Origin: Lysobacterales bacterium | GTDB lineage: Bacteria > Pseudomonadota > Gammaproteobacteria > Xanthomonadales > Xanthomonadaceae | NCBI GenBank assembly: GCA_017302035.1 | Contig: JAFLEA010000004.1 | Location: 1-64,000 of the forward strand | DNA: 64,000 bases | Direction: 5' to 3' | Made by a program: the position numbers and the translations under genes | Shown: one piece after another, positions 1 to 64,000 of the stretch | Position numbering within the stretch: the first letter of the stretch is position 1 | Layout: every line of letters begins with the position of its first letter | The notes under the pieces: model-generated | Seen by the model: the letters and a program-made list of their open reading frames with translations, nothing else | Database searches by the model: none | What the model was told of the DNA's origin: nothing

Positions 1-843
1 CTTCACGATCAGCGGTGGCAACGGGGGTGCGACAAGCTTGCAGAACTGGCAACAAGCCTCCAACGGAGGCGGCTGGCTGAACGAAGGCGGGACGCCGGGC
101 TTGCGCAGACTGCGATTCGTGCAGAACGTCGCCCGCAATGGAGGCGGCCTGTACACGACGGCTGCGCTCTCGCTCGAAGACATCGAGTTCAGGTCGAACG
201 GAGTCTGGCAGGACGGCGGCGGGGCCTTCTTCACCTCGTTGGTGACGTTCTGGATGGCGGTCGCGGCCGGAGCCGCAAGGCGCGGACGGGACGCTGCGGG
301 CGCCGGTGCAGTCGGTGTGGCCGTCGCGGCCTGCGCCGGCGCGGCCGGCGGCGGTACACGCACGATCGCATCGGACGGCAGTGCCCGCGGCGCTTCGATC
401 ACCGGCGCTTCGATCGCGGTGGCGGTGCGCGGGCCGTCGACCAGCGCCGAGTACTCGCGGACCAACCGGCCCTGGCCCCAATCGACCTCGACCAGGAAGG
501 CCAGCGCGGGCACGTCCACCGGCGCGCTGCTGGTGACCCGGACCACGGCCCGGTCCCGGGCGTCGGTGGTGATCTCGAACTGCAGGTCGCGAACCAGTCC
601 GGTGGGGGCCTGCAGGCCGACCCGGGCGAAGGTCTCGGGCGAGGCCAGGCGCGCGCGCGCGTTCTCGAGTTCGCCCGGCTCGTTGGAGATGATCGGGATC
701 TCGGCCAGCAGCGGCTCGCCGGGCGCCGACAGCACCCGGATCTGGCCGAGTCCGAGCGCCATCGCGCCGCCGCTGGACAGCAGCAGCGCAAGCGCCAACA
801 GCCAATGCCACGGGCGCCTGGCGCCCCGTCCCCGGATAGTCAT
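1..843 (-). CDS. fimV: FimV-like pilus/polar-localisation protein, N-terminal part only (truncated)
   Basis: FimV proteins are inner-membrane/periplasmic organisers of type IV pili and polar complexes. The start ATG at 843 is followed by a signal peptide with an LLALALLLSSG core. Next comes the diagnostic FimV N-terminal domain: 'LGLGQIRVLSAPGEPLLAEI', then 'RLASPETFARVGL'. A Pro/Ala/Thr-rich linker follows to about base 256. The frame stays open to base 1, but the last ~85 codons do not resemble FimV and are antisense to beta-helix coding sequence. No LysM domain is reached. Its position downstream of asd on the same strand is the usual Xanthomonadaceae order. The true gene end is lost. Confidence 0.75.
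   Translation of the reverse strand, partial: MTIRGRGARRPWHWLLALALLLSSGGAMALGLGQIRVLSAPGEPLLAEIPIISNEPGELENARARLASPETFARVGLQAPTGLVRDLQFEITTDARDRAVVRVTSSAPVDVPALAFLVEVDWGQGRLVREYSALVDGPRTATAIEAPVIEAPRALPSDAIVRVPPPAAPAQAATATPTAPAPAASRPRLAAPAATAIQNVTNEVKKAPPPSCQTPFDLNSMSSSESAAVVYRPPPLRATFCTNRSLRKPGVPPSFSQPPPLEACCQFCKLVAPPLPPLIVK
2..255 (+). other. fragment of a right-handed beta-helix repeat protein (possible chimeric end)
   Basis: The plus strand over roughly the first 255 bases reads as a Gly/Asn-rich polypeptide with spaced 'NGGG(L/W)' and 'LRFVQN'/'DIEFRSN' units. This is the pattern of right-handed parallel beta-helix repeats in large secreted or surface proteins. No start or stop of its own lies in the window. 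The recognisable repeat stops near base 250, where the minus strand becomes recognisable fimV. The adjoining sequence therefore looks like a junction between two unrelated genes: an assembly chimera or a real rearrangement. Family assignment is by repeat pattern only. Confidence 0.5.
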
Positions 844-1052
844 GCGACGCACTATAACGGGTCCGCCGGCCTTGTCGCACGCACCGGGCCGGCCCGTGCT
901 CGGCGCCCGTCGCCCCCTGTGGCGCGGACCGTTGGCCTGCCGCTCTTCAAGCCATCGCCAACGCCGGCGAACCGACGATCCGCCCTACTGGCGGAGTGGA
1001 TCAGGGTGCAGGCGCATGGAGGTGTCGCGGACGTGCAGGAGATCGATCCCGC

Positions 1053-2087
1053 TCAATCCTCGCGGGCGACCAGCTCGGCCAGTTGCACGGCGTTGAGCGC
1101 GGCGCCCTTGCGGATGTTGTCGGCCACGATCCACAAGTTCAGGCCGCGCGGGTGGGAGAAGTCCTCGCGGATCCGGCCCACGTACACCGCGTCGTTGCCC
1201 GAGGCGTGGGTCACCGGGGTCGGATAGCCGCCGGGCTTGCGCTCGTCCACCACTTCTATGCCCGGCGAGCGCTCCAGCAGCTCGCGCGCGGCCTCCGCGC
1301 CGACCTTCTCCCGGGTCTCGATCGCCACTGCCTCGGCATGGCCGAAGAACACCGGCACGCGCACCGCGGTGGGGTTCACCTGGATGGCGTCGTCGCCGAG
1401 GATCTTGCGGGTCTCCCAGACCAGCTTCATCTCCTCCTTGGTGAAGCCGTTGTCCTGGAAGTCGTCGATGTGCGGAATCAGGTTGAAGGCGATCTGCAAC
1501 GGGAAACGCTGCGGCTCAGGATCCTGGAAGTTGAGCAGGGCCGCGGTCTGCCGGCCCAGCTCCTCCAGCGCCGAACGGCCGGCGCCGGACACCGACTGGT
1601 AGGTGGCCACGTTGATCCGCTCGATCCCGTAGCGCCGGTGCAGCGGCGCCAGCGCGACCAGCATCTGCATCGTGGAGCAATTGGGGTTGGCGATGATCCC
1701 GCGCGGGCGGTCCCTCGCCGCCTCCGGGTTCACTTCCGACACCACCAGCGGCACGTCGTCGTCGTAGCGGAACGCCGAGGAGTTGTCGATCACCACCGCG
1801 CCGGCGGCGGCGAACTTCGGTGCATATTCCTTCGACACCCCGCCACCGGCGGAGAACAGGGCGATGTCCACGCCCTTCGGGTCGAAGGTCGCCAGGTCGC
1901 GGACCGGGATCTTGCGGCCGGCGAACTCGACCTCGCCGCCGGCCGAACGCTCGGAGGCCAGGGCGACGATCTCGCCGACCGGGAACTCGCGCTCGGCGAG
2001 GATGGACAGCATGGTCTCGCCGACCGCGCCGGTGGCGCCGACGACGGCGACGGTGAAACGACGTTGCGTGGGGGCTGCGTCACTCAT
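1053..2087 (-). CDS. asd: aspartate-semialdehyde dehydrogenase
   Basis: Reduces L-aspartyl-4-phosphate to L-aspartate 4-semialdehyde with NADPH, the branch step toward lysine/diaminopimelate, threonine and methionine (cytosolic). The 344-aa product has an N-terminal NADP-binding Gly-rich loop (VVGATGAVGE, residues 15-24) and the catalytic cysteine in NPNCST (Cys137). It also has the dimerisation-domain motif SVSGAG and a C-terminal VADNIRKGAALNAVQLAE segment. Length is normal for the family. It lies 25 bp downstream of the hydroxyacid dehydrogenase gene and 209 bp upstream of fimV on the same strand; that gap holds no gene I can see. Confidence 0.97.
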   Translation of the reverse strand: MSDAAPTQRRFTVAVVGATGAVGETMLSILAEREFPVGEIVALASERSAGGEVEFAGRKIPVRDLATFDPKGVDIALFSAGGGVSKEYAPKFAAAGAVVIDNSSAFRYDDDVPLVVSEVNPEAARDRPRGIIANPNCSTMQMLVALAPLHRRYGIERINVATYQSVSGAGRSALEELGRQTAALLNFQDPEPQRFPLQIAFNLIPHIDDFQDNGFTKEEMKLVWETRKILGDDAIQVNPTAVRVPVFFGHAEAVAIETREKVGAEAARELLERSPGIEVVDERKPGGYPTPVTHASGNDAVYVGRIREDFSHPRGLNLWIVADNIRKGAALNAVQLAELVARED

Positions 2088-2112
2088 GGGGGAGCTCTCT
2101 TTCTTTCCAGGA

Positions 2113-3126
2113 TCAAACGACGGGGGTGGTCTTCTTAGCGGTCACCGGGTTCGGCGGGTGGCCGGCATGCGGGCCGAAGCCCAGGGCGGCCTGCAGGTTG
2201 TCCACCGCCAGCTGGACCATCGCCCGGCGCGTGGCCAGCGAGGCACTGCCGATGTGCGGGGTCAGCACCACGTTGCGCAGTGCCAGCAGTTCCGGGCGCA
2301 CGGTCGGCTCGCCTTCGTACACATCCAGCCCGGCCGCGGCCAGGCGGCCGTTGGCCAGCGCATCGGCCAGCGCCAACTCGTCCACCAGGCCGCCGCGGGC
2401 GATGTTCACCAGGGTGGCGGTGGGCTTCATCCTCGCCAGCGCGGCGGCATCGACGAGGTGGCGACTGGCCGGCGATACCGGCAGCGCCAGCACCAGGTGG
2501 TCGCTCTGCGCGAGCAGGGCGTCGAAACCGACCCAGCGGGCGCCGTGTTCGCGCTCGACCGCCTCGGGCAGGCGCGAACGGTTGTGGTACAGCACCCGCA
2601 TGCCGAAACCGTGATAGCCGCGGCGGGCGATGGCCTGGCCGATCCGGCCCATGCCGAGGATCCCCAGGGTGCTGCCGTGGACGTCGGCGCCGAGCAGGGT
2701 CGAGAACGACCAGCTCCCCCAGCGGCCCTCGCGCAACCAGCGCTCGGATTCGGATATCCGGCGCGCGGCGGCCATCAGCAGGGCGAAGCCGAGGTCGGCG
2801 GTGGTTTCGGTCAGCACATCCGGGGTGTTGGTGGCGACGATGCCGGCCGCGTCCAGCGCGGGGATGTCCAGGTTGTCGTAACCGACGCCGACGTTGGCGA
2901 TGACGCGCAGGCGCGGCGCCGCGCCGAGTTCGGCCGCGCCGATGCGTTCGTTGAGGGTGACCACGGCGCCGTCGGCCTCGCTCAGCGCAGCGGCGATCCG
3001 CGCCGGGCTGTGGGTGGTGACTTCGGCGGTCGGATCGAGGTCGCAGTGCAACGCAAGCTGGCCGACGATGTCATCGAACAACGGCTGCGACACCCACACC
3101 CGTGGACGCGGACGCGCCTGGGCCAT
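2113..3126 (-). CDS. D-isomer 2-hydroxyacid dehydrogenase (glyoxylate/hydroxypyruvate reductase type)
   Basis: Predicted NAD(P)H-dependent reductase of 2-keto acids such as glyoxylate or hydroxypyruvate. The 337-aa protein has the N-terminal catalytic flap with NVGVGYDNLDI. The Rossmann GxGxxG region reads LGILGMGRIGQAIARRG. The catalytic Arg is in NIARGGLVDE, the Glu in the GLDVYEGEP region, and the His in LTPHIGSAS. All three catalytic residues are present. It starts 3 bp after the aroC stop and ends 25 bp before asd, so aroC, this gene and asd are probably cotranscribed. The exact substrate cannot be read from sequence. Confidence 0.92.
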   Translation of the reverse strand: MAQARPRPRVWVSQPLFDDIVGQLALHCDLDPTAEVTTHSPARIAAALSEADGAVVTLNERIGAAELGAAPRLRVIANVGVGYDNLDIPALDAAGIVATNTPDVLTETTADLGFALLMAAARRISESERWLREGRWGSWSFSTLLGADVHGSTLGILGMGRIGQAIARRGYHGFGMRVLYHNRSRLPEAVEREHGARWVGFDALLAQSDHLVLALPVSPASRHLVDAAALARMKPTATLVNIARGGLVDELALADALANGRLAAAGLDVYEGEPTVRPELLALRNVVLTPHIGSASLATRRAMVQLAVDNLQAALGFGPHAGHPPNPVTAKKTTPVV

Positions 3127-3129
3127 GGC

Positions 3130-4251
3130 CTAGGCCTGTCCGGCGCCGATCGCGCCGGCGCCGGGGAGGATCCGCGGCGCGACCTCGCCCACGTCGCCGC
3201 ACTGGGCGCGGTGGCGCAGCGCCTGGTCCATCAGCACCAGCGCGACCATCGCCTCGGCGATCGGGGTGGCGCGAATGCCGACGCAGGGGTCGTGCCGGCC
3301 GGTGGTGACCACTTCGACCGGATTGCCGTCCAGGTCCACGGTCGGTCCGGGCAGGCGCAGGCTGGAGGTGGGCTTGAGCGCGATCGAGGCGACCAGTTGC
3401 TGGCCGCTGGAGATGCCGCCGAGGATGCCGCCAGCATGGTTGCTGGCGAAGCCGTCCGGGGCGATCAGGTCGCGGTGCTGCGTGCCCTTCTGCGCGACCA
3501 CGCCGAAACCGTCGCCGATCTCCACACCCTTGACCGCGTTGATGCTCATCAGCGCGGCGGCCAGCTCCCCGTCGAGCTTGCCGTAGATCGGCTCGCCCCA
3601 GCCCGGCGGCACGCCGTCGGCGACCACGGTCACCCGCGCGCCGACCGAATCGCCCGACTTGCGCAGCGCGTCCATGTACGCCTCCAGCTCGGGCACCTGC
3701 GGCGCATGCGGCCAGAAGAACGGGTTGTCCTCCACCGCGCTCCAGTCGAAACCGTCCGCCCGCACCTGGCCGAGCTGGGCGAGGAAGCCGCGCACGACCA
3801 CGCCGTGCCGCTGCTGCAGCCACTTCTTGGCGATCACCGCGGCGGCCACGCGCATGGTGGTCTCGCGTGCCGAACTGCGGCCGCCACCGCGCGGGTCGCG
3901 GATGCCGTACTTCTGCCAATAGGTGTAGTCGGCATGGCCGGGGCGGAACTGCCCGGCGATGTCCGCGTAGTCCTTGCTGCGCGCGTCGGTATTGCGGATC
4001 AGCAGGGCGATCGGGGTGCCGGTGGTGCGGCCCTGGTAGACGCCGGACAGGATCTCGACCTCGTCGGCCTCGCGCCGGGCGGAGGTATGGCGCGACTTGC
4101 CGGTGGCACGACGCTGCAGGTCGTGGGCGAACGCCTCCGGGGCCAATTCCAGCCCCGGCGGGCAGCCGTCCACGACGCAGCCGATGGCCGGGCCGTGGGA
4201 CTCGCCGAAGGTGGTGACCGACAACAGCTTGCCGAAGGTGTTGCTGCTCAA
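3130..4251 (-). CDS. aroC: chorismate synthase
   Basis: Catalyses the last shikimate-pathway step, 5-enolpyruvylshikimate-3-phosphate to chorismate, using reduced FMN. The 373-aa protein begins [20 protein letters not shown], the chorismate synthase N-terminal signature. It also has [23 protein letters not shown], the FMN-site motif [22 protein letters not shown], and the C-terminal [17 protein letters not shown]. Length is standard. It heads a minus-strand group with the hydroxyacid dehydrogenase and asd genes. The 180 bp between its start and the prmB stop show no gene. Confidence 0.98.
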
Positions 4252-4432
4252 GGCGCCGCTCCGCTAGGCACGCGAGGGATGAGGCCTGCAAGCATCGCAT
4301 ATCGGCAGGCTTCGCTGCGGTGCAGCAGGCGCCCTGAACCGTTGCGCCCGCAACTGACCGGCCAGTGACGGTCTTGCGGGAGCCGGTCGCATCAAGAGCA
4401 GAAGCGCCGGCTTCGGCGAGCGGCCGCCACGG

Positions 4433-5362
4433 CTAGGGACGCGCGGCGGCCAGCTCGGCGATGCGGGCGTTGTGTGCGATCAGGTCGCGGCACTCGACCG
4501 CGAAGATGCCCATCTGGCCGACCTTGAACTCGATCCAGGCCAGGTCCAGCTCCGGCAGCAGCTTGACCAGGTGCCGCTCGGATTCACCGACCTCGCAGAT
4601 CAGCAGCCCGTCCTGGGACAGGTGCAGCGGCGCGTCGCGCAGGATCTTCAGCACCAAGTCCAGGCCGTCGGGCCCGGCGCGCAGGCCCAGCTCCGGCTCG
4701 TGGGAGTATTCCTGCGGCAGCGCGTCCGTCTCCTCGTCGGTGACATAGGGCGGATTGGTCACGATCAGGTCGTAGTGGCGGCCACCCAGCCCGGAGAACA
4801 GGTCGGACTTGACCAGTTCGACGTTGTCCGCGTGCAGGCGCGCCTTGTTTTCCGCGGCCAGGGCCAGCGCATCGTCGCTGATGTCCACCCCGTCCACCTG
4901 CCACTCCGGGTTGTAGTGGCCCATGGCGATGGCGATGCAGCCCGAGCCGGTGCACAGGTCCAGCGCGCGGCGCACCTCGCGCCCGGCCAGCCAGGGCTCG
5001 AAGCCGGACTCGACCAGTTCGGCAATCGGCGAGCGCGGCACCAGCGCACGGCGGTCGGACTTGAAGCTCAGCCCGGCGAACCAGGCCTCGCCGGCCAGGT
5101 AGGCGGCCGGCACCCGCTCGTCGATGCGGCGCTGGAACAGGGCCAGGATCGCGCGCTTCTCCTCCAGGGTCAGCCGCGACTGGCCGTAGGCGGGGCTGAG
5201 GTCGTGCGGCAGGTGCAGCGCGTGCAGGACCAGTTGGGTGGCCTCGTCCATGGCGTTGTCGTAGCTGTGGCCGAAGCTCAGCCCGGCCGCGTTGAAGCGG
5301 CTGCCGCCGTAGCGGATCAGGTCGATGATCGTGTGCAGTTCGGCAGCCGGATCGGCGGTCAT
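4433..5362 (-). CDS. prmB: ribosomal protein L3 (uL3) glutamine N5-methyltransferase
   Basis: SAM-dependent methyltransferase that modifies a glutamine of ribosomal protein uL3 (PrmB/HemK family). The 309-aa product has an N-terminal helical domain, then the SAM-binding motif [15 protein letters not shown] and the catalytic NPPY motif in [13 protein letters not shown]. The start at 5362 ([19 protein letters not shown]) matches how PrmB proteins begin. The frame is open far upstream, but that stretch has no family resemblance and runs antisense to the SCO1 gene. It is divergent from the SCO1 gene across about 140 bp. Confidence 0.94.
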
Positions 5363-5501
5363 GGCGCGGCGCCGCGGGGCGCAGGTCGGGAAACGGGTGT
5401 GGATTATAGGCCAGGCCATGCAGGGCCACGCCCGTTGACGGGCCAGGCGGCCGGGGCCGGTATCATGTCCGGCCCGAACGACGCCACCGGAACGCCTGCG
5501 C

Positions 5502-6155
5502 ATGTTCAACCGCACCACTGCCTGGATCCTCGTCGCCGCACTCGCCGCCGGCCTCGGGCTGCTGGCCGCCTGGCACCTGTTCGGCCGCGGCGGGAACGCC
5601 GCCGCGCCGCAGTTGCAGAGCGCGATCCTGCTGCCGCAGCCGCGCGAGCTGCCGGCGTTCAACCTGCGCCAGTCCGACGGCACCCCGCTGGTCGCGGGCG
5701 AACTGGCCGGGCACTGGACCCTGGTGTTCCTCGGCTTCACCCATTGCCCGGACGTGTGTCCGACCACCCTGGCCGAACTGGCGCAGGCCCAGAAGCAGTG
5801 GGAAGCGCTCCCCGAATCGACCCGGCCGCGGGTGCTGTTCGTCTCGGTGGATCCGGAGCGCGACACGCCGGCCAAGGCCGGCGAGTACGCCCACGCCTTC
5901 CATCCGGACACCCTGGCCGCCACCGCCGACGTCCCGGCGCTGGAGAAGTTCGCCACCTCGCTGGGTTTCGTGTTCATGAAGGCGCCCGGCAAGCACTTCG
6001 ACCAGAACCCCCAGGACTACAGCGTCGACCACTCGGCCCACATCGCCCTGCTCGATCCGCAGGGGCGCCTGGCCGGACTGATCCGTCCGCCGCTGCAGCC
6101 GCAGGCCATCGCCGACGACCTGCTGCGGCTGACTGCCTCGGAGCGCGTGCCGTGA
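5502..6155 (+). CDS. SCO1/SenC family copper chaperone
   Basis: Membrane-anchored, periplasm-facing thioredoxin-fold protein that delivers copper for CuA-site assembly of cytochrome oxidase. The 217-aa product has one N-terminal membrane segment (about residues 8-27). The copper-binding CPDVC motif gives Cys82 and Cys86, and the distal ligand is His177 in [17 protein letters not shown] is a family hallmark. The stop overlaps the preferred GTG start of psd, so the two are probably cotranscribed, although their functions are not obviously linked. Confidence 0.93.
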
Positions 6156-7003
6156 GCCCGATGACCGCGCTGAGCTGGGTGCTGCCGCACCGGCTGCTGT
6201 CGGCAATCGCGCGCGCAGCGGCCTACTCGACCCGTCCCTGGCTCAAGCAGGCCCTGATCGACACCGTGACCCGCCGCTTCGGCGTGGACCTGGACGAGGC
6301 CGCGCAGCCGGACCCGACTGCCTACCCGACCTTCAACGCCTTCTTCACCCGCGCGCTGAAACCCGGCGCGCGGGTGCCCGACCCCGATCCGCGCGCGCTG
6401 CTGATGCCGGCCGACGGCCGCATCAGCCAGCTCGGCCGGATCGAGGCCGACGGCCGCATCTTCCAGGCCAAGGGCCGCTCGTTCACCGCCGCCGAACTGC
6501 TGGGCGACGCCGAAGCCGCGCGGGTGTTCGCCGGCGGCAATTTCGCCACCGTGTACCTGTCGCCGCGCGACTACCATCGCGTGCACATGCCCTGGACCGG
6601 CACCCTGCGCCAGACCGTGCACGTGCCCGGCCGGCTGTTCAGCGTCGGCACCGACGCGGTGCGCAGCGTGCCGCGGCTGTTCGCGCGCAACGAGCGGCTG
6701 GTGTGCCATTTCGACACCGACTTCGGGCCGATGGCCTCGGTGATGGTCGGCGCACTGCTGGTGTCGGGCGTGGAGACGGTGTGGAGCGGCGTGGAGATCC
6801 CCGACTATGCCGACGAGATCGTGCGCAAGGACTGGCGCGGCCACGGCATCGTGCTGGAACGCTTCGCCGAGATGGCGCGGTTCAACTACGGCTCCACGGT
6901 GATCGTGCTGCTGCCGCCGGGCGCGGCGACCCTGGCGCCGGGACTGGCGGCGGAGACGCCGGTGCGGCTGGGCCAGGCCCTGGCGCACCGGTGCGGGAAC
7001 TGA
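6152..7003 (+). CDS. psd: phosphatidylserine decarboxylase proenzyme
   Basis: Pyruvoyl-dependent membrane enzyme converting phosphatidylserine to phosphatidylethanolamine. The 283-aa proenzyme carries the self-cleavage motif GST at Ser248 ([12 protein letters not shown]), giving a long beta chain and a ~36-aa alpha chain. The PADGR and YHRVHMPW motifs are typical. I chose GTG at 6152, which overlaps the preceding stop as GTGA. A GGAG lies 8 nt upstream, and [17 protein letters not shown] lines up with the known N-termini of Xanthomonas Psd. ATG at 6161 is the alternative but has no good ribosome binding site. It converges with queA 10 bp away. Confidence 0.95.
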
Positions 7004-7013
7004 TGCGGGCCCT

Positions 7014-8060
7014 TCAACCCTGCCCCCACAGCAGCATCGCGTCGCCGTAGGAGAAGAACCGGTAGCGCCGCTCCACCGCATGCCGGTAGGCCTCGAACAC
7101 CCGATCCTTGCCGGCGAAGGCCGATACCAGCATCAGCAAGGTGCTCTCCGGCAGGTGGAAGTTGGTCAGCAGCGCGTCCACGCTGCGGATGCGGTAGCCG
7201 GGGAAGATGAAGATCCGGGTTTCGCCCGAGAACGGGCGCAACTCGCCGGCGTGCGGGGCTTCGCCGCTACACCAGGCACTTTCCAGCGCGCGCACCACGG
7301 TGGTTCCCACCGCGATCACCCGTCCCCCGGCCTCGCGGGTGCGGCGCACCTGCGCCACCAGTTCGGCGCCGACGTTGAGCCATTCGCTGTGCATGGCGTG
7401 CTCGCGCACGTCCTCCACCCGCACCGGCTGGAAGGTGCCCGCGCCCACGTGCAAGGTGACGTGGCCGAACTGCACGCCACGCTCGCGCAGCGCCGCCAGC
7501 AGCGGTTCGTCGAAATGCAGGCCCGCGGTCGGCGCGGCCACCGCGCCGACCTGGCGCGCGAACACGGTCTGGTAGCGCTCTGCGTCGTCCTGGCCCGGCT
7601 CGCGGCGGATGTACGGCGGCAGCGGCAGCCGGCCCACCCTGAGCAGCCAAGGCTCCAGTCCGTCCTCGACCTCGAAGCGCAGCCGGTAGAACTCGCCTTC
7701 GCGCCCCAGCACCTCGGCCCGGCCGCCGCCGTCGAGCGCGATCCACGCGTTCGCCTTCGGCGGCTTGCTGGCGCGCACCTGCGCGCGAGCCTGCTCGTCG
7801 GGCAGCAGCCGTTCGATCAGGATTTCCACCCGGCCGCCGCTGTCCTTGTGCCCGAACAGGCGCGCCGGGATCACCCGGGTATCGTTGAACACCAGCAGGT
7901 CGCCCGCCCGCAGCAGGCCGGGCAGGTCGCGCACCTGCAGGTCGGAGAACGCGCCTTCGCCCGCCGGCACGACCAGCAGGCGGCTGGCCGAGCGCTCGGC
8001 GAGCGGCGCCTGGGCGATCAGTGCTTCCGGCAGTTCGTAGTGGAAGTCGGACTTCTTCAA
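7014..8060 (-). CDS. queA: S-adenosylmethionine:tRNA ribosyltransferase-isomerase
   Basis: Transfers and isomerises the ribosyl moiety of SAM onto preQ1-modified tRNA to make epoxyqueuosine. The 348-aa product starts [17 protein letters not shown] and has the family motifs [29 protein letters not shown] and [17 protein letters not shown]. Length is standard. It ends 10 bp from the convergent psd stop. No tgt is visible in the window; the gene beyond its start is an Lrp regulator, so the usual queA-tgt pair is not present on this side. Confidence 0.97.
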
Positions 8061-8126
8061 GGGACGCGTGCGGCCTGCGGTTGCCGGGCATTGTAGCGGT
8101 CCGGCGCCCTGCCCCCGGCGGCGGGA

Positions 8127-8558
8127 TCAGCGTTCGAACTTGGTCGACAGCACGATCGACGAGGACGTGCGCTCGACCCCATCGAGTGCGCCGATGCGAT
8201 CGGTCAGCAGGTCCATCTGGTCCACGTCGGCGACCACGGCCATCGCGACCAGGTCGTAGGGTCCGCTCACCGACTGCAGAGTGCGGATCTCCGGGATCGA
8301 GTGCAGTTCCTTCACTACCGCGGCGGTCTTCTTGGGAAACACGGTGATCATGATGTGGGCCCGGATCCGGTCCCGCTCCACGCCTTCATCCACGCGCACG
8401 GTGTAGCCACGGATCACCCCGCTGCGCTCGAGCCTGTCGATCCGGCTCTGCACGGTGGTTCGCGACAGGTCCAGGCGCCGCGCGATCTGCGCGGTGGACG
8501 CGCGCGCGTCCTCGCGCAGCAGGGACAGGAGCTGTTCGTCGGCCTCGGTGATCTTCAT
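8127..8558 (-). CDS. Lrp/AsnC family transcriptional regulator
   Basis: A 143-aa feast/famine regulator with an N-terminal winged helix (MKITEADEQLLSLLREDARAS, recognition helix around LSRTTVQSRIDRLERSGVI) and a C-terminal RAM amino-acid-binding domain. The start at 8558 is preceded by an AAGG-type ribosome binding site; the open frame further upstream is not Lrp-like. It is divergent from the class III aminotransferase across 133 bp. That arrangement usually means the regulator controls the neighbour in response to an amino acid. The effector is unknown. Confidence 0.92.
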   Translation of the reverse strand: MKITEADEQLLSLLREDARASTAQIARRLDLSRTTVQSRIDRLERSGVIRGYTVRVDEGVERDRIRAHIMITVFPKKTAAVVKELHSIPEIRTLQSVSGPYDLVAMAVVADVDQMDLLTDRIGALDGVERTSSSIVLSTKFER

Positions 8559-8691
8559 TTTGCCTTGCCAGTGTCGTCGATCCGACGAATATTGCCTGAA
8601 TCCTGCGCGGATCATAGCTGCCAATCGCCGATCCACTCCCGATAATAGGGGGTTTCTGGTCCACCCGGCCACCCAGTCCCCGGAGATCCGC

Positions 8692-10188
8692 ATGTCCGTC
8701 CTCGCCCCCCTCGCCCCGCTGCGCGCCCACGCCGGCCAGCGCCTGACCTCCGGCCTGGACGACGCCAGCGTCGAACGCCTGGCCGCGAACCACCCGGACC
8801 TGGCGGCGGCGATCGCCGCCGCCGCGGCCGAGTACGCCAGCGTGCGCGAAGCCGCCGCCGACCTGCTCGATCTGGACGAAGCCGCGCAGATCCAGGCGCT
8901 GCAGGCCGGTTACGTCAACTTCTACGCCGACGACGCTGTGACTCCCTATGTCGCCCTGGTCGCGCGCGGACCGTGGGTGGTCACGCTCAAGGGCGCGGTG
9001 CTGTACGACGCCGGCGGCTACGGCATGCTCGGCTTCGGCCATGCGCCGCCGGCGGTGCTCGAGGCGATGTCCAAGCCGCAGGTGATGGCCAACATCATGA
9101 CCCCGAACCTGGCCCAGCGCCGCTTCGCCGAAGCCCTGCGCCGGGAGATCGGACGGACCCGCGGCGGCTGCCCGTTCGAGCGCTTCATGTGCCTGAATTC
9201 CGGCTCCGAAGCGGTGGGCCTGGCCGCGCGCATCGTCGACATCAACGCCAAGACCCAGACCGACCCGGGCGCGCGCCATGCCGGCGCGACCATCAAGCGG
9301 GTCGTGGTCAAGGGCAGCTTCCACGGCCGCACCGACCGCCCGGCGCTGTACTCCGATTCCAGCCGCGGCACCTACGACAAGTTCCTGGCCAGCTACCGCG
9401 GCGAGAACAGCGTGATCACCATCGCGCCCTACGACGTGGCCGCGCTGCGCCAGGCGTTCGCCGACGCCGAGGCCAGGGGCTGGTTCATCGAGGCGGTGTT
9501 CCTGGAGCCGGTGATGGGCGAAGGCGACCCGGGGCGCTCGGTGCCGGTGGAGTTCTATACCGCCGCGCGCGAGGCCACCCGCGCGCACGGCAGCCTGCTG
9601 CTGGTCGATTCGATCCAGGCCGGCCTGCGCGTGCACGGCGTGCTCTCGCTGGTGGACTACCCCGGCTTCGAGGGCGCGGAGGCGCCGGACATGGAGACCT
9701 ACTCCAAGGCGCTCAATGCCGCCCAGTTCCCGCTGTCGGTGCTGGCGACGACCGCGCATGCGGCCGCGATCTACCGCAAGGGCGTCTACGGCAACACCAT
9801 GACCACCAATCCGCGGGCGCTGGACGTGGCTTGCGCCACCCTGGGCCTGCTCACCGAGGAGGTGCGCGCCAACATCCGCGCCCGGGGCGCGCAGGCGATG
9901 CAGAAGCTGGAGCAGCTGAAGGCGGACCTGGGCGGCGCGATCACCAAGGTCCAGGGCACCGGCCTGCTGTTCTCCTGCGAGCTGGCCCCGGAGTACAAGT
10001 GCTACGGCGCCGGCTCCACCGAGGAATGGCTGCGCCGGCACGGGGTCAACGTGATCCACGGCGGCGAGAACTCGCTGCGCTTCACCCCGCACTTCGGGAT
10101 GGACGAGGAAGAGCTGGACCTGCTGGTGTCGATGGTCGGCCGCGCCCTGCGCGAAGGGCCGCGCCGGCAGCAGTCCGCCGCGGCCTGA
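8692..10188 (+). CDS. class III (PLP-dependent) aminotransferase
   Basis: Predicted pyridoxal-phosphate aminotransferase of the ornithine/lysine omega-aminotransferase group, 498 aa. Visible features are the cofactor-phosphate region NSGSEAVGLAARIVD, the SFHGRTDRPA motif, a PLP-ring Asp in LLVDSIQAG, and the Schiff-base lysine Lys339 in TYSKALNAAQ. The ~85-residue N-terminal extension before the YVNFY region is part of this subfamily as I know it. ATG at 8692 follows a GGAG. Divergent from an Lrp-family regulator, which suggests amino-acid-responsive control. The amino donor cannot be told from sequence. Confidence 0.88.
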   Translation: MSVLAPLAPLRAHAGQRLTSGLDDASVERLAANHPDLAAAIAAAAAEYASVREAAADLLDLDEAAQIQALQAGYVNFYADDAVTPYVALVARGPWVVTLKGAVLYDAGGYGMLGFGHAPPAVLEAMSKPQVMANIMTPNLAQRRFAEALRREIGRTRGGCPFERFMCLNSGSEAVGLAARIVDINAKTQTDPGARHAGATIKRVVVKGSFHGRTDRPALYSDSSRGTYDKFLASYRGENSVITIAPYDVAALRQAFADAEARGWFIEAVFLEPVMGEGDPGRSVPVEFYTAAREATRAHGSLLLVDSIQAGLRVHGVLSLVDYPGFEGAEAPDMETYSKALNAAQFPLSVLATTAHAAAIYRKGVYGNTMTTNPRALDVACATLGLLTEEVRANIRARGAQAMQKLEQLKADLGGAITKVQGTGLLFSCELAPEYKCYGAGSTEEWLRRHGVNVIHGGENSLRFTPHFGMDEEELDLLVSMVGRALREGPRRQQSAAA

Positions 10189-10225
10189 ACCTGCGCGACC
10201 GGCGGCGGCCCCGGGGACTGGACCC

Positions 10226-10663
10226 TCAGTTCCCGGCGTCGCGCCGGACCTCGAACCGCCGGATCGACTCGGTCACCAGCGCCTTGGCCTCGGCGGCATC
10301 GCCCCAGCCGTTCAGTTCGACCGGGTTGTGCTCCGCGGGCAGGTCCTTGTAGACACGGAAGAAGGCTTCGATCCGCTGCCGTTCGATCTCCGGCAGGTCG
10401 GCCAGGTCGCGGATCCGCGCATAGGTCGGGTCGATCTTGTCGGTGGGCACGCCGATCACCTTCAGGCCGTCCTCGCCGATTTCGTACTTGGTGAAGCTGC
10501 CGGCGGGGATCTCCACCGCCAGTACAGCCTCGTCCGGCACCTTGGCCGACTGTTTGGCCAGGAACGGATGGCGGATGTGGTCGCTGGCCGAAGCCGGTGC
10601 GACCACCGCTACGGCGAGCAGTGACAAGGCCAGCCAATGCCGGCGACCCGGGCAACGCATCAT
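10226..10663 (-). CDS. secreted inorganic pyrophosphatase lacking its catalytic core (internal deletion)
   Basis: The 145-aa frame has a signal peptide (LALSLLAVAVVAPASAS) and then the start of a family I soluble pyrophosphatase (AVEIPAGSFTKYEIGEDG). It jumps directly to the C-terminal part (KVIGVPTDKIDPTYARIRDL and beyond). The ~75-80 residues that normally lie between, holding the DRF, YP.NYG and DGDPxD motifs with the metal-binding aspartates, are absent. The frame is intact, with AAGGAG before ATG at 10663. The product should be inactive as a pyrophosphatase. It is last in the phosphate-scavenging gene set. It could be a true deletion or an assembly collapse. Confidence 0.75.
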   Translation of the reverse strand: MMRCPGRRHWLALSLLAVAVVAPASASDHIRHPFLAKQSAKVPDEAVLAVEIPAGSFTKYEIGEDGLKVIGVPTDKIDPTYARIRDLADLPEIERQRIEAFFRVYKDLPAEHNPVELNGWGDAAEAKALVTESIRRFEVRRDAGN

Positions 10664-10739
10664 CGATGGCTCCTTCGGGATCGGCGGCGATGGCCGGAGC
10701 GGGACCCGCATGCAGGCCCTGCGCGCTCATCGCGGAGGT

Positions 10740-12131
10740 TCATTCCCAGCAGCGGTCCGCGCGGCCCTTGGGGGTCGCCGCACGCGTGCAGGTACGCTCA
10801 TCGATGCGCCCTTCCGGCAGCTCGACCCGCCTGCGGTCCTGGCCGTCGCCGACCAGTTCGAAGGCGTCGTACAGGCGCCCGGTCGCGGTGCGCGCTTCAT
10901 AGCGCAGGCGATCGCCCTCGATGCGCAGCACCTGGAACAACTGGGTGTCCTCGGCCACCGGCGCCATTTCCCTACGCGCCTCGGGCGAGAGCCGGTACTG
11001 CTTGGGACCGGCCACGCTCACCACGTATTGCGGGGTAGCCTGGCCGGACACCGGTCCGCCGCGGCGTCCGTACACGTGATCGTGGCCCTGCAGCACCAGG
11101 TCCACGCGATGGCGCTCCAGCACCGGCAGGATCTCGCGGCGCAGGATCGCGTTGTCGCGATCCTGGCGGGGCGAGAACATCGGCTGGTGAACCATCGCGA
11201 TGTTCCAGCGCCGCGGGCTGTCGGCCAGCACCTGGTCCAGCCATGCGGCCTGCGCGCGCGCCGTTCCCAGGTCGAGCGCGGACGTACCGTCGAGCACCAC
11301 GATCCGCGCATCCTGGATGTCGAACCAATAGCTGGTGCCGGCGACGCCTTCGGCGCCATTGCGCGGCAGGGCGAAGCTCGGCGGCCAGTGCGCGCCCAGG
11401 ACCCGGCGCTCCTGCGGGGTATCCTCGAATTCTTCGAAGTACTCGTGGTTGCCTGCCGCCGGCGCGACCAGCATCGAGGTCGGCAGCGGCCCGTTGGCCT
11501 CGAACCATTCGCCCCATTCGTTGTCGTCCTCGCCGTCGCCACCGCTGACCAGGTCGCCGGCGAACAGCGCCAGGCGCGCGTCGGGCGCGTGGCGCATGCC
11601 TTCGCGCACCACCCGGGTGACGTGGCTGACGTTCTTGTTCTGGGTGTCGCCGAAGTACAACAGGGCCAACGGCACGCCCGGCGCGGCGGCGGTGCGCGTG
11701 TGGTGCCATGCGCTCCAGGTACCGCCGCCCTGAACCCGCCAGGCGTAGAGCGTGTCCGCCTGCAGGCCATCGACATCGGCGCGATGGTGGTGGCCGACGC
11801 CGTTGTCGGTCTCCAGCACGCGGGTGACCGCACGCACCCGGCGCGGCTGGCCCATGTCCGGGGAATCACCGGCGACCGCGATCTCCAGCAACGGCGCCTG
11901 CACGGATGCGTCCGTGCGCCAGGCCACTGCGAAGCCGCGGGCGGCATCCTGTGCCGGCGACACGACGATGCGGTCGGGGAACACGCTCGGCGCATAGCGC
12001 AGCACGCCGGCGGGAACCCGCGTGTTCGGTTCCGCCTCGCGGGCCGCATCCTCGGCCGCCCGTACCGGACCGGCCAGGAACGACAGCGCCAGCAGCAGCC
12101 AGGCGGAGGCGGAGGCCGCGTCGCGCCTCAA
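10740..12131 (-). CDS. secreted purple-acid-phosphatase-like metallophosphoesterase
   Basis: Exported phosphomonoesterase of the calcineurin-like superfamily, ~463 aa. After a signal peptide (WLLLALSFLAGPVRA) comes a fibronectin-III-like domain (VLRYAPSVFPDRIVVSP through LYAWRVQ). The metal-binding blocks YFGDTQNKN, GDLVSGG, AGNHEY, VHQPMF and GHDHVYGR follow. The likely start is TTG at 12131, overlapping the phytase-like stop with GGAG 9 nt upstream; GTG at 12140 is the alternative. Coupling to the phytase-like gene suggests it removes phosphate from partly dephosphorylated inositol phosphates or other organophosphates. Confidence 0.85.
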   Translation of the reverse strand: MRRDAASASAWLLLALSFLAGPVRAAEDAAREAEPNTRVPAGVLRYAPSVFPDRIVVSPAQDAARGFAVAWRTDASVQAPLLEIAVAGDSPDMGQPRRVRAVTRVLETDNGVGHHHRADVDGLQADTLYAWRVQGGGTWSAWHHTRTAAAPGVPLALLYFGDTQNKNVSHVTRVVREGMRHAPDARLALFAGDLVSGGDGEDDNEWGEWFEANGPLPTSMLVAPAAGNHEYFEEFEDTPQERRVLGAHWPPSFALPRNGAEGVAGTSYWFDIQDARIVVLDGTSALDLGTARAQAAWLDQVLADSPRRWNIAMVHQPMFSPRQDRDNAILRREILPVLERHRVDLVLQGHDHVYGRRGGPVSGQATPQYVVSVAGPKQYRLSPEARREMAPVAEDTQLFQVLRIEGDRLRYEARTATGRLYDAFELVGDGQDRRRVELPEGRIDERTCTRAATPKGRADRCWE

Positions 12132-13288
12132 CGCCTGCACTCCGGCAGGTCCAGGGCCCGGGCGATGTCGCGCCAGTCGAATGCCGACACGCCCTCGTCC
12201 AGGTTCGACGCATAGAACACCCCTTGCGGGAACCGCCCGTCGCCGCGCTCGTCCAGCCACACGCCATCGGTCAGGCCGGTGCGTTCGCCCGCGAACGAGC
12301 CCACATGCTCCAGGGTCGTGCGCTCGAACAGGTGGAACACCGTGCGGTCGGCGAACTGGTCGCTGGCGACCCACCAGCCGCTGCCATCAGCGCAGCGCAA
12401 CAATGCGATGCCCTCGGCCTGGGCCACATAGGTGCCTACGCCGACATCGCGGCCCAGGTACCTGCCCTGCAGGTCGTACTCGCGCAGGCCGGTACCGGTG
12501 GCCACGTCTTCTTCGGCGATGAGCAGGCGATTGTGCTGCACGTCGCCGAACAGCGATTCGGGAATGCGGATCGCACCGGCGGGGCTGGTATCGCCGAAGG
12601 TCCCGGCCGGAGTGGCTGCCCAGCGGCCATCGACCTGCCTGACCTCGTAGCGGCGGAAGCGGCGGTCGAGTCGCTGCAGCGGCGGGAGGATGTCTTCCCC
12701 CTGCGCGTCCTCGCCGGCCATGTAGGCGTCGCTGACCAGCACCTCGTACCCACCCTCGATCGGCCTCGTCCACAGTCCGTAGGGCTTCTGCAGCTCGTCC
12801 TGGCCGAAGGCCAGCAGCGGGGCGAAGTCCGGCAGGCCGAACATCTGCACGCGGTGGTTGTCGCGCTCGACCACGAAGGCGTAGCGGTCGTCGACGGTGG
12901 CGATGCCGTTGGGTCGACTGAGCTGGCCCGGCCCGGCGCCCGGTCCGGAGACCGTGCGCAGGCGCTCGCCGCTGTCGCCGTCGTACACCACCAGCTGGTC
13001 GGCCGCCTTGGCGGTGGCTACCAGAGCCAGGCGGCCGTCCTGCAGCCAGCTGGCCATCGAATCGATGTTGTCGTCAGGTGAAGCGGAGGAGACGAAGGCT
13101 TCCCGGACCACCACGTGCGGCACGTCATGCCGGCTCAGCAGCGCGTCACCGTCGTCATACCGGTCCGGCTCGCGGTCGGCGGCCTGGGCGGTGGCCGCCG
13201 CATCGGCGGCAGGCGTGTCCTCGGGCCCGGCGGAACAGCCAGCGAGCAACAACACCGCCAGCGACATCGGAAGGTAACGTGACAGCAT
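12128..13288 (-). CDS. phytase-like beta-propeller lipoprotein
   Basis: A 386-aa lipoprotein with lipobox LLAGC. The C-terminal half matches the beta-propeller phytase layout: LLIAEEDV, then AQAEGIAL, a W-V-A-S-DQF strand, TDGVWLDE, FPQGVFYASN and FDWRDIARAL. The N-terminal DDPA block of classical phytases is replaced by SSASPDDNIDSMASW, and one blade is NHL-like (LSRPNGIATVDDRYAFVVER). Substrate is therefore probable, not proven. The start at 13288 gives a clean lipoprotein signal. It is divergent from a TonB receptor, the pairing reported for phytate-using Xanthomonadaceae, and translationally coupled to a metallophosphoesterase. Confidence 0.75.
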   Translation of the reverse strand: MLSRYLPMSLAVLLLAGCSAGPEDTPAADAAATAQAADREPDRYDDGDALLSRHDVPHVVVREAFVSSASPDDNIDSMASWLQDGRLALVATAKAADQLVVYDGDSGERLRTVSGPGAGPGQLSRPNGIATVDDRYAFVVERDNHRVQMFGLPDFAPLLAFGQDELQKPYGLWTRPIEGGYEVLVSDAYMAGEDAQGEDILPPLQRLDRRFRRYEVRQVDGRWAATPAGTFGDTSPAGAIRIPESLFGDVQHNRLLIAEEDVATGTGLREYDLQGRYLGRDVGVGTYVAQAEGIALLRCADGSGWWVASDQFADRTVFHLFERTTLEHVGSFAGERTGLTDGVWLDERGDGRFPQGVFYASNLDEGVSAFDWRDIARALDLPECRR

Positions 13289-13501
13289 GCTTGGCTTCCC
13301 CGGGACATGGGCCATCTCGGGCCGCAATCCGGCCCACGCCGCAATCGTATGAAGCGATTGTGACAATTCGAAGTAGGCGACCGCGGGAATGCGGGCCGGC
13401 TCCCGTTTCATCATTTCGAAATATCCGTGTGTGAAGGTTTCGTTGGGCCCAGCCTGCCACGGGCATGGGCGCTCCCTCTCCGCCAACGAAGCCGCCCACT
13501 C

Positions 13502-16324
13502 ATGAATCCGAAACTTTCCGCCGTCGCCACGGCGATCGCCATCGCGCTCGCACTCCCGGCCATGCCCGTGCACGCACAGAGCGCCCCCGTCATCGCCCAG
13601 GCGGCCAGCGCCGGCACCGTGATCGGCCAGGTCAAGGAGGCAACGCACGGTGTGTATCTGCAGGGCGCCAGGGTCACGGTCGACGGCAAGCAGGCGGTCA
13701 CCGAACGCGACGGCAGCTTCCGCATCGCCGGCCTCGCCCCGGGCCGCCACCAGGTCACGGTCGACTTCCTCGGCTACCAGTCGCGCCAGTTCGAGATCGA
13801 AGTGGACGCCACCAGCGGCGTGCGCGTGGACCTGGCCCTGTACAGCACCACCAGCAACGCCGATGCGGTCGCGCTGGACAAGGTGGAAGTCCGCGGCATC
13901 CGCGATGCCCAGGCCCTGGCCCTGAACCAGCAGCGCAGCGCGGTGAACTACACCAACGTGGTCTCGGCCGACCTGCTGGGCCAGTTTCCGGACAACAACA
14001 TCGCCGAGTCCACCCAGCGCATCCCCGGCGTCTCGATCGAGCGCGACCAGGGCGAAGGCCGCTACGTGACCGTGCGCGGCGCACCCAAGGAGTTCACCAC
14101 CGTCACCATCGACGGCGTGCCGCTGGCCAACCCGGACTCCACCACCCGCGGCGTGGAGCTGGATACCATTCCATCCGATGTGATCTCGGCCCTGGAAGTG
14201 ACCAAGGCCATCACCCCGGACATGGATGGCGACGCCATCGCCGGCAACATCAACATCCGCACCAAGAGCGCGCTGGATCGCGACGGCCTGACCCTGAACG
14301 CCTCCATGGGCCTGGGCAAGTACCAGCTCGGCAACGGCGCCAACGAACGATTCAATGCCACCGTCGGCCAGCGCTTCGGCGGCGACGGGAACATCGGCGT
14401 GTTGATTTCCGGTTCGCACAGCAAGCAGGGTCGCTTCACCGACAACGTGGAGACGCTGTACCAGCGGCTTTCCGATGGCCGCATCCTGCCGACCGAGGTC
14501 CAGGTCAAGGACTATGAAGGCACCCGTACCCGCACCGGCCTCACCGGCCGCTTCGACTTTCGCATCGATCCGGGCAACCTGGTCTATTTCGTCGCTTCCG
14601 ATGCGAACTTCAGGGATCACGAATTCCGCGACAACCTGATCATCGCCATGGACCAGCACACTGCCGGCTCCACCCAGACCAAGGGCAACGTCAGGGCCAC
14701 CTTCGACAAGGAGCTGCGCGAGCGCACCTACGACAAGAACATCCGCACCTACAACCTGGGCGGCGAGCACTACGTCGGCGACCTGTGGAAGTTCGACTGG
14801 CAAGCCGCGCGGAGCGAGGCCGAGAAAACCACCGACCCGCGCATGCAGTACATCTTCCGTTCCACGGTCCGCCCGAAGATGGACTACGACTATTCCAACC
14901 CGGACTTCCCGGTATGGACCATCCTCGGTCGCCCGGATGCGCCGGCCACCGGCGTCAACCTGCCCGAAGGCTGGTTCGGCTTCCGCCGCCTCAACGAACG
15001 CAGCGAGTTCAGCAGCGAGGACGAGACCGGATTCCGCTTCGATGCAGACCGCTCGCTGCCTTCGTTCAGCGATGCCGGCAACCTGAAGTTCGGCGTGCGC
15101 GCCCGCCAGCGCGAAAAGATGTTCGACGACGAGCGCAACCGCAACAGTTCGGCGGCCGACTTCAACAAGCTCGGCGTCAAGATGTCCGACATGCTCTGCA
15201 ACGAGTACTCGAACAACTTCGGCTTCTTCCTCACCGGCCGGCGCTTCTGCCGCAACACCTTCGACCGCTGGGCGGGCCCGCTGCTCGACAGCGCCAACAA
15301 GGTGCGCCTGGTCCCGGATTCGATCACCGGCGACTACCGCGCCGAGGAAGACGTCAACGCGGCCTACGTGCGCCTGGATGGCCAGTGGAACAAATTGACC
15401 ATGATCGCCGGCGTGCGCTACGAGGGGACCAGGACCCGCGGCGAGGCGGCGCAGTATGACGAAGGAAGCGGCAACGTGACCCAGCGCACCGGCGGGCGCA
15501 ACTACAGCCATGTGCTGCCCAGCCTGCACTTCCGCTACGAGATGGGGGACAACGGCGTGTTGCGCGCATCGTATTCCACGGGCCTGAACCGCCCGGACTT
15601 CATGCACGTGGCGCCGTACCGGATCCTCGGCGAGGTCGACGGCTCGGTCGTGGAAATCTCCGAAGGAAACCCGGACGTGAAGGCGGCCTTCGCCCACAGC
15701 CTGGACCTGTCCTACGAGTACTACATCCGACCGCTGGGCCTGCTCTCGCTGGCTGCGTTCCACAAGCGCATCGACGACCCGCTGTTCATCGCCACCCACG
15801 ACATGGATCTCGCCGGCGGCATCGTCCAGCGGATCACCCGCGCCGAGAACGGCCGCAACGGTCGCCTGGAGGGCGTCGAGCTGGCCTGGCAACAGACCTT
15901 CGACCGCCTGCCGGCACCGTTCGACGGCCTGGGGTTCTACGGCAACTACACCTACGCCAGGTCGCGCGCCGAACTCCCCTTCGGCGCGGGCAGCACCGAA
16001 CTGCCGGGCACCTCGCGCACCAACTACAACCTGGCCCTGACCTACGACAAGTACGGCATCAACGCGCGCCTGGCCTACAACTACCGCTCGAAGTTCATCC
16101 AGACCTTCGATGTCGTCTCCCCGGAGCTGAACGTGTACTGGGACGACCGGGCCAGCCTGGACCTTTCCGCGGAATACGAACTCGGCCGGCAATGGGGCCT
16201 GTTCCTGGAAGCCAACAACCTGACCAACGTCACCCAGGTCCGCTTCCAGGGCGAACGCGCGCGGGTGCTGGAGATGGAGCAGTTCGGCCGTTCCTGGCTG
16301 GCGGGCTTCCGCTACAAGTTCTGA
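13502..16324 (+). CDS. TonB-dependent outer-membrane receptor (TonB-Xanth-Caul type)
   Basis: A 940-aa outer-membrane active transporter. Signal peptide (residues 1-25), a carboxypeptidase-regulatory-like Ig domain (about 38-115, GQVKEATHGVYLQGARVTVDG), and a TonB-box-like segment (ALDKVEVRG, ~123-131). A plug follows (NVVSADLLGQFPDNNIAEST, VRGAPKEFTTVTIDGVPLA), then a beta-barrel ending in the aromatic residue of FRYKF. It is divergent from the phytase-like/phosphatase genes across 213 bp. That gap contains a 6-bp inverted repeat (CAATCG...CGATTG) near 13340-13360. Import of phytate or inositol phosphates is inferred from the neighbours. Confidence 0.92.
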   Translation: MNPKLSAVATAIAIALALPAMPVHAQSAPVIAQAASAGTVIGQVKEATHGVYLQGARVTVDGKQAVTERDGSFRIAGLAPGRHQVTVDFLGYQSRQFEIEVDATSGVRVDLALYSTTSNADAVALDKVEVRGIRDAQALALNQQRSAVNYTNVVSADLLGQFPDNNIAESTQRIPGVSIERDQGEGRYVTVRGAPKEFTTVTIDGVPLANPDSTTRGVELDTIPSDVISALEVTKAITPDMDGDAIAGNINIRTKSALDRDGLTLNASMGLGKYQLGNGANERFNATVGQRFGGDGNIGVLISGSHSKQGRFTDNVETLYQRLSDGRILPTEVQVKDYEGTRTRTGLTGRFDFRIDPGNLVYFVASDANFRDHEFRDNLIIAMDQHTAGSTQTKGNVRATFDKELRERTYDKNIRTYNLGGEHYVGDLWKFDWQAARSEAEKTTDPRMQYIFRSTVRPKMDYDYSNPDFPVWTILGRPDAPATGVNLPEGWFGFRRLNERSEFSSEDETGFRFDADRSLPSFSDAGNLKFGVRARQREKMFDDERNRNSSAADFNKLGVKMSDMLCNEYSNNFGFFLTGRRFCRNTFDRWAGPLLDSANKVRLVPDSITGDYRAEEDVNAAYVRLDGQWNKLTMIAGVRYEGTRTRGEAAQYDEGSGNVTQRTGGRNYSHVLPSLHFRYEMGDNGVLRASYSTGLNRPDFMHVAPYRILGEVDGSVVEISEGNPDVKAAFAHSLDLSYEYYIRPLGLLSLAAFHKRIDDPLFIATHDMDLAGGIVQRITRAENGRNGRLEGVELAWQQTFDRLPAPFDGLGFYGNYTYARSRAELPFGAGSTELPGTSRTNYNLALTYDKYGINARLAYNYRSKFIQTFDVVSPELNVYWDDRASLDLSAEYELGRQWGLFLEANNLTNVTQVRFQGERARVLEMEQFGRSWLAGFRYKF

Positions 16325-16348
16325 CCATCGCGCCATGCGGCATCGCGG

Positions 16349-16384
16349 GGGCCGGGTCCGGTTCGGACTCCGGCCCTTTCCTTT
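16349..16384 (+). terminator. rho-independent terminator after the TonB receptor gene
   Basis: A G+C-rich stem, GGGCCGG.GTCC with GGACTCCGGCCC (one bulge) and a short GTTC-type loop, followed by TTTCCTTT. It lies 24 bp after the receptor stop and before upp. Confidence 0.7.
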
Positions 16385-16428
16385 GCATGACCATCGCGTA
16401 ACCTAGGGCGAATAGTCAGGATGCGCCC

Positions 16429-17061
16429 ATGAAGACCGTCGAAGTCCGCCACCCGCTGGTCCAGCACAAGATCGGCCTGCTCCGCGACGCCGCGCTCAGC
16501 ACCAAGGACTTCCGCGAGCTGGTCACCGAGCTGGGTACCCTGCTCGCCTACGAGGCCACCGCCGACCTCGAGACCGAGCCGGCAACCATGGGTGGCTGGG
16601 CCGGACCGGTGCAGGTGCGCCGCATCGCCGGGGCCAAGATCACCGTGGTCCCGATCCTGCGTGCCGGCCTGGGGATGCTGCCGGGGGTGCTGGCGCTGAT
16701 CCCGGCGGCCAGGGTCAGCGTGGTCGGCCTGCAGCGCGACGAGCAGACCCTGCAGCCGGTGCCCTACTTCGAGCGCCTGACCGGGCGCCTGGATGAGCGC
16801 GACGCGCTGATCCTGGACCCGATGCTGGCCACCGGCGGCACCCTGATCGCCACCATCGGCATGCTCAAGCGCGCCGGCGCGCGGCGGATCAAGGGCATCT
16901 TCCTGGTCGCCGCGCCGGAAGGACTTGCGGCGCTGGAAGCGGCGCATCCTGACGTGGAGGTCTACACCGCCGCGATCGACCAGCGCCTCAACGACAAGGG
17001 CTACATCCTGCCCGGCCTGGGCGACGCCGGCGACCGCATCTTCGGTACCCGCGTGGAGTGA
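16429..17061 (+). CDS. upp: uracil phosphoribosyltransferase
   Basis: Salvage enzyme making UMP from uracil and PRPP (cytosolic). The 210-aa protein has the PRPP loop [12 protein letters not shown] and the start [20 protein letters not shown]. The conserved [13 protein letters not shown] segment and the uracil-site C-terminus [17 protein letters not shown] are also present. Length is standard. Monocistronic by layout: a terminator precedes it and the next gene is convergent. A small CCTGCCC/GGGCAGG hairpin without a T-run follows the stop. Confidence 0.97.
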
Positions 17062-17104
17062 GCAGCCTGCCCACGGGCAGGCACGGTCCGCTCCGCCGCC
17101 GGCC

Positions 17105-17518
17105 TCAAGGCGTCATCGTCATCGCCGCCGCGAAGCGCCAGATGCCCATCGCCGCCATCGCCAGCAGCACGCCCAGGGTCAGCATCATCCCGGTCAAGCG
17201 GCCCATCGAGTAGCCGGCCGATCCGCCCAGCCCCAGCGCATGCAGCACGCGCCCGCCCAGCAACAGCAGCCCGCAGGCCCAGAGCGGCCCGGCGCTGGTG
17301 CCGGACAGCTCCAGCAGCGCCAGCATCAGCAGCCCCAGCGGCACGTACTCGGCGAAATTCGCATGGACCCTGACCTTGCGCGCCATCGCCGCATCGCCGC
17401 CGGTACCGATCCCGATCCGGTGGCCCCTGCGGTGCAGGATCACCCGCAAGGAGAGCAGGATGTAGAGCAGGACATGGAGCGAAGCGACCAGCAACGCGAT
17501 ACGGGGCATCGGGGTCAT
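17105..17518 (-). CDS. MAPEG family membrane protein
   Basis: A 137-aa integral membrane protein with about four hydrophobic helices (residues ~6-24, 58-74, 78-96, 104-122). The MAPEG signature region reads RKVRVHANFAEYVPLGLLMLALLEL. The family includes glutathione-dependent detoxification and eicosanoid-type enzymes; the bacterial substrate is not known. The start could be 17518 or the ATG at 17509. It is last in a minus-strand series after the MBL hydrolase gene. Confidence 0.88.
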   Translation of the reverse strand: MTPMPRIALLVASLHVLLYILLSLRVILHRRGHRIGIGTGGDAAMARKVRVHANFAEYVPLGLLMLALLELSGTSAGPLWACGLLLLGGRVLHALGLGGSAGYSMGRLTGMMLTLGVLLAMAAMGIWRFAAAMTMTP

Positions 17519-17576
17519 GTGCGGGTTCCCTGGGCAGGCGTCGATACCGGATTCTGCCAGCCGCGAGGCGCCGATG

Positions 17577-18467
17577 TCAGGCCGCCAGCGGGCAAGCCAT
17601 CAGCTCGGCCAGTTCCGCGGCGGTGCCAAAGCGCCCCTTGGCATCGCGCACCACCTGCGCCAGCGCGCAGTCCGGGTCGTGGGTGAAGAACAGGCGCACG
17701 CCGCGCGCCAGCTTGTCCTCCAGGAATTCGCGCTTCTCGTCGATCAGCAGTTCGGCGTTGCGGTCGTAGCCCATGGTGATGGGCAGGTGCACCCAGGAAC
17801 GGCCCGGGATCAGATCGGCGCAGAACACCACGCCGCCGTGCGCCTGGCCGTCCCCGGCCTGCGGGCCGGCGATCTCGGCCAGCATCAGCCCGGGCGTATG
17901 CCCGTCGCTGAAGGAGAAGCGCACCGCATCACCCAGCGCGCGCGAATGCGGCCCGTCGACGATCTCCAGCCGGCCGCTGGCCTCGAGCAGTTCCGGCAGC
18001 CCCGGGATGAAGCTGGCGCGATCGCGCGGATGCGGATGCCGCGCGCGCTCCCAGTGCGCGGCGCCGACCAGGTAGGTGGCATTGGGAAACAGCAGTTCCG
18101 GCGCGCGGCCCTCGGCCCACGGCGCCAGCAGCCCACCGGCATGGTCGAAGTGCAGGTGGCTGAGCACCACCGCGTCGATGTCCTCGTGCTCGAAGCCGGC
18201 CGCCCGCAAGGATTCGACCAGCACGTGGCGATCCTCCTGCACGCCGTAGCGCTCGCGCAGCTTCGGCTCGAAGAACGCGCCGATGCCGGTCTCGAACAGC
18301 ACCGTCTTGCCGTTGAGCGGACTGGCCAGCAGCGCCCGGCAGGCCAGCTCGATGCGGTTGGATTCGTCCGCCGGCGCCCACTTCTCCCACATCGCCTTCG
18401 GCGCGTTGCCGAACATGGAGCCGCCGTCGAGCTTCTGGGTGTTGCCCTTGATCGACCAGAGTTTCAT
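17577..18467 (-). CDS. MBL-fold metallohydrolase
   Basis: A 296-aa metallo-beta-lactamase-fold hydrolase with the zinc motif in [10 protein letters not shown] (HxHxDH), a later GHTPG histidine, an FCADLIPG aspartate and the FTHDPD histidine. The layout resembles AHL lactonase-type or related hydrolases, but I would not assign quorum quenching from this alone. No signal peptide, so cytosolic. The start [16 protein letters not shown] at 18467 fits the family better than longer in-frame extensions. It follows ggt by 66 bp on the same strand. Confidence 0.88.
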
Positions 18468-18533
18468 GCGCCGGATGCTAGCGGCCGGCCGGTTAAGAAA
18501 CCGCAAGCCGGCCGCCGGATGCGCCACGCAGGT

Positions 18534-20333
18534 TCAGGGCGAAGCGGGCGCCGCGTGCCGCACCGCTCCGGGCACCACGCGCTCCACCCGCCCGCTGCCC
18601 ACGGAATTGCGCGGATCGGTGCCGGCTTCCAGCACGTTGCCGCGGCGGTCCCACAGCACCGTCTGCATGTTGCCCCAGACATGGCTGGAGGCACGGCCGC
18701 TCACGCTGTCCTCGGGCAGGCTCAGGGTGTGCCCCATCGCCCGCAGCCGCGCGGCGACCTGCGGCGTGAACGCGCCGGTTTCGGCGCCGACCACGTCCGG
18801 CCACCACTGGTGGTGGTAGCGCGGCAGCGCAGCGGCCTGCTGCGCATCCAGCCCGTCGGCGAAGCCGAGCGCGCCGAGCAGCACCATGGTGATGATGCGG
18901 CTGCCGCCGGGCGTGCCCAGCACCGCGACCTTGTCCGGCGAGACCATGAAGGTCGGGGTCATCGAACTGAGCGGACGCTTGCCCGGCTCCGGCGCGTTGG
19001 CCTCGAAGCCCATCACCCCGAAGGCGTTGGGCTGGCCGGGCACCAGCGCGAAGTCGTCCATCTCGTTGTTGAGCACCACCCCGGTGCCCGGCGGAACCAG
19101 GCCCGAGCCGAACAGCAGGTTCACCGTCTGGGTGACCGCGGCGCGGTTGCCGTCGGCGTCGACCACCGAGAAGTGGGTGGTCTCCTCGTCCTCCAGCGGT
19201 ACCGCCCTGCCCGGCAGCATGTCGCTGGGCGTGGCCTTGTCCGGGTTGATGGTCGCGCGCAGGCCGGCGGCGTAGTACGGGCTGGTCAGCACCTCCACCG
19301 GCACGTGGACGAAGTCCGGATCGCCCAGGTAGAAGGTGCGGTCGCGGAACGCGCGGCGCATGGATTCGATGGTCAGGTGCGCGCGCAGGGCCGGATCCAT
19401 GGCCGCCAGGTCCCAGCCGGCCAGGATCTGCATCATCTGCGCCAGCGCCACGCCGCCGGAGGACGGCGGCGGCGCGGTCGTCACTTCCCAGCCGCGGTAC
19501 TTGAAGCGCAGCGGTTCGCGTTCGCGCACACGGTAGGCCGCCAGTTCCGCGGCCGTCCATTGGCCGCCCTCGGCGCGCACGCCGGCCACCAGCTTCTCCG
19601 CCACCGGACCACGGTAGAAACCATCGAAACCCTGGGTCGCGATCGCTTCCAGGGTCCGCGCCAGGTCGGGCTGCTTCAGCAACTGGCCCTCCTTCGGCGG
19701 ACCGCCGTCGGCGAGAAACACCGCGCGGGTGCCGGGGAAACGCTCCATCACTTCGCGGCGTGCGGCGTAGCCGCGCTCCAGCCGCGCATAGACCGGAAAA
19801 CCGTCGCGGGCCAGGCGGATCGCCGGAGCCAGGCTCTCGGACAGCGGCAGGCGGCCGTATTTTCCGGCCACGTGCACCAGCGCCGCGGGCAGGCCGGGAA
19901 TGCCCGCCGCCCACGCACCGTCCTGGGCCAGCGATGCATCCAGCTTGCCCTCGGCGGTGCGGTAGCGTTCGCTGCTGGCGGCGGCCGGCGCGGCCTCGCG
20001 CGCGTCCACGAACACGTCGCGACCGTCGGCGGCCTGGTGCAGCAGGAAGAACCCGCCGCCGCCGAGTCCGGAACTGATCGGCTCGACCACCGACAACGCC
20101 GCCGACACCGCGACCGCGGCATCGAAGGCGTTGCCGCCCTTCTCCAGCACTTCGAAGCCGGCATCGGTGGCCAGACGGTGGGCACTGGCGATGGCGGCCT
20201 GGCCGGGAGCCGGGGCCAGGCGCTCGCCGCCGTCGGCGGCGGGCGCCGCGGATGCGGCCAGGACCAGGCCCGGCAACAGCAGCAGCAACCCCAGCAGTCG
20301 CGCCAGCGACGGGTGCGGCAACGGACGGTTCAT
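18534..20333 (-). CDS. ggt: gamma-glutamyltransferase, periplasmic
   Basis: Hydrolyses or transpeptidates gamma-glutamyl compounds such as glutathione. The 599-aa proenzyme has a signal peptide (LLGLLLLLPGLVLAASA). The autocleavage site is in EETTHFSVVDADGN, where Thr385 would be the N-terminal nucleophile of the small subunit. Large-subunit blocks are GGNAFDAAVA and SGLGGGGFFLLH, and the oxyanion motif is LGTPGGSRI. ATG at 20333 overlaps the ferredoxin stop as ATGA, so translation is probably coupled. Confidence 0.95.
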   Translation of the reverse strand: MNRPLPHPSLARLLGLLLLLPGLVLAASAAPAADGGERLAPAPGQAAIASAHRLATDAGFEVLEKGGNAFDAAVAVSAALSVVEPISSGLGGGGFFLLHQAADGRDVFVDAREAAPAAASSERYRTAEGKLDASLAQDGAWAAGIPGLPAALVHVAGKYGRLPLSESLAPAIRLARDGFPVYARLERGYAARREVMERFPGTRAVFLADGGPPKEGQLLKQPDLARTLEAIATQGFDGFYRGPVAEKLVAGVRAEGGQWTAAELAAYRVREREPLRFKYRGWEVTTAPPPSSGGVALAQMMQILAGWDLAAMDPALRAHLTIESMRRAFRDRTFYLGDPDFVHVPVEVLTSPYYAAGLRATINPDKATPSDMLPGRAVPLEDEETTHFSVVDADGNRAAVTQTVNLLFGSGLVPPGTGVVLNNEMDDFALVPGQPNAFGVMGFEANAPEPGKRPLSSMTPTFMVSPDKVAVLGTPGGSRIITMVLLGALGFADGLDAQQAAALPRYHHQWWPDVVGAETGAFTPQVAARLRAMGHTLSLPEDSVSGRASSHVWGNMQTVLWDRRGNVLEAGTDPRNSVGSGRVERVVPGAVRHAAPASP

Positions 20334-20608
20334 CGGGCCTCCGGTTCGTATGTCTCGGGATGTTCGCGTTCGAGCCGGCGCAGCTTGGCCAGCAAAGCTT
20401 CCTGGCTCTCGGGGTATTCCGGGTCCGGGTCGATGCACTCGACCGGGCACACCACCACGCATTGCGGTTCGTCGAAATGACCGACGCATTCGGTGCAGCG
20501 CGCCGGATCGATCACGTAGATCGTCTCGCCCATGGCAATGGCCTGGTTGGGGCAGGCCGGCTCGCAGACATCGCAGTTGACGCAGAGCTGGTTGATCTTG
20601 AGGGACAT
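20330..20608 (-). CDS. YfhL-type 2[4Fe-4S] ferredoxin
   Basis: A 92-aa ferredoxin with two clusters of the 2[4Fe-4S] Alvin type: CVNCDVCEPACP near the N-terminus, and CTECVGHFDEPQCVVVCPVEC with the characteristic insertion. Cytosolic electron carrier. Its stop overlaps the ggt start by 4 bp, and it lies downstream of the lipoprotein and coaD genes on the same strand. Confidence 0.95.
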   Translation of the reverse strand: MSLKINQLCVNCDVCEPACPNQAIAMGETIYVIDPARCTECVGHFDEPQCVVVCPVECIDPDPEYPESQEALLAKLRRLEREHPETYEPEAR

Positions 20609-20681
20609 CGCGGCGGTTCAGGGGCCAGGCCCCGCGTGCCCGCAAAGGCCCGGCCGCCAGCGGCGGCCGGGCGCGGGAAGG

Positions 20682-21185
20682 TCACTTGGCTTCGACGAAG
20701 ACGTACTCGGCGCCGGTCGGCGACAGCGCCGCCTGCACGCGCGGATTGTCGGCCGCCTCGCCGATGAACAGGATGCGCACGCCCTTCATGGTGTCGGGCG
20801 GCACTTCCTTGAAGGCGATCTCGATCAGTTCGGCCATCTTCGCCGAGGCCGGGGAGCCGAAGGCCAGCAGGTTGCCCTTCTGCACGCCACGGGCCATGGC
20901 CAGCTTGGCCGCGTCGACCTGGCGCTCGTACTTGGCCGCGAACTCCGGGTCGGATTCCGGCGGCAGGTAGTACAGGAACGGATTGTTGGTGATGGTGCCC
21001 ATGTTCTCCTGCACCACCGCCGGCAGGTACGCCTTCCAGCCGGCGTCGTCGTCCTTGGCCGGGGCGACCAGCGCCTTGGCCTCGGCCGCCTGGTTGGCTA
21101 CCGGCGCCTCCTTCTTGCAGGCGGTCAGCGCCAGCGGCGAGACCAGCAGGCTGGCGAGCAGAAGCGATCGCATCGTCTTGTTCAT
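20682..21185 (-). CDS. conserved lipoprotein of unknown function
   Basis: A 167-aa lipoprotein: signal peptide SLLLASLLVSPLALTAC with cysteine at the cleavage site, then a KKEAPVANQA linker. A ~130-aa soluble domain with motifs NPFLYYLPPESDPEF and GNLLAFGSPASAKMAELIEIAF follows. I do not recognise a named domain. A GGAGG ribosome binding site precedes ATG at 21185. It lies between coaD and the ferredoxin gene. Confidence 0.8.
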   Translation of the reverse strand: MNKTMRSLLLASLLVSPLALTACKKEAPVANQAAEAKALVAPAKDDDAGWKAYLPAVVQENMGTITNNPFLYYLPPESDPEFAAKYERQVDAAKLAMARGVQKGNLLAFGSPASAKMAELIEIAFKEVPPDTMKGVRILFIGEAADNPRVQAALSPTGAEYVFVEAK

Positions 21186-21243
21186 CGGGAACCTCCGGTA
21201 GTTGCGTGGATCGTTGGCTGGATTGTTGCTGGAAACAGGGTTC

Positions 21244-22442
<1,199 letters not shown>

Positions 22443-22499
22443 CGGATGGCCATGGGGCGCAGTGCTAGCATGGCGCGCATTCTCCGACATCCGCAGGCA

Positions 22500-23663
22500 A
22501 TGGTCAGTTTCTTCCGCCGCAAGAAGCCGCAGGACGCGCCTCCCGCCGCCGCAATCCCGCCGGCGCCCGCCGGCGTGGCCATGGAAACCGCGATCCCGGT
22601 GGACGAAGCCTCCGGCGCGGTGCGGGTGGAAGCGAGCGTGGTCGGGCAGGTTCCGGGGGAGTGGACCGCCGAGACCCTGACCGGCACCGACGCGGGGACC
22701 GTGGCCGACACCGGCACCGCGATCCAGCCGGCCGCCGCACCCGGCAAGCCGGGCTGGCGCGAGCGCCTGCGCAACAGTGCCTTCGCCCGCGGCCTCGGCG
22801 GCCTGTTCTCGCGCAACCCGAAACTCGACGACGACCTGCTCGACGAGATCGAAACCGCGCTGCTGACCGCCGACGTCGGCGTGGCCGCGACCACCGCGCT
22901 GGTGGACGGCCTGCGCAAGCGGATGAAGGCGCGCGAGTTCGCCGACGCCCACGCCCTGCTGGCCGCGCTGCGCGCCGAACTGGTGGCGATGCTGGCGCCG
23001 GTGGCGCAGCCGCTGACCATCGACCCCGCCGCCCGCCCCTTCGTGCTGCTGACCGTGGGCGTCAACGGCGTCGGCAAGACCACCACCATCGGCAAGCTCG
23101 CGCGCCGCTTCAAGGATGAGGGACGCAATCTCATGCTCGCCGCCGGCGACACCTTCCGCGCCGCCGCGGTGGCCCAGTTGCAGGCCTGGGGCGAACGCAA
23201 CGGGGTAACCGTGATCGCCCAGGGCCAGAACGCCGACCCGGCCTCGGTCGCGTTCGACGCCCTGCAGGCGGCCAGGGCGCGCGGCACCGAAGTGCTGATC
23301 GCCGACACCGCCGGCCGCCTGCACACCCAGACCGGGCTGATGAACGAATTGGGCAAGATCAAGCGCGTGTTGCAGAAGCTGGACCCGTCCGCGCCGCATG
23401 AGGTGTTGATGGTGATCGACGGCACCACCGGGCAGAACGCGCTGAGCCAGTTGCGCCAGTTCCATGCCGCGGTCGGCGTCACCGGGCTGGTGGTGACCAA
23501 GCTCGACGGCACTGCCAAGGGCGGCGTGGTGTTCGCCCTGGCGCGCGAATTCGGCATCCCGATCCGCTTCGCCGGCATCGGCGAGCGCCCGGAGGACCTG
23601 CGCGTGTTCGACGCCGAAGCCTTCGTCGACGCGCTGCTGCCGGAAGCGCTGGGCGGCGGCTGA
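22500..23663 (+). CDS. ftsY: signal recognition particle receptor
   Basis: SRP-receptor GTPase that docks ribosome-SRP complexes at the inner membrane. The 387-aa product has a basic start (MVSFFRRKKP), a variable acidic/Pro-Ala A domain (to ~85), an N domain, and the GTPase G domain with P-loop GVNGVGKTTT (187-196). Further motifs are AAGDTFRAAAV, DTAGR, TKLDGTAKGG and GIGERPEDLRVF. The A domain is short, as is usual in Xanthomonadaceae. mutY begins 3 bp after its stop. Confidence 0.97.
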   Translation: MVSFFRRKKPQDAPPAAAIPPAPAGVAMETAIPVDEASGAVRVEASVVGQVPGEWTAETLTGTDAGTVADTGTAIQPAAAPGKPGWRERLRNSAFARGLGGLFSRNPKLDDDLLDEIETALLTADVGVAATTALVDGLRKRMKAREFADAHALLAALRAELVAMLAPVAQPLTIDPAARPFVLLTVGVNGVGKTTTIGKLARRFKDEGRNLMLAAGDTFRAAAVAQLQAWGERNGVTVIAQGQNADPASVAFDALQAARARGTEVLIADTAGRLHTQTGLMNELGKIKRVLQKLDPSAPHEVLMVIDGTTGQNALSQLRQFHAAVGVTGLVVTKLDGTAKGGVVFALAREFGIPIRFAGIGERPEDLRVFDAEAFVDALLPEALGGG

Positions 23664-23665
23664 GC

Positions 23666-24847
23666 ATGGCGGGCGCATCGCGCGGCCGCACCGGACCCGA
23701 TACGGCGGTGCCATCGGATCGGCCTCCGGCGCAAACGGCGCGGCGGCGCCGGTCCGTCGCACCCGCAGCCGCCGAGCCATGCGCCGGCATCGCGCCATCG
23801 ACCCGCGATTTCGCCGCCCGTCTGCTGGCCTGGTTCGACCGCCACGGCCGCCACGACCTGCCCTGGCAGCACCCGCGCACGCCTTACCGGGTGTGGCTGT
23901 CGGAAGTGATGCTGCAGCAGACCCAGGTCGCCACCGTCATTCCCTATTTCCAGCGTTTCGTCGCGCGCTTCCCCACCCTGCCCGACCTGGCCGCCGGCTC
24001 CACCGACGAGGTCATGGCGCATTGGGCCGGCCTGGGCTACTACGCCCGCGCGCGCAACCTGCACGCGGCGGCCAGACGCTGCGTGGCTCTGCATGGCGGC
24101 GAACTGCCGCGTGGTCTCGATCCCCTGCTCTCGCTTCCTGGGATCGGCCGCAGCACCGCGGGCGCGATCCTGGCCCAGGCCTGGGGCGAGCCCTTCCCGA
24201 TCCTGGACGGCAACGTCAAGCGGGTGCTCGCCCGCTGGCACGGCATCGATGGCTGGCCCGGCGTACCGGCGGTCGAGAAACGGCTGTGGACCGTGGCCGA
24301 AGCGCACCTGGCCGAAGTCCCCGCCGCACGCATGGCCGACTACACCCAGGCACAGATGGACTTCGGCGCGACCCAGTGCACCCGTTCGGCGCCGGCCTGC
24401 CTGACCTGCCCGCTGGGCGCAGGCTGCATCGCCCTGCGCGAGGGACTGGTCGACGCGCTGCCCACGCCGCGCCCCGGCAAGCGCCTGCCCGAGCGCGAGG
24501 CGCTGGCCCTGCTGCTGGAAAACGCCCGCGGCGAACTGCTGCTGCAACGCCGCCCGCCGGTCGGGATCTGGGCTTCGCTGTGGACCCTGCCGCAGGCCGA
24601 CTCCGACGCCCAACTGCGCGAGTGGTTTGCCGGCGAAGTGGACGGCGACTACGACGCGGCCGAAGCGATGCCGCCGATCGTCCACGCCTTCAGCCACTAC
24701 CGCCTGCACCTGCAGCCGCTGCGCCTGCGCATGGTCGCGCCACGCCCCGGCGTAGGCGACAATGCGGATCTGCGCTGGGTCGGACGCGCCGAACTGGCCT
24801 CGCTGGGCCTGCCGGCGCCGATCCGCCGCCTGCTCGACTCCCTCTGA
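23666..24847 (+). CDS. mutY: A/G-specific adenine glycosylase
   Basis: Removes adenine mispaired with 8-oxoguanine. The 393-aa protein has the HhH-GPD region (LPGIGRSTAGAIL), catalytic Asp181 in ILDGNVKRV, and a 4Fe-4S site of C-x6-C-x2-C-x5-C (CTRSAPACLTCPLGAGC). A C-terminal NUDIX-like domain recognises the oxidised guanine. The first ~45 residues (Arg/Pro/Ala-rich) precede the usual start near FAARLLAWFDRHGRHDLPW. No other ATG start is available, so this is either a real extension or a GTG start at 23708. Cotranscribed with ftsY and yggX. Confidence 0.95.
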   Translation: MAGASRGRTGPDTAVPSDRPPAQTARRRRSVAPAAAEPCAGIAPSTRDFAARLLAWFDRHGRHDLPWQHPRTPYRVWLSEVMLQQTQVATVIPYFQRFVARFPTLPDLAAGSTDEVMAHWAGLGYYARARNLHAAARRCVALHGGELPRGLDPLLSLPGIGRSTAGAILAQAWGEPFPILDGNVKRVLARWHGIDGWPGVPAVEKRLWTVAEAHLAEVPAARMADYTQAQMDFGATQCTRSAPACLTCPLGAGCIALREGLVDALPTPRPGKRLPEREALALLLENARGELLLQRRPPVGIWASLWTLPQADSDAQLREWFAGEVDGDYDAAEAMPPIVHAFSHYRLHLQPLRLRMVAPRPGVGDNADLRWVGRAELASLGLPAPIRRLLDSL

Positions 24848-24859
24848 ACCGCGCACGCC

Positions 24860-25132
24860 ATGTCCCGCACCGTCTTCTGCCAGTACCAGCAACGCGAAGC
24901 CGAAGGCCTGGACTTCGCCCCCTGGCCGGGCGAACTGGGCCAGCGCATCCTCGCCGGCATCGGCAAGCCCGCCTGGGCCGCATGGCTGGCGCACCAGACC
25001 ATGCTGATCAACGAGAACCGGCTCTCCCCGCGCGACCCCAAGCATCGCGCGTTCCTGCAGGGCGAACTGGAGAAGTTCCTGTTCGGCAGTGGCGCCGACA
25101 AGCCAGCCGGCTACGTGCCGCCGCAGGCTTGA
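24860..25132 (+). CDS. yggX: YggX family Fe(2+)-trafficking/oxidative-damage protection protein
   Basis: A 90-aa protein starting [27 protein letters not shown], with the single conserved cysteine (Cys7) and the LINENRLSP and FLFG motifs of YggX. In enterobacteria it protects labile Fe-S clusters, for example that of MutY, which makes the mutY-yggX pairing (12 bp apart) functionally sensible. It is the last chromosomal gene before the integrated element. Confidence 0.96.
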
Positions 25133-25211
25133 GCCCACCCGTCCGTGGCCCCTGGGGATTGAAAGCCCCGTGGCAGTGGCCCGGCCGCCACACCGGGCCA
25201 GCCCCGTGACC

Positions 25212-25244
25212 AAAGAAAAAGGGCCTGCATTCCTGCAGGCCCTG
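25212..25244 (-). terminator. original tRNA-Phe terminator, now separated from its gene
   Basis: Perfect 10-bp stem AGGGCCTGCA / TGCAGGCCCT with a 4-nt loop, followed on the minus strand by TTTTTCTTTGG. It lies just beyond the left att repeat, which is the old tRNA 3' half. It was presumably the tRNA-Phe terminator before integration. It may also stop transcription from yggX. Confidence 0.8.
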
Positions 25245-25266
25245 CATGTTTCGTCGACCACGAATG

Positions 25267-25313
25267 AATGGTGGCCGGGGACGGAATCGAACCGCCGACA
25301 CGGGGATTTTCAA
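25267..25313 (-). repeat. att site distal to the integrase (old tRNA-Phe 3' half)
   Basis: 47 bp identical to 29816-29862, covering the tRNA-Phe 3' half from the anticodon loop through the acceptor stem and CCA. It is not a functional tRNA: the sequence beyond 25313 does not continue into the 5' half. It marks the displaced 3' end of the original gene. Confidence 0.95.
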
Positions 25314-25458
25314 GGCACACACCTCGGCCTGACTTGTTAAATAAAATCAGCCACTTAGCGCGCTTGCCGCCCATGTTTTTGGCAACTCAATGCATCGACG
25401 TTTCGGTTTCACTCAAGGCGCACTACCGATAAGTTGCCCAGCCACCGCGGCGGCGGCC

Positions 25459-26898
25459 TCATCGTTTGCTAGCGGACTTCTGGACATTGCCATCGATGAT
25501 CACGAACTCCGAAGGCTTAAGTCCTTCCGCTAGCACAGCAGAGCGAGCTTCGCTTAGCTTCCCCATCTTCTTTGAGGTTAGGCCACCCACGTCGATAATC
25601 ACGTAGTAGGCGAGCAGAGTGCCCTCAGAATTGCGATAAGCATCCAATTGCTTGGTGTAGCCATCCACAAGCTTGGGATTGGATGATCGCTTTAGTTCAA
25701 TAAGAACCTTGGCGCTGGCACCACTCGACACCTTGAAGTCCACCGGACCTGCCCCACCGTCTGATTCCGGCGAAATATCCAGATCATTGGCTTCGCAGTA
25801 CGACAAAGCAACGGCATAGAAAAGACGCTGCATGGCCTTCTCCATCCGAGCATGCTCATGCCTGTCGTCCCAAAGCTCCTTCCACAGCCCCCGGTCCTCA
25901 ATGAGTTCTTTGAACTTATCGATTATTGCCCGAGCGACTTCGTCAACCTCTTTCTGGCCAAGCTTCTTGCCCGAATAAAGCTTTAGATCGAGAGGGACTT
26001 CCTTTGCGATAGATCTTCGGATATTTGCCGGATAAATCTCACCGCGATGATCATTGTCAACGTCGTAGGACTCATCAGCTGCGTTCCGAAGTACTTCAAG
26101 CAGAGTCTCGAAGGACTTCTTACTTCGCATAGCGTTTCGACGAATCTCGTCTTTGTCCTTTCGAGTCTTCGCTTTCCATATCTCTCCGATATTAGCGTTG
26201 ACACGATCACGCAGGTCAGCCGTTTCCTTTGCAGCAGCCCCGACCGAGCTCCAGTCAGACGCAATCGGCAAGTCTCTGACGATGTCTTTGGGAACAAGCA
26301 GAACCGGCTCCGTCTCCTTCAGTGGATTTGGCGGAAGTTGATGGGTGGCTCCATTTAGGACGAATTCCTTGGTGCCGACACCGAGATCCTTACACTTCCG
26401 GCTCGTAAATTTCGCTAAACATTCGATGACAATGTTTGTCGTCATGTCGCTTATGCGGTCGGCTCCAACACCCTCCTCAAACAGAGCCAGGGCGACGAAG
26501 AGATTTGGGTTCTCGACGCCGAGGTCTACAACCTCCTTTGCTGTTGCGAGCATATTCCCCGCAAGCTTTTCCCCAAAGCCTGAGCCCCCTTCGCCAGATG
26601 AGTAACCAAGATGGGTGTAACCAACCTCATGAAACGAAATCTGCTTCTTGGCCGCTCGCCACGCGACGTCATCGATTTTTTTCGAGGCCGCCAACAACTC
26701 AATTATTTGGCCGAAACGTAGCTCGTATGCAGCCGTCGCGCAGTCGCGAAACTCCTTATCTGACGCTTCTGCCAAGAGCAGTGGATCTATGAAGAGGTTG
26801 GTGTCGCAATTTAGCGTTACGTCGATGGCGCCAGCTACAGTAATTGCGTCCTGATCTATCTCCCACATCATCGATAACGTCAGTGGTTCAACACCCAT
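25459..26898 (-). CDS. element cargo protein with PD-(D/E)XK nuclease-like C-terminal domain, function unknown
   Basis: A 479-aa soluble protein from ATG 26898, preceded by a purine-rich AGGGTGGGG; the frame extends to a GTG at 26928. The C-terminal ~120 residues contain a PD-(D/E)XK-like core: PVD with Asp387, then Glu401-x-Lys403 in KVLIELKRSS, on predicted beta strands. A YTKQLDAYRNS helix and the YYVIIDVGG strand follow. The N-terminal ~200 residues (LNCDTNLFIDPLLL, DLFVAL-like NLFVALALFEEGVGADRISDMTTNI) form a second domain I cannot name. A charged helical middle joins them. It is the only passenger gene of the element and divergent from rep. A defence nuclease is a reasonable guess, not a demonstrated function. 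Confidence 0.7.
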   Translation of the reverse strand: MGVEPLTLSMMWEIDQDAITVAGAIDVTLNCDTNLFIDPLLLAEASDKEFRDCATAAYELRFGQIIELLAASKKIDDVAWRAAKKQISFHEVGYTHLGYSSGEGGSGFGEKLAGNMLATAKEVVDLGVENPNLFVALALFEEGVGADRISDMTTNIVIECLAKFTSRKCKDLGVGTKEFVLNGATHQLPPNPLKETEPVLLVPKDIVRDLPIASDWSSVGAAAKETADLRDRVNANIGEIWKAKTRKDKDEIRRNAMRSKKSFETLLEVLRNAADESYDVDNDHRGEIYPANIRRSIAKEVPLDLKLYSGKKLGQKEVDEVARAIIDKFKELIEDRGLWKELWDDRHEHARMEKAMQRLFYAVALSYCEANDLDISPESDGGAGPVDFKVSSGASAKVLIELKRSSNPKLVDGYTKQLDAYRNSEGTLLAYYVIIDVGGLTSKKMGKLSEARSAVLAEGLKPSEFVIIDGNVQKSASKR

Positions 26899-27297
26899 AC
26901 CCCACCCTGTTGAAAGATTGCTGGGCACGATAGTCGCACACTATTGACAGTGCATGAATTATGCGGCAGGGTCTCCGGGCCGCAGTCGCTCTTTCCCAAC
27001 CTAGGTCGAATCCCCGCCAGCACTATCGGCGCGGGTTGTGCGCATCCAGACAAGACGAGATGAGCAGCCATACGACCAGATAGCCGCCAAGAATGCGCGG
27101 TCGCACCTGCCCCACGACGAGGGCCGAAGAGATAGGTGGACCGATAATGCGAGGGGTAGCGCGCGGCGCCCCAAACGTAGAGATTAGGCTCCTACACACA
27201 GAATTCATAAGCACACCACGCACGCAAGGGCATTGCCCGGGCGGCGTCGCCCTATGTGAAAAGCGGCCGTGGCTTCCCAAAACACTTGGAGGTCACC
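26899..27297. other. intergenic region between cargo and rep genes
   Basis: About 400 bp with no convincing gene. It separates two divergent genes, so it should hold both promoters. Small palindromes occur near the rep end: GGGCATTGCCC immediately followed by a GGGCG...CGCCC hairpin, about 27228-27252. A replication origin next to a Rep gene would be expected in this kind of element, but I cannot identify one. Confidence 0.4.
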
Positions 27298-28563
27298 ATG
27301 TCACCGCAACACAACGAACCCCTGTTTTCCGACGCTGCCGTTTCGACGGAGGCGCAGACGACTGCGCAGGAAGCGAACTCCGCCGGCACGGCGGAGCGCG
27401 CGCGCTGCGCTGCGGGTGCGCTACCCAGTATCACAGCACCCGCAAACTGCATTCGACCGTATCGGCACGGCGTAGACAGCCTGTATCTGTCCTTCCCCGG
27501 GGCCATCGAGCCCGAGCTGGCCGTCTGCCTGCAGGAGTGCAAGCTCAAGGCCCAGGACAGCAACGAGCACGTCATCGCCATGGCCGGCATCGGCATCGGG
27601 GACCATCAGTTCCTCGTCCTGCCGCGCGGTCGTGGGCGGTTCGCCTTCGTCCTTGAGGACAACTGGTTCTCCATCCAGCTGGCGAACGCTTCGGCCGGGC
27701 AGCTTCCGCTGGCGCTGGTACAGGTCCGGAGCGAGTACCTGACCGCTGTCGGCCCGGATGAGGCCATCCGGGTGATTTCCGGGCTGGTCGCCGGGATGGG
27801 CCGGGTGGACGGCCCGGGCCGGATCAGCCGCATCGACCTGTACGCCGATTTCGGGACTGCCTTCCCGCTCGCCGATTTCCCCGGCAGCCACTGGGTCAAG
27901 CGCAGCAAGAAGCGCTCGATCCATGAAGAGTGTGACGAGGTGACCGGCATCTCCTTCGGCAGTGGCAACGAGGTCAGTGCCCGGCTGTACGACAAGACCC
28001 GGGAGTTGCTGAAGTCTGGCAAGGACTACCTGAAGCCGCTTTGGGCCTCGGAAGGCTGGGACGGCCACAGCCAGGTCTGGCGGATGGAGTTCCAGATCCG
28101 GCGGGAAGGCCTGCCCGACCCCATGAAGGACGCGGCTGCGGCCTCGCTGGAGTTGTGCGGCAACCTCTGGCGCTACCTGTGCACGGACTGGCTGCGGCTG
28201 GCGGTGCCCTCGGACTCCGACGACACGCGCAGTCGCTGGCCCACCCATCCGCTCTGGGACGACCTGTCCCGGCTCTGGGACATCGACCCGGAAGCCCCGC
28301 CCCTGACCCGGGTCGAGAAAACCCGCGCACCGACCGACGACTACCTGTTCCGCGCCGGGATCGCCGGGCTGACCTCGTTCATGGCCCGGGAGGGCATCGA
28401 GGACGTGGGCGAAGGCCTCGGGGAATTCCTACACGCCTTGGAGGCCTACTACGACAATCCGGCCCGGCAAATTCCGGAGGGATTGCAGGAGTACGCCTAC
28501 CGCAAGTCGCGGCTGAAGGCCCGTCGCTACAACGTGCGGATGGATGCCCATGGACAGGACTAA
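27298..28563 (+). CDS. replication initiation protein (Rep_trans / phage Cf1-type)
   Basis: A 421-aa protein from ATG 27298, four bases after GGAGGT. It has the replication-initiation-factor pattern known from filamentous phages (Cf1/phiLf) and rolling-circle plasmids. HGVDSLYLSF lies at ~58-66, GRISRIDLYADF at ~174-185, and a G-S-G-N-E-V-S-A-R-LYDKTREL block at ~221-237. The QVWRMEFQIRREGL block follows. It would nick one strand at an element origin to start rolling-circle synthesis. The first 50 residues are Ala/Thr-rich and probably disordered. It is followed after 3 bp by the HTH gene and then the integrase, forming one operon. Confidence 0.85.
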   Translation: MSPQHNEPLFSDAAVSTEAQTTAQEANSAGTAERARCAAGALPSITAPANCIRPYRHGVDSLYLSFPGAIEPELAVCLQECKLKAQDSNEHVIAMAGIGIGDHQFLVLPRGRGRFAFVLEDNWFSIQLANASAGQLPLALVQVRSEYLTAVGPDEAIRVISGLVAGMGRVDGPGRISRIDLYADFGTAFPLADFPGSHWVKRSKKRSIHEECDEVTGISFGSGNEVSARLYDKTRELLKSGKDYLKPLWASEGWDGHSQVWRMEFQIRREGLPDPMKDAAAASLELCGNLWRYLCTDWLRLAVPSDSDDTRSRWPTHPLWDDLSRLWDIDPEAPPLTRVEKTRAPTDDYLFRAGIAGLTSFMAREGIEDVGEGLGEFLHALEAYYDNPARQIPEGLQEYAYRKSRLKARRYNVRMDAHGQD

Positions 28564-28566
28564 GCC

Positions 28567-28977
28567 ATGCGCACATACGACCTGCACGAAGCGGCGCACT
28601 TCCTGCGCATGTCCCCGGCCGTCCTGCGCCTGCACGCCCGCCAAGGCCGAGTCAAAGCGGCCAAGCCGGGCAAGCGCTGGGTGTTCCTCGAAGACGACCT
28701 TGCTGCGTATCTCGGTCAGCTTTACGCTGGCAGACGGCAAGCGCCGCTAAGTGGCTCCAATCAGGAGAAATCCTTATGGGGCTATACCAACGCGGACCTG
28801 TCTGGTGGGTCGATCTCACCACGCCGAACGGCGAGCGAATACGCCGCTCTACTGGGATTGAGGACCGAGCGCTCGCGCAGGAGTACCACGACCGGCTCAA
28901 GGTCGGCTTCTGGGAAGAGCAACGGCTCGGGGTCAGACCCCAGCGGAGCTGGCAGGACGCCGCCGTCCGGTGGGTGA
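28567..28977 (+). CDS. excisionase-like helix-turn-helix protein
   Basis: A 136-aa frame whose first ~60 residues form a MerR/excisionase-type winged helix: YDLHEAAHFLRMSPAVLRLHARQG, then AKPGKRWVFLEDDLAAYL. It starts 3 bp after rep and precedes the integrase, the usual place for an excision/regulatory factor. The residues after ~68 lie out of frame over the first 202 bp of the integrase gene and look unstructured (Ser/Gly/Arg-rich). The stop therefore falls unusually far inside int. The functional part is probably only the N-terminal domain. Confidence 0.75.
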   Translation: MRTYDLHEAAHFLRMSPAVLRLHARQGRVKAAKPGKRWVFLEDDLAAYLGQLYAGRRQAPLSGSNQEKSLWGYTNADLSGGSISPRRTASEYAALLGLRTERSRRSTTTGSRSASGKSNGSGSDPSGAGRTPPSGG

Positions 28978-29774
28978 AGGAAACCCGCGACAAGCGGTCG
29001 CATGGAAAGGACATAGCCAAGTTGCGCTGGCTGGATCGCTACCTCGGGCACCTGCAACTGTCGCAGGTGACCCGGGATGTGATCGACCAGATCGCCGAGC
29101 GGAAGACCCGGGAATCGAGTCCAAGCAACGCGAACCGCTACCTAGCCTTGATCCGGGCGATCCTGAGGCGCGCAAGGGACGAATGGGGGTGGCTGGAATC
29201 CATCCCCAAGGTCCGGCTGTACCGGGAACCGAAGGGGCGCATCCGCTTCCTGTCCCCGGATGAGGCGCGGCGGCTCCTGAGCGAGCTGCCGCCCCACCTC
29301 CGGGACATGGCGCAGTTCGCGCTGGCCACGGGCCTGAGACAGCGCAACGTGTCTTTCCTGCGGTGGGAGCAGGTGGACATGGCCCGCCGTGTCGCGTGGA
29401 TCCATCCAGATGAAGCCAAGGCCGGACGGGCCATTGGCGTCCCACTGAACACCTCGGCCATGGATGTGCTGGGGCGGCGGGACGGGCAGGACGCCGAGCA
29501 CGTGTTTACCTATGAAGGTAAGCCTGTGGCGCGGTGTTCGACCCGGGCATGGAAGCTGGCGCTACAGCGCGCCGGGATCGAGCGGAGCTTCCGTTGGCAC
29601 GACCTGCGGCACACCTGGGCCTCGTGGCACGTGCAGAACGGAACCCCGTTGCAGGAGCTGATGGAGCTGGGCAGTTGGGCCAGCTACGAGATGGTCCTGC
29701 GGTACGCACACCTTGCGGCGGATCACCTTCGCGGGGCGGCGTGCCGGATCGACGGCACACTGGCGACACAATAG
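28776..29774 (+). CDS. tyrosine-type site-specific recombinase (integrase)
   Basis: A 332-aa integrase from ATG 28776, with AGGAGA 7 nt upstream. The N-terminal arm (MGLYQRGPVWWVDLTTPNG) resembles phage integrase arm-binding domains. A SAM-like core-binding domain spans ~60-150. The catalytic domain has Arg188 (TGLRQRN), His275-x-x-Arg278 (WHDLRHTWASWH) and nucleophile Tyr310 (LRYAHLA). It ends ~40 bp from the att repeat within tRNA-Phe, so it almost certainly catalysed this integration. The open frame upstream of 28776 is only an out-of-phase reading of rep. Confidence 0.96.
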   Translation: MGLYQRGPVWWVDLTTPNGERIRRSTGIEDRALAQEYHDRLKVGFWEEQRLGVRPQRSWQDAAVRWVKETRDKRSHGKDIAKLRWLDRYLGHLQLSQVTRDVIDQIAERKTRESSPSNANRYLALIRAILRRARDEWGWLESIPKVRLYREPKGRIRFLSPDEARRLLSELPPHLRDMAQFALATGLRQRNVSFLRWEQVDMARRVAWIHPDEAKAGRAIGVPLNTSAMDVLGRRDGQDAEHVFTYEGKPVARCSTRAWKLALQRAGIERSFRWHDLRHTWASWHVQNGTPLQELMELGSWASYEMVLRYAHLAADHLRGAACRIDGTLATQ

Positions 29775-29795
29775 AAAAAGGGCCTTTCGGCCCTT
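29775..29795 (-). terminator. element-supplied terminator for tRNA-Phe (bidirectional with int)
   Basis: AAGGGCC/GGCCCTT stem with a tetraloop-like centre, followed on the minus strand by TTTTTC. It is downstream of the rebuilt tRNA-Phe and also just after the integrase stop. It replaces the chromosomal terminator left at 25212-25244. Confidence 0.75.
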
Positions 29796-29815
29796 CTCGC
29801 TAACCACCTGATTTA

Positions 29816-29862
29816 AATGGTGGCCGGGGACGGAATCGAACCGCCGACACGGGGATTTTCAA
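29816..29862 (-). repeat. att site at the integrase end (3' half of the intact tRNA-Phe)
   Basis: 47-bp perfect copy of 25267-25313. The element brought this 3' half in, so the tRNA remains complete after insertion. The identity ends at the anticodon loop, indicating strand exchange in or near it. Confidence 0.95.
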
Positions 29863-29893
29863 TCCCCTGCTCTACCAACTGAGCTACCCGGCC
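29818..29893 (-). tRNA. tRNA-Phe (GAA)
   Basis: 76-nt cloverleaf including encoded CCA. The acceptor stem GGCCGGG pairs with CCCGGCC, the D-arm is GCTCAGTTGGTAGAGC, and the anticodon loop TTGAAAA has anticodon GAA with stem GGGGA/TCCCC. The T-arm is GGCGGTTCGATTCCGTC. Its 3' half is the att repeat of the integrated element. Confidence 0.97.
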
Positions 29894-30072
29894 ATGCGCG
29901 GCACGGCCGCGGCGAGGGGCGGAATGATACCGGGGCGCTCGGGGTCCGGCAAGCCGCCGCGGCCCCACGCCGGATGTGAACACCGGCTCCACGGTTGCCG
30001 CGGTGACCCTTGGCAACCGGCCGCCCGCGGCCGCATCATCTTGCCGACCCCGATGCCATCAGGATGGATGCC

Positions 30073-30549
30073 ATGAAGAAGTTCCTGTCCCTGATCCCGC
30101 TGTCTCTGCTGGTCCTGGGCCTTGGCGCCTGCAGCAGTTCCGGCGCTCCCCGCGCCAGCGATGCCGAACGGCTCGCGTTCTACCAGGCCCACGCCGGCGA
30201 ACCGGTGAACAGCTTCCGCATGGTCGGCCGGCTCAACGGCTGGACTCCGCTGGGCATCAATGCACTGACCGTCTGGACCCGGCCGAACGAAGCCTTCCTG
30301 CTGGACGTGACCCCCTGCCACGACCTGCCGTTCGCCAATTCGATCACGATCTCCAATTTCGCCAACACGGTGACCGCCCGCTTCGACACCGTGACCCCGA
30401 TCGGCCCCGGGACCAACCCGGCCGCCCGCATGCCGTGCCGGATCACCCAGATCCGCCCGATCGACGTCAAGACCCTCAACCAGACCCGCGAGGAAATCCG
30501 CCAGGCCAACACCGAGGCCCGCGCGGAACAGACGCCGCCCTCGAACTGA
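30073..30549 (+). CDS. small lipoprotein, DUF6491-like
   Basis: A 158-aa lipoprotein with signal peptide FLSLIPLSLLVLGLGAC and a Ser-rich linker. One domain follows with two cysteines likely paired (TPCHDLPFA and MPCRITQIRPID). The DUF6491 assignment is from memory of the pattern WTPLGINALTVWTRPNEAFLLDV; function is unknown. The start could also be ATG 30064. It is the first chromosomal gene beyond the integrated element and is followed by a strong terminator. Confidence 0.8.
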   Translation: MKKFLSLIPLSLLVLGLGACSSSGAPRASDAERLAFYQAHAGEPVNSFRMVGRLNGWTPLGINALTVWTRPNEAFLLDVTPCHDLPFANSITISNFANTVTARFDTVTPIGPGTNPAARMPCRITQIRPIDVKTLNQTREEIRQANTEARAEQTPPSN

Positions 30550-30573
30550 TCCCGGTTCGGGCGCAGCACCCCG

Positions 30574-30610
30574 GAAGCCGGTGCGGCCATGCCGCACCGG
30601 CTTCTTTCTT
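30574..30610 (+). terminator. rho-independent terminator
   Basis: Perfect 13-bp stem GAAGCCGGTGCGG / CCGCACCGGCTTC with a 5-nt loop, followed by TTCTTGC-type T-rich sequence. It closes the DUF6491-like gene. Confidence 0.85.
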
Positions 30611-30759
30611 GCTCGGCCTGCGACTCGGCGACCGTCCACCGGCTTCGGAGCTTTCCTACACCGCCACGGGCAGGCCACCGACTTCCGCGCGCCGCGACCC
30701 CGCGCAGACTGCTGCCGAGCCGGCGCGTGTCCGCGGCCGGCCGGCCAAGGGAGCGGCAC

Positions 30760-30972
30760 ATGGACCCGCGGGTGCTCGTCGTGAACAGGGGCCATCATGG
30801 CTGCCTCCTGGTGGACGGGGGCCGGCCGCTGGCCTGGTATCCCCACCTCGCCTCCGCCCTGGAACTGGCCCGGCTGCTCGCCGATGCCAGTGCCCTGCGC
30901 CACGGGCCGCCGGTCCAGGTCGAAGTACACGATCACGGCAGACCACCCCGGCGCATCCCCGGCGACGGCTGA
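30760..30972 (+). CDS. small hypothetical protein (70 aa)
   Basis: Starts at ATG 30760 with GGGAG 7 nt upstream. The 70-aa product (MDPRVLVVNRGHHGCLLVDG onward) looks like an alpha/beta domain: a beta hairpin, then LASALELARLLADASAL helix, then a VQVEVHDHG strand. It resembles small DUF2188-like domains only in outline. It lies alone between a terminator and the lipocalin gene. Confidence 0.55.
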   Translation: MDPRVLVVNRGHHGCLLVDGGRPLAWYPHLASALELARLLADASALRHGPPVQVEVHDHGRPPRRIPGDG

Positions 30973-31077
30973 CGTCCACGGATCCGGAGCGGGCCATCAT
31001 GGCCGCCCTTCCGGCCCCGCGACCGGACGCCTGAGCGCAGATGCTATAGGATCGGCGCGCCGCCCCGTGGAGGCTTC

Positions 31078-31629
31078 ATGCGCGCCCTGCCGACGCTGCT
31101 CTTCGCCTGCATCACCGCCCTGGCCGTCCTGGCCACACCACCGGCGCGCGCCATCGATCCGGTCGCCTCCGTGGCGGACATGGACCTGACCCGCTATGCC
31201 GGGCACTGGTACGAGATCGCCCACCTGCCGGTCTCGTTCCAGCGCCAGTGTGCCGGCGACATCACCGCCGCCTATGCCCTGCGCGCCGACGGCAGGATCG
31301 CCGTGCGCAACGCCTGCCGCACCCATGACGGCGAGCAGGTCGCCGCCGACGGGGTCGCGCGCACGGTGGAAGGCCATCCCGGCCGCCTGCAGGTGCGCTT
31401 CGTGCCCGACTGGCTGGCATGGGCGCCCCTGGTATGGGCCGACTACTGGGTGATCGCCCTCGACCCGGATTACCAGTGGGCGGTGGTCGGGGATCCCAAG
31501 CGGAAATACCTGTGGATCCTCGCACGCGAACCGTCGATGGACGGCGCGCTGTTCGCGCGGCTCAAGGCCAAGGCCGAGGCGATGGGTTACGACCTGGACC
31601 CGCTGGTGGTCGCCGCGCCGCTGCGCTGA
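31078..31629 (+). CDS. bacterial lipocalin (Blc-like)
   Basis: A 183-aa exported lipocalin. Signal peptide LLFACITALAVLATPPARA, then the G-x-W motif in YAGHWYEIAHLPVSFQRQC and the second family motif around YWVIALDPDYQWAVVGDPKRKYLWILAR. Blc proteins bind lysophospholipids and help envelope maintenance under stress. The signal has no lipobox cysteine, so this one is likely soluble periplasmic and not an outer-membrane lipoprotein. Confidence 0.92.
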   Translation: MRALPTLLFACITALAVLATPPARAIDPVASVADMDLTRYAGHWYEIAHLPVSFQRQCAGDITAAYALRADGRIAVRNACRTHDGEQVAADGVARTVEGHPGRLQVRFVPDWLAWAPLVWADYWVIALDPDYQWAVVGDPKRKYLWILAREPSMDGALFARLKAKAEAMGYDLDPLVVAAPLR

Positions 31630-31677
31630 GCCCCGTCCACGGCGTACCATCGCGGCATCCGCCATCCCGGAACCGGC

Positions 31678-32151
31678 ATGAAGTCCATCCCGAAACTCTC
31701 CCTGGCCGCCTGCGCGCTGCTGCTCCTCGCCTCGTGCGGGACCAGCCCGCGCATCTCGCCGCCGGCCGCCGCGATCCAGCAACTCACCGTGCAGGCCAAC
31801 GGCGACTGGCTGGTGGAACTGCGCCTGCACAACTACAGCAGCGTGCCGATGCGCTTCGATAGCGTGCGCCTGGAAGTCAGCGTGGACGAACACCCCGCCG
31901 GCACCTTGCAGGCCGCACCGGCCATCTCCATCGGGGCGACCTCAGCCGACGTGGTGAAGGTAGCGATGAAGCCTGAGGCGATGGCGCGGATGGCGGTGGC
32001 CGATGCGCTGGCCAGCCGGCGGGCGCTGTCCTATCGGCTGCAGGGCAAGGTGACCGCCGCCCCGGCGGAATCCGGCAAGCCGCGCGAGTTCCAGATGGAC
32101 GACCACAGTTCGCTCAATCCCGCACCCGGCCTGGACGGCGTGCTGCGCTGA
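31678..32151 (+). CDS. LEA-type 2/WHy-like lipoprotein
   Basis: A 157-aa lipoprotein with lipobox LLASC. The single beta-rich domain reads IQQLTVQANGDWLVELRLHN, then YSSVPMRFDSVRLEVSVDEHPAG, matching the LEA_2 (water-stress/hypersensitive response) fold pattern seen in small bacterial lipoproteins. Its function is not known. It follows the lipocalin by 48 bp and may be cotranscribed as an envelope gene pair. Confidence 0.78.
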   Translation: MKSIPKLSLAACALLLLASCGTSPRISPPAAAIQQLTVQANGDWLVELRLHNYSSVPMRFDSVRLEVSVDEHPAGTLQAAPAISIGATSADVVKVAMKPEAMARMAVADALASRRALSYRLQGKVTAAPAESGKPREFQMDDHSSLNPAPGLDGVLR

Positions 32152-32204
32152 CCGCGGCGGGGCGTACCCAAACTGTCGTCATTCGGGTATAAGCTGTCTT
32201 CCCG

Positions 32205-32852
32205 ATGGAGACGGACACAGCGCAAGCAGGTCTGGTCTGCACCGGAGCCTCCGCCCCGGTCGCCGCCCCTCCGCCGCGGGAGCATGCCCCGGCGGTCAGG
32301 GTGCTTTCGCTGGATGCGCACGGCCGGGCAATGGACTGGATCGGCTGGCAGGACGCCACCTGCCTCTATGCCCGCGACGCCGTCGCCTGGACCCTCGGCG
32401 ACCCCTGTCTGCGGGTGCGCGGCGGCGTATGCCGCGCCACCGGCGGGCGCAGCCTGATCGAACTGCACCCCATCGTCGCCACCCGCGGCCACGCCCATGC
32501 GCGTGCCCTGGACCCGACCCCCTGCCTGTCCAATACCGCCCTGTTCGCCCGTGACGCCCACCTGTGCCTGTACTGCGGCCAGCAGTTCGCCCGACCGTAC
32601 CTGACCCGCGACCACGTCATGCCGCTGTCCAAGGGCGGCCGCGACGTCTGGGAGAACGTGGTCAGCGCCTGCTTCCACTGCAACTCGCGCAAGGGCAACC
32701 GCACCCCGCAGCAGGCGCACATGCCGCTGCTGGCCGTGCCCTACCGGCCCAGCTGGATCGAGCACCTGATTCTGTCCAACCGCAACATCCTGGCCGACCA
32801 GATGGCCTTCCTGAGGGCCCAGTTGCCCAGGCGCTCGAAGCTTTCGGCCTGA
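32205..32852 (+). CDS. HNH endonuclease family protein
   Basis: A 215-aa protein. The first ~115 residues are a variable domain ([20 protein letters not shown]), followed by a complete HNH domain. Its zinc knuckle is CLYCG and CFHCN, with catalytic [11 protein letters not shown] and the [15 protein letters not shown] finish. This architecture is common as a lone chromosomal gene in Proteobacteria and is not, by itself, a sign of mobility. The substrate is unknown. Confidence 0.9.
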
Positions 32853-32962
32853 CCCATCCCGCCGTCGCCCCCGCGCACGCGGGAACCACGGCTCCGAACG
32901 CCACCTCTCCCCTGAACGGCCTTGCTTGCCCCGTCACGCCCCGGGGGAGGAAAATGGCCGGG

Positions 32963-34900
32963 ATGATCGATTCGACCCGCTATCCGCGCCTCTCGCGCAT
33001 CGACTCGCCCGCCGACCTGCGCCAGTTCGACGAAGCCGAATTGCCCGCGATCGCCGACGAGCTGCGCGCCTACCTGATCGAGTCGGTCGGCCGCAGCGGC
33101 GGCCACTTCGGCGCCGGCCTGGGCGTGGTCGAGCTGACCGTGGCCCTGCACTGGCTCTACGAGACCCCGGTCGACCAGCTGGTCTGGGACGTGGGCCACC
33201 AGGGCTACCCGCACAAGATCCTCACCGGCCGCCGCGACCGCATCCACACGGTCAAGCAGAAGGACGGGGTGGCGCCGTTCCCGAAGCGCGATGAGAGCGA
33301 GTACGACACCTTCGGCGTCGGCCATTCCTCGACCTCGATCTCGGCCGCGCTGGGCATGGCCATTGCCCTGCAGCGCAACGGCGACCCGGGGCACGCGGCC
33401 GTTCCCAAGGTCGTTGCGGTGATCGGCGACGGCGCGATGACCGCCGGCATGGCCTACGAGGCGCTCAACCACGCCGGCGGCATGGACGAGGAGCCGAACC
33501 TGCTGGTGATCCTCAACGACAACCGCATGTCGATCTCCGAGGCGGTCGGCGGAGTCACCAAGATGCTCGGCCGGATGACCGGCAGCGCCACCCTCAACAA
33601 GTTGCGCGAGGGCGGCAAGAAGCTGCTCGGAGACAAGAACAAGCCGCCGGCGCGCTTCGTGCGCCGCTGGGAAGAGCACTGGAAGGGCATGTTCGTGCCC
33701 TCCACCCTGTTCGAGGAAATGGGCTTCCACTACACCGGCCCGATCGACGGCCACGACCTGCCGGCCCTGCTCAAGGCGTTGAAGACGCTCAAGACCCTCA
33801 AGGGCCCGCAGCTGCTGCACGTGATCACCACCAAGGGCAAGGGCTACGAACTGGCCGAAGGCGACCAGATCGGCTACCACGCGGTGGGCCCGTTCGACCC
33901 GAGCAAGGGCCTGGTGGCCAAGTCCGGCGGCGGCGTGAAGAAACCCACCTACACCGACGTGTTCGGCGACTGGCTGTGCGACGCGGCCGCCGCCGAACCG
34001 CGACTGCTGGCAATCACGCCGGCGATGCGCGAGGGTTCGGGCCTGGTGCGGTTCTCGAAGGAATACCCGGAACGCTATTTCGACGTGGCCATCGCCGAGC
34101 AACACGCGGTGACCCTGGCCGCGGGCATGGCCACCCAGGGCGCGAAACCCGTGGTGGCGATCTACTCCACCTTCCTGCAGCGCGGCTACGACCAGCTCGT
34201 GCACGACGTGGCCACGCAGAAGCTGGACGTGCTGTTCGCGATCGACCGCGGCGGCGTGGTCGGCCCGGACGGTGCCACCCATGCCGGCAACCTCGATTTG
34301 AGCTACCTGCGCTGCGTGCCGAACATGGTGGTGATGGCGCCGGCCGACGAGGACGAGTGCCGGAAGATGCTTTCCACCGGCCTGGAATACGCAGGCCCTG
34401 CCGCGGTGCGGTATCCGCGTGGCACCGGTCCGGGCGTGGCGGTGGAGCCGAACCTGGACACCCTGCCGATCGGCAAGGCGCAGTTGCGCCGCAGCGGCTC
34501 GCGCATCGCCCTGCTCGCCTTTGGCGCCACCGTACCGGCGGCCGAGCAGGTCGGCGCCGACCTCGGCCTGACCGTGGTCAACATGCGCTTCGTCAAGCCG
34601 CTGGACCGCGACCTGCTGCTGGATCTGGCGAGGAGTCACGAGGGCTTCGTCACCGTCGAGGACAACGTGGTCGCCGGCGGTGCCGGCTCGGGCGTGGGCG
34701 AACTGCTCAATGCCGAGGGCGTGTCGATGTCGCTGCTGCAGCTGGGCCTGCCCGATGCGTTCCAGCGCCACGCCAGCCGCGAGGACCTGCTGGCCGAGGC
34801 CGGCATCGATGCCGCCGGGATCCGCGCCGCGGTACTGAAGCGCTGGCCGCACCTGGCGGCCGCTTCGCAGGACGGCCTGCCCCTCGCCGCCGGCGCCTGA
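32963..34900 (+). CDS. dxs: 1-deoxy-D-xylulose-5-phosphate synthase
   Basis: Thiamine-diphosphate enzyme joining pyruvate and glyceraldehyde 3-phosphate in the first step of the MEP isoprenoid pathway. The 645-aa product has [15 protein letters not shown], ThDP motif [18 protein letters not shown] with the [13 protein letters not shown] finish, and catalytic Glu in [17 protein letters not shown]. The transketolase C-domain runs to KRWPHL. I chose ATG 32963 ([14 protein letters not shown]) because Xanthomonas Dxs starts this way. ATG 32954, with GGAGG three bases upstream, would add MAG. Convergent with the TraB/GumN gene. Confidence 0.97.
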
Positions 34901-34971
34901 TCCGCCCTGCCGAAGAAGCCGGAATCCCACGGCTCGCAGCGGCGACCCCGACCGAAGACGGGCTGCGGTTG

Positions 34972-36096
34972 CTACAACGGCACGGCCGCTTCGTCTTCTT
35001 CCTCGTCGCCTTCCCCCGGCGCCTGGATCACATAGCCGCGCCGGGCCAGTTCGGACAGGTAGCCACCTTCGCGCAGCAGGTCGTCGATCGACAGCGTGGC
35101 GAACGATACCGGGTGTTCGGCCAGCGCCTTGTCCGCCGCCGCCAGCCAGCTTTGGAGGACGCGCGCGTCGATGTCGGTGAGCCCGCGCTTGCGCGCGGTC
35201 TCGGTTTCCGTCCATGCCGACATGCAGGTGTCGACCTGGCGGCGGCCGGTGGACATCGCCCGCAACGCGTCCAGGTCCCCGACCGCCCAGGCATTGGCGC
35301 GTGCAGCGGCCTGGGGCAGCCCGTTCTCGATGATGTCCAGGGTGTCGCGGAAGCACTGCAGGTCCTGCGGCTTGAGGCCTTCCTTGCGGAAATCGGCCAG
35401 CGCCTCCCGCGGATCGTCGATCTTGAAGTTGACCACGACGGACGTGGTCTTCATGTCGCGGGCCTTGAGCGCTTCGGCAATCACCGGGCCCACGACCCCG
35501 CCCTCACGCAAGCCATTGCGCTTGAGCGCCTCCCTGTACAACTCGTAGACGGCGATCAGCGGGCGCTTCTTCTCCACGCCGCGGTCGCGACCCAGGTAGC
35601 GCTGTTTGAGCGTGCTCCAGCGTGCGTACAGGTCGGCGGGCAGCAGTTCGTCCAGGGTCGCCCCATCCGGGTTCTTCATCGCTTTCAGGGCCGCCGGCGC
35701 CATCGCCAGGCCTCTGAAGAAACCCACGTCGGCGCCGATCGCCACACCGGGCGAGCCAAGCACCGCCCCCGCCCGTTCCAGCACCCCGCGCACCTCCCGC
35801 GCATCCCATTCCATGTCGCGCGGCAGCGGCGACTGGGTGCCGAGGATGTAGAGGACATGGCCGTCCTTGTTCACCACCTTCCACAGGCCGGGCCCGGGCA
35901 GCACGCCGCTGACCACGACCGTGTCCAGGTCCATGATCGGCGCGTCGCCCGCTCCGGCCGATGCGCCCACGGCCGATTGCTCGCGTGCCGGGTCCGGTTT
36001 CGGGTCCTGCGCCCCTGGCTCCTGCGGCGGCGACGCCGCCGCGATCGATGCTGCCAAGGCCAACGCCAAGATTCCGGTCGACATACCTGCTCTCAT
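34972..36096 (-). CDS. TraB/GumN family protein, exported
   Basis: A ~374-aa protein with a signal peptide (ILALALAASIAAA) and a Pro/Ala/Gln linker. A TraB/GumN domain follows: GPGLWKVVNKDGHVLYILGTQSPLP, AMNEDGA-like KNPDGATLDELLP, and the C-terminal ATLSIDDLLREGGYLSELARRGYVI. The family is linked to GumN of xanthan clusters and to peptidase-like domains; no activity is established. Start alternatives are 36108 and 36084. It ends with an acidic tail (GEGDEEEDE) and lies 30 bp after the thiamine-enzyme gene. Confidence 0.85.
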   Translation of the reverse strand: MRAGMSTGILALALAASIAAASPPQEPGAQDPKPDPAREQSAVGASAGAGDAPIMDLDTVVVSGVLPGPGLWKVVNKDGHVLYILGTQSPLPRDMEWDAREVRGVLERAGAVLGSPGVAIGADVGFFRGLAMAPAALKAMKNPDGATLDELLPADLYARWSTLKQRYLGRDRGVEKKRPLIAVYELYREALKRNGLREGGVVGPVIAEALKARDMKTTSVVVNFKIDDPREALADFRKEGLKPQDLQCFRDTLDIIENGLPQAAARANAWAVGDLDALRAMSTGRRQVDTCMSAWTETETARKRGLTDIDARVLQSWLAAADKALAEHPVSFATLSIDDLLREGGYLSELARRGYVIQAPGEGDEEEDEAAVPL

Positions 36097-36125
36097 GCAA
36101 AGATCCATTGTCAGGTGCGCGGGCT

Positions 36126-37790
36126 TCAAGGGGAAACCTTGCGCTTGATTGCCAGCGCCAGCGGCTGCGGCAGGCTGGCCAGCGAACCGAGGATATGCGG
36201 CAGCAGGCGCAGCTTCAGCCCGGAGAACGTACTCGGCACCACCGCCTCGATCAGGTGCGGGCCGGGTGCGCGCAGCGCGTAGGTCAGCGCGTCGCAGAAT
36301 TCGTCGGCGGTGGTGGCACGCACGGCATGCACACCCATGCTGGCGCCCATCTGCACGAAATCCAGGCCGGGGTTGCCCAGGTCGAGTTGCGAGCGCGCCT
36401 TCTCGCCGGCCGCGTTGCCGCCGCCAGCCGCGCCCACGCGCTGCAGTTCCACGTTGAGGATCGCGTAGGAGCGGTTGTTGAGGACGACGGTGGTGACGTC
36501 GAGTTTCTCGCGCGCCATCGTCCACAGCGCCTGGATGGTGTACATCGCCGAACCGTCGCCCACCAGCGCCAGCACTGGCCGGTCCGGGCAGGCGATGGCC
36601 GCGCCCACCGCGTTGGGCAGGCCCTGGCCGATGGCGCCGCCGGTGAGGGTGATGACGTCGTGGCGCGGCGCGCCGCGGGTGAAGTGCGGCAGCATCACCC
36701 CGGAGGTCTGCGATTCGTCGACGACGATCGCGCGCTCGGGCAGCAGGTGGCCCACCGCCTTGCAGACCTTCTCGGCCGTGAGCTTGCCCTTGGGCCGGTC
36801 GGGGCGCAGTGGCGGCTGCAGCGCCGGGGCGGTCGCATCGGCACCCAGGAGTGCGGCCAGCCGCTCCAGTCCGCCCAGCGCATCCTGGGTGGGCGTGGCC
36901 AGCGCGTGCACGGTGCAGCCTTCGGGCACCAGGTCGCTGGCCTTGCCCGGATAGGCGAAGAACGACACCGGCGACCTGGCGTCGACCAGGACCAAGTGAT
37001 CCAGGCCGCGCAGCTGCAGGGAAGCCAGTTCAGCCAGGTAGGCGATGCGTTCGACGTGCGGCAGGCCCGCGCCGCGCTCGATGCGGGTCGGGAATACTTC
37101 GGCGAACAGTTTCACGCCTGCATGGACCGCGATGCGCGAGGCCGCCAGCAGGCCCGGCTCGCGCAGCGCGCGCGCGCCCAGCAGCAGCGCCACCTTGCCG
37201 CCGGAACGGATGGCCCGGGCGATGGCGTCGATGGTCGCCTCGTCGGCCACCGGCGCGACGGTCGGCGGCAACGGCGCCGCAGGCACACCGCCCTCGCTCC
37301 AGGACACGTCGGCCGGCAGGATCAGCGTGGCCACCTGCCCCGGCGGCCCCATCGCCGCGGCGACGGCCTGCGCCGTGTCCTCGCCCAGCGCCCGGGTGGA
37401 CGCGGAGGCCCGCACCCAGGTGGACACGTTGCGCGCCACCGTCTCGATGTCGGACTGCAGCTGCGCGTCGTACTTGACGTGGTAGGTGGCGTGGTCGCCC
37501 ACGATGTTGACCACCGGCACCCTGCCCTTGCGCGCGTTGTGCAGGTTGGCCAGGCCGTTGCCCAGGCCGCAGCCCAGGTGCAGCAGGGTGGCGGCCGGCT
37601 TGTCCGCCATCCGCGCATAGCCGTCCGCCGCGCCGGTGGCCACGCCCTCGAACAGGGCCAGCACCGCGCGCATCCGCGGCTCCTGGTCCAGCGCGGCGAC
37701 GAAGTGCATCTCGGACGTGCCGGGGTTGGAGAAGCACACGCTCACGCCGGCGTCGGCGAGGGTCTTCATCAGGGCCTGGGCGCCGTTCAT
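36126..37790 (-). CDS. thiamine-diphosphate decarboxylase (benzoylformate decarboxylase/acetolactate synthase family)
   Basis: A 554-aa three-domain ThDP enzyme. The N-terminal PYR domain has the activating Glu in LALFEGVATGAADGYARM, and a central NAD-like domain follows. The PP domain has the ThDP motif GDGSAMYTIQALWTM and NN in VVLNNRSYAILN. It lacks an obvious FAD loop of true acetolactate synthases, and the start MNGAQALMKTLADAGVSVCF is as in benzoylformate-decarboxylase-like proteins. Its start overlaps the stop of the upstream alpha-hydroxyacid dehydrogenase as ATGA. A 2-keto acid made by that enzyme is the natural substrate. Confidence 0.85.
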   Translation of the reverse strand: MNGAQALMKTLADAGVSVCFSNPGTSEMHFVAALDQEPRMRAVLALFEGVATGAADGYARMADKPAATLLHLGCGLGNGLANLHNARKGRVPVVNIVGDHATYHVKYDAQLQSDIETVARNVSTWVRASASTRALGEDTAQAVAAAMGPPGQVATLILPADVSWSEGGVPAAPLPPTVAPVADEATIDAIARAIRSGGKVALLLGARALREPGLLAASRIAVHAGVKLFAEVFPTRIERGAGLPHVERIAYLAELASLQLRGLDHLVLVDARSPVSFFAYPGKASDLVPEGCTVHALATPTQDALGGLERLAALLGADATAPALQPPLRPDRPKGKLTAEKVCKAVGHLLPERAIVVDESQTSGVMLPHFTRGAPRHDVITLTGGAIGQGLPNAVGAAIACPDRPVLALVGDGSAMYTIQALWTMAREKLDVTTVVLNNRSYAILNVELQRVGAAGGGNAAGEKARSQLDLGNPGLDFVQMGASMGVHAVRATTADEFCDALTYALRAPGPHLIEAVVPSTFSGLKLRLLPHILGSLASLPQPLALAIKRKVSP

Positions 37791-38968
37791 TCCGTTGCGT
37801 TCCCATCTTGCGTGCGGGTGGAAGTATCCAGCACGCCGGCATCGATGTCCGCCACCCGGCGCACGCCGGCCAGGGCCATGGCCAGGCGCAGTTCATGTTG
37901 CCAACGCACCAGCAGGTCGGCCAGGCCGCGCTCGCCGCCCGCGGCCAGCGCCCACACCCACGGACGTCCGACCAGCACGCCGCGTGCACCGAGCGCCAAT
38001 GCGCGCAGCACATCCACGCCACTGCGGATGCCGCCATCGACCAGCACTTCGGCCTGCGTGCCGACCGCCCGGACGATGGCCGGGAGTTTGGCTGCGGTCG
38101 CGGCCACGCCGTCGAGTTGGCGCCCGCCATGATTGGACACCACCAGCCCCTGCGCACCGGCACGCACCGCCGCGCCCGCGTCGTCTTCGTCGAGGATGCC
38201 CTTGAGCAGCAGGGTGCCGGGCCATTGCGCACGCAGCCAGTCGATGTCGGCCCAGGTGACCGAGGGATCGAACTGGGTATCCACCCAGGTCTTGAACGCA
38301 TCCAGGTCGCGTGCGCCGGGCACCTGCTCGGCGAGGCTGCCGAACAGGTGCGGCTTGCCGCCCACGCCCACGTCGCGCACCCAGCGCGGATGCGACAGCA
38401 GGTCGAAGGCCTTGAGCATCCGCGCACGCAGGCTGCCCACGCCCAGGCCGTTGCGCGCGTCGCGGTGGCGCATGCCCGGCAATGGCAGGTCCACGGTGAA
38501 CACCAGGGTGCGGCAGCCCGCATCCCAGGCGCGTTGCAGCAGGGCCCGCACGATGCCGCGGTCGCGCAGCATGTAGAGCTGGAACCACACCGGCCGGGTG
38601 ACGGCGCGCCGGATCTCGTCCAGCGGACAGATGCCGACGGTGGACAGGGTGAATGGAACGCCCGCGGCTTCGGCGGCACGCGCGGCCTGCACCTCGCCGC
38701 GGCGAGCCAGCATCCCGGCCAGCCCGACCGGGGCCAGCGCCAGCGGCATGGCGCAGGGCTGCCCGGCCAGCATGGTGCCGGTATCCACGCCGTCGACGTC
38801 GACCAGCACCCGCTGGCGCAGCGTGACCATGGCCCAGGCGGCATCGTTGGCGCGCAAGGTCCGTTCGTCGCCGGCACCGCCATCGACGTAGTCGGACAGG
38901 AAGCGCGGCAGCCGCACCCTGGCCAGTTCCCGGTAATCCTGCGCCGTGACGGGGAATCGCAGTGCCAT
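37787..38968 (-). CDS. FMN-dependent alpha-hydroxy-acid dehydrogenase (LldD/MdlB family)
   Basis: A 393-aa (S)-2-hydroxyacid oxidising flavoenzyme, oxidising lactate-, mandelate- or glycolate-like substrates to 2-keto acids. It has LPRFLSDYVDGGAGDE at the start, FTLSTVGICPLDEI, WFQLYMLRDRG, TVDLPLPGMRHRD and the catalytic His in VSNHGGRQLDG. FMN-phosphate motifs DGGIRSGVDVLRALALGA and VGRPWVWALA are also present. It overlaps both neighbours by 1-4 bp (TGATG with the FAD gene, ATGA with the decarboxylase gene), so the three form one operon. Confidence 0.9.
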   Translation of the reverse strand: MALRFPVTAQDYRELARVRLPRFLSDYVDGGAGDERTLRANDAAWAMVTLRQRVLVDVDGVDTGTMLAGQPCAMPLALAPVGLAGMLARRGEVQAARAAEAAGVPFTLSTVGICPLDEIRRAVTRPVWFQLYMLRDRGIVRALLQRAWDAGCRTLVFTVDLPLPGMRHRDARNGLGVGSLRARMLKAFDLLSHPRWVRDVGVGGKPHLFGSLAEQVPGARDLDAFKTWVDTQFDPSVTWADIDWLRAQWPGTLLLKGILDEDDAGAAVRAGAQGLVVSNHGGRQLDGVAATAAKLPAIVRAVGTQAEVLVDGGIRSGVDVLRALALGARGVLVGRPWVWALAAGGERGLADLLVRWQHELRLAMALAGVRRVADIDAGVLDTSTRTQDGNATE

Positions 38969-40581
38969 CAGCCGCCCTCCCTGATCGATTCGGCCGCCGC
39001 CCGCGCGGTCAGGATGCAGCCCGGCAGGAAAGTGCCTTCCAGCGAGCGCTTGCCGCTGGCGCCCCCACCGCCGAAACCCGCGGCCTCGCCCACGCAGTAC
39101 AGTCCCGGCACCGCGCTGCCGTCGGCGCGCAGCACCCGGCTCCGCAGGTCGGTCTGCAGGCCGCCCAGGCTCTTGCGGGTGATCAGCCGGGTCTGGATCG
39201 CGATCCAGGGGCCAGCGCCCCGCTTCCGCAGCGGCGCCGGCTTGCAGGTGCGCAGCCGGTCCGGCCCCCATTGCCGCGCCTGCTGGATGCGACGGACCTG
39301 CTCGTCGTCTGCGGGCGCGGCGCCATCGGCGAAGTTCGCGTCGAAGGCATCGACCGTGGCCTGCAGCGCGTCCGCTTCGATGTCGTGCGTGCCGGCCAGT
39401 GCATTCATCCTGCCAGCCAATCCGGCCAGGCTGGCGGCGGCCAGGAAGTGCGGGCTCTCGCGCAGCATCCGGTCGATCAACGCGCTGCGGCCCAGCACCG
39501 TTTCCGCCACGAAGCGGATGAACTGCTTGTCGCGGATGCGCGGATTGTGCTCGGCGCCGGAGATGGCCAGTTCCCGCGCCGCGATGCGCCGGTTCATCAG
39601 CTGCCAGGTCCAGCCGCCTTCCAGTGCGGACACCCGCTGGCACAGGTCGTGGGTGTCGAAACCGGTAACCAGCGGCCGCGGGCCGATGCGCCGGCCACGG
39701 TGGTCCAGCCACAGCGCCGACTTGCACGGGATCAGCGACAGCCCATGGCCGGGGAAATGCGGCTGCGGGTGCGGCACGCCGGCGGCGTAGTTCCACATCT
39801 CGCCGACATGGGTGAGCTGGCCGCCCCATTCGTCGGCGACGCGATGGTGCAGCCGGCCGTCGGCGAACGGGTGGGCGCCATTGAGCATCTGCGCCGGGCG
39901 CGGGCGGTCGGCAGGCCAGTTGGCGATCGCCTGCTCGAGCGAGCCGTTGATGCCACCCATGGCCAGCGCGACCGTCGGCGCCTCGATGCGCAGTTGCTCG
40001 CCGCCCGCCTCCCGCTCGAGTTGCACCCCCGAAACCCGCCCGCCGCTGTTCTCGATGGCGGTGACACGGTGCCCGCTGAGCACCCTCAACCGTCCGCCGC
40101 TGTCGGCCGCCCGCATGGCCGCGATCATGCAGCGCGCCAACTCGCGCGAAGTGCCCCAGACGATGTGGTAGCGCGGCACGCTGTTGCCCTCGCCCGAGTA
40201 TCCGCGCTCGACCCAGTTCACCGCCGGCATGAACTTCAGCCCGTGCCCCAGCAGCCAGTCGTATACCCGCACCCGCGAATGCTCGACGTAGTGCTCGGCC
40301 CAGCGCCGCGGCCACGCGTCCGCTTCGTCCAGTTCGCCGAAGCTCATCCAGTCGCGCAGCGCGAGCTCGGGCGAATCGGCGATCTTCCTGCGCCGCTGCA
40401 ACGGCGTGTCGACCAGGGCCATGCCGCCGAAGGCCCACAGCGCCAGGCCACCCAGCCGCTCGGGCGTATCGCGGTCCACCAGGGTCACGCGCAGGCCTGC
40501 GCGCAGGCATTCCAGCGCGGTCACGATGCCGGCCAGGCCACCGCCGGCGACCAGCACATCGGTGCGGTCCGCTTGCGCCAT
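38968..40581 (-). CDS. FAD-binding dehydrogenase (fumarate reductase/3-ketosteroid dehydrogenase superfamily)
   Basis: A 537-aa flavoprotein with an N-terminal FAD motif VLVAGGGLAGIVTALE. A substrate domain is rich in Trp/His (RYHIVWGTSRELARC), and the C-terminal FAD block is GLYCVGEAAGFGGGGASGKRSLEG. It resembles the FAD_binding_2 family (KstD-like, often annotated 'FAD-binding dehydrogenase'). The substrate is unknown. First gene of the operon with the alpha-hydroxyacid dehydrogenase and the ThDP decarboxylase, suggesting a short catabolic route for a hydroxy acid. It starts ~140 bp from tRNA-Pro. Confidence 0.85.
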   Translation of the reverse strand: MAQADRTDVLVAGGGLAGIVTALECLRAGLRVTLVDRDTPERLGGLALWAFGGMALVDTPLQRRRKIADSPELALRDWMSFGELDEADAWPRRWAEHYVEHSRVRVYDWLLGHGLKFMPAVNWVERGYSGEGNSVPRYHIVWGTSRELARCMIAAMRAADSGGRLRVLSGHRVTAIENSGGRVSGVQLEREAGGEQLRIEAPTVALAMGGINGSLEQAIANWPADRPRPAQMLNGAHPFADGRLHHRVADEWGGQLTHVGEMWNYAAGVPHPQPHFPGHGLSLIPCKSALWLDHRGRRIGPRPLVTGFDTHDLCQRVSALEGGWTWQLMNRRIAARELAISGAEHNPRIRDKQFIRFVAETVLGRSALIDRMLRESPHFLAAASLAGLAGRMNALAGTHDIEADALQATVDAFDANFADGAAPADDEQVRRIQQARQWGPDRLRTCKPAPLRKRGAGPWIAIQTRLITRKSLGGLQTDLRSRVLRADGSAVPGLYCVGEAAGFGGGGASGKRSLEGTFLPGCILTARAAAESIREGG

Positions 40582-40671
40582 CGAGCCTGCCCCCTGTTCG
40601 CGATCCCGTTCCTGGGCGGGAGCTTACCCGACCCCGGTACCCTGCTTCGGCCTGATGGCCGGTCGTGCGGG

Positions 40672-40708
40672 GGAAAAGACAAAGGCCTGCGGTGTTCCGC
40701 AGGCCTTT
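40672..40708 (-). terminator. tRNA-Pro terminator
   Basis: Perfect 12-bp stem AAAGGCCTGCGG / CCGCAGGCCTTT with a 4-nt loop, followed on the minus strand by GTCTTTTCC. It lies 15 bp after the tRNA 3' end. Confidence 0.88.
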
Positions 40709-40723
40709 GGCAATGACGCGAAT

Positions 40724-40800
40724 TGGTCGGGGTAGCCGGATTCGAACCGACGACCACCAGTCCCCCAGACTGGTGCGCTACCAGGCTGCGCTATACCCCG
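40724..40800 (-). tRNA. tRNA-Pro (GGG)
   Basis: 77-nt cloverleaf with encoded CCA. The acceptor stem CGGGGTA pairs with TACCCCG, the D-arm is AGCGCAGCCTGGTAGCGC, and the anticodon stem CCAGT/ACTGG carries anticodon GGG in its loop. The T-arm is GTCGGTTCGAATCC. No integrated element is attached to it. Confidence 0.96.
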
Positions 40801-40875
40801 AAGCAGCTTCCCGCCGAGGCGGGCCGGTGATTATACCGGTTCGGCAAGGACTGCGGCGAGCTTCCGCCGGGCCGT

Positions 40876-41232
40876 TCAGCGCCGCAGCAGTTGCAGCACT
40901 TCCTCCAGCTCCATGCGCACCTGGCGCACGATCTGGCTGCTCAGCGCCGACTCCTGCTTCGCGCCCTCGCCTTCCAGCCTCAGGCGGGCGCCGCCGATGG
41001 TGTAGCCCTGCTCGTAGAGCAGGCCGCGGATCTGGCGGACCATCAGCACGTCATGGCGCTGGTAGTAGCGGCGGTTGCCGCGGCGCTTGGCCGGGCTCAG
41101 GCTCGGGAATTCGGTCTCCCAGTAGCGCAGCACGTGCGGCTTGACGTCGCACAGCTCGCTGACTTCGCCGATGGTGAAGTAGCGCTTGGCCGGGATCGGC
41201 GGGAGTTCGCGGTTGCTGCCGGGATCAAGCAT
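40876..41232 (-). CDS. MerR family transcriptional regulator (ihfA-linked)
   Basis: A 118-aa MerR-type protein: N-terminal winged helix ([28 protein letters not shown], then [30 protein letters not shown]) and a short coiled C-terminus without metal-binding cysteines. It is the standard small MerR gene found after ihfA in gammaproteobacteria. Its effector is unknown. Its start overlaps the ihfA stop by 8 bp. Confidence 0.93.
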
Positions 41233-41530
41233 TCGGCTCGGCCCCCGTGTAGGCTTCCACGCGCTCCTTCAGCTTCTGCCCGGGGCGGAAGGTGACCACG
41301 GTGCGGGCGGAGATCGGGATCTCCTCGCCGGTCTTCGGGTTGCGCCCCGGACGCTGGTTCTTGCGGCGCAGGTCGAAGTTGCCGAAGCCCGACAGCTTCA
41401 CCTGACGGCCGGACTGCAGCGCCTCGCGCAGCACGTCGAAGAACGCGTCGACGAACTCCTTCGCCTCGCGCTTGTTCAGGCCCACTTCGTCGAACAGGCG
41501 TTCGGCCATCTCGGCCTTGGTCAATGCCAT
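41225..41530 (-). CDS. ihfA: integration host factor subunit alpha
   Basis: DNA-bending nucleoid protein subunit, partner of IhfB. The 101-aa product reads [28 protein letters not shown]..., with the HU/IHF arm motif [23 protein letters not shown] that inserts prolines into DNA. It follows pheT by 18 bp, the usual order. Slightly acidic C-terminal tail (YTGAEPNA). Confidence 0.97.
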
Positions 41531-41548
41531 TGCGATTCTTCCCCTGGA

Positions 41549-45454
<3,906 letters not shown>

Positions 45455-45467
45455 TGCTCAGTCCTCC

Positions 45468-45665
45468 TCAGAGATAGGGCAGCATGCGGTTCAGACGGCC
45501 CGCGTCCTCGGCACGAACGATGTTCGTCTGCCGCAGGTTGCGCTTCCGCTTGGTCGCCTTCTTGGTGAGGATGTGGCTACGGTTGGCGTGGCCGGCCTTG
45601 TACTTGCCGGAGGCGGTCTTGCGGAAACGCTTGGCCGCCGCCCGGTTGGTCTTGATCTTGGGCAT
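45468..45665 (-). CDS. rpmI: 50S ribosomal protein L35 (bL35)
   Basis: The 65-aa product starts [23 protein letters not shown] and ends RLNRMLPYL, a full-length L35. The start is ATG 45665. It is followed closely by rplT and preceded by a 356-bp region holding a sigma-70-like promoter and a hairpin/T-run leader. Confidence 0.98.
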
Positions 45666-45765
45666 TGCTGAGTCCTTGAGAAATCTGTCACTGGCGCGGG
45701 CGGCGGCCGGAACCGCACTTTCCATCCTGCCCACACCGGTCGGTAAGCCTTTGATTCCAATGGGG

Positions 45766-45805
45766 AAAAAAGGCGGGTCCTGTTGCCGCTATGGCAACCC
45801 CCGGC
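45766..45805 (-). promoter_or_regulatory. putative rpmI-rplT leader hairpin (attenuator-like)
   Basis: In the untranslated leader, a GTTGCC/GGCAAC hairpin with flanking GGGG/ACCC pairing is followed by a run of six T on the minus strand (45771-45766), about 100 nt before rpmI. Such a hairpin plus T-run fits transcription attenuation, as L20 uses in other bacteria. This is inferred from layout only. Confidence 0.5.
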
Positions 45806-45820
45806 GAACCGGAGCCGCGC

Positions 45821-45849
45821 ATTATGGCAGGCACCGGATTCCGTTGCAA
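45821..45849 (-). promoter_or_regulatory. sigma-70-like promoter for rpmI-rplT
   Basis: Minus-strand TTGCAA (45849-45844), a 17-nt spacer, then CATAAT (45826-45821). This is two and one mismatches from the -35 and -10 consensus, at ideal spacing, placed between the infC terminator and rpmI. Confidence 0.6.
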
Positions 45850-45960
45850 ATCAGCAGGTTCCAGGTGCGGGAAGCCCCGGCCCCGGCGGCGTGCCGCGGT
45901 GGCATGAGGACATGAGGGATCGCGCCGGCGTGCGGGCGACCGCCCCTCCCGGGACTCCAG

Positions 45961-45990
45961 AAAGCCAAAGGGCGCCCTCCGGCGCCCTTT
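45961..45990 (-). terminator. rho-independent terminator after infC
   Basis: Perfect 10-bp stem AAAGGGCGCC / GGCGCCCTTT with a 4-nt loop, then GGCTTT on the minus strand, 32 bp after the infC stop. It would separate thrS-infC from rpmI-rplT transcription. Confidence 0.75.
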
Positions 45991-46021
45991 GCTGCAGATG
46001 GCCGATCGCGCGGCCCACTGC

Positions 46022-46543
46022 TTACTTCTTCTTCGGCGCGATCATCATCACCATCTGCCGGCCTTCCAGGCGCGGGCGCGACTCGATGACGATGTCCTCG
46101 CCCAGGTCGGTCTCGATCCGCGCGGCCATCTGCCGGCCCAGTTCCTGGTGGCTCATCTCGCGGCCACGGAAACGGATGTTGACCTTGATCTTGTCGCCGT
46201 CGACCAGGAACTCGCGCATCTTGCGCAGCTTGATCTGGTAGTCGCCCTCGTCCGTGACCGGACGGAACTTCACTTCCTTGATCTCGACCTGCTTGGTCTT
46301 CTTCTTGGCCTCGTTGGCCTTCTTCTGCAGTTCGAACTTGAACTTGCCGAAGTCCATGACCTTGCAGACCGGCGGATCGGCATTGGGCTGGATCTCGACC
46401 AGGTCCAGACCCTCGTCCTCGGCCATGCGCAAGGCTTCGTCGCGCGACAGGACGCCGACCATCTCGCCATCGGACCCGATCACGCGCACGCGCGGGACGC
46501 GGATCTCCAGGTTCTTTCGGTTTTGCTTCTCGGGGGTGCTGAT
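46022..46543 (-). CDS. infC: translation initiation factor IF-3, with AUC start codon
   Basis: The 173-aa product has the N-domain ([23 protein letters not shown]), the lysine-rich linker ([21 protein letters not shown]) and the C-domain ending [18 protein letters not shown]-3 proteins in this family begin M-S-T-P. The only codon at that place is ATC at 46543, with GGAG 8 nt upstream. GTG codons further upstream would put that ribosome binding site inside the gene. A rare start codon is how infC is autoregulated (AUU in E. coli), so AUC here fits. Confidence 0.95.
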
Positions 46544-46605
46544 ATTGCAGTCTCCGGGGGTGGTAGGGCGGCGCACCGGCACGGGGCCGGCGGCGCCATT
46601 GTTGG

Positions 46606-48507
46606 CTACATCCGCTGCGAACGCAGCATCTCGGCGAACGCGGACACCGACATTGTGCCCAAATCTTCCCCGGAACGCGTGCGCACCGCCACGGCACCGT
46701 TCTCCTTCTCGCGGTCCCCGACCACCAGCAGGTACGGCACCCGCTGCAGCGTGTGCTCGCGGATCTTAAAGCCGATCTTCTCGTTGCGCAAATCGGCCTC
46801 GACCCTGAATCCTTGATTTGAAAGGGTTTTTTCAACCTCGGCTACATGGTCGGCCTGGGCGTCGGTGATGTTCATGACCACCGCCTGGACCGGGGCCAGC
46901 CAGGCCGGGAAGGCCCCGGCATGGTGCTCGATCAGGATCCCGATGAACCGCTCCATGGAGCCGACGATGGCCCGGTGCAGCATCACCGGGTGCCGGCGCT
47001 GGCTGTTCTCGTCCACGTACTCGGCGCCCAGCCGGCCGGGCATCATGAAATCGACCTGCATGGTGCCCAGCTGCCAAGTGCGGCCGATGGCGTCCTTGAG
47101 GTGGTACTCGATCTTGGGGCCGTAGAAGGCGCCCTCGCCCGGCAGTTCCTGCCACTCCACCCCGGAGGCGCGCAGGGCCGAGCGCAGGGCGTCTTCGGCC
47201 TTGTCCCAGGTGGCGTCGTCGCCCAGGCGGGCGTCCGGGCGCAGCGCGATCTTGATCTGGATGTCCTCGAAGCCGAAGTCGGCGTAGACCTTCAGCGCCT
47301 GCCCGTGGAAGGCGCGGACCTCGGCCTCGACCTGCGCCTCGGTGCAGAATACGTGGCCGTCGTCCTGGGTGAAGCCGCGCACGCGCAGGATGCCGTGCAG
47401 CGCGCCGGACGGCTCGTTGCGGTGGCAGGCGCCGAACTCGCCGTAGCGGATCGGCAGGTCGCGGTAGCTGTGCAGGCCTTGGTTGAACACCTGGATGTGG
47501 CCCGGGCAGTTCATCGGCTTGAGCGCGTAGGTGCGCTTCTCCGACTCGGTGAAGAACATGTTGTCCTGGTAGTTGTCCCAATGGCCGGACTTCTGCCACA
47601 GCGACACGTCCAGGATCTGCGGGCAGCGCACCTCGCCGTAGCCGGTGTCGCGGTACACCTTGCGCATGTACTGCTCGACCACCTGCCATACCGACCAGCC
47701 CTTCGGGTGCCAGAACACCAGGCCCGGGGCCTCTTCCTGCAGGTGGAACAGGTTCTGCTGCTTGCCGATCCGGCGATGGTCGCGCTTCTCGGCCTCTTCG
47801 ATGCGCTGGATGTAGGCCTTGAGTTGCTTGTCGTCGGCCCAGGCGGTGCCGTAGATGCGCTGCAACTGCTCGTTCTTCGCGTCCCCGCGCCAGTAGGCGC
47901 CGGAGATGCGGGTCAGCTTGAACGCCTTGAGGAAGCGCGTGTTGGGCACGTGCGGGCCGCGGCACATGTCCACGTATTCCTGGTGATGGTACAGGCCCAT
48001 CGCTCCGATCGACGGGTCCATGTCCTCGACCAGGCGCAGCTTGTAGTCCTCGCCGCGGGCCTTGAACACCTCGATCACCTCGGCGCGCGGGGTCATCTTC
48101 TTGACCACGTCGTAGTCCTGCGCGACCAGTTCGTGCATGCGCTGCTCGATCGCGGCCAGGTCGTCCGGGGTGAACGGACGCTCGTTCCAGATGTCGTAGT
48201 AGAACCCCTCGGCGATCACCGGGCCGATCACCATCTTCGCGTCCGGGTACAGCTGCTTGACCGCGTGGCCGACCAGGTGCGCGCAGGAGTGGCGGATGAT
48301 CTCCACGCCCTCCTCGTCCCTGGGGGTGATGATGCGCAGGCTGGCGTCGTGGTCGATGAGGTCGCAGGCGTCGACCAGGCGGCCGTCGACCTGGCCGGCC
48401 ACGGTGGCCTTGGCCAGCCCGGCGCCGATCGACTGGGCGACCTGCAGGACCGAAACGGGAGCGTCGAATTCGCGGCGGGAACCATCGGGAAGGGTGATCG
48501 TGATCAT
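46606..48507 (-). CDS. thrS: threonine--tRNA ligase
   Basis: The 633-aa class II synthetase: N-terminal TGS domain ([20 protein letters not shown]), then an editing domain with zinc-type [16 protein letters not shown]. The catalytic core has motif 2 ([28 protein letters not shown]) and motif 3 ([21 protein letters not shown]), followed by an anticodon-binding domain. The start is ATG 48507; an upstream in-frame TTG is unlikely. infC follows by 62 bp. The leader upstream has a terminator and a short Thr-Thr reading frame. Confidence 0.97.
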
Positions 48508-48604
48508 GGGCAAGGCTTCAGGTTTCAAGGCGGCCGGCCAAAGCCGGCGCTATGCATTGGGGTGTCCGGCCATGGATGGCCGGGCTCTGCCCATGGACGG
48601 GCAT

Positions 48605-48678
48605 AAAAAAAGCACCACGAGGGCGCCTGCGGTGTCGCGGGGGCCTCGGCGGCGTTCAGCGGTGGGCGCGGGTAGTGC
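48605..48678 (-). promoter_or_regulatory. putative thrS leader terminator/attenuator
   Basis: On the minus strand, GCACTAC (48678-48672) pairs with GTGGTGC (48618-48612), with an inner GCGCC/GGCGC pairing. A run of seven T (48611-48605) follows. The structure lies ~100 nt before thrS. Its 5' arm overlaps two Thr codons of a tiny reading frame, so ribosome stalling there could prevent the terminator. The pairing was found by eye and the loop is large. Confidence 0.5.
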
Positions 48679-48682
48679 TCAT
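48656..48682 (-). CDS. possible thrS leader peptide (MSTTRAHR)
   Basis: Eight codons, ATG to TGA, with consecutive Thr codons ACT and ACC at positions 3-4. Only a weak ribosome binding site is visible upstream. It overlaps the 5' arm of the thrS leader terminator. This is the layout of an amino-acid-sensing leader, but two Thr codons is few, so the call is tentative. Confidence 0.35.
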   Translation of the reverse strand: MSTTRAHR

Positions 48683-48851
48683 GTCGCACGCTGGGCCGGC
48701 GTTGCCGCGGGCCATCCTGTCTGCTGGCGCGCCGGCCCGGTGCCGGCGGCGATGACCCGATTCTAGCCCAGCGGGGCGGTGGCGCAAACCCGGCGACGGG
48801 CCGTGGCATGATGCCGGGAGCAGGACGCCATCCGGCCCGGAGGGGGGCCGC

Positions 48852-49883
48852 ATGACCATCAAGGGCAAGGCCACTTCGCTCGACATCGCCCACCTGGCCG
48901 GGGTCTCCCAGCCGACGGTGTCGCGCGCCCTGCGCGGCAGCCCCTCGGTCAACGAGGAGACCCGGCAGAAGATCCTGACCATCGCCCGCGAACTGAACTA
49001 CAAGGTCGACAAGAACGCGTCCAACCTGCGTTGCCAGCAGTCCGGCACCCTGGCCCTGCTGTTCTTCGAGGATCCGACCCCGGACGACTCGCTGATCAAT
49101 CCGTTCTTCCACTCGATGCTCGGCTCGATCACCCGTGCCTGCGCGCTGCGCGGCTTTGACCTGCTGGTGTCCTTCCAGCAGCTGTCGGCCGACTGGCACG
49201 CCGACTTCGAGGACAGCCACAAGGCCGACGGCCTGATCCTGCTCGGCTACGGCGACTACCTGGAATCGGAGTCCAAGCTGCAGCAACTGGTCGCCCAGCG
49301 CACCCATTTCGTGCGCTGGGGCGCGGCCCTGCCCGGCGAACCGGGCGTGTCGATCGGCTGCGACAACTTCCAGGGCGGGCACGACATGACCGCGCACCTG
49401 CTGGCCCGGGGACGGCGGCGGATCGCCTTCCTTGGCCACGCCTCGGACCACTATCCGGAATTCTTCGAGCGCTATCGCGGCCATGCCGAGGCGTTGCATG
49501 CGGCCGGACTGGAACCGGACCCGGCGCTGCAGGCCGACGCGATCACCACCGAGCAGGCCGGCTACGAAGCCGCCGCCGGGCTGCTCGCGGCGGGCGCGCA
49601 CTTCGACGCGGTGTTCGGCGCCAGCGACCTGATCGCGTTGGGTGCGATGAAGGCGCTGCGCGAGCGCGGCCTGCGGATGCCGGTGGACGTGGCGGTGGCC
49701 GGCTTCGACGACATCGCCATGGCCGGCCTGGTGCAGCCGGCGCTGTCCACCGTGCAGCAGGACACCAAGCAGGCCGGCGAAGTGCTGGTGGACAGCCTGA
49801 TCCGGCTGATCCAGGGCGAGAAGGTGGAGAGCCGGACCCTGCCGGTACGCCTGGCGCTGCGCGGCTCCAGCATGGCCGGGTGA
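48852..49883 (+). CDS. LacI family transcriptional regulator
   Basis: A 343-aa regulator: N-terminal LacI helix-turn-helix and hinge helix (TSLDIAHLAGVSQPTVSRALRG, KNASNLR) and a periplasmic-binding-protein-like sugar domain ending in the DDIAMAGLVQPALSTVQQD dimerisation region. It is followed on the same strand by pullulanase and GH97 alpha-glucosidase genes, so it probably senses a maltose/alpha-glucan product and represses them. Divergent from thrS. Confidence 0.92.
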   Translation: MTIKGKATSLDIAHLAGVSQPTVSRALRGSPSVNEETRQKILTIARELNYKVDKNASNLRCQQSGTLALLFFEDPTPDDSLINPFFHSMLGSITRACALRGFDLLVSFQQLSADWHADFEDSHKADGLILLGYGDYLESESKLQQLVAQRTHFVRWGAALPGEPGVSIGCDNFQGGHDMTAHLLARGRRRIAFLGHASDHYPEFFERYRGHAEALHAAGLEPDPALQADAITTEQAGYEAAAGLLAAGAHFDAVFGASDLIALGAMKALRERGLRMPVDVAVAGFDDIAMAGLVQPALSTVQQDTKQAGEVLVDSLIRLIQGEKVESRTLPVRLALRGSSMAG

Positions 49884-49936
49884 GGCGCCGGCGGCGCGGC
49901 GAACCACGCGTGCGCCCCGCCCGCCGCGGTTCCGGT

Positions 49937-49950
49937 ACATACGTATTCAT
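49937..49950. promoter_or_regulatory. candidate LacI-family operator upstream of the pullulanase gene
   Basis: ACATACGTATTCAT, an imperfect palindrome centred on ATACGTAT (49939-49946), lies about 80 bp before the pullulanase start. It has the CG-centred form typical of LacI-family operators. No second copy was sought systematically. Confidence 0.45.
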
Positions 49951-50028
49951 GCCGTTGGCAGTGGCGGCACCGCTTGCGCTCCGCAATAGTGGGGAAACGA
50001 TGCGGACGACTCGGCCTGGGAGGGCGCG

Positions 50029-52821
50029 ATGCGGGACCGGATGCGCGGCGCCGTCGCCGCACGCCATGCCAACCACTGCGTCCTCGTCCGTGCAGTACGG
50101 CCATGGCTCGCCGGACTGCTGCTGGCCACATCCTGGGCAAGTGCCGCGCAGTCCGCCGCGCTGTCGACGGATGCCTGCGACGGCGGTTTCCAGACCGTGC
50201 TGGCCGCCGATCCCGGGCCAACGACCGAAACCCGGGCGTTGTGGCTGGACCGGCGCACGATCCGCTGGCCCGGCAGCGATGCCACGCAGCGCCATGTCCT
50301 CTACCACGCCGCACGCGGCGGCATCCGCGCCCGTGCCGGCAGCCCGGTGCAGGGCGCCGACGGCGCCGTGGCATTGCAGCCCGCCGCGCCCCTCGCCCCC
50401 GCATTGCGCAAGCGCTTCGCCCATGTCGCGGCCGGCGCGACGCTGAGCCTCGAACTCGACGACCGCCGCCTGCGCGAGCTGCTGCGGCAGTCGCTGCTGC
50501 TGGTGCGCGAGGATGCCGGGGGGCGCGTGCTGGAAGCCACCGCCCTGCAGCACGCCGGTGCCCTGGACGACCTGTACGCCGCCGCGGCCGAAGCGCCGGG
50601 ACTGGGCGTGCGGCCCTCCGCTGCCGGCACCCGCTTCGGCGTCTGGGCGCCCACCGCGCAGGCGGTCCATGTCTGCCTCTACGACGACGACCATGGCCAC
50701 GCCCGGGCGATCGCGCCGCTGCGCCCGGACCCGGCCACCGGTCTGTGGTCGGCGTCGCTTCCGGGCGACCTGGGGGGGCGTTATTACGACTATCTGGTCG
50801 ACGTGCACGCACCCGGCACCGGCCTGGTCCGCAACCGGGTCACCGACCCGTATTCGGTGGGGCTGGGCGTCGACTCGAAGCGCAGCTACATCGCCGACCT
50901 GGACGATCCGGCGCTGAAGCCCGAGGGCTGGGATGCGGCGCCGCGCCCTGCACCGCTGCGCGCGCAGACCGACATGTCGATCTACGAACTGCACGTGCGC
51001 GACTTCTCGTCCGGCGACCCGACGGTGGCCGCCGCGCACCGCGGCAAGTACCTGGCCTTCACCGACGCTGGCGGCGCGGGCATGGCCCACCTGCGGGCCC
51101 TGGCCCGGGCCGGGCTGACCGATGTGCACCTGCTGCCGGTGTTCGACTTCGCCAGCGTCCCCGAATCCGGCTGCGTCGTTCCCGAAGTTCCCGACGCCGC
51201 ACCCGACAGCCCGCTGCAGCAGGCCGCGGTGATGGCCCATGCCGCGCGGGACTGCTTCAACTGGGGCTACGACCCGTTCCACTTCAACGTGCCCGAGGGC
51301 AGCTACGCCAGCGACGCGGCCGACGGCGCCGCGCGCATCCGCGAGTTCCGGGCGATGGTGATGGCGCTGCATGCGCTGGGCCTGCGGGTGGGCATGGACG
51401 TGGTCTACAACCACACCCACGCCTCTGGCCAGGACGAGCGCTCGGTGCTGGACCGGATCGTGCCCGGCTACTACCAGCGCCTGGACGCGGACGGGAAGGT
51501 GGAGCACAGCACCTGCTGCGCGAACACCGCCACCGAGCACGCGATGATGGCGCGGCTGATGATCGATTCGGTCGAGCTCTGGGTACGCCACTACCGGATC
51601 GACTCGTTCCGCTTCGACCTGATGGGCCACCAGCCGCGCGCGGCGATGGAGGCGCTGCAACGGCGGGTGGACGCCGCCGCCGGACGCCGGGTGGAACTGG
51701 TCGGCGAGGGCTGGAATTTCGGCGAAGTGGCCGACGGCCGGCGCTTCGTCCAGGCCTCGCAGCTGGCACTGGGCGGCAGCGGGATCGGCACCTTCAGCGA
51801 CCGCGCCCGCGATGCGTTGCGCGGCGGCAGCGCCGGCGACACCGGGGCGGACAAGGTCCGACGCCAGGGCTGGCTCAACGGACTGGGATTCGCGCCCAAC
51901 GAGTTGGCCGATCCGGCGGCGGGGCGCGAGGCATTGCCGCGCACCGCCGACCTGGTCCGCGTCGGCCTGGCCGGCACCCTGCGCGACTACGTGCTGGAAA
52001 CCGCCGACGGCAGCCGCACGCCACTGCACGAGATCGACTACGCCGGCCAGCCCGCCGGCTACGCCAGCGCGCCGGGCGAGGTGGTCAACTACGTCGAGAA
52101 CCACGACAACGAGACCCTGTACGACCTCAATGCGTTCCGCCTGCCGCGCGCCACGTCGGCCCGCGACCGGGCGCGGGTGCAGGTGCTGGGCATGGCCGCC
52201 GTGGCCTTCAGCCAGGGCGTGGCCTATTTCCATGCCGGGATCGACACGCTGCGCTCCAAGTCGATGGATCGCAACAGCTACGACTCCGGCGACTGGTTCA
52301 ACCGCCTGGACTGGAGCTACCGCGACAATTTCTTCGGCACCGGCCTGCCGCCGGCCGGCGACAACCGGGACAACTGGCCGTGGATCGGCCCGCGCCTGGC
52401 CGATCCGTCGATCCGTCCGGCACCGGCGGACATCGCTTTCGCCCGCGACGCACTGCGCGACCTGCTGCGGATCCGCGCCAGTTCCACCTTGTTCCGGCTG
52501 GACACCGCGGAGGACGTGCTGGCCCGCCTGACCTTCCCCAATACCGGTCCCGGGCAGAACCCGCGGGTGATCGCCGGCCACCTGGACGGCACCGGCCATC
52601 CCGGCGCAGGCTTCCGCGAGGTGCTGTACCTGCTCAACGCCTCCCCGCGCACGGAGGTGCTGGATCTGCCGGGCGAGCGCAACAAGGGCTACGTGCTGCA
52701 CCCGGTGCACCGGGCACCGGGCGCGGCCGACACCCGGCCGCGGGAGCAGGCCCGGTTCGATTCCCGCCGCGGCCGCTTCAGGGTGCCGCCACGCACCGCC
52801 ATCGTCTACGTCCTGGAATGA
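50029..52821 (+). CDS. pulA: type I pullulanase (GH13), exported
   Basis: Debranching enzyme cleaving alpha-1,6 bonds of pullulan or limit dextrins. The 930-aa product has a long basic signal peptide ([17 protein letters not shown]), an N-terminal carbohydrate-associated region, and a CBM48-like domain ([20 protein letters not shown], ~200). The GH13 barrel has the pullulanase motif FNWGYDP, region I DVVYNHT, nucleophile Asp530 (FRFDLMGH), acid Glu560 (LVGEGWNF) and Asp693 (VENHDNET). It follows the LacI gene and is coupled to GH97 10 bp downstream. ATG 50029 is the likeliest start. Confidence 0.92.
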
Positions 52822-52831
52822 GAGCATCGCC

Positions 52832-54907
52832 ATGACCCATCCGCGTCCCGTCCGCCCCGCGCCTCGCCGCCGGCATCTGCTCCCGGCGCTGTTCGCGCTG
52901 CTGATCGCTGCCGCGCCCGCGGCGGCGAAGGAACTCGCGCGGGCGTCCTCGCCCGGCGGCGTGCTGACCGTGGTCCTGGAATCGCAGCACGAAGGCCGCC
53001 TGGCCTACCGGGTCGAGCGCCGCGGCGAGGCGGTGATCGCGCCTTCGCGGCTGGGCTTCCTGCTCGGCGACGGGCGCCTGGAGCGCAACCTGGAACTGGC
53101 CGGCCAGTCCGCCTCCAGCTTCGATGAGACCTGGGAGCAGCCCTGGGGCGAGCGCCGCTTCGTCCGCAACCACTACAACGAACTGCGGGCCGGCTTCGCC
53201 GAGCGGCCCGCCGGCGGCCGCAGCGTGGGCCGCCGCTTCGACGTGGTGTTCCGCGTCTACGACGACGGCATCGGCTTCCGCTACGAGTTCCCCCGCCAGG
53301 CAGCGATGGACGAAGTCCGGATCCGGCAGGAGCTGACCGAGTTCAAGGTGGCCGGGCCGGCCACCGCCTGGTGGATCCCGGCGTTCGAATGGAACCGCGA
53401 GGAATACCTGTATTCGCGCACCCCGCTGTCCCAGGTCGCGGTGGCCCAGACCCCGATCACCCTGCGTACCGACCGCGGCCTGCACCTGTCGATCCACGAG
53501 GCCGCGCTGGTGGACTATGCCGGCATGAACCTGGCCCAGGGCGACGGTGGCGTGCTGCGCGCCGCGCTCACCCCCGGCGACGACCACGGCACCGCGGTGG
53601 TGCGCACCACCCCGTTCGCCACGCCCTGGCGCACGGTCCAGATCGGCGACCGCGCCGGCGACCTGGCCGAGTCGAACCTGATCCTCAACCTCAACGAGCC
53701 CAATCGGCTCGGCGACGTGAGCTGGTTCCGGCCAGCCAAGTACGTGGGCGTGTGGTGGTCGCTGCACCTGGACACGGAGACCTGGTCCACCGGCCCGCGC
53801 CATGGCGCCACCACCGCGAACACCAAGCGCTACATCGATTTCGCCGCCGCCAACGGCTTCCGCGGCGTGCTGGTGGAAGGCTGGAATCCGGGCTGGGACG
53901 GCGACTGGTTCGGCAACGGCTGGCGCTTCGACTTCACCCGTCCGGTCCCCGATTTCGACCTCGAAGCGCTGGCCGCCTACGGCGCGACCCAGGGCGTGCA
54001 CCTGATCGGCCACCACGAGACCGCCTGTGCGGTCAGCCACTACGAGCGGCAGTTGCCGGCGGCACTGGACCTGTACGCGCGCAACGGGGTGGACGTGGTC
54101 AAGACCGGCTATGTCTGCGATGCCGGCGACATCCAGCGCCAGGATCGCGAAGGCGGCCCGGTGGTGCGCGAGTGGCACGAGGGCCAGTGGATGAGCCGCC
54201 ACCACCAGCGCGTGGTCGAGGAAGCCGCCAAGCGCCACATCGCGGTCAACGCGCACGAGCCGATCAAGGACACCGGCCTGCGCCGCACGTATCCGAACTG
54301 GATCTCGCGCGAGGGCGCGCGCGGCATGGAGTTCAACGCCTGGGGCCAGCCGCCCAATCCACCCGAGCACGAGGCCAACCTGGTGTTCACCCGGATGCTG
54401 GCCGGACCGATGGACTTCACCCCCGGGATCGTCAGCCTCAAGGGCCGCGGCGGGCAGCAGATCGAAAGCACCCTGGCCAAGCAGCTGGCGCTGTATGTGG
54501 TGATCTACAGCCCGATCCAGATGGCGGCCGACCTGCCCGAGCACTATGCCGAGCACCCGGACGCGTTCCAGTTCATCCGCGACGTGGCGGTGGACTGGGA
54601 CCAGAGCCGGGTGCTGGATGGCGAGGTCGGCGACTACGTGGTGTTCGCACGCAAGGCCCGTGGCGGCGAGGAATGGTTCCTGGGCGCGGTCACCGACGAG
54701 GCCGCGCGGCGGTTGCGGCTGCCGCTGTCGTTCCTGGAGCCCGGCCGCCGCTATCGCGCCGAGATCTACCGCGACGGCGAACACGCGCACTGGCGGACCG
54801 CGCCGTTCGATTTCGTGCGGGAAACCCGCGAGGTTCGCAGCACCGACACCCTGCCGCTGGTGTTGGCTGCCGGCGGCGGACAGGCGATCCGCTTCGTGCC
54901 GCTGTAG
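52832..54907 (+). CDS. glycoside hydrolase family 97 alpha-glucosidase, exported
   Basis: SusB-like enzyme releasing glucose from alpha-gluco-oligosaccharides. The 691-aa product has a signal peptide (LLPALFALLIAAAPAAA), a beta-sandwich N-domain, and a barrel with three acidic residues in the positions used by inverting GH97 enzymes. These are Glu396 in GHHETA, Glu476 in NAHEPIKDTG and Glu500 in RGMEFNAW. A C-terminal all-beta domain follows. It starts 10 bp after the pullulanase stop, so the two are cotranscribed. The two enzymes would complete periplasmic or surface alpha-glucan breakdown. Confidence 0.94.
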   Translation: MTHPRPVRPAPRRRHLLPALFALLIAAAPAAAKELARASSPGGVLTVVLESQHEGRLAYRVERRGEAVIAPSRLGFLLGDGRLERNLELAGQSASSFDETWEQPWGERRFVRNHYNELRAGFAERPAGGRSVGRRFDVVFRVYDDGIGFRYEFPRQAAMDEVRIRQELTEFKVAGPATAWWIPAFEWNREEYLYSRTPLSQVAVAQTPITLRTDRGLHLSIHEAALVDYAGMNLAQGDGGVLRAALTPGDDHGTAVVRTTPFATPWRTVQIGDRAGDLAESNLILNLNEPNRLGDVSWFRPAKYVGVWWSLHLDTETWSTGPRHGATTANTKRYIDFAAANGFRGVLVEGWNPGWDGDWFGNGWRFDFTRPVPDFDLEALAAYGATQGVHLIGHHETACAVSHYERQLPAALDLYARNGVDVVKTGYVCDAGDIQRQDREGGPVVREWHEGQWMSRHHQRVVEEAAKRHIAVNAHEPIKDTGLRRTYPNWISREGARGMEFNAWGQPPNPPEHEANLVFTRMLAGPMDFTPGIVSLKGRGGQQIESTLAKQLALYVVIYSPIQMAADLPEHYAEHPDAFQFIRDVAVDWDQSRVLDGEVGDYVVFARKARGGEEWFLGAVTDEAARRLRLPLSFLEPGRRYRAEIYRDGEHAHWRTAPFDFVRETREVRSTDTLPLVLAAGGGQAIRFVPL

Positions 54908-55127
54908 CGACTCCGAGGCGGGCGACGGCGCCCGCCTTGCGGCCCGGTCCGCCGCGCCGGCAGGCAACGGGGACGTTCCAGGCGGGCGAATACGGCGGCG
55001 GCCAGCGAAATTTCCGCGGTTTTCTGCCGTTTCCCCCTTGGCGAAGGCCCGCGCATGCCCTACATTCGCGTTGCCGACACCGTCGGTGCCCCAAATAAAC
55101 CATCCATTCGAACGGAACAGGAAAGTT

Positions 55128-55538
55128 ATGGCGAAGACCACCAAGAAGCCGGCCGCCAAGAAGGCTGCGCCGAAAGCGGCGAAGAAGGCCGCCCCGAAGA
55201 AGGCCGCCGCTCCGGCTGCCGCCAAGCCGCTGAAGGAAGTGCTGGGCAAGTCCGCCCTGGTCAAGCACCTGGCTGAAGCCAGCGCTGTGGCCGCCAAGGA
55301 CGTCAAGGCCGTGCTTGCCGCGCTGGAAGGCGCCGTATCCGGCGCGATCAGCAAGAAGGGTGCTGGCAGCTTCACCCTGCCGGGCCTGTTCAAGGTCACC
55401 GCGGTCAAGGTGCCGGCCAAGGCCAAGCGCAAGGGCATCAACCCGTTCACCAAGGAAGAGCAGTGGTTCGCCGCCAAGCCCGCCTCGGTGAAGGTGAAGG
55501 TGCGTCCGCTGAAGAAGCTGAAGGACGCCGCGGCCTGA
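55128..55538 (+). CDS. HU family DNA-binding protein with lysine/alanine-rich N-terminal tail
   Basis: A 136-aa histone-like protein. Residues 1-34 are a Lys/Ala/Pro-rich, histone-H1-like tail (MAKTTKKPAAKKAAPKAAKK and on). A divergent HU/IHF fold follows (EVLGKSALVKHLAEASAVAAKDVKAVLAALEGAV, then GSFTLPGLFKVTAVKVPAKAKRKGINPFTKEEQ) with a basic C-terminus. Such fusions occur in Xanthomonadaceae. ATG 55128 follows GGAAAG. A strong terminator follows. It lies near a SET-domain methyltransferase gene, which suggests tail methylation. Confidence 0.92.
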   Translation: MAKTTKKPAAKKAAPKAAKKAAPKKAAAPAAAKPLKEVLGKSALVKHLAEASAVAAKDVKAVLAALEGAVSGAISKKGAGSFTLPGLFKVTAVKVPAKAKRKGINPFTKEEQWFAAKPASVKVKVRPLKKLKDAAA

Positions 55539-55564
55539 TCCGCGCGACTTCCCGGGTTTCTCGC

Positions 55565-55596
55565 GGGGCGGCAGCGATGCCGCCCCGTTTCTTTTT
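55565..55596 (+). terminator. rho-independent terminator after the HU gene
   Basis: Perfect 8-bp GGGGCGGC / GCCGCCCC stem with a 6-nt loop, then GTTTCTTTTT. Confidence 0.9.
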
Positions 55597-55678
55597 GCGG
55601 ATGGCCCGTCGCGGTCGTCCGGGAGAGCACGGCGGCCGCGATGCTGGCACCATGGCCGGACTTACCGGGAGGATTCCG

Positions 55679-56260
55679 ATGCAAACCCATGTCCGCCTGC
55701 TGTCCCTGCTCGTGCTTGTGGCCGGTACGGCATTCGCCGCCGCTGCCGTGATCGCCGCCCCGGAAATCAGTGGCCGACGGCTGTCGATCGACGCGGCCGA
55801 TGCGCAGGGGTTCCTCGACGGCCGCTTTCCGCACCGGCAGGGCGCGCTCGGCGGGCTGGTCGAGGTGACGGTCGACAAACCGCGGCTGGCGATCCCGCCG
55901 GGCAACCGCGTGCTCCTGTCCATGGATCTGGGCGTGGCCACCGCCGGTGGCGATGCCGTGCCGCTGGGCACGCTCACCCTCAGCAGCGGGCTGCGCTTCG
56001 ACGCGGGCCAGGGCGCGTTCTTCCTCGACCAGCCGCGGATCGACCGCTTCAGGCAGACCGGCACCGGCGAGGACCTGAGTCCCGGCAGCCGCGACCTGCT
56101 CAACGCCTGGCTGTCCAGCTATGCGGCCAACCAGCCGGTGTACCGGATCGAACCGGAACTGGCCTCCGCGCTGGGCGGCGTGCAGGTCGAATCGGCCGCG
56201 GTGGAGAACGGGCGGCTGGTGGTGACGTTCAATCGCGACATCGGCGGCGCCCTGCGCTGA
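55679..56260 (+). CDS. DUF1439 domain protein, exported
   Basis: A 193-aa protein with signal peptide LLSLLVLVAGTAFAAAAV and a beta-rich domain: GRRLSIDAADAQGFLDGRFP, LGGLVEVTVDKPRLAIPPGNRVLLSMDLGV, GAFFLDQPRIDRF. This resembles YceB-type DUF1439 domains, predicted lipid-binding. No lipobox is present. GGGAGG sits 5-6 nt before ATG 55679. Function unknown. Confidence 0.8.
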   Translation: MQTHVRLLSLLVLVAGTAFAAAAVIAAPEISGRRLSIDAADAQGFLDGRFPHRQGALGGLVEVTVDKPRLAIPPGNRVLLSMDLGVATAGGDAVPLGTLTLSSGLRFDAGQGAFFLDQPRIDRFRQTGTGEDLSPGSRDLLNAWLSSYAANQPVYRIEPELASALGGVQVESAAVENGRLVVTFNRDIGGALR

Positions 56261-56301
56261 CCGGCAGCCGGCCGCGTGGGCGGATGCCGCGCGCGGCCGG
56301 A

Positions 56302-56769
56302 TCAGTCCTTGGGCTGCAGCATCGTCCCGGTGCACTTGGACGAGCCGCAGCGGCAGGCCCAGATCTTCTTCAGTCGCGCCGTGTGCCGCTCGGCCAGGAC
56401 GATGCCGTAGTTGTAGGTCAGTTCCTCGCCCGGTGCGATCCTGCGGATCGCCTCGATGAACACCCGGTCCTTCTTGCGGTTCTTCCCGTCGTGTTCGTCG
56501 AGCACCGCCTCGCAGTTGGGATCGCAGCTGTGGTTGATCCAGCGCGCCTTGTTGCCCTTGTGGTTGGCATCGATGACATAGTCGTCGTTGAGCGTGAACA
56601 GGAAGGTGTGCCCGGACTCCACGTCGCCCTCGTCGTCCGCGTCCACTTCGGCATGGGTGCGCCGCTTGCCCTTGTATTCGACGATGCGCTCACCCTTGCG
56701 GATGGCGACCAGGGCGAACACGCCGTTGCCATGGATGTCGGACTGGCGGGCTTCGATCTTGCGGGGCAT
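56302..56769 (-). CDS. SET-domain protein-lysine N-methyltransferase
   Basis: A 155-aa single-domain SET protein of eukaryotic type. The order is SDIHGNGVFALVAIRKGERI, YVIDANHKGNKARWINHSCDPNC (SAM and active-site block), GEELTYNYG (catalytic Tyr), and a post-SET zinc cysteine cluster CRCGSSKCTG. All key motifs are present, so it should be active. Convergent with the DUF1439 gene; the histone-like HU gene with a lysine-rich tail is less than 1 kb away. By analogy with chlamydial SET/Hc1, that protein is the leading substrate candidate. Confidence 0.92.
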   Translation of the reverse strand: MPRKIEARQSDIHGNGVFALVAIRKGERIVEYKGKRRTHAEVDADDEGDVESGHTFLFTLNDDYVIDANHKGNKARWINHSCDPNCEAVLDEHDGKNRKKDRVFIEAIRRIAPGEELTYNYGIVLAERHTARLKKIWACRCGSSKCTGTMLQPKD

Positions 56770-56854
56770 TGGCGTTCCGGCGACGAGGGGAAGGCCGATT
56801 CTCGCCCATGCCGCGCCGCAACCCAAGCCCGCGGCCGGTACGCGTCCGGCCGAC

Positions 56855-57076
56855 CGGGGCGGCAGGCAAGGGATCCGTGGCGGACGTGGGCCGCTGGTGC
56901 CCTGGTACGAACTGCGCGCAATGTCCGAGGAGGACCAGCGCGCCCTCTACCATTTCGTCCGCGCCCTGGGACCGGCAGGGGAGCGCGCTCCCGAAGCGCT
57001 GGCTCCCGGGCAGGTGCCGGACAGACCACGCCTGGCCATGGTCCTGCCGCCGCCGGGCGCCGCGAACGCGGGCTGA
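56855..57076 (+). pseudogene. possible remnant of a c-type cytochrome C-terminus
   Basis: A plus-strand frame ending at TGA 57076 contains MSEEDQRALYHFVRALGP and then PAGERAPEALAPGQVPDRPR. This is the C-terminal pattern of many c-type cytochromes ('M..DL.ALY.Y.RALGP.G...P..LPPG'). No haem motif or proper start precedes it, and the upstream part is antisense to the SET gene. ATG 56921 could start a 51-aa peptide. I read it as a gene relic. Confidence 0.4.
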
Positions 57077-57115
57077 AGCTCGGCCGGGGCATGCTTGGCC
57101 GCGCGGGGGTAAAAG

Positions 57116-57132
57116 CGTACAATTTCGGTACG
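57116..57132. promoter_or_regulatory. inverted repeat before the suf operon (candidate regulator site)
   Basis: CGTAC-AATTTCG-GTACG, a 5-bp inverted repeat with a 7-nt centre, 25-40 bp upstream of the Rrf2-type regulator gene. The location suits binding by the regulator itself. Confidence 0.45.
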
Positions 57133-57156
57133 TTTTAACGCCCCCCCCGTCCCGCC

Positions 57157-57612
57157 ATGCTCCGCGTCACCAAGCTGACCGATTACGCCACCGTGGTCCT
57201 GACCGTGCTCGCCACGCGCCAGGGCCGGGTGCTGAGCGCCGCCGAACTGGCCGAGCACTCCGGGCTGGAGCAACCCACCGTCAGCAAGTTGCTCAAGCCG
57301 CTGGCCCAGGCCGGGCTGGTCGAAGGCCTGCGCGGCGTGCACGGCGGCTACCGGCTCGCACGCGAGGCGGCCGACATCAGCCTGATCCAGATCGTCGAGG
57401 CGATGGAGGGACCGCTGGCGATGACCGAGTGCAGCCAGCACGACAGCCATTGCGGCATCGCCCACCAGTGCGGCGTGCGTGCCAACTGGCGCCTGATCAA
57501 CGACGTGGTCGCCGACGCCCTGCGCGGGGTGACTTTGGCGCAGATGCTGCGCCCGCCCGCCTCCCCTTCCCCTGCCCGCCGGCGCGAGATCGCCGTGCGT
57601 GTTTCCAGCTGA
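57157..57612 (+). CDS. SUF-system Rrf2 family regulator
   Basis: A 151-aa IscR-like repressor: winged helix ([61 protein letters not shown]) and three cysteines spaced C-x6-C-x5-C in [15 protein letters not shown], the likely Fe-S ligands. This is the Xanthomonas-type suf regulator. It heads sufBCDS and probably couples operon expression to Fe-S status. Confidence 0.94.
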
Positions 57613-57628
57613 ATCCCCAGGCAGCCCC

Positions 57629-59110
<1,482 letters not shown>

Positions 59111-59141
59111 CGCGCCCCGGAATTCAGGAACGGAAAACAAC

Positions 59142-59977
<836 letters not shown>

Positions 59978-59978
<1 letters not shown>

Positions 59979-61285
59979 TGAGCGCCCTGCTCGACTCCTT
60001 CCGCGCCGGATTTTCGGCGCTGCGCGATCCCGATGCCCTGGAACTGGGCGAGGGCCGCCGCCAGGCGCTGGACGCGCTGCTCGCCGACGGCCTGCCCGGC
60101 CCGCGCGAGGAGGCGTGGAAGTACACTCCGTTGCGTACCCTGGAACGGCGCGGTTTCGCCGCGGCCGACGCGGTGCCGCCGGCATTCGATGCCAGCCTGC
60201 TCGAAGGCATCCCCGCCCCGCGCCTGGTATTCGCCAACGGCCGCTACGACGCGACGCACAGCGACCTGTCCGGCCTGCCGGCCGGAGCGACGGTGCAGGC
60301 ACTGTCGCAGGTGCTGGCCGACGGCGAGCCGCGCGACGCCAACTTCCTGCTGCGCCGCTACGAACGCCGCGACGAGGTCTTCGCCCGTGCCAACGCGGCC
60401 CTGGCCGAGGAAGGCGCCGTGGTCCGCACCGAGGCAGGGGTGAAGGCCGAAGCACCGCTGCACCTGGTTTCCGTGGGCGTTCCCCAGGACGGCGACCGTG
60501 CCTGGCACCTGCGCCACCTGGTCCACCTGCGCAACGACTCGGCGCTGGACATCGTCGAGCACCAGCTCGCCGCCGGCGACCATGCGCACCTGTCCACCGA
60601 GGTGCTGCAACTGCACCTGGGCCAGCGCACGCGGATCCGCCACGCCCGGATCCAGGCCGATGCCGCCCGCGCGACCCGCTTCGCCCGCACCGACGCGGTG
60701 CTGGCGCGCGAAGCCGGCTACCGCCGCTTCGACCTGGAACTTGGCGCAGCGCTGTCGCGCAACGAACTCAACGTCCGCCTGGAAGGCGACGCAGCGACCC
60801 TGATCGCCAACGGCGTGCTGCTGGGCGACGCCCGCCGCCACGTCGATACCCGCCTGGGGATCGAGCACATCGCCCGCGACACCGCCTGCGGGCTGACCTG
60901 GCGCGGCATCGCCGATGGCCGCAGCCGGGTGGTGTTCCATGGCGGGATCGGCATCCGCGCCGGCGCCGACGGCACCGACGCGGCGCTGTCGAACAAGAAC
61001 CTGCTGCTGTCGGCCGACGCGGAGATCGACACCCAACCGGTGCTGGTGATCGATGCCGACGAGGTCAAGGCCGCGCACGGCGCCACTGTCGGCCAGCTCG
61101 ACGCCAACGCGCTGTTCTACCTGCGCTCGCGCGGCGTGCCCGAGGCCCGGGCGCGGCGCCTGCTGACCGTGGCCTTCTGCCGCGAACCGTTGCTGGCGCT
61201 GGAAGACGACGGGCTGCGTGCGCTGCTGCTGGCCCGCCTCGATGCGGCCCTGGCGTCTGGTTCGCTGGGCGGGGACGGCGCATGA
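59978..61285 (+). CDS. sufD: Fe-S cluster assembly protein SufD
   Basis: The 435-aa paralogue of SufB and third subunit of SufBC2D. It has EEAWKYTPLRTLERRGF near the N-terminus, a right-handed beta-helix core (RFDLELGAALSRNELNVRLEGD), and the C-terminal block VKAAHGATVGQLDANALFYLRSRGVPEARARRLLTVAFC. It overlaps sufC by 1 bp and sufS by 4 bp. Confidence 0.96.
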
Positions 61286-62523
61286 ACGCACCCTCGCAGG
61301 CCACGGAGGGGGTCGACTGGGCACGGGTGCGTGCGGACTTCCCGCTGCTGCAGCGCGAGGTCCACGGCAAGCCGCTGCTTTACTTCGACAACGCCAACAC
61401 CTCGCAGAAGCCGCTGCCGGTCATCGCCGCCCAGGACGACTTCTATCGCCGTCGCAACGCCAACGTCAGTCGCGCGGTGCACGCACTGGGCACCGAGGCC
61501 ACCGACGCCTACGAGGCCGCGCGCGCCCGTCTCGCCCACTTCCTGGGTGCGCGCGCCGACGAACTGGTGTTGTGCAGCGGCACCACCTTCGCGCTCAACC
61601 TTGTGGCCTATTCGTGGGCGCTGCCGCGGCTGGAGGCCGGCGACGTCATCCTGATCTCGCGGATGGAGCACCACGCCAACATCGTGCCCTGGCAACTGGT
61701 GGCCGAGCGCACCGGCGCCAGGATCAGGGTGGCCGAGATCCTGGCCGACGGCAGCCTCGACCTGGACGCGCTGTACCGGGCGATGACCCCGGAAGTGAAG
61801 CTGCTGGCGGTGACCCACGTTTCCAACGTGCTCGGCACGGTGAATCCGGTGCGCGAAATCTGCCGCGAGGCGCGTCGCCGCGGCATCGTCACCGTGGTCG
61901 ACGGTTCCCAGGCCGCGCCGCACCTGAAGCTGGACCTGGCGACGATCGGCTGCGACTTCTACGCGGTCACCGGGCACAAGATGTGCGGCCCCACCGGCAC
62001 CGGCGCACTGTGGGCCCGGCGCGAGCATCTCGCCGCGATGCCGCCGTTCCTCGGCGGCGGCGAGATGATCAAGGAGGTCAGCTTCGAGGGCACGGTGTTC
62101 AACGATCCGCCGCGGAAGTTCGAGGCCGGCACACCCAATATCTCTGGCGTCGTCGGCCTGGGCGCGGCGGTGGACTACCTGGAATCGCTGGGCATGGCGA
62201 ACGTCAAGGCGCGCGAGGCCGGGTTGCTGGCGCACGCCACCGAGGCGATGCAGGCCATCCCGGGACTGCGCATCCTGGGTACCGCAGCGGACAAGGCGGC
62301 GGTGATTTCCTTCGTGATCGAAGGCGTGCATGCGCACGACATGGCCACCCTGCTCGACCTGGAGGGTGTGGCCATACGCTCGGGCCAGCATTGCGCGCAT
62401 CCGCTGCTGCAATGGTTCGGGGTGACCGCCACCCTGCGTATCTCGCTGGCTTTCTACAATACCCATGAAGAGATCGATCGCTTCATCGCCGCCCTGCTGA
62501 AGGCGCGTCGGCTACTGGCCTGA
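61282..62523 (+). CDS. sufS: cysteine desulfurase SufS
   Basis: PLP enzyme that takes sulfur from cysteine for Fe-S cluster assembly. The 413-aa product has the group II desulfurase pattern: RMEHHANIVPWQ, DGSQAAPH, PLP lysine in TGHKMCGPTGTG, and active-site Cys in RSGQHCAHPLLQ. No sufE is adjacent. ATGA overlap with sufD. Confidence 0.97.
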   Translation: MNAPSQATEGVDWARVRADFPLLQREVHGKPLLYFDNANTSQKPLPVIAAQDDFYRRRNANVSRAVHALGTEATDAYEAARARLAHFLGARADELVLCSGTTFALNLVAYSWALPRLEAGDVILISRMEHHANIVPWQLVAERTGARIRVAEILADGSLDLDALYRAMTPEVKLLAVTHVSNVLGTVNPVREICREARRRGIVTVVDGSQAAPHLKLDLATIGCDFYAVTGHKMCGPTGTGALWARREHLAAMPPFLGGGEMIKEVSFEGTVFNDPPRKFEAGTPNISGVVGLGAAVDYLESLGMANVKAREAGLLAHATEAMQAIPGLRILGTAADKAAVISFVIEGVHAHDMATLLDLEGVAIRSGQHCAHPLLQWFGVTATLRISLAFYNTHEEIDRFIAALLKARRLLA

Positions 62524-62676
62524 GAGGACGGCAGGCCCCGGCCGACGCCACCGTTCCCGCCACCCAGGCGTGCATGCTTCGCGCAGCCGACCGCCCGTCG
62601 GCTGCGCGGGAGCGGCGAGGACGGCCCCCAAGTAGCAGTCTTAGCAACGGCCCGGATACGTCCTAGAATTCCTGCC

Positions 62677-63219
62677 ATGGATTCCCTCACGTTCCGCGCA
62701 GCCACCGAAGCCGACATCCCGGCACTGGTCGAACTGGTCACCGCCGCCTACCGCGGCGATGCCAGCCGCGCCGGCTGGACCACCGAGGCGGACATGCTCG
62801 ATGGCCAGCGCATCGATCCCGAAGTGCTGGGCGCCGACATCCTCCGGCCGCGCAGCGTGGTCCTGTTGGCCGAACGCGACGGAGCACTGCTCGCCTGTGC
62901 CCATGTGGCCGAGGAGGATGGCGCCGGCTACTTCGGCATGTTCGCCGTGCGTCCCGAGCTGCAGGGCGGCGGCGTGGGCAAGGCACTGCTGGCCGAGGCC
63001 GAACGTCGGGTCCGCGAGGACTGGCGCCTGCCCGCCATGCGCATGACCGTGATCGACATCCGCGACAGTCTGATCGCGTTCTACCAGCGGCGCGGCTACG
63101 TCCGCACCGGCATCCACAAGCCTTTCCCCTACGGCGACGAGCGCTTCGGCATCCCGCTGCGCGACGATCTGCGCTTCGAGGTGCTGGAGAAGGACCTGCG
63201 CGCGGAGACCGCGGCGTGA
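62677..63219 (+). CDS. GNAT family N-acetyltransferase
   Basis: A 180-aa acetyltransferase with the acetyl-CoA loop FAVRPELQGGGVGKALLAEAE and the C-terminal YQRRGYVRTGIHKPFPYG. It lies 150 bp after sufS and overlaps the Rieske gene start (GTGA). This placement inside the suf region recurs in Xanthomonadaceae, but the substrate is unknown. Confidence 0.9.
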   Translation: MDSLTFRAATEADIPALVELVTAAYRGDASRAGWTTEADMLDGQRIDPEVLGADILRPRSVVLLAERDGALLACAHVAEEDGAGYFGMFAVRPELQGGGVGKALLAEAERRVREDWRLPAMRMTVIDIRDSLIAFYQRRGYVRTGIHKPFPYGDERFGIPLRDDLRFEVLEKDLRAETAA

Positions 63220-63548
63220 GCGAAGCCTGGACCTTCGTCTGCCCCGCCGGCCGGTTGCTGCCGGGCGAAACGCAATCGGTGTTCGACGAGGTCACCGGCG
63301 CGCCGATCCTGGTGGTCAATCTCGACGGCGATCTGTATGCGCTGGAGGACCGCTGCAGCCACGAGGACTTCGAGCTGTCCGCCGGCAGCGTCGATCCGGC
63401 CGAAGGCAGCGTCGAGTGCGTACTGCATGGCGCCCGCTTCGATCTCCGCGACGGCCGCGCACTGTGCGCCCCGGCTTATTCGCCGGTGCCGAAGTTCCCG
63501 GTTAAGGTCGAAGACGGCGGAATCTGGGCCCGCGACGACCGCGGCTGA
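63216..63548 (+). CDS. Rieske [2Fe-2S] ferredoxin (non-haem oxygenase ferredoxin type)
   Basis: A 110-aa Rieske protein with cluster ligands C-x-H in RCSHEDFELS and C-x2-H in ECVLHGARFDL. Cytosolic electron carrier resembling oxygenase ferredoxins, though no oxygenase gene is adjacent. GTG start at 63216 overlapping the GNAT stop. Last member of the suf gene group. Confidence 0.93.
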   Translation: MSEAWTFVCPAGRLLPGETQSVFDEVTGAPILVVNLDGDLYALEDRCSHEDFELSAGSVDPAEGSVECVLHGARFDLRDGRALCAPAYSPVPKFPVKVEDGGIWARDDRG

Positions 63549-63581
63549 TGCGGCCTGCGGCAGGACGCGCGCGCTCGCGTT

Positions 63582-63600
63582 GCAAATGATAATCCGTCTC
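63582..63600 (+). promoter_or_regulatory. Fur box
   Basis: The 19-mer GCAAATGATAATCCGTCTC matches the classic Fur consensus at 14 of 19 positions, and a second AT-rich half (ATTATTAT) follows directly. It lies ~60 bp before the last reading frame, after the Rieske stop. Confidence 0.7.
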
Positions 63601-63656
63601 ATTATTATGGATGGATATCCAGGCCAACCCGGGCATCTGCAACGGCCCGACCGATC

Positions 63657-64000
63657 GTGTCCACCCAGCCCACTCCATCCGGGATCCACCTGCATCGGCC
63701 CCTGACCTGGCTGGCCGGGCTGCTACTGCTGGCGCTGGGCCTGCTTGCCGGCAACGCGCCAGGAACCGCTCGAGCCACGGACACCGGACCCGCACAGCCG
63801 GCGCATCATGCCGGCCCGGACGCGGGCAGCGAGCCCTCTTCGACCGGGCCTCTGGCTCCATCCTCCCTGGAAACCGCGCCACAGGCGGCCGAGACCTCGG
63901 CCGAAGGCGACGATCTCCCGAACGCCGGCGCAGCGATGGCTTGCCTGCCCTCGATGGCCACTGCCGCCGCCACGACCGCCGCGGCCGCCAACACCGCCGA
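63657..64000 (+). CDS. start of an exported or membrane-anchored Ala/Thr/Pro-rich protein (partial)
   Basis: Frame open from GTG 63657 to the window end. The N-terminus has a basic stretch (MSTQPTPSGIHLHRPL), then a hydrophobic core (TWLAGLLLLALGLLAG) and a long Ala/Pro/Thr/Ser-rich low-complexity region. The upstream Fur box suggests an iron-regulated gene such as an iron-uptake component, but no domain is visible. The start is uncertain, with no strong ribosome binding site. Confidence 0.45.
   Translation, partial: MSTQPTPSGIHLHRPLTWLAGLLLLALGLLAGNAPGTARATDTGPAQPAHHAGPDAGSEPSSTGPLAPSSLETAPQAAETSAEGDDLPNAGAAMACLPSMATAAATTAAAANTA

Follow-up and report, generated by a model that had tools for sequence, protein, structure and literature searches.

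At the locus described here, two direct repeats at positions 25267-25313 (attL) and 29816-29862 (attR) of the window, by which we mean the whole analysed stretch of 64,000 nucleotides, are identical in 47 of 47 bases, and their spacing gives an element length of 4,549 bp; the runner-up among the 20 direct-repeat families listed for the window has 20 nt at 85%. With 45 of its 47 bp, attR lies in an intact, rebuilt tRNA-Phe gene (GAA; 29818-29893, minus strand), the integration site, of which it covers nucleotides 32-76, and the repeat ends in the anticodon loop. attL has the same 47 bp as this copy in the tRNA-Phe 3' half, which is restored by the element, and counterparts of it occur in 14 further elements. 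The G+C content is 0.517 in the cargo gene, 0.667 in rep and 0.663 in int, compared with 0.703-0.717 in the flanks. A putative terminator-like hairpin can be read from the sequence between int and the 3' end of the rebuilt tRNA (29780-29799). The sequence-only reading had listed the 47-bp repeats, the rebuilt tRNA-Phe, a full integrase, an HTH gene, a Rep_trans-like gene and one cargo gene of low G+C content, all of which were confirmed, and its assignment of the locus to an integrative element at tRNA-Phe is borne out by the perfect repeats, the restored tRNA and the presence of int, xis and rep. The empty tRNA-Phe site that it had proposed to look for in relatives is present, and clean, in two congeners (G007 and G015).

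The rep gene (27298-28563, plus strand, with an ATG start behind GGAGG) encodes a putative Rep_trans-like rolling-circle initiator of 421 aa, in which R229-x-Y231-x-K233 and R262-x-E264 are conserved. Its match to Rep_trans (PF02486) is weak (E 0.016; 15.3 bits, below the Pfam cut-off of 29.6), and the N-terminal 40-60 aa are variable. The RxYxK tyrosine motif and RxE, which we take to be the signature of Rep_trans initiators, are invariant among 19 element Reps. They also occur in the large protein of the 1,724-bp Mesotoga plasmid pTHEBA.01, which is related to Rep and carries the same invariant residues, whereas the plasmid lacks integrase, Xis and cargo and the identity to Rep is 21% over the alignment. 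In total, 11 plasmid records match Rep, including 1.7-kb plasmids encoding Rep relatives. The earlier proposal of self-replication after excision thus holds as far as homology carries it, through the residues that Rep has in common with the large protein of the 1,724-bp plasmid. AlphaFold gave a poor model of Rep (6 sequences, pLDDT 37), and sequence searches of Rep and cargo against solved structures returned chance-like matches only. Rep_trans proteins occur in filamentous phages too; the idea of an inovirus origin was set aside because none of 50,697 phage records matched Rep.

Downstream of rep, xis (28567-28977, plus strand; 136-aa ORF) encodes an excisionase-like protein with a clear HTH_17 domain (PF12728, E 3.6e-10) in its first 50 aa and overlaps the start of int; the first 62 aa of this ORF served as Xis query in searches. 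The tyrosine integrase of 332 aa encoded by int (28776-29774, plus strand) has an equally clear Phage_integrase match (PF00589, E 4.8e-26), and its residues R188, K215, H275, R278, W301 and Y310, presumably the catalytic set, are invariant in 21 sequences. None of the four proteins of the element matches packaging or conjugation families in Pfam, in agreement with the earlier statement that the element has no packaging or transfer genes of its own.

The cargo gene (25459-26928, minus strand) encodes a protein of 489 aa with a possible start at an internal ATG, residue 11. It matches phrog_30194 with an E value of 1.3e-141 and, across residues 23-222 only, the PADLOC candidate PDC-M36A (E 3.8e-12); neither entry names a function, and a literature search for the term PDC-M36 in published papers returned nothing. 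Near the C-terminus lies a PD-(D/E)XK-type motif (D397...E411-x-K413...Q427), the four residues of which are invariant in 7 aligned proteins. The C-terminal order of helices and strands fits an alpha-beta-beta-beta-alpha-beta core (predicted structure, pLDDT ~45-80), so that by predicted structure and alignment the cargo combines the D-(ExK)-Q motif and the core order of PD-(D/E)XK proteins. Foldseek with the model, of which the C-terminal part is usable, returned nothing at E 0.001 or better; the weak top matches included PspGI, Can2, Cap4 and viral endonucleases, and also unrelated dehydrogenases. The cargo is accordingly a candidate for a nuclease fold on the basis of motif and predicted secondary structure, and we consider an anti-phage nuclease its most likely identity. 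Inspection by eye placed relatives of the cargo next to TIR genes on a contig that also has P2-like tail genes; elsewhere, cargo relatives adjoin a TIR gene and an integrase.

Outside the genes, the element contains two copies of a 20-bp site of the type AGCCACTTAcGGCGCTTGCC, one near the left end (25349-25368, plus strand, 2 mismatches) and an inverted one at the xis/int junction, directly upstream of int (28736-28756, minus strand). The left copy is found in all 11 left-ended elements of two families (9 by scan at ≤5 mismatches, L075 and L076 by eye), the inverted copy at the xis/int junction in 12 of 12 elements scanned from two families, with 0-5 mismatches. Five shuffles of the window yielded 1 match at ≤4 mismatches. 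L019 has one match outside the element, at 5 mismatches, and among the class-level loci only L102 has the site (left copy); single copies at 5 mismatches therefore prove little, and the pattern consequently rests on position. The site is probably an accessory site for Xis or Int. A non-coding region upstream of rep (26979-27297) is common to the window element and the L015 element and occupies the place of a gene, here called X, of other elements. The stretch near 27000 was found in 2 of 247 family genomes, its own and that of L015. That it is a remnant of tRNA or tmRNA type was considered but found no support, as Rfam gave no match up to E 1 and the exact pattern was absent from the viral contigs searched. 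No replication origin was identified; four folded DNA stretches were no better than shuffles (z -0.50 to +0.97).

Including the window element, we found 15 complete elements of 4.4-8.7 kb in five families, which keep rep-xis-int and lie at tRNA-Phe, -Lys or -Arg; L017, L082, L097, L099, L104, L105 and L106, which run off their contigs, and L103, for which no second repeat was found, were left out of this number. The same int-rep pair occurs at tRNA-Phe in relatives with other cargo, as had been predicted. Pseudoxanthomonas gei and Lysobacter sedimenti are examples of cultured carriers. Relatives without flanking repeats, which would have spoken against the earlier reading, were almost absent: 16 members of the family, counting the window element, have sufficient flanking sequence to the left and right, and 15 of them have repeats, the one exception being L103 at tRNA-Met, where no second repeat was found with 18-bp seeds. 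The distribution of rep is patchy, with hits in 1/17 genus, 7/395 family, 7/398 order and 15/369 class genomes (overlapping samples), the last count including G983 (L107; a distant Rep without the backbone) and the marginal G764, G790 and G880, none of which were used as elements. Gene X is present in 12 of the 15 complete elements and missing in the window element; its own genome has no gene X, and tblastn in the window element, L015 and L076 gave short matches only (E 0.036 or worse; L016 and L102 served as positive controls). The window element may therefore be a derived or impaired form. The earlier description as a minimal element needs a correction, in that this minimality is due in part to the missing X. 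Trees of Rep (19 rows, without the truncated L076 and L106) and Int (21 rows) are in conflict with high support, and in one genome near-identical reps at tRNA-Arg and tRNA-Met are each joined to a different xis-int; we read rep and xis-int as reassorting. Our searches of open-access papers brought up no description of the family. The earlier note foresaw neither gene X nor the wider family, nor the paired inverted sites and the exchange between rep and xis-int.

The cargo slot varies across the family, and the earlier expectation of anti-phage genes in such slots agrees with the antiviral systems that some relatives carry there. As a bare tally, 4 of the 15 elements contain a known antiviral system, namely a type VI retron (L016, for which Rfam did not find the RNA part), AbiL and two restriction-modification systems, one of them a BglII system and the other with two C5 methylases and HNH_2. 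Candidate defence models matched in 4 more, among them the window element, and seven have neither an established nor a candidate defence match, with L013 having an HNH protein only. In L076, a truncated rep lies beside a methyltransferase and an unknown protein. The cargo is not always defensive.

Location in tRNA-Phe between perfect repeats and membership in a class-wide family whose members combine the backbone (X)-rep-xis-int with an exchangeable cargo slot are established at the level of sequence. We consider it highly probable that the locus is a compact integrative element that is excised by Int and Xis, replicated by Rep as a rolling circle, equipped with an exchangeable cargo slot and transferred by a helper or by uptake. 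Judging by the protein families, Int together with Xis would recombine the anticodon-loop sequences and release the element as a circle, Rep would nick the circle and drive rolling-circle replication, and Int would return a copy to tRNA-Phe, whether in the same cell or in a new one. The pair of 20-bp sites would most likely be bound by Xis (or Int) and would couple excision to int expression, and the cargo, most likely an anti-phage nuclease, may repay the host for keeping the element. Between cells, the element may travel with a helper, either inside phage particles or through a conjugation channel, or be taken up as DNA.

Judged by its genes, the element works like a PICMI or like an AICE without transfer, and it falls under the definition of neither. 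AICEs sit at tRNA genes. Those of the pSAM2 type in Actinobacteria are described with a rep-xis-int module, a rolling-circle initiator and module exchange (PMC3218068). The window element likewise has int, xis and a rolling-circle rep (by homology) at a tRNA. However, none of its four proteins has a Pfam match to an FtsK/SpoIIIE-type Tra, and AICEs carry FtsK-like Tra and a RepSA related to the phiX174/pC194 groups, whereas the window element has a Rep_trans-like Rep and no Tra. Gamma-Mobile-Trio elements were also considered and set aside.

Among the possible routes of transfer, a phage satellite, in which an infecting phage triggers excision and rolling-circle replication and packages the concatemers, as with PICMIs that also lack packaging genes, is conceivable, if somewhat improbable. 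PICMIs of Vibrionaceae are described in the cited passages as ~6 kb in size, with integrase, AlpA/HTH_17 protein, one replication protein and direct repeats, without identified packaging genes and with a slot for restriction-modification, retron or PARIS (PMC10803314). The window element is similar in size class, direct repeats and candidate defence cargo, and it has the integrase, the AlpA-type protein (PF05930 or PF12728 in the PICMI definition; PMC10803314) and a single replication protein; moreover, PICMI115 (6,110 bp) was described as rolling-circle replicated (PMC10803314). In contrast, PICMIs have a DUF3987/DUF5906 primase and lie next to fis, whereas the four proteins of the window element include no primase, its initiator is Rep_trans-like and its family lies at tRNA sites. 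Helper packaging is demonstrated for PICMIs and would be predicted for the window element under this reading. Comparable tmRNA islands with defence genes are moved by a jumbo phage (PMC12595487). The tmRNA islands I23/I44/I55 of Pseudomonas and phage defence elements resemble the window family in having a tyrosine integrase and AlpA between direct repeats, cargo for defence and no transfer genes; according to the cited passages, they are larger (~18 kb common region), have other core genes (RadC, YqaJ, inovirus Gp2-like) and use a tmRNA site (PMC12595487). Against a satellite, Rep relatives were found neither in 50,697 phage records nor, by the peptide patterns used, in the viral contigs searched, and the own genome has no terminase of family PF03237, although a helper need not be resident. 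A ride on a helper phage or plasmid, as suggested earlier, would be one possible route.

Slightly less probable, in our view, is an integrated small plasmid that replicates locally, uses integration as a safe harbour and moves by natural transformation or generalized transduction only. The Rep relatives on 1.7-kb plasmids and the lack of matches between the element's genes and known transfer families agree with it; however, several families with several tRNA targets and the module exchange between rep and xis-int suggest a more efficient route. An integrative mobilizable element, with Rep as a MOBT-like relaxase and exit of the circle via the conjugation channel of a co-resident element, appears more doubtful still. 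Rep_trans-related relaxases are known from Tn916 and ICEBs1 and are putative in many streptococcal IMEs, which are likewise integrated, some of them at tRNA genes (PMC5704250), and contig C13 of the genome that holds the window includes an ORF resembling a coupling protein, at 25.8 and 20.8 bits against a cut-off of 20.1. However, a MOBT relaxase combines Rep_trans with a helix-turn-helix domain (PMC11389934), whereas Rep has a weak Rep_trans match and no HTH by Pfam; no coupling protein was found in the element by Pfam, and the MOBT examples in the cited passages come from Firmicutes, another host class (PMC5704250; PMC11389934). A defective relic, fixed as a genomic island after loss of excision, would fit the missing X and the truncated rep of L076 but is very improbable in view of the perfect 47-bp repeats, the open reading frames of int, xis and rep, which keep their conserved residues, and the absence of rep from 16 other genus genomes.

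Returning to the compact integrative element, we see an even chance for a broader view, in which rolling-circle integrative elements of 4-9 kb, forming a class-wide family as yet without a name, would act as shuttles of single antiviral systems. The xis-int pair would serve as an interchangeable address cassette and determine which tRNA is targeted, while rep would be exchanged separately; the left slot would hold a single immune system, or another set of cargo, at any one time, and X would be a family-specific protein for control or helper exploitation. A large number of antiviral systems are found on small islands with unexplained movement, and this family gives a concrete case: its backbone has three or four genes, its ends are clear and its empty sites clean, its hosts belong to several families, and the slot contains a complete immune system in at least 4 cases. 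Owing to the clear ends, the small backbone and the empty sites, excision, replication and transfer are directly testable. The window cargo itself is a candidate nuclease in a candidate defence family without a described function, and across the family the region from the left repeat to X or rep may serve as a handle for the discovery of defence genes.

The 47-bp direct repeats that the sequence-only reading had proposed as the ends of the window element are perfect copies, located at 25267-25313 and 29816-29862, and between them we found the described gene content, a leftward cargo gene followed by rightward rep, xis and int. The repeat corresponds to nucleotides 32-76 of tRNA-Phe (29818-29893) plus two further bases, and its boundary falls in the anticodon loop, a common place of strand exchange by tyrosine integrases. 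The xis reading frame extends to 28977, overlapping the start of int, and contains an HTH_17 domain within residues 1-50. The G+C content is 0.517 in the cargo gene, 0.663-0.667 in int and rep, and 0.703-0.717 in the flanks. An empty tRNA-Phe site, which the same reading had expected in relatives, was detected in congeners G007 and G015, where the two flanks are joined through a single tRNA-Phe core. Other congeners were not counted as clean empty sites because the tRNA lies at a different distance or in a different orientation relative to the left-flank gene, or beyond the fetched locus. No fetched congener locus contained more than one tRNA core copy, and rep was present in only one of 17 genomes of the genus. 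Judged from sequence comparison, the window element is putatively both recent and mobile. Both repeat copies match tRNA-Phe of congener G010 over 45 bases (locus L055, 3694), a genome without an element at this position; the remaining congeners differ from the window repeat by at least two bases, including a changed T-stem pair in the one that was read (L029).

In wider samples, rep-bearing genomes numbered 7 of 395 for the host's family, which is that of Pseudoxanthomonas and Lysobacter, 7 of 398 for the order and 15 of 369 for the class; these samples overlap, and the class count takes in four weak or unrelated rows. Both repeats were identified for 15 elements from five families: the window element (4,549 bp) and those at loci L013 (5,975 bp), L014 (5,556 bp), L015 (5,147 bp), L016 (5,638 bp), L019 (5,627 bp), L072 (4,410 bp), L073 (6,087 bp), L074 (7,399 bp), L075 (6,887 bp), L076 (4,454 bp), L098 (8,657 bp), L100 (7,018 bp), L101 (5,734 bp) and L102 (6,366 bp). 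In L103, the sixteenth member with enough flanking sequence, a second repeat was not found. The order rep-xis-int is kept in all 15, with a truncated rep in L076. Eleven of them target tRNA-Phe, three tRNA-Lys and one tRNA-Arg; members at tRNA-Met also exist, all of them incomplete or without a second repeat. L014 was counted at tRNA-Phe, and the tRNA was not found within its locus. By eye, an apparent second integrase-bearing element starts immediately at the right repeat of L014 (9416-9900), so that tRNA-Phe may be used in tandem.

The window Rep gave a weak Pfam match to Rep_trans. Eight residues (R178, D180, D184, R229, Y231, K233, R262 and E264) are invariant across 19 element Reps and are shared by the large protein of pTHEBA.01, a plasmid of 1,724 bp. 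Since this plasmid has just one further annotated gene, this protein most likely initiates plasmid replication, and by likeness to it, Rep may have the corresponding function within the element. Upstream of rep, 12 of the 15 elements encode a protein of 246-288 amino acids, here called X, and all twelve copies are mutually linked by BLAST at E 0.001. With tblastn, no convincing copy was obtained in the window element, L015 or L076. X had no Pfam match above the cut-off (four copies, L013, L014, L016 and L019) and no PADLOC match (three copies, L013, L014 and L073). In place of X, the window element and L015 share about 320 bp of non-coding sequence (window 26979-27297), which contains a GGTCGAATCCCCGCCAGC segment resembling the 3' arm of a tRNA or tmRNA.

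The (X)-rep-xis-int backbone was not recognised in any description in open-access full texts; one may have appeared as a preprint or behind a subscription. The PICMI phage satellites of Vibrionaceae are nearest in lifestyle, the AICEs of Actinobacteria in gene order and the MOBT IMEs of Firmicutes in the replication protein; each of them has a defining feature that the window element lacks. The window's own genome additionally contains a coupling-protein-like reading frame (contig C13, 45414-46526; PF02534, 25.8 and 20.8 bits), possibly part of a conjugative helper.

The Rep and Int trees are in conflict. Integrases of L072, L074 and L076 (tRNA-Lys) group together with support 0.756, those of L073 and L075 (tRNA-Phe) with 0.986 and that of the window with L017 with 0.971, whereas the Rep tree pairs L072 with L073 (0.999), L074 with L075 (0.995) and the window with L013 (0.991). 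Correspondence between Int grouping and tRNA type is imperfect: L099 (tRNA-Met) lies among tRNA-Phe integrases, L106 (tRNA-Met) groups with L098 (tRNA-Arg), and L102 (tRNA-Phe) stands apart. Genome G992 carries two elements, at tRNA-Arg and tRNA-Met (L104 and L105), whose reps are about 95% identical over their overlap; close to where rep meets xis, identity is down to about 60%, and xis-int differ. Both contigs (C1 and C4) terminate at rep.

In raw counts for the 15 elements alone, family matches predict established defence systems in four: a type VI retron HTH and RT in L016 (E 4.1e-35 and 5.6e-73; the RNA part was not found), a BglII endonuclease with an MT-A70 methylase in L073, two C5 methylases with an HNH_2 protein in L100, and AbiLi with AbiLii in L101. 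Four others match PADLOC candidate models, namely the window cargo (PDC-M36A, E 3.8e-12), L019 (PDC-S31, weak, E 2.4e-6), L098 (PDC-S02, E 1.4e-63) and L102 (PDC-S02, E 1.6e-14). Neither kind of match was obtained for the scanned reading frames, all but a few small ones, of L013, whose cargo includes an HNH protein, L014, L015, L072, L074, L075 and L076. The cargo is not always defence, as seen in L076. In this element (8072-10803), with its truncated rep and without X, the cargo consists of a methyltransferase and an uncharacterised, secreted-looking protein. The window cargo protein was aligned with six homologs of 23-62% identity; all seven sequences keep D397, E411, K413 and Q427, which form a PD-(D/E)XK nuclease pattern with a compatible predicted helix-strand order. 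The N-terminal half had no named match besides PDC-M36A and PHROG. The 43% homolog adjoins a CAP12/Pycsar TIR gene on a contig with tail genes that appear P2-like by eye, and the 62% homolog adjoins a TIR gene and, by eye, an integrase, with tRNA-Thr nearby. We infer that the window cargo is a putative nuclease, one half of which may serve in sensing or targeting.

About 25-45 bases inward of the left repeat there is a site of the form AGCCACTTAcGGCGCTTGCC, with an inverted copy at the xis/int junction. In the host's family and the second family (f7), all 11 elements that have a left end carry the left copy (nine by script, L075 and L076 by eye), and all 12 elements scanned for the right copy carry it. 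Left copies read GGTGTTTG in f7 versus GGCGCTTG in the host's family, and right copies vary partly in parallel. Among the four complete class-level elements (L098, L100, L101 and L102), a left copy at up to five mismatches was present in L102 only, where the right copy was not found. Because the left copy lies outside genes, its conservation suggests a putative protein-binding site. The 3' end of the window int carries a pair of short repeats of the GGC(G)ACAC type (29754-29771), which resemble the GGCACAAA repeats of f7 and are possible arm sites for Int. An additional left-end copy within the cargo region of L013 (4274), together with a second repeat copy in L100 about 1 kb farther out, 8,091 bp from the tRNA, suggests that the elements grow by accretion, as if cassettes were added one behind another.
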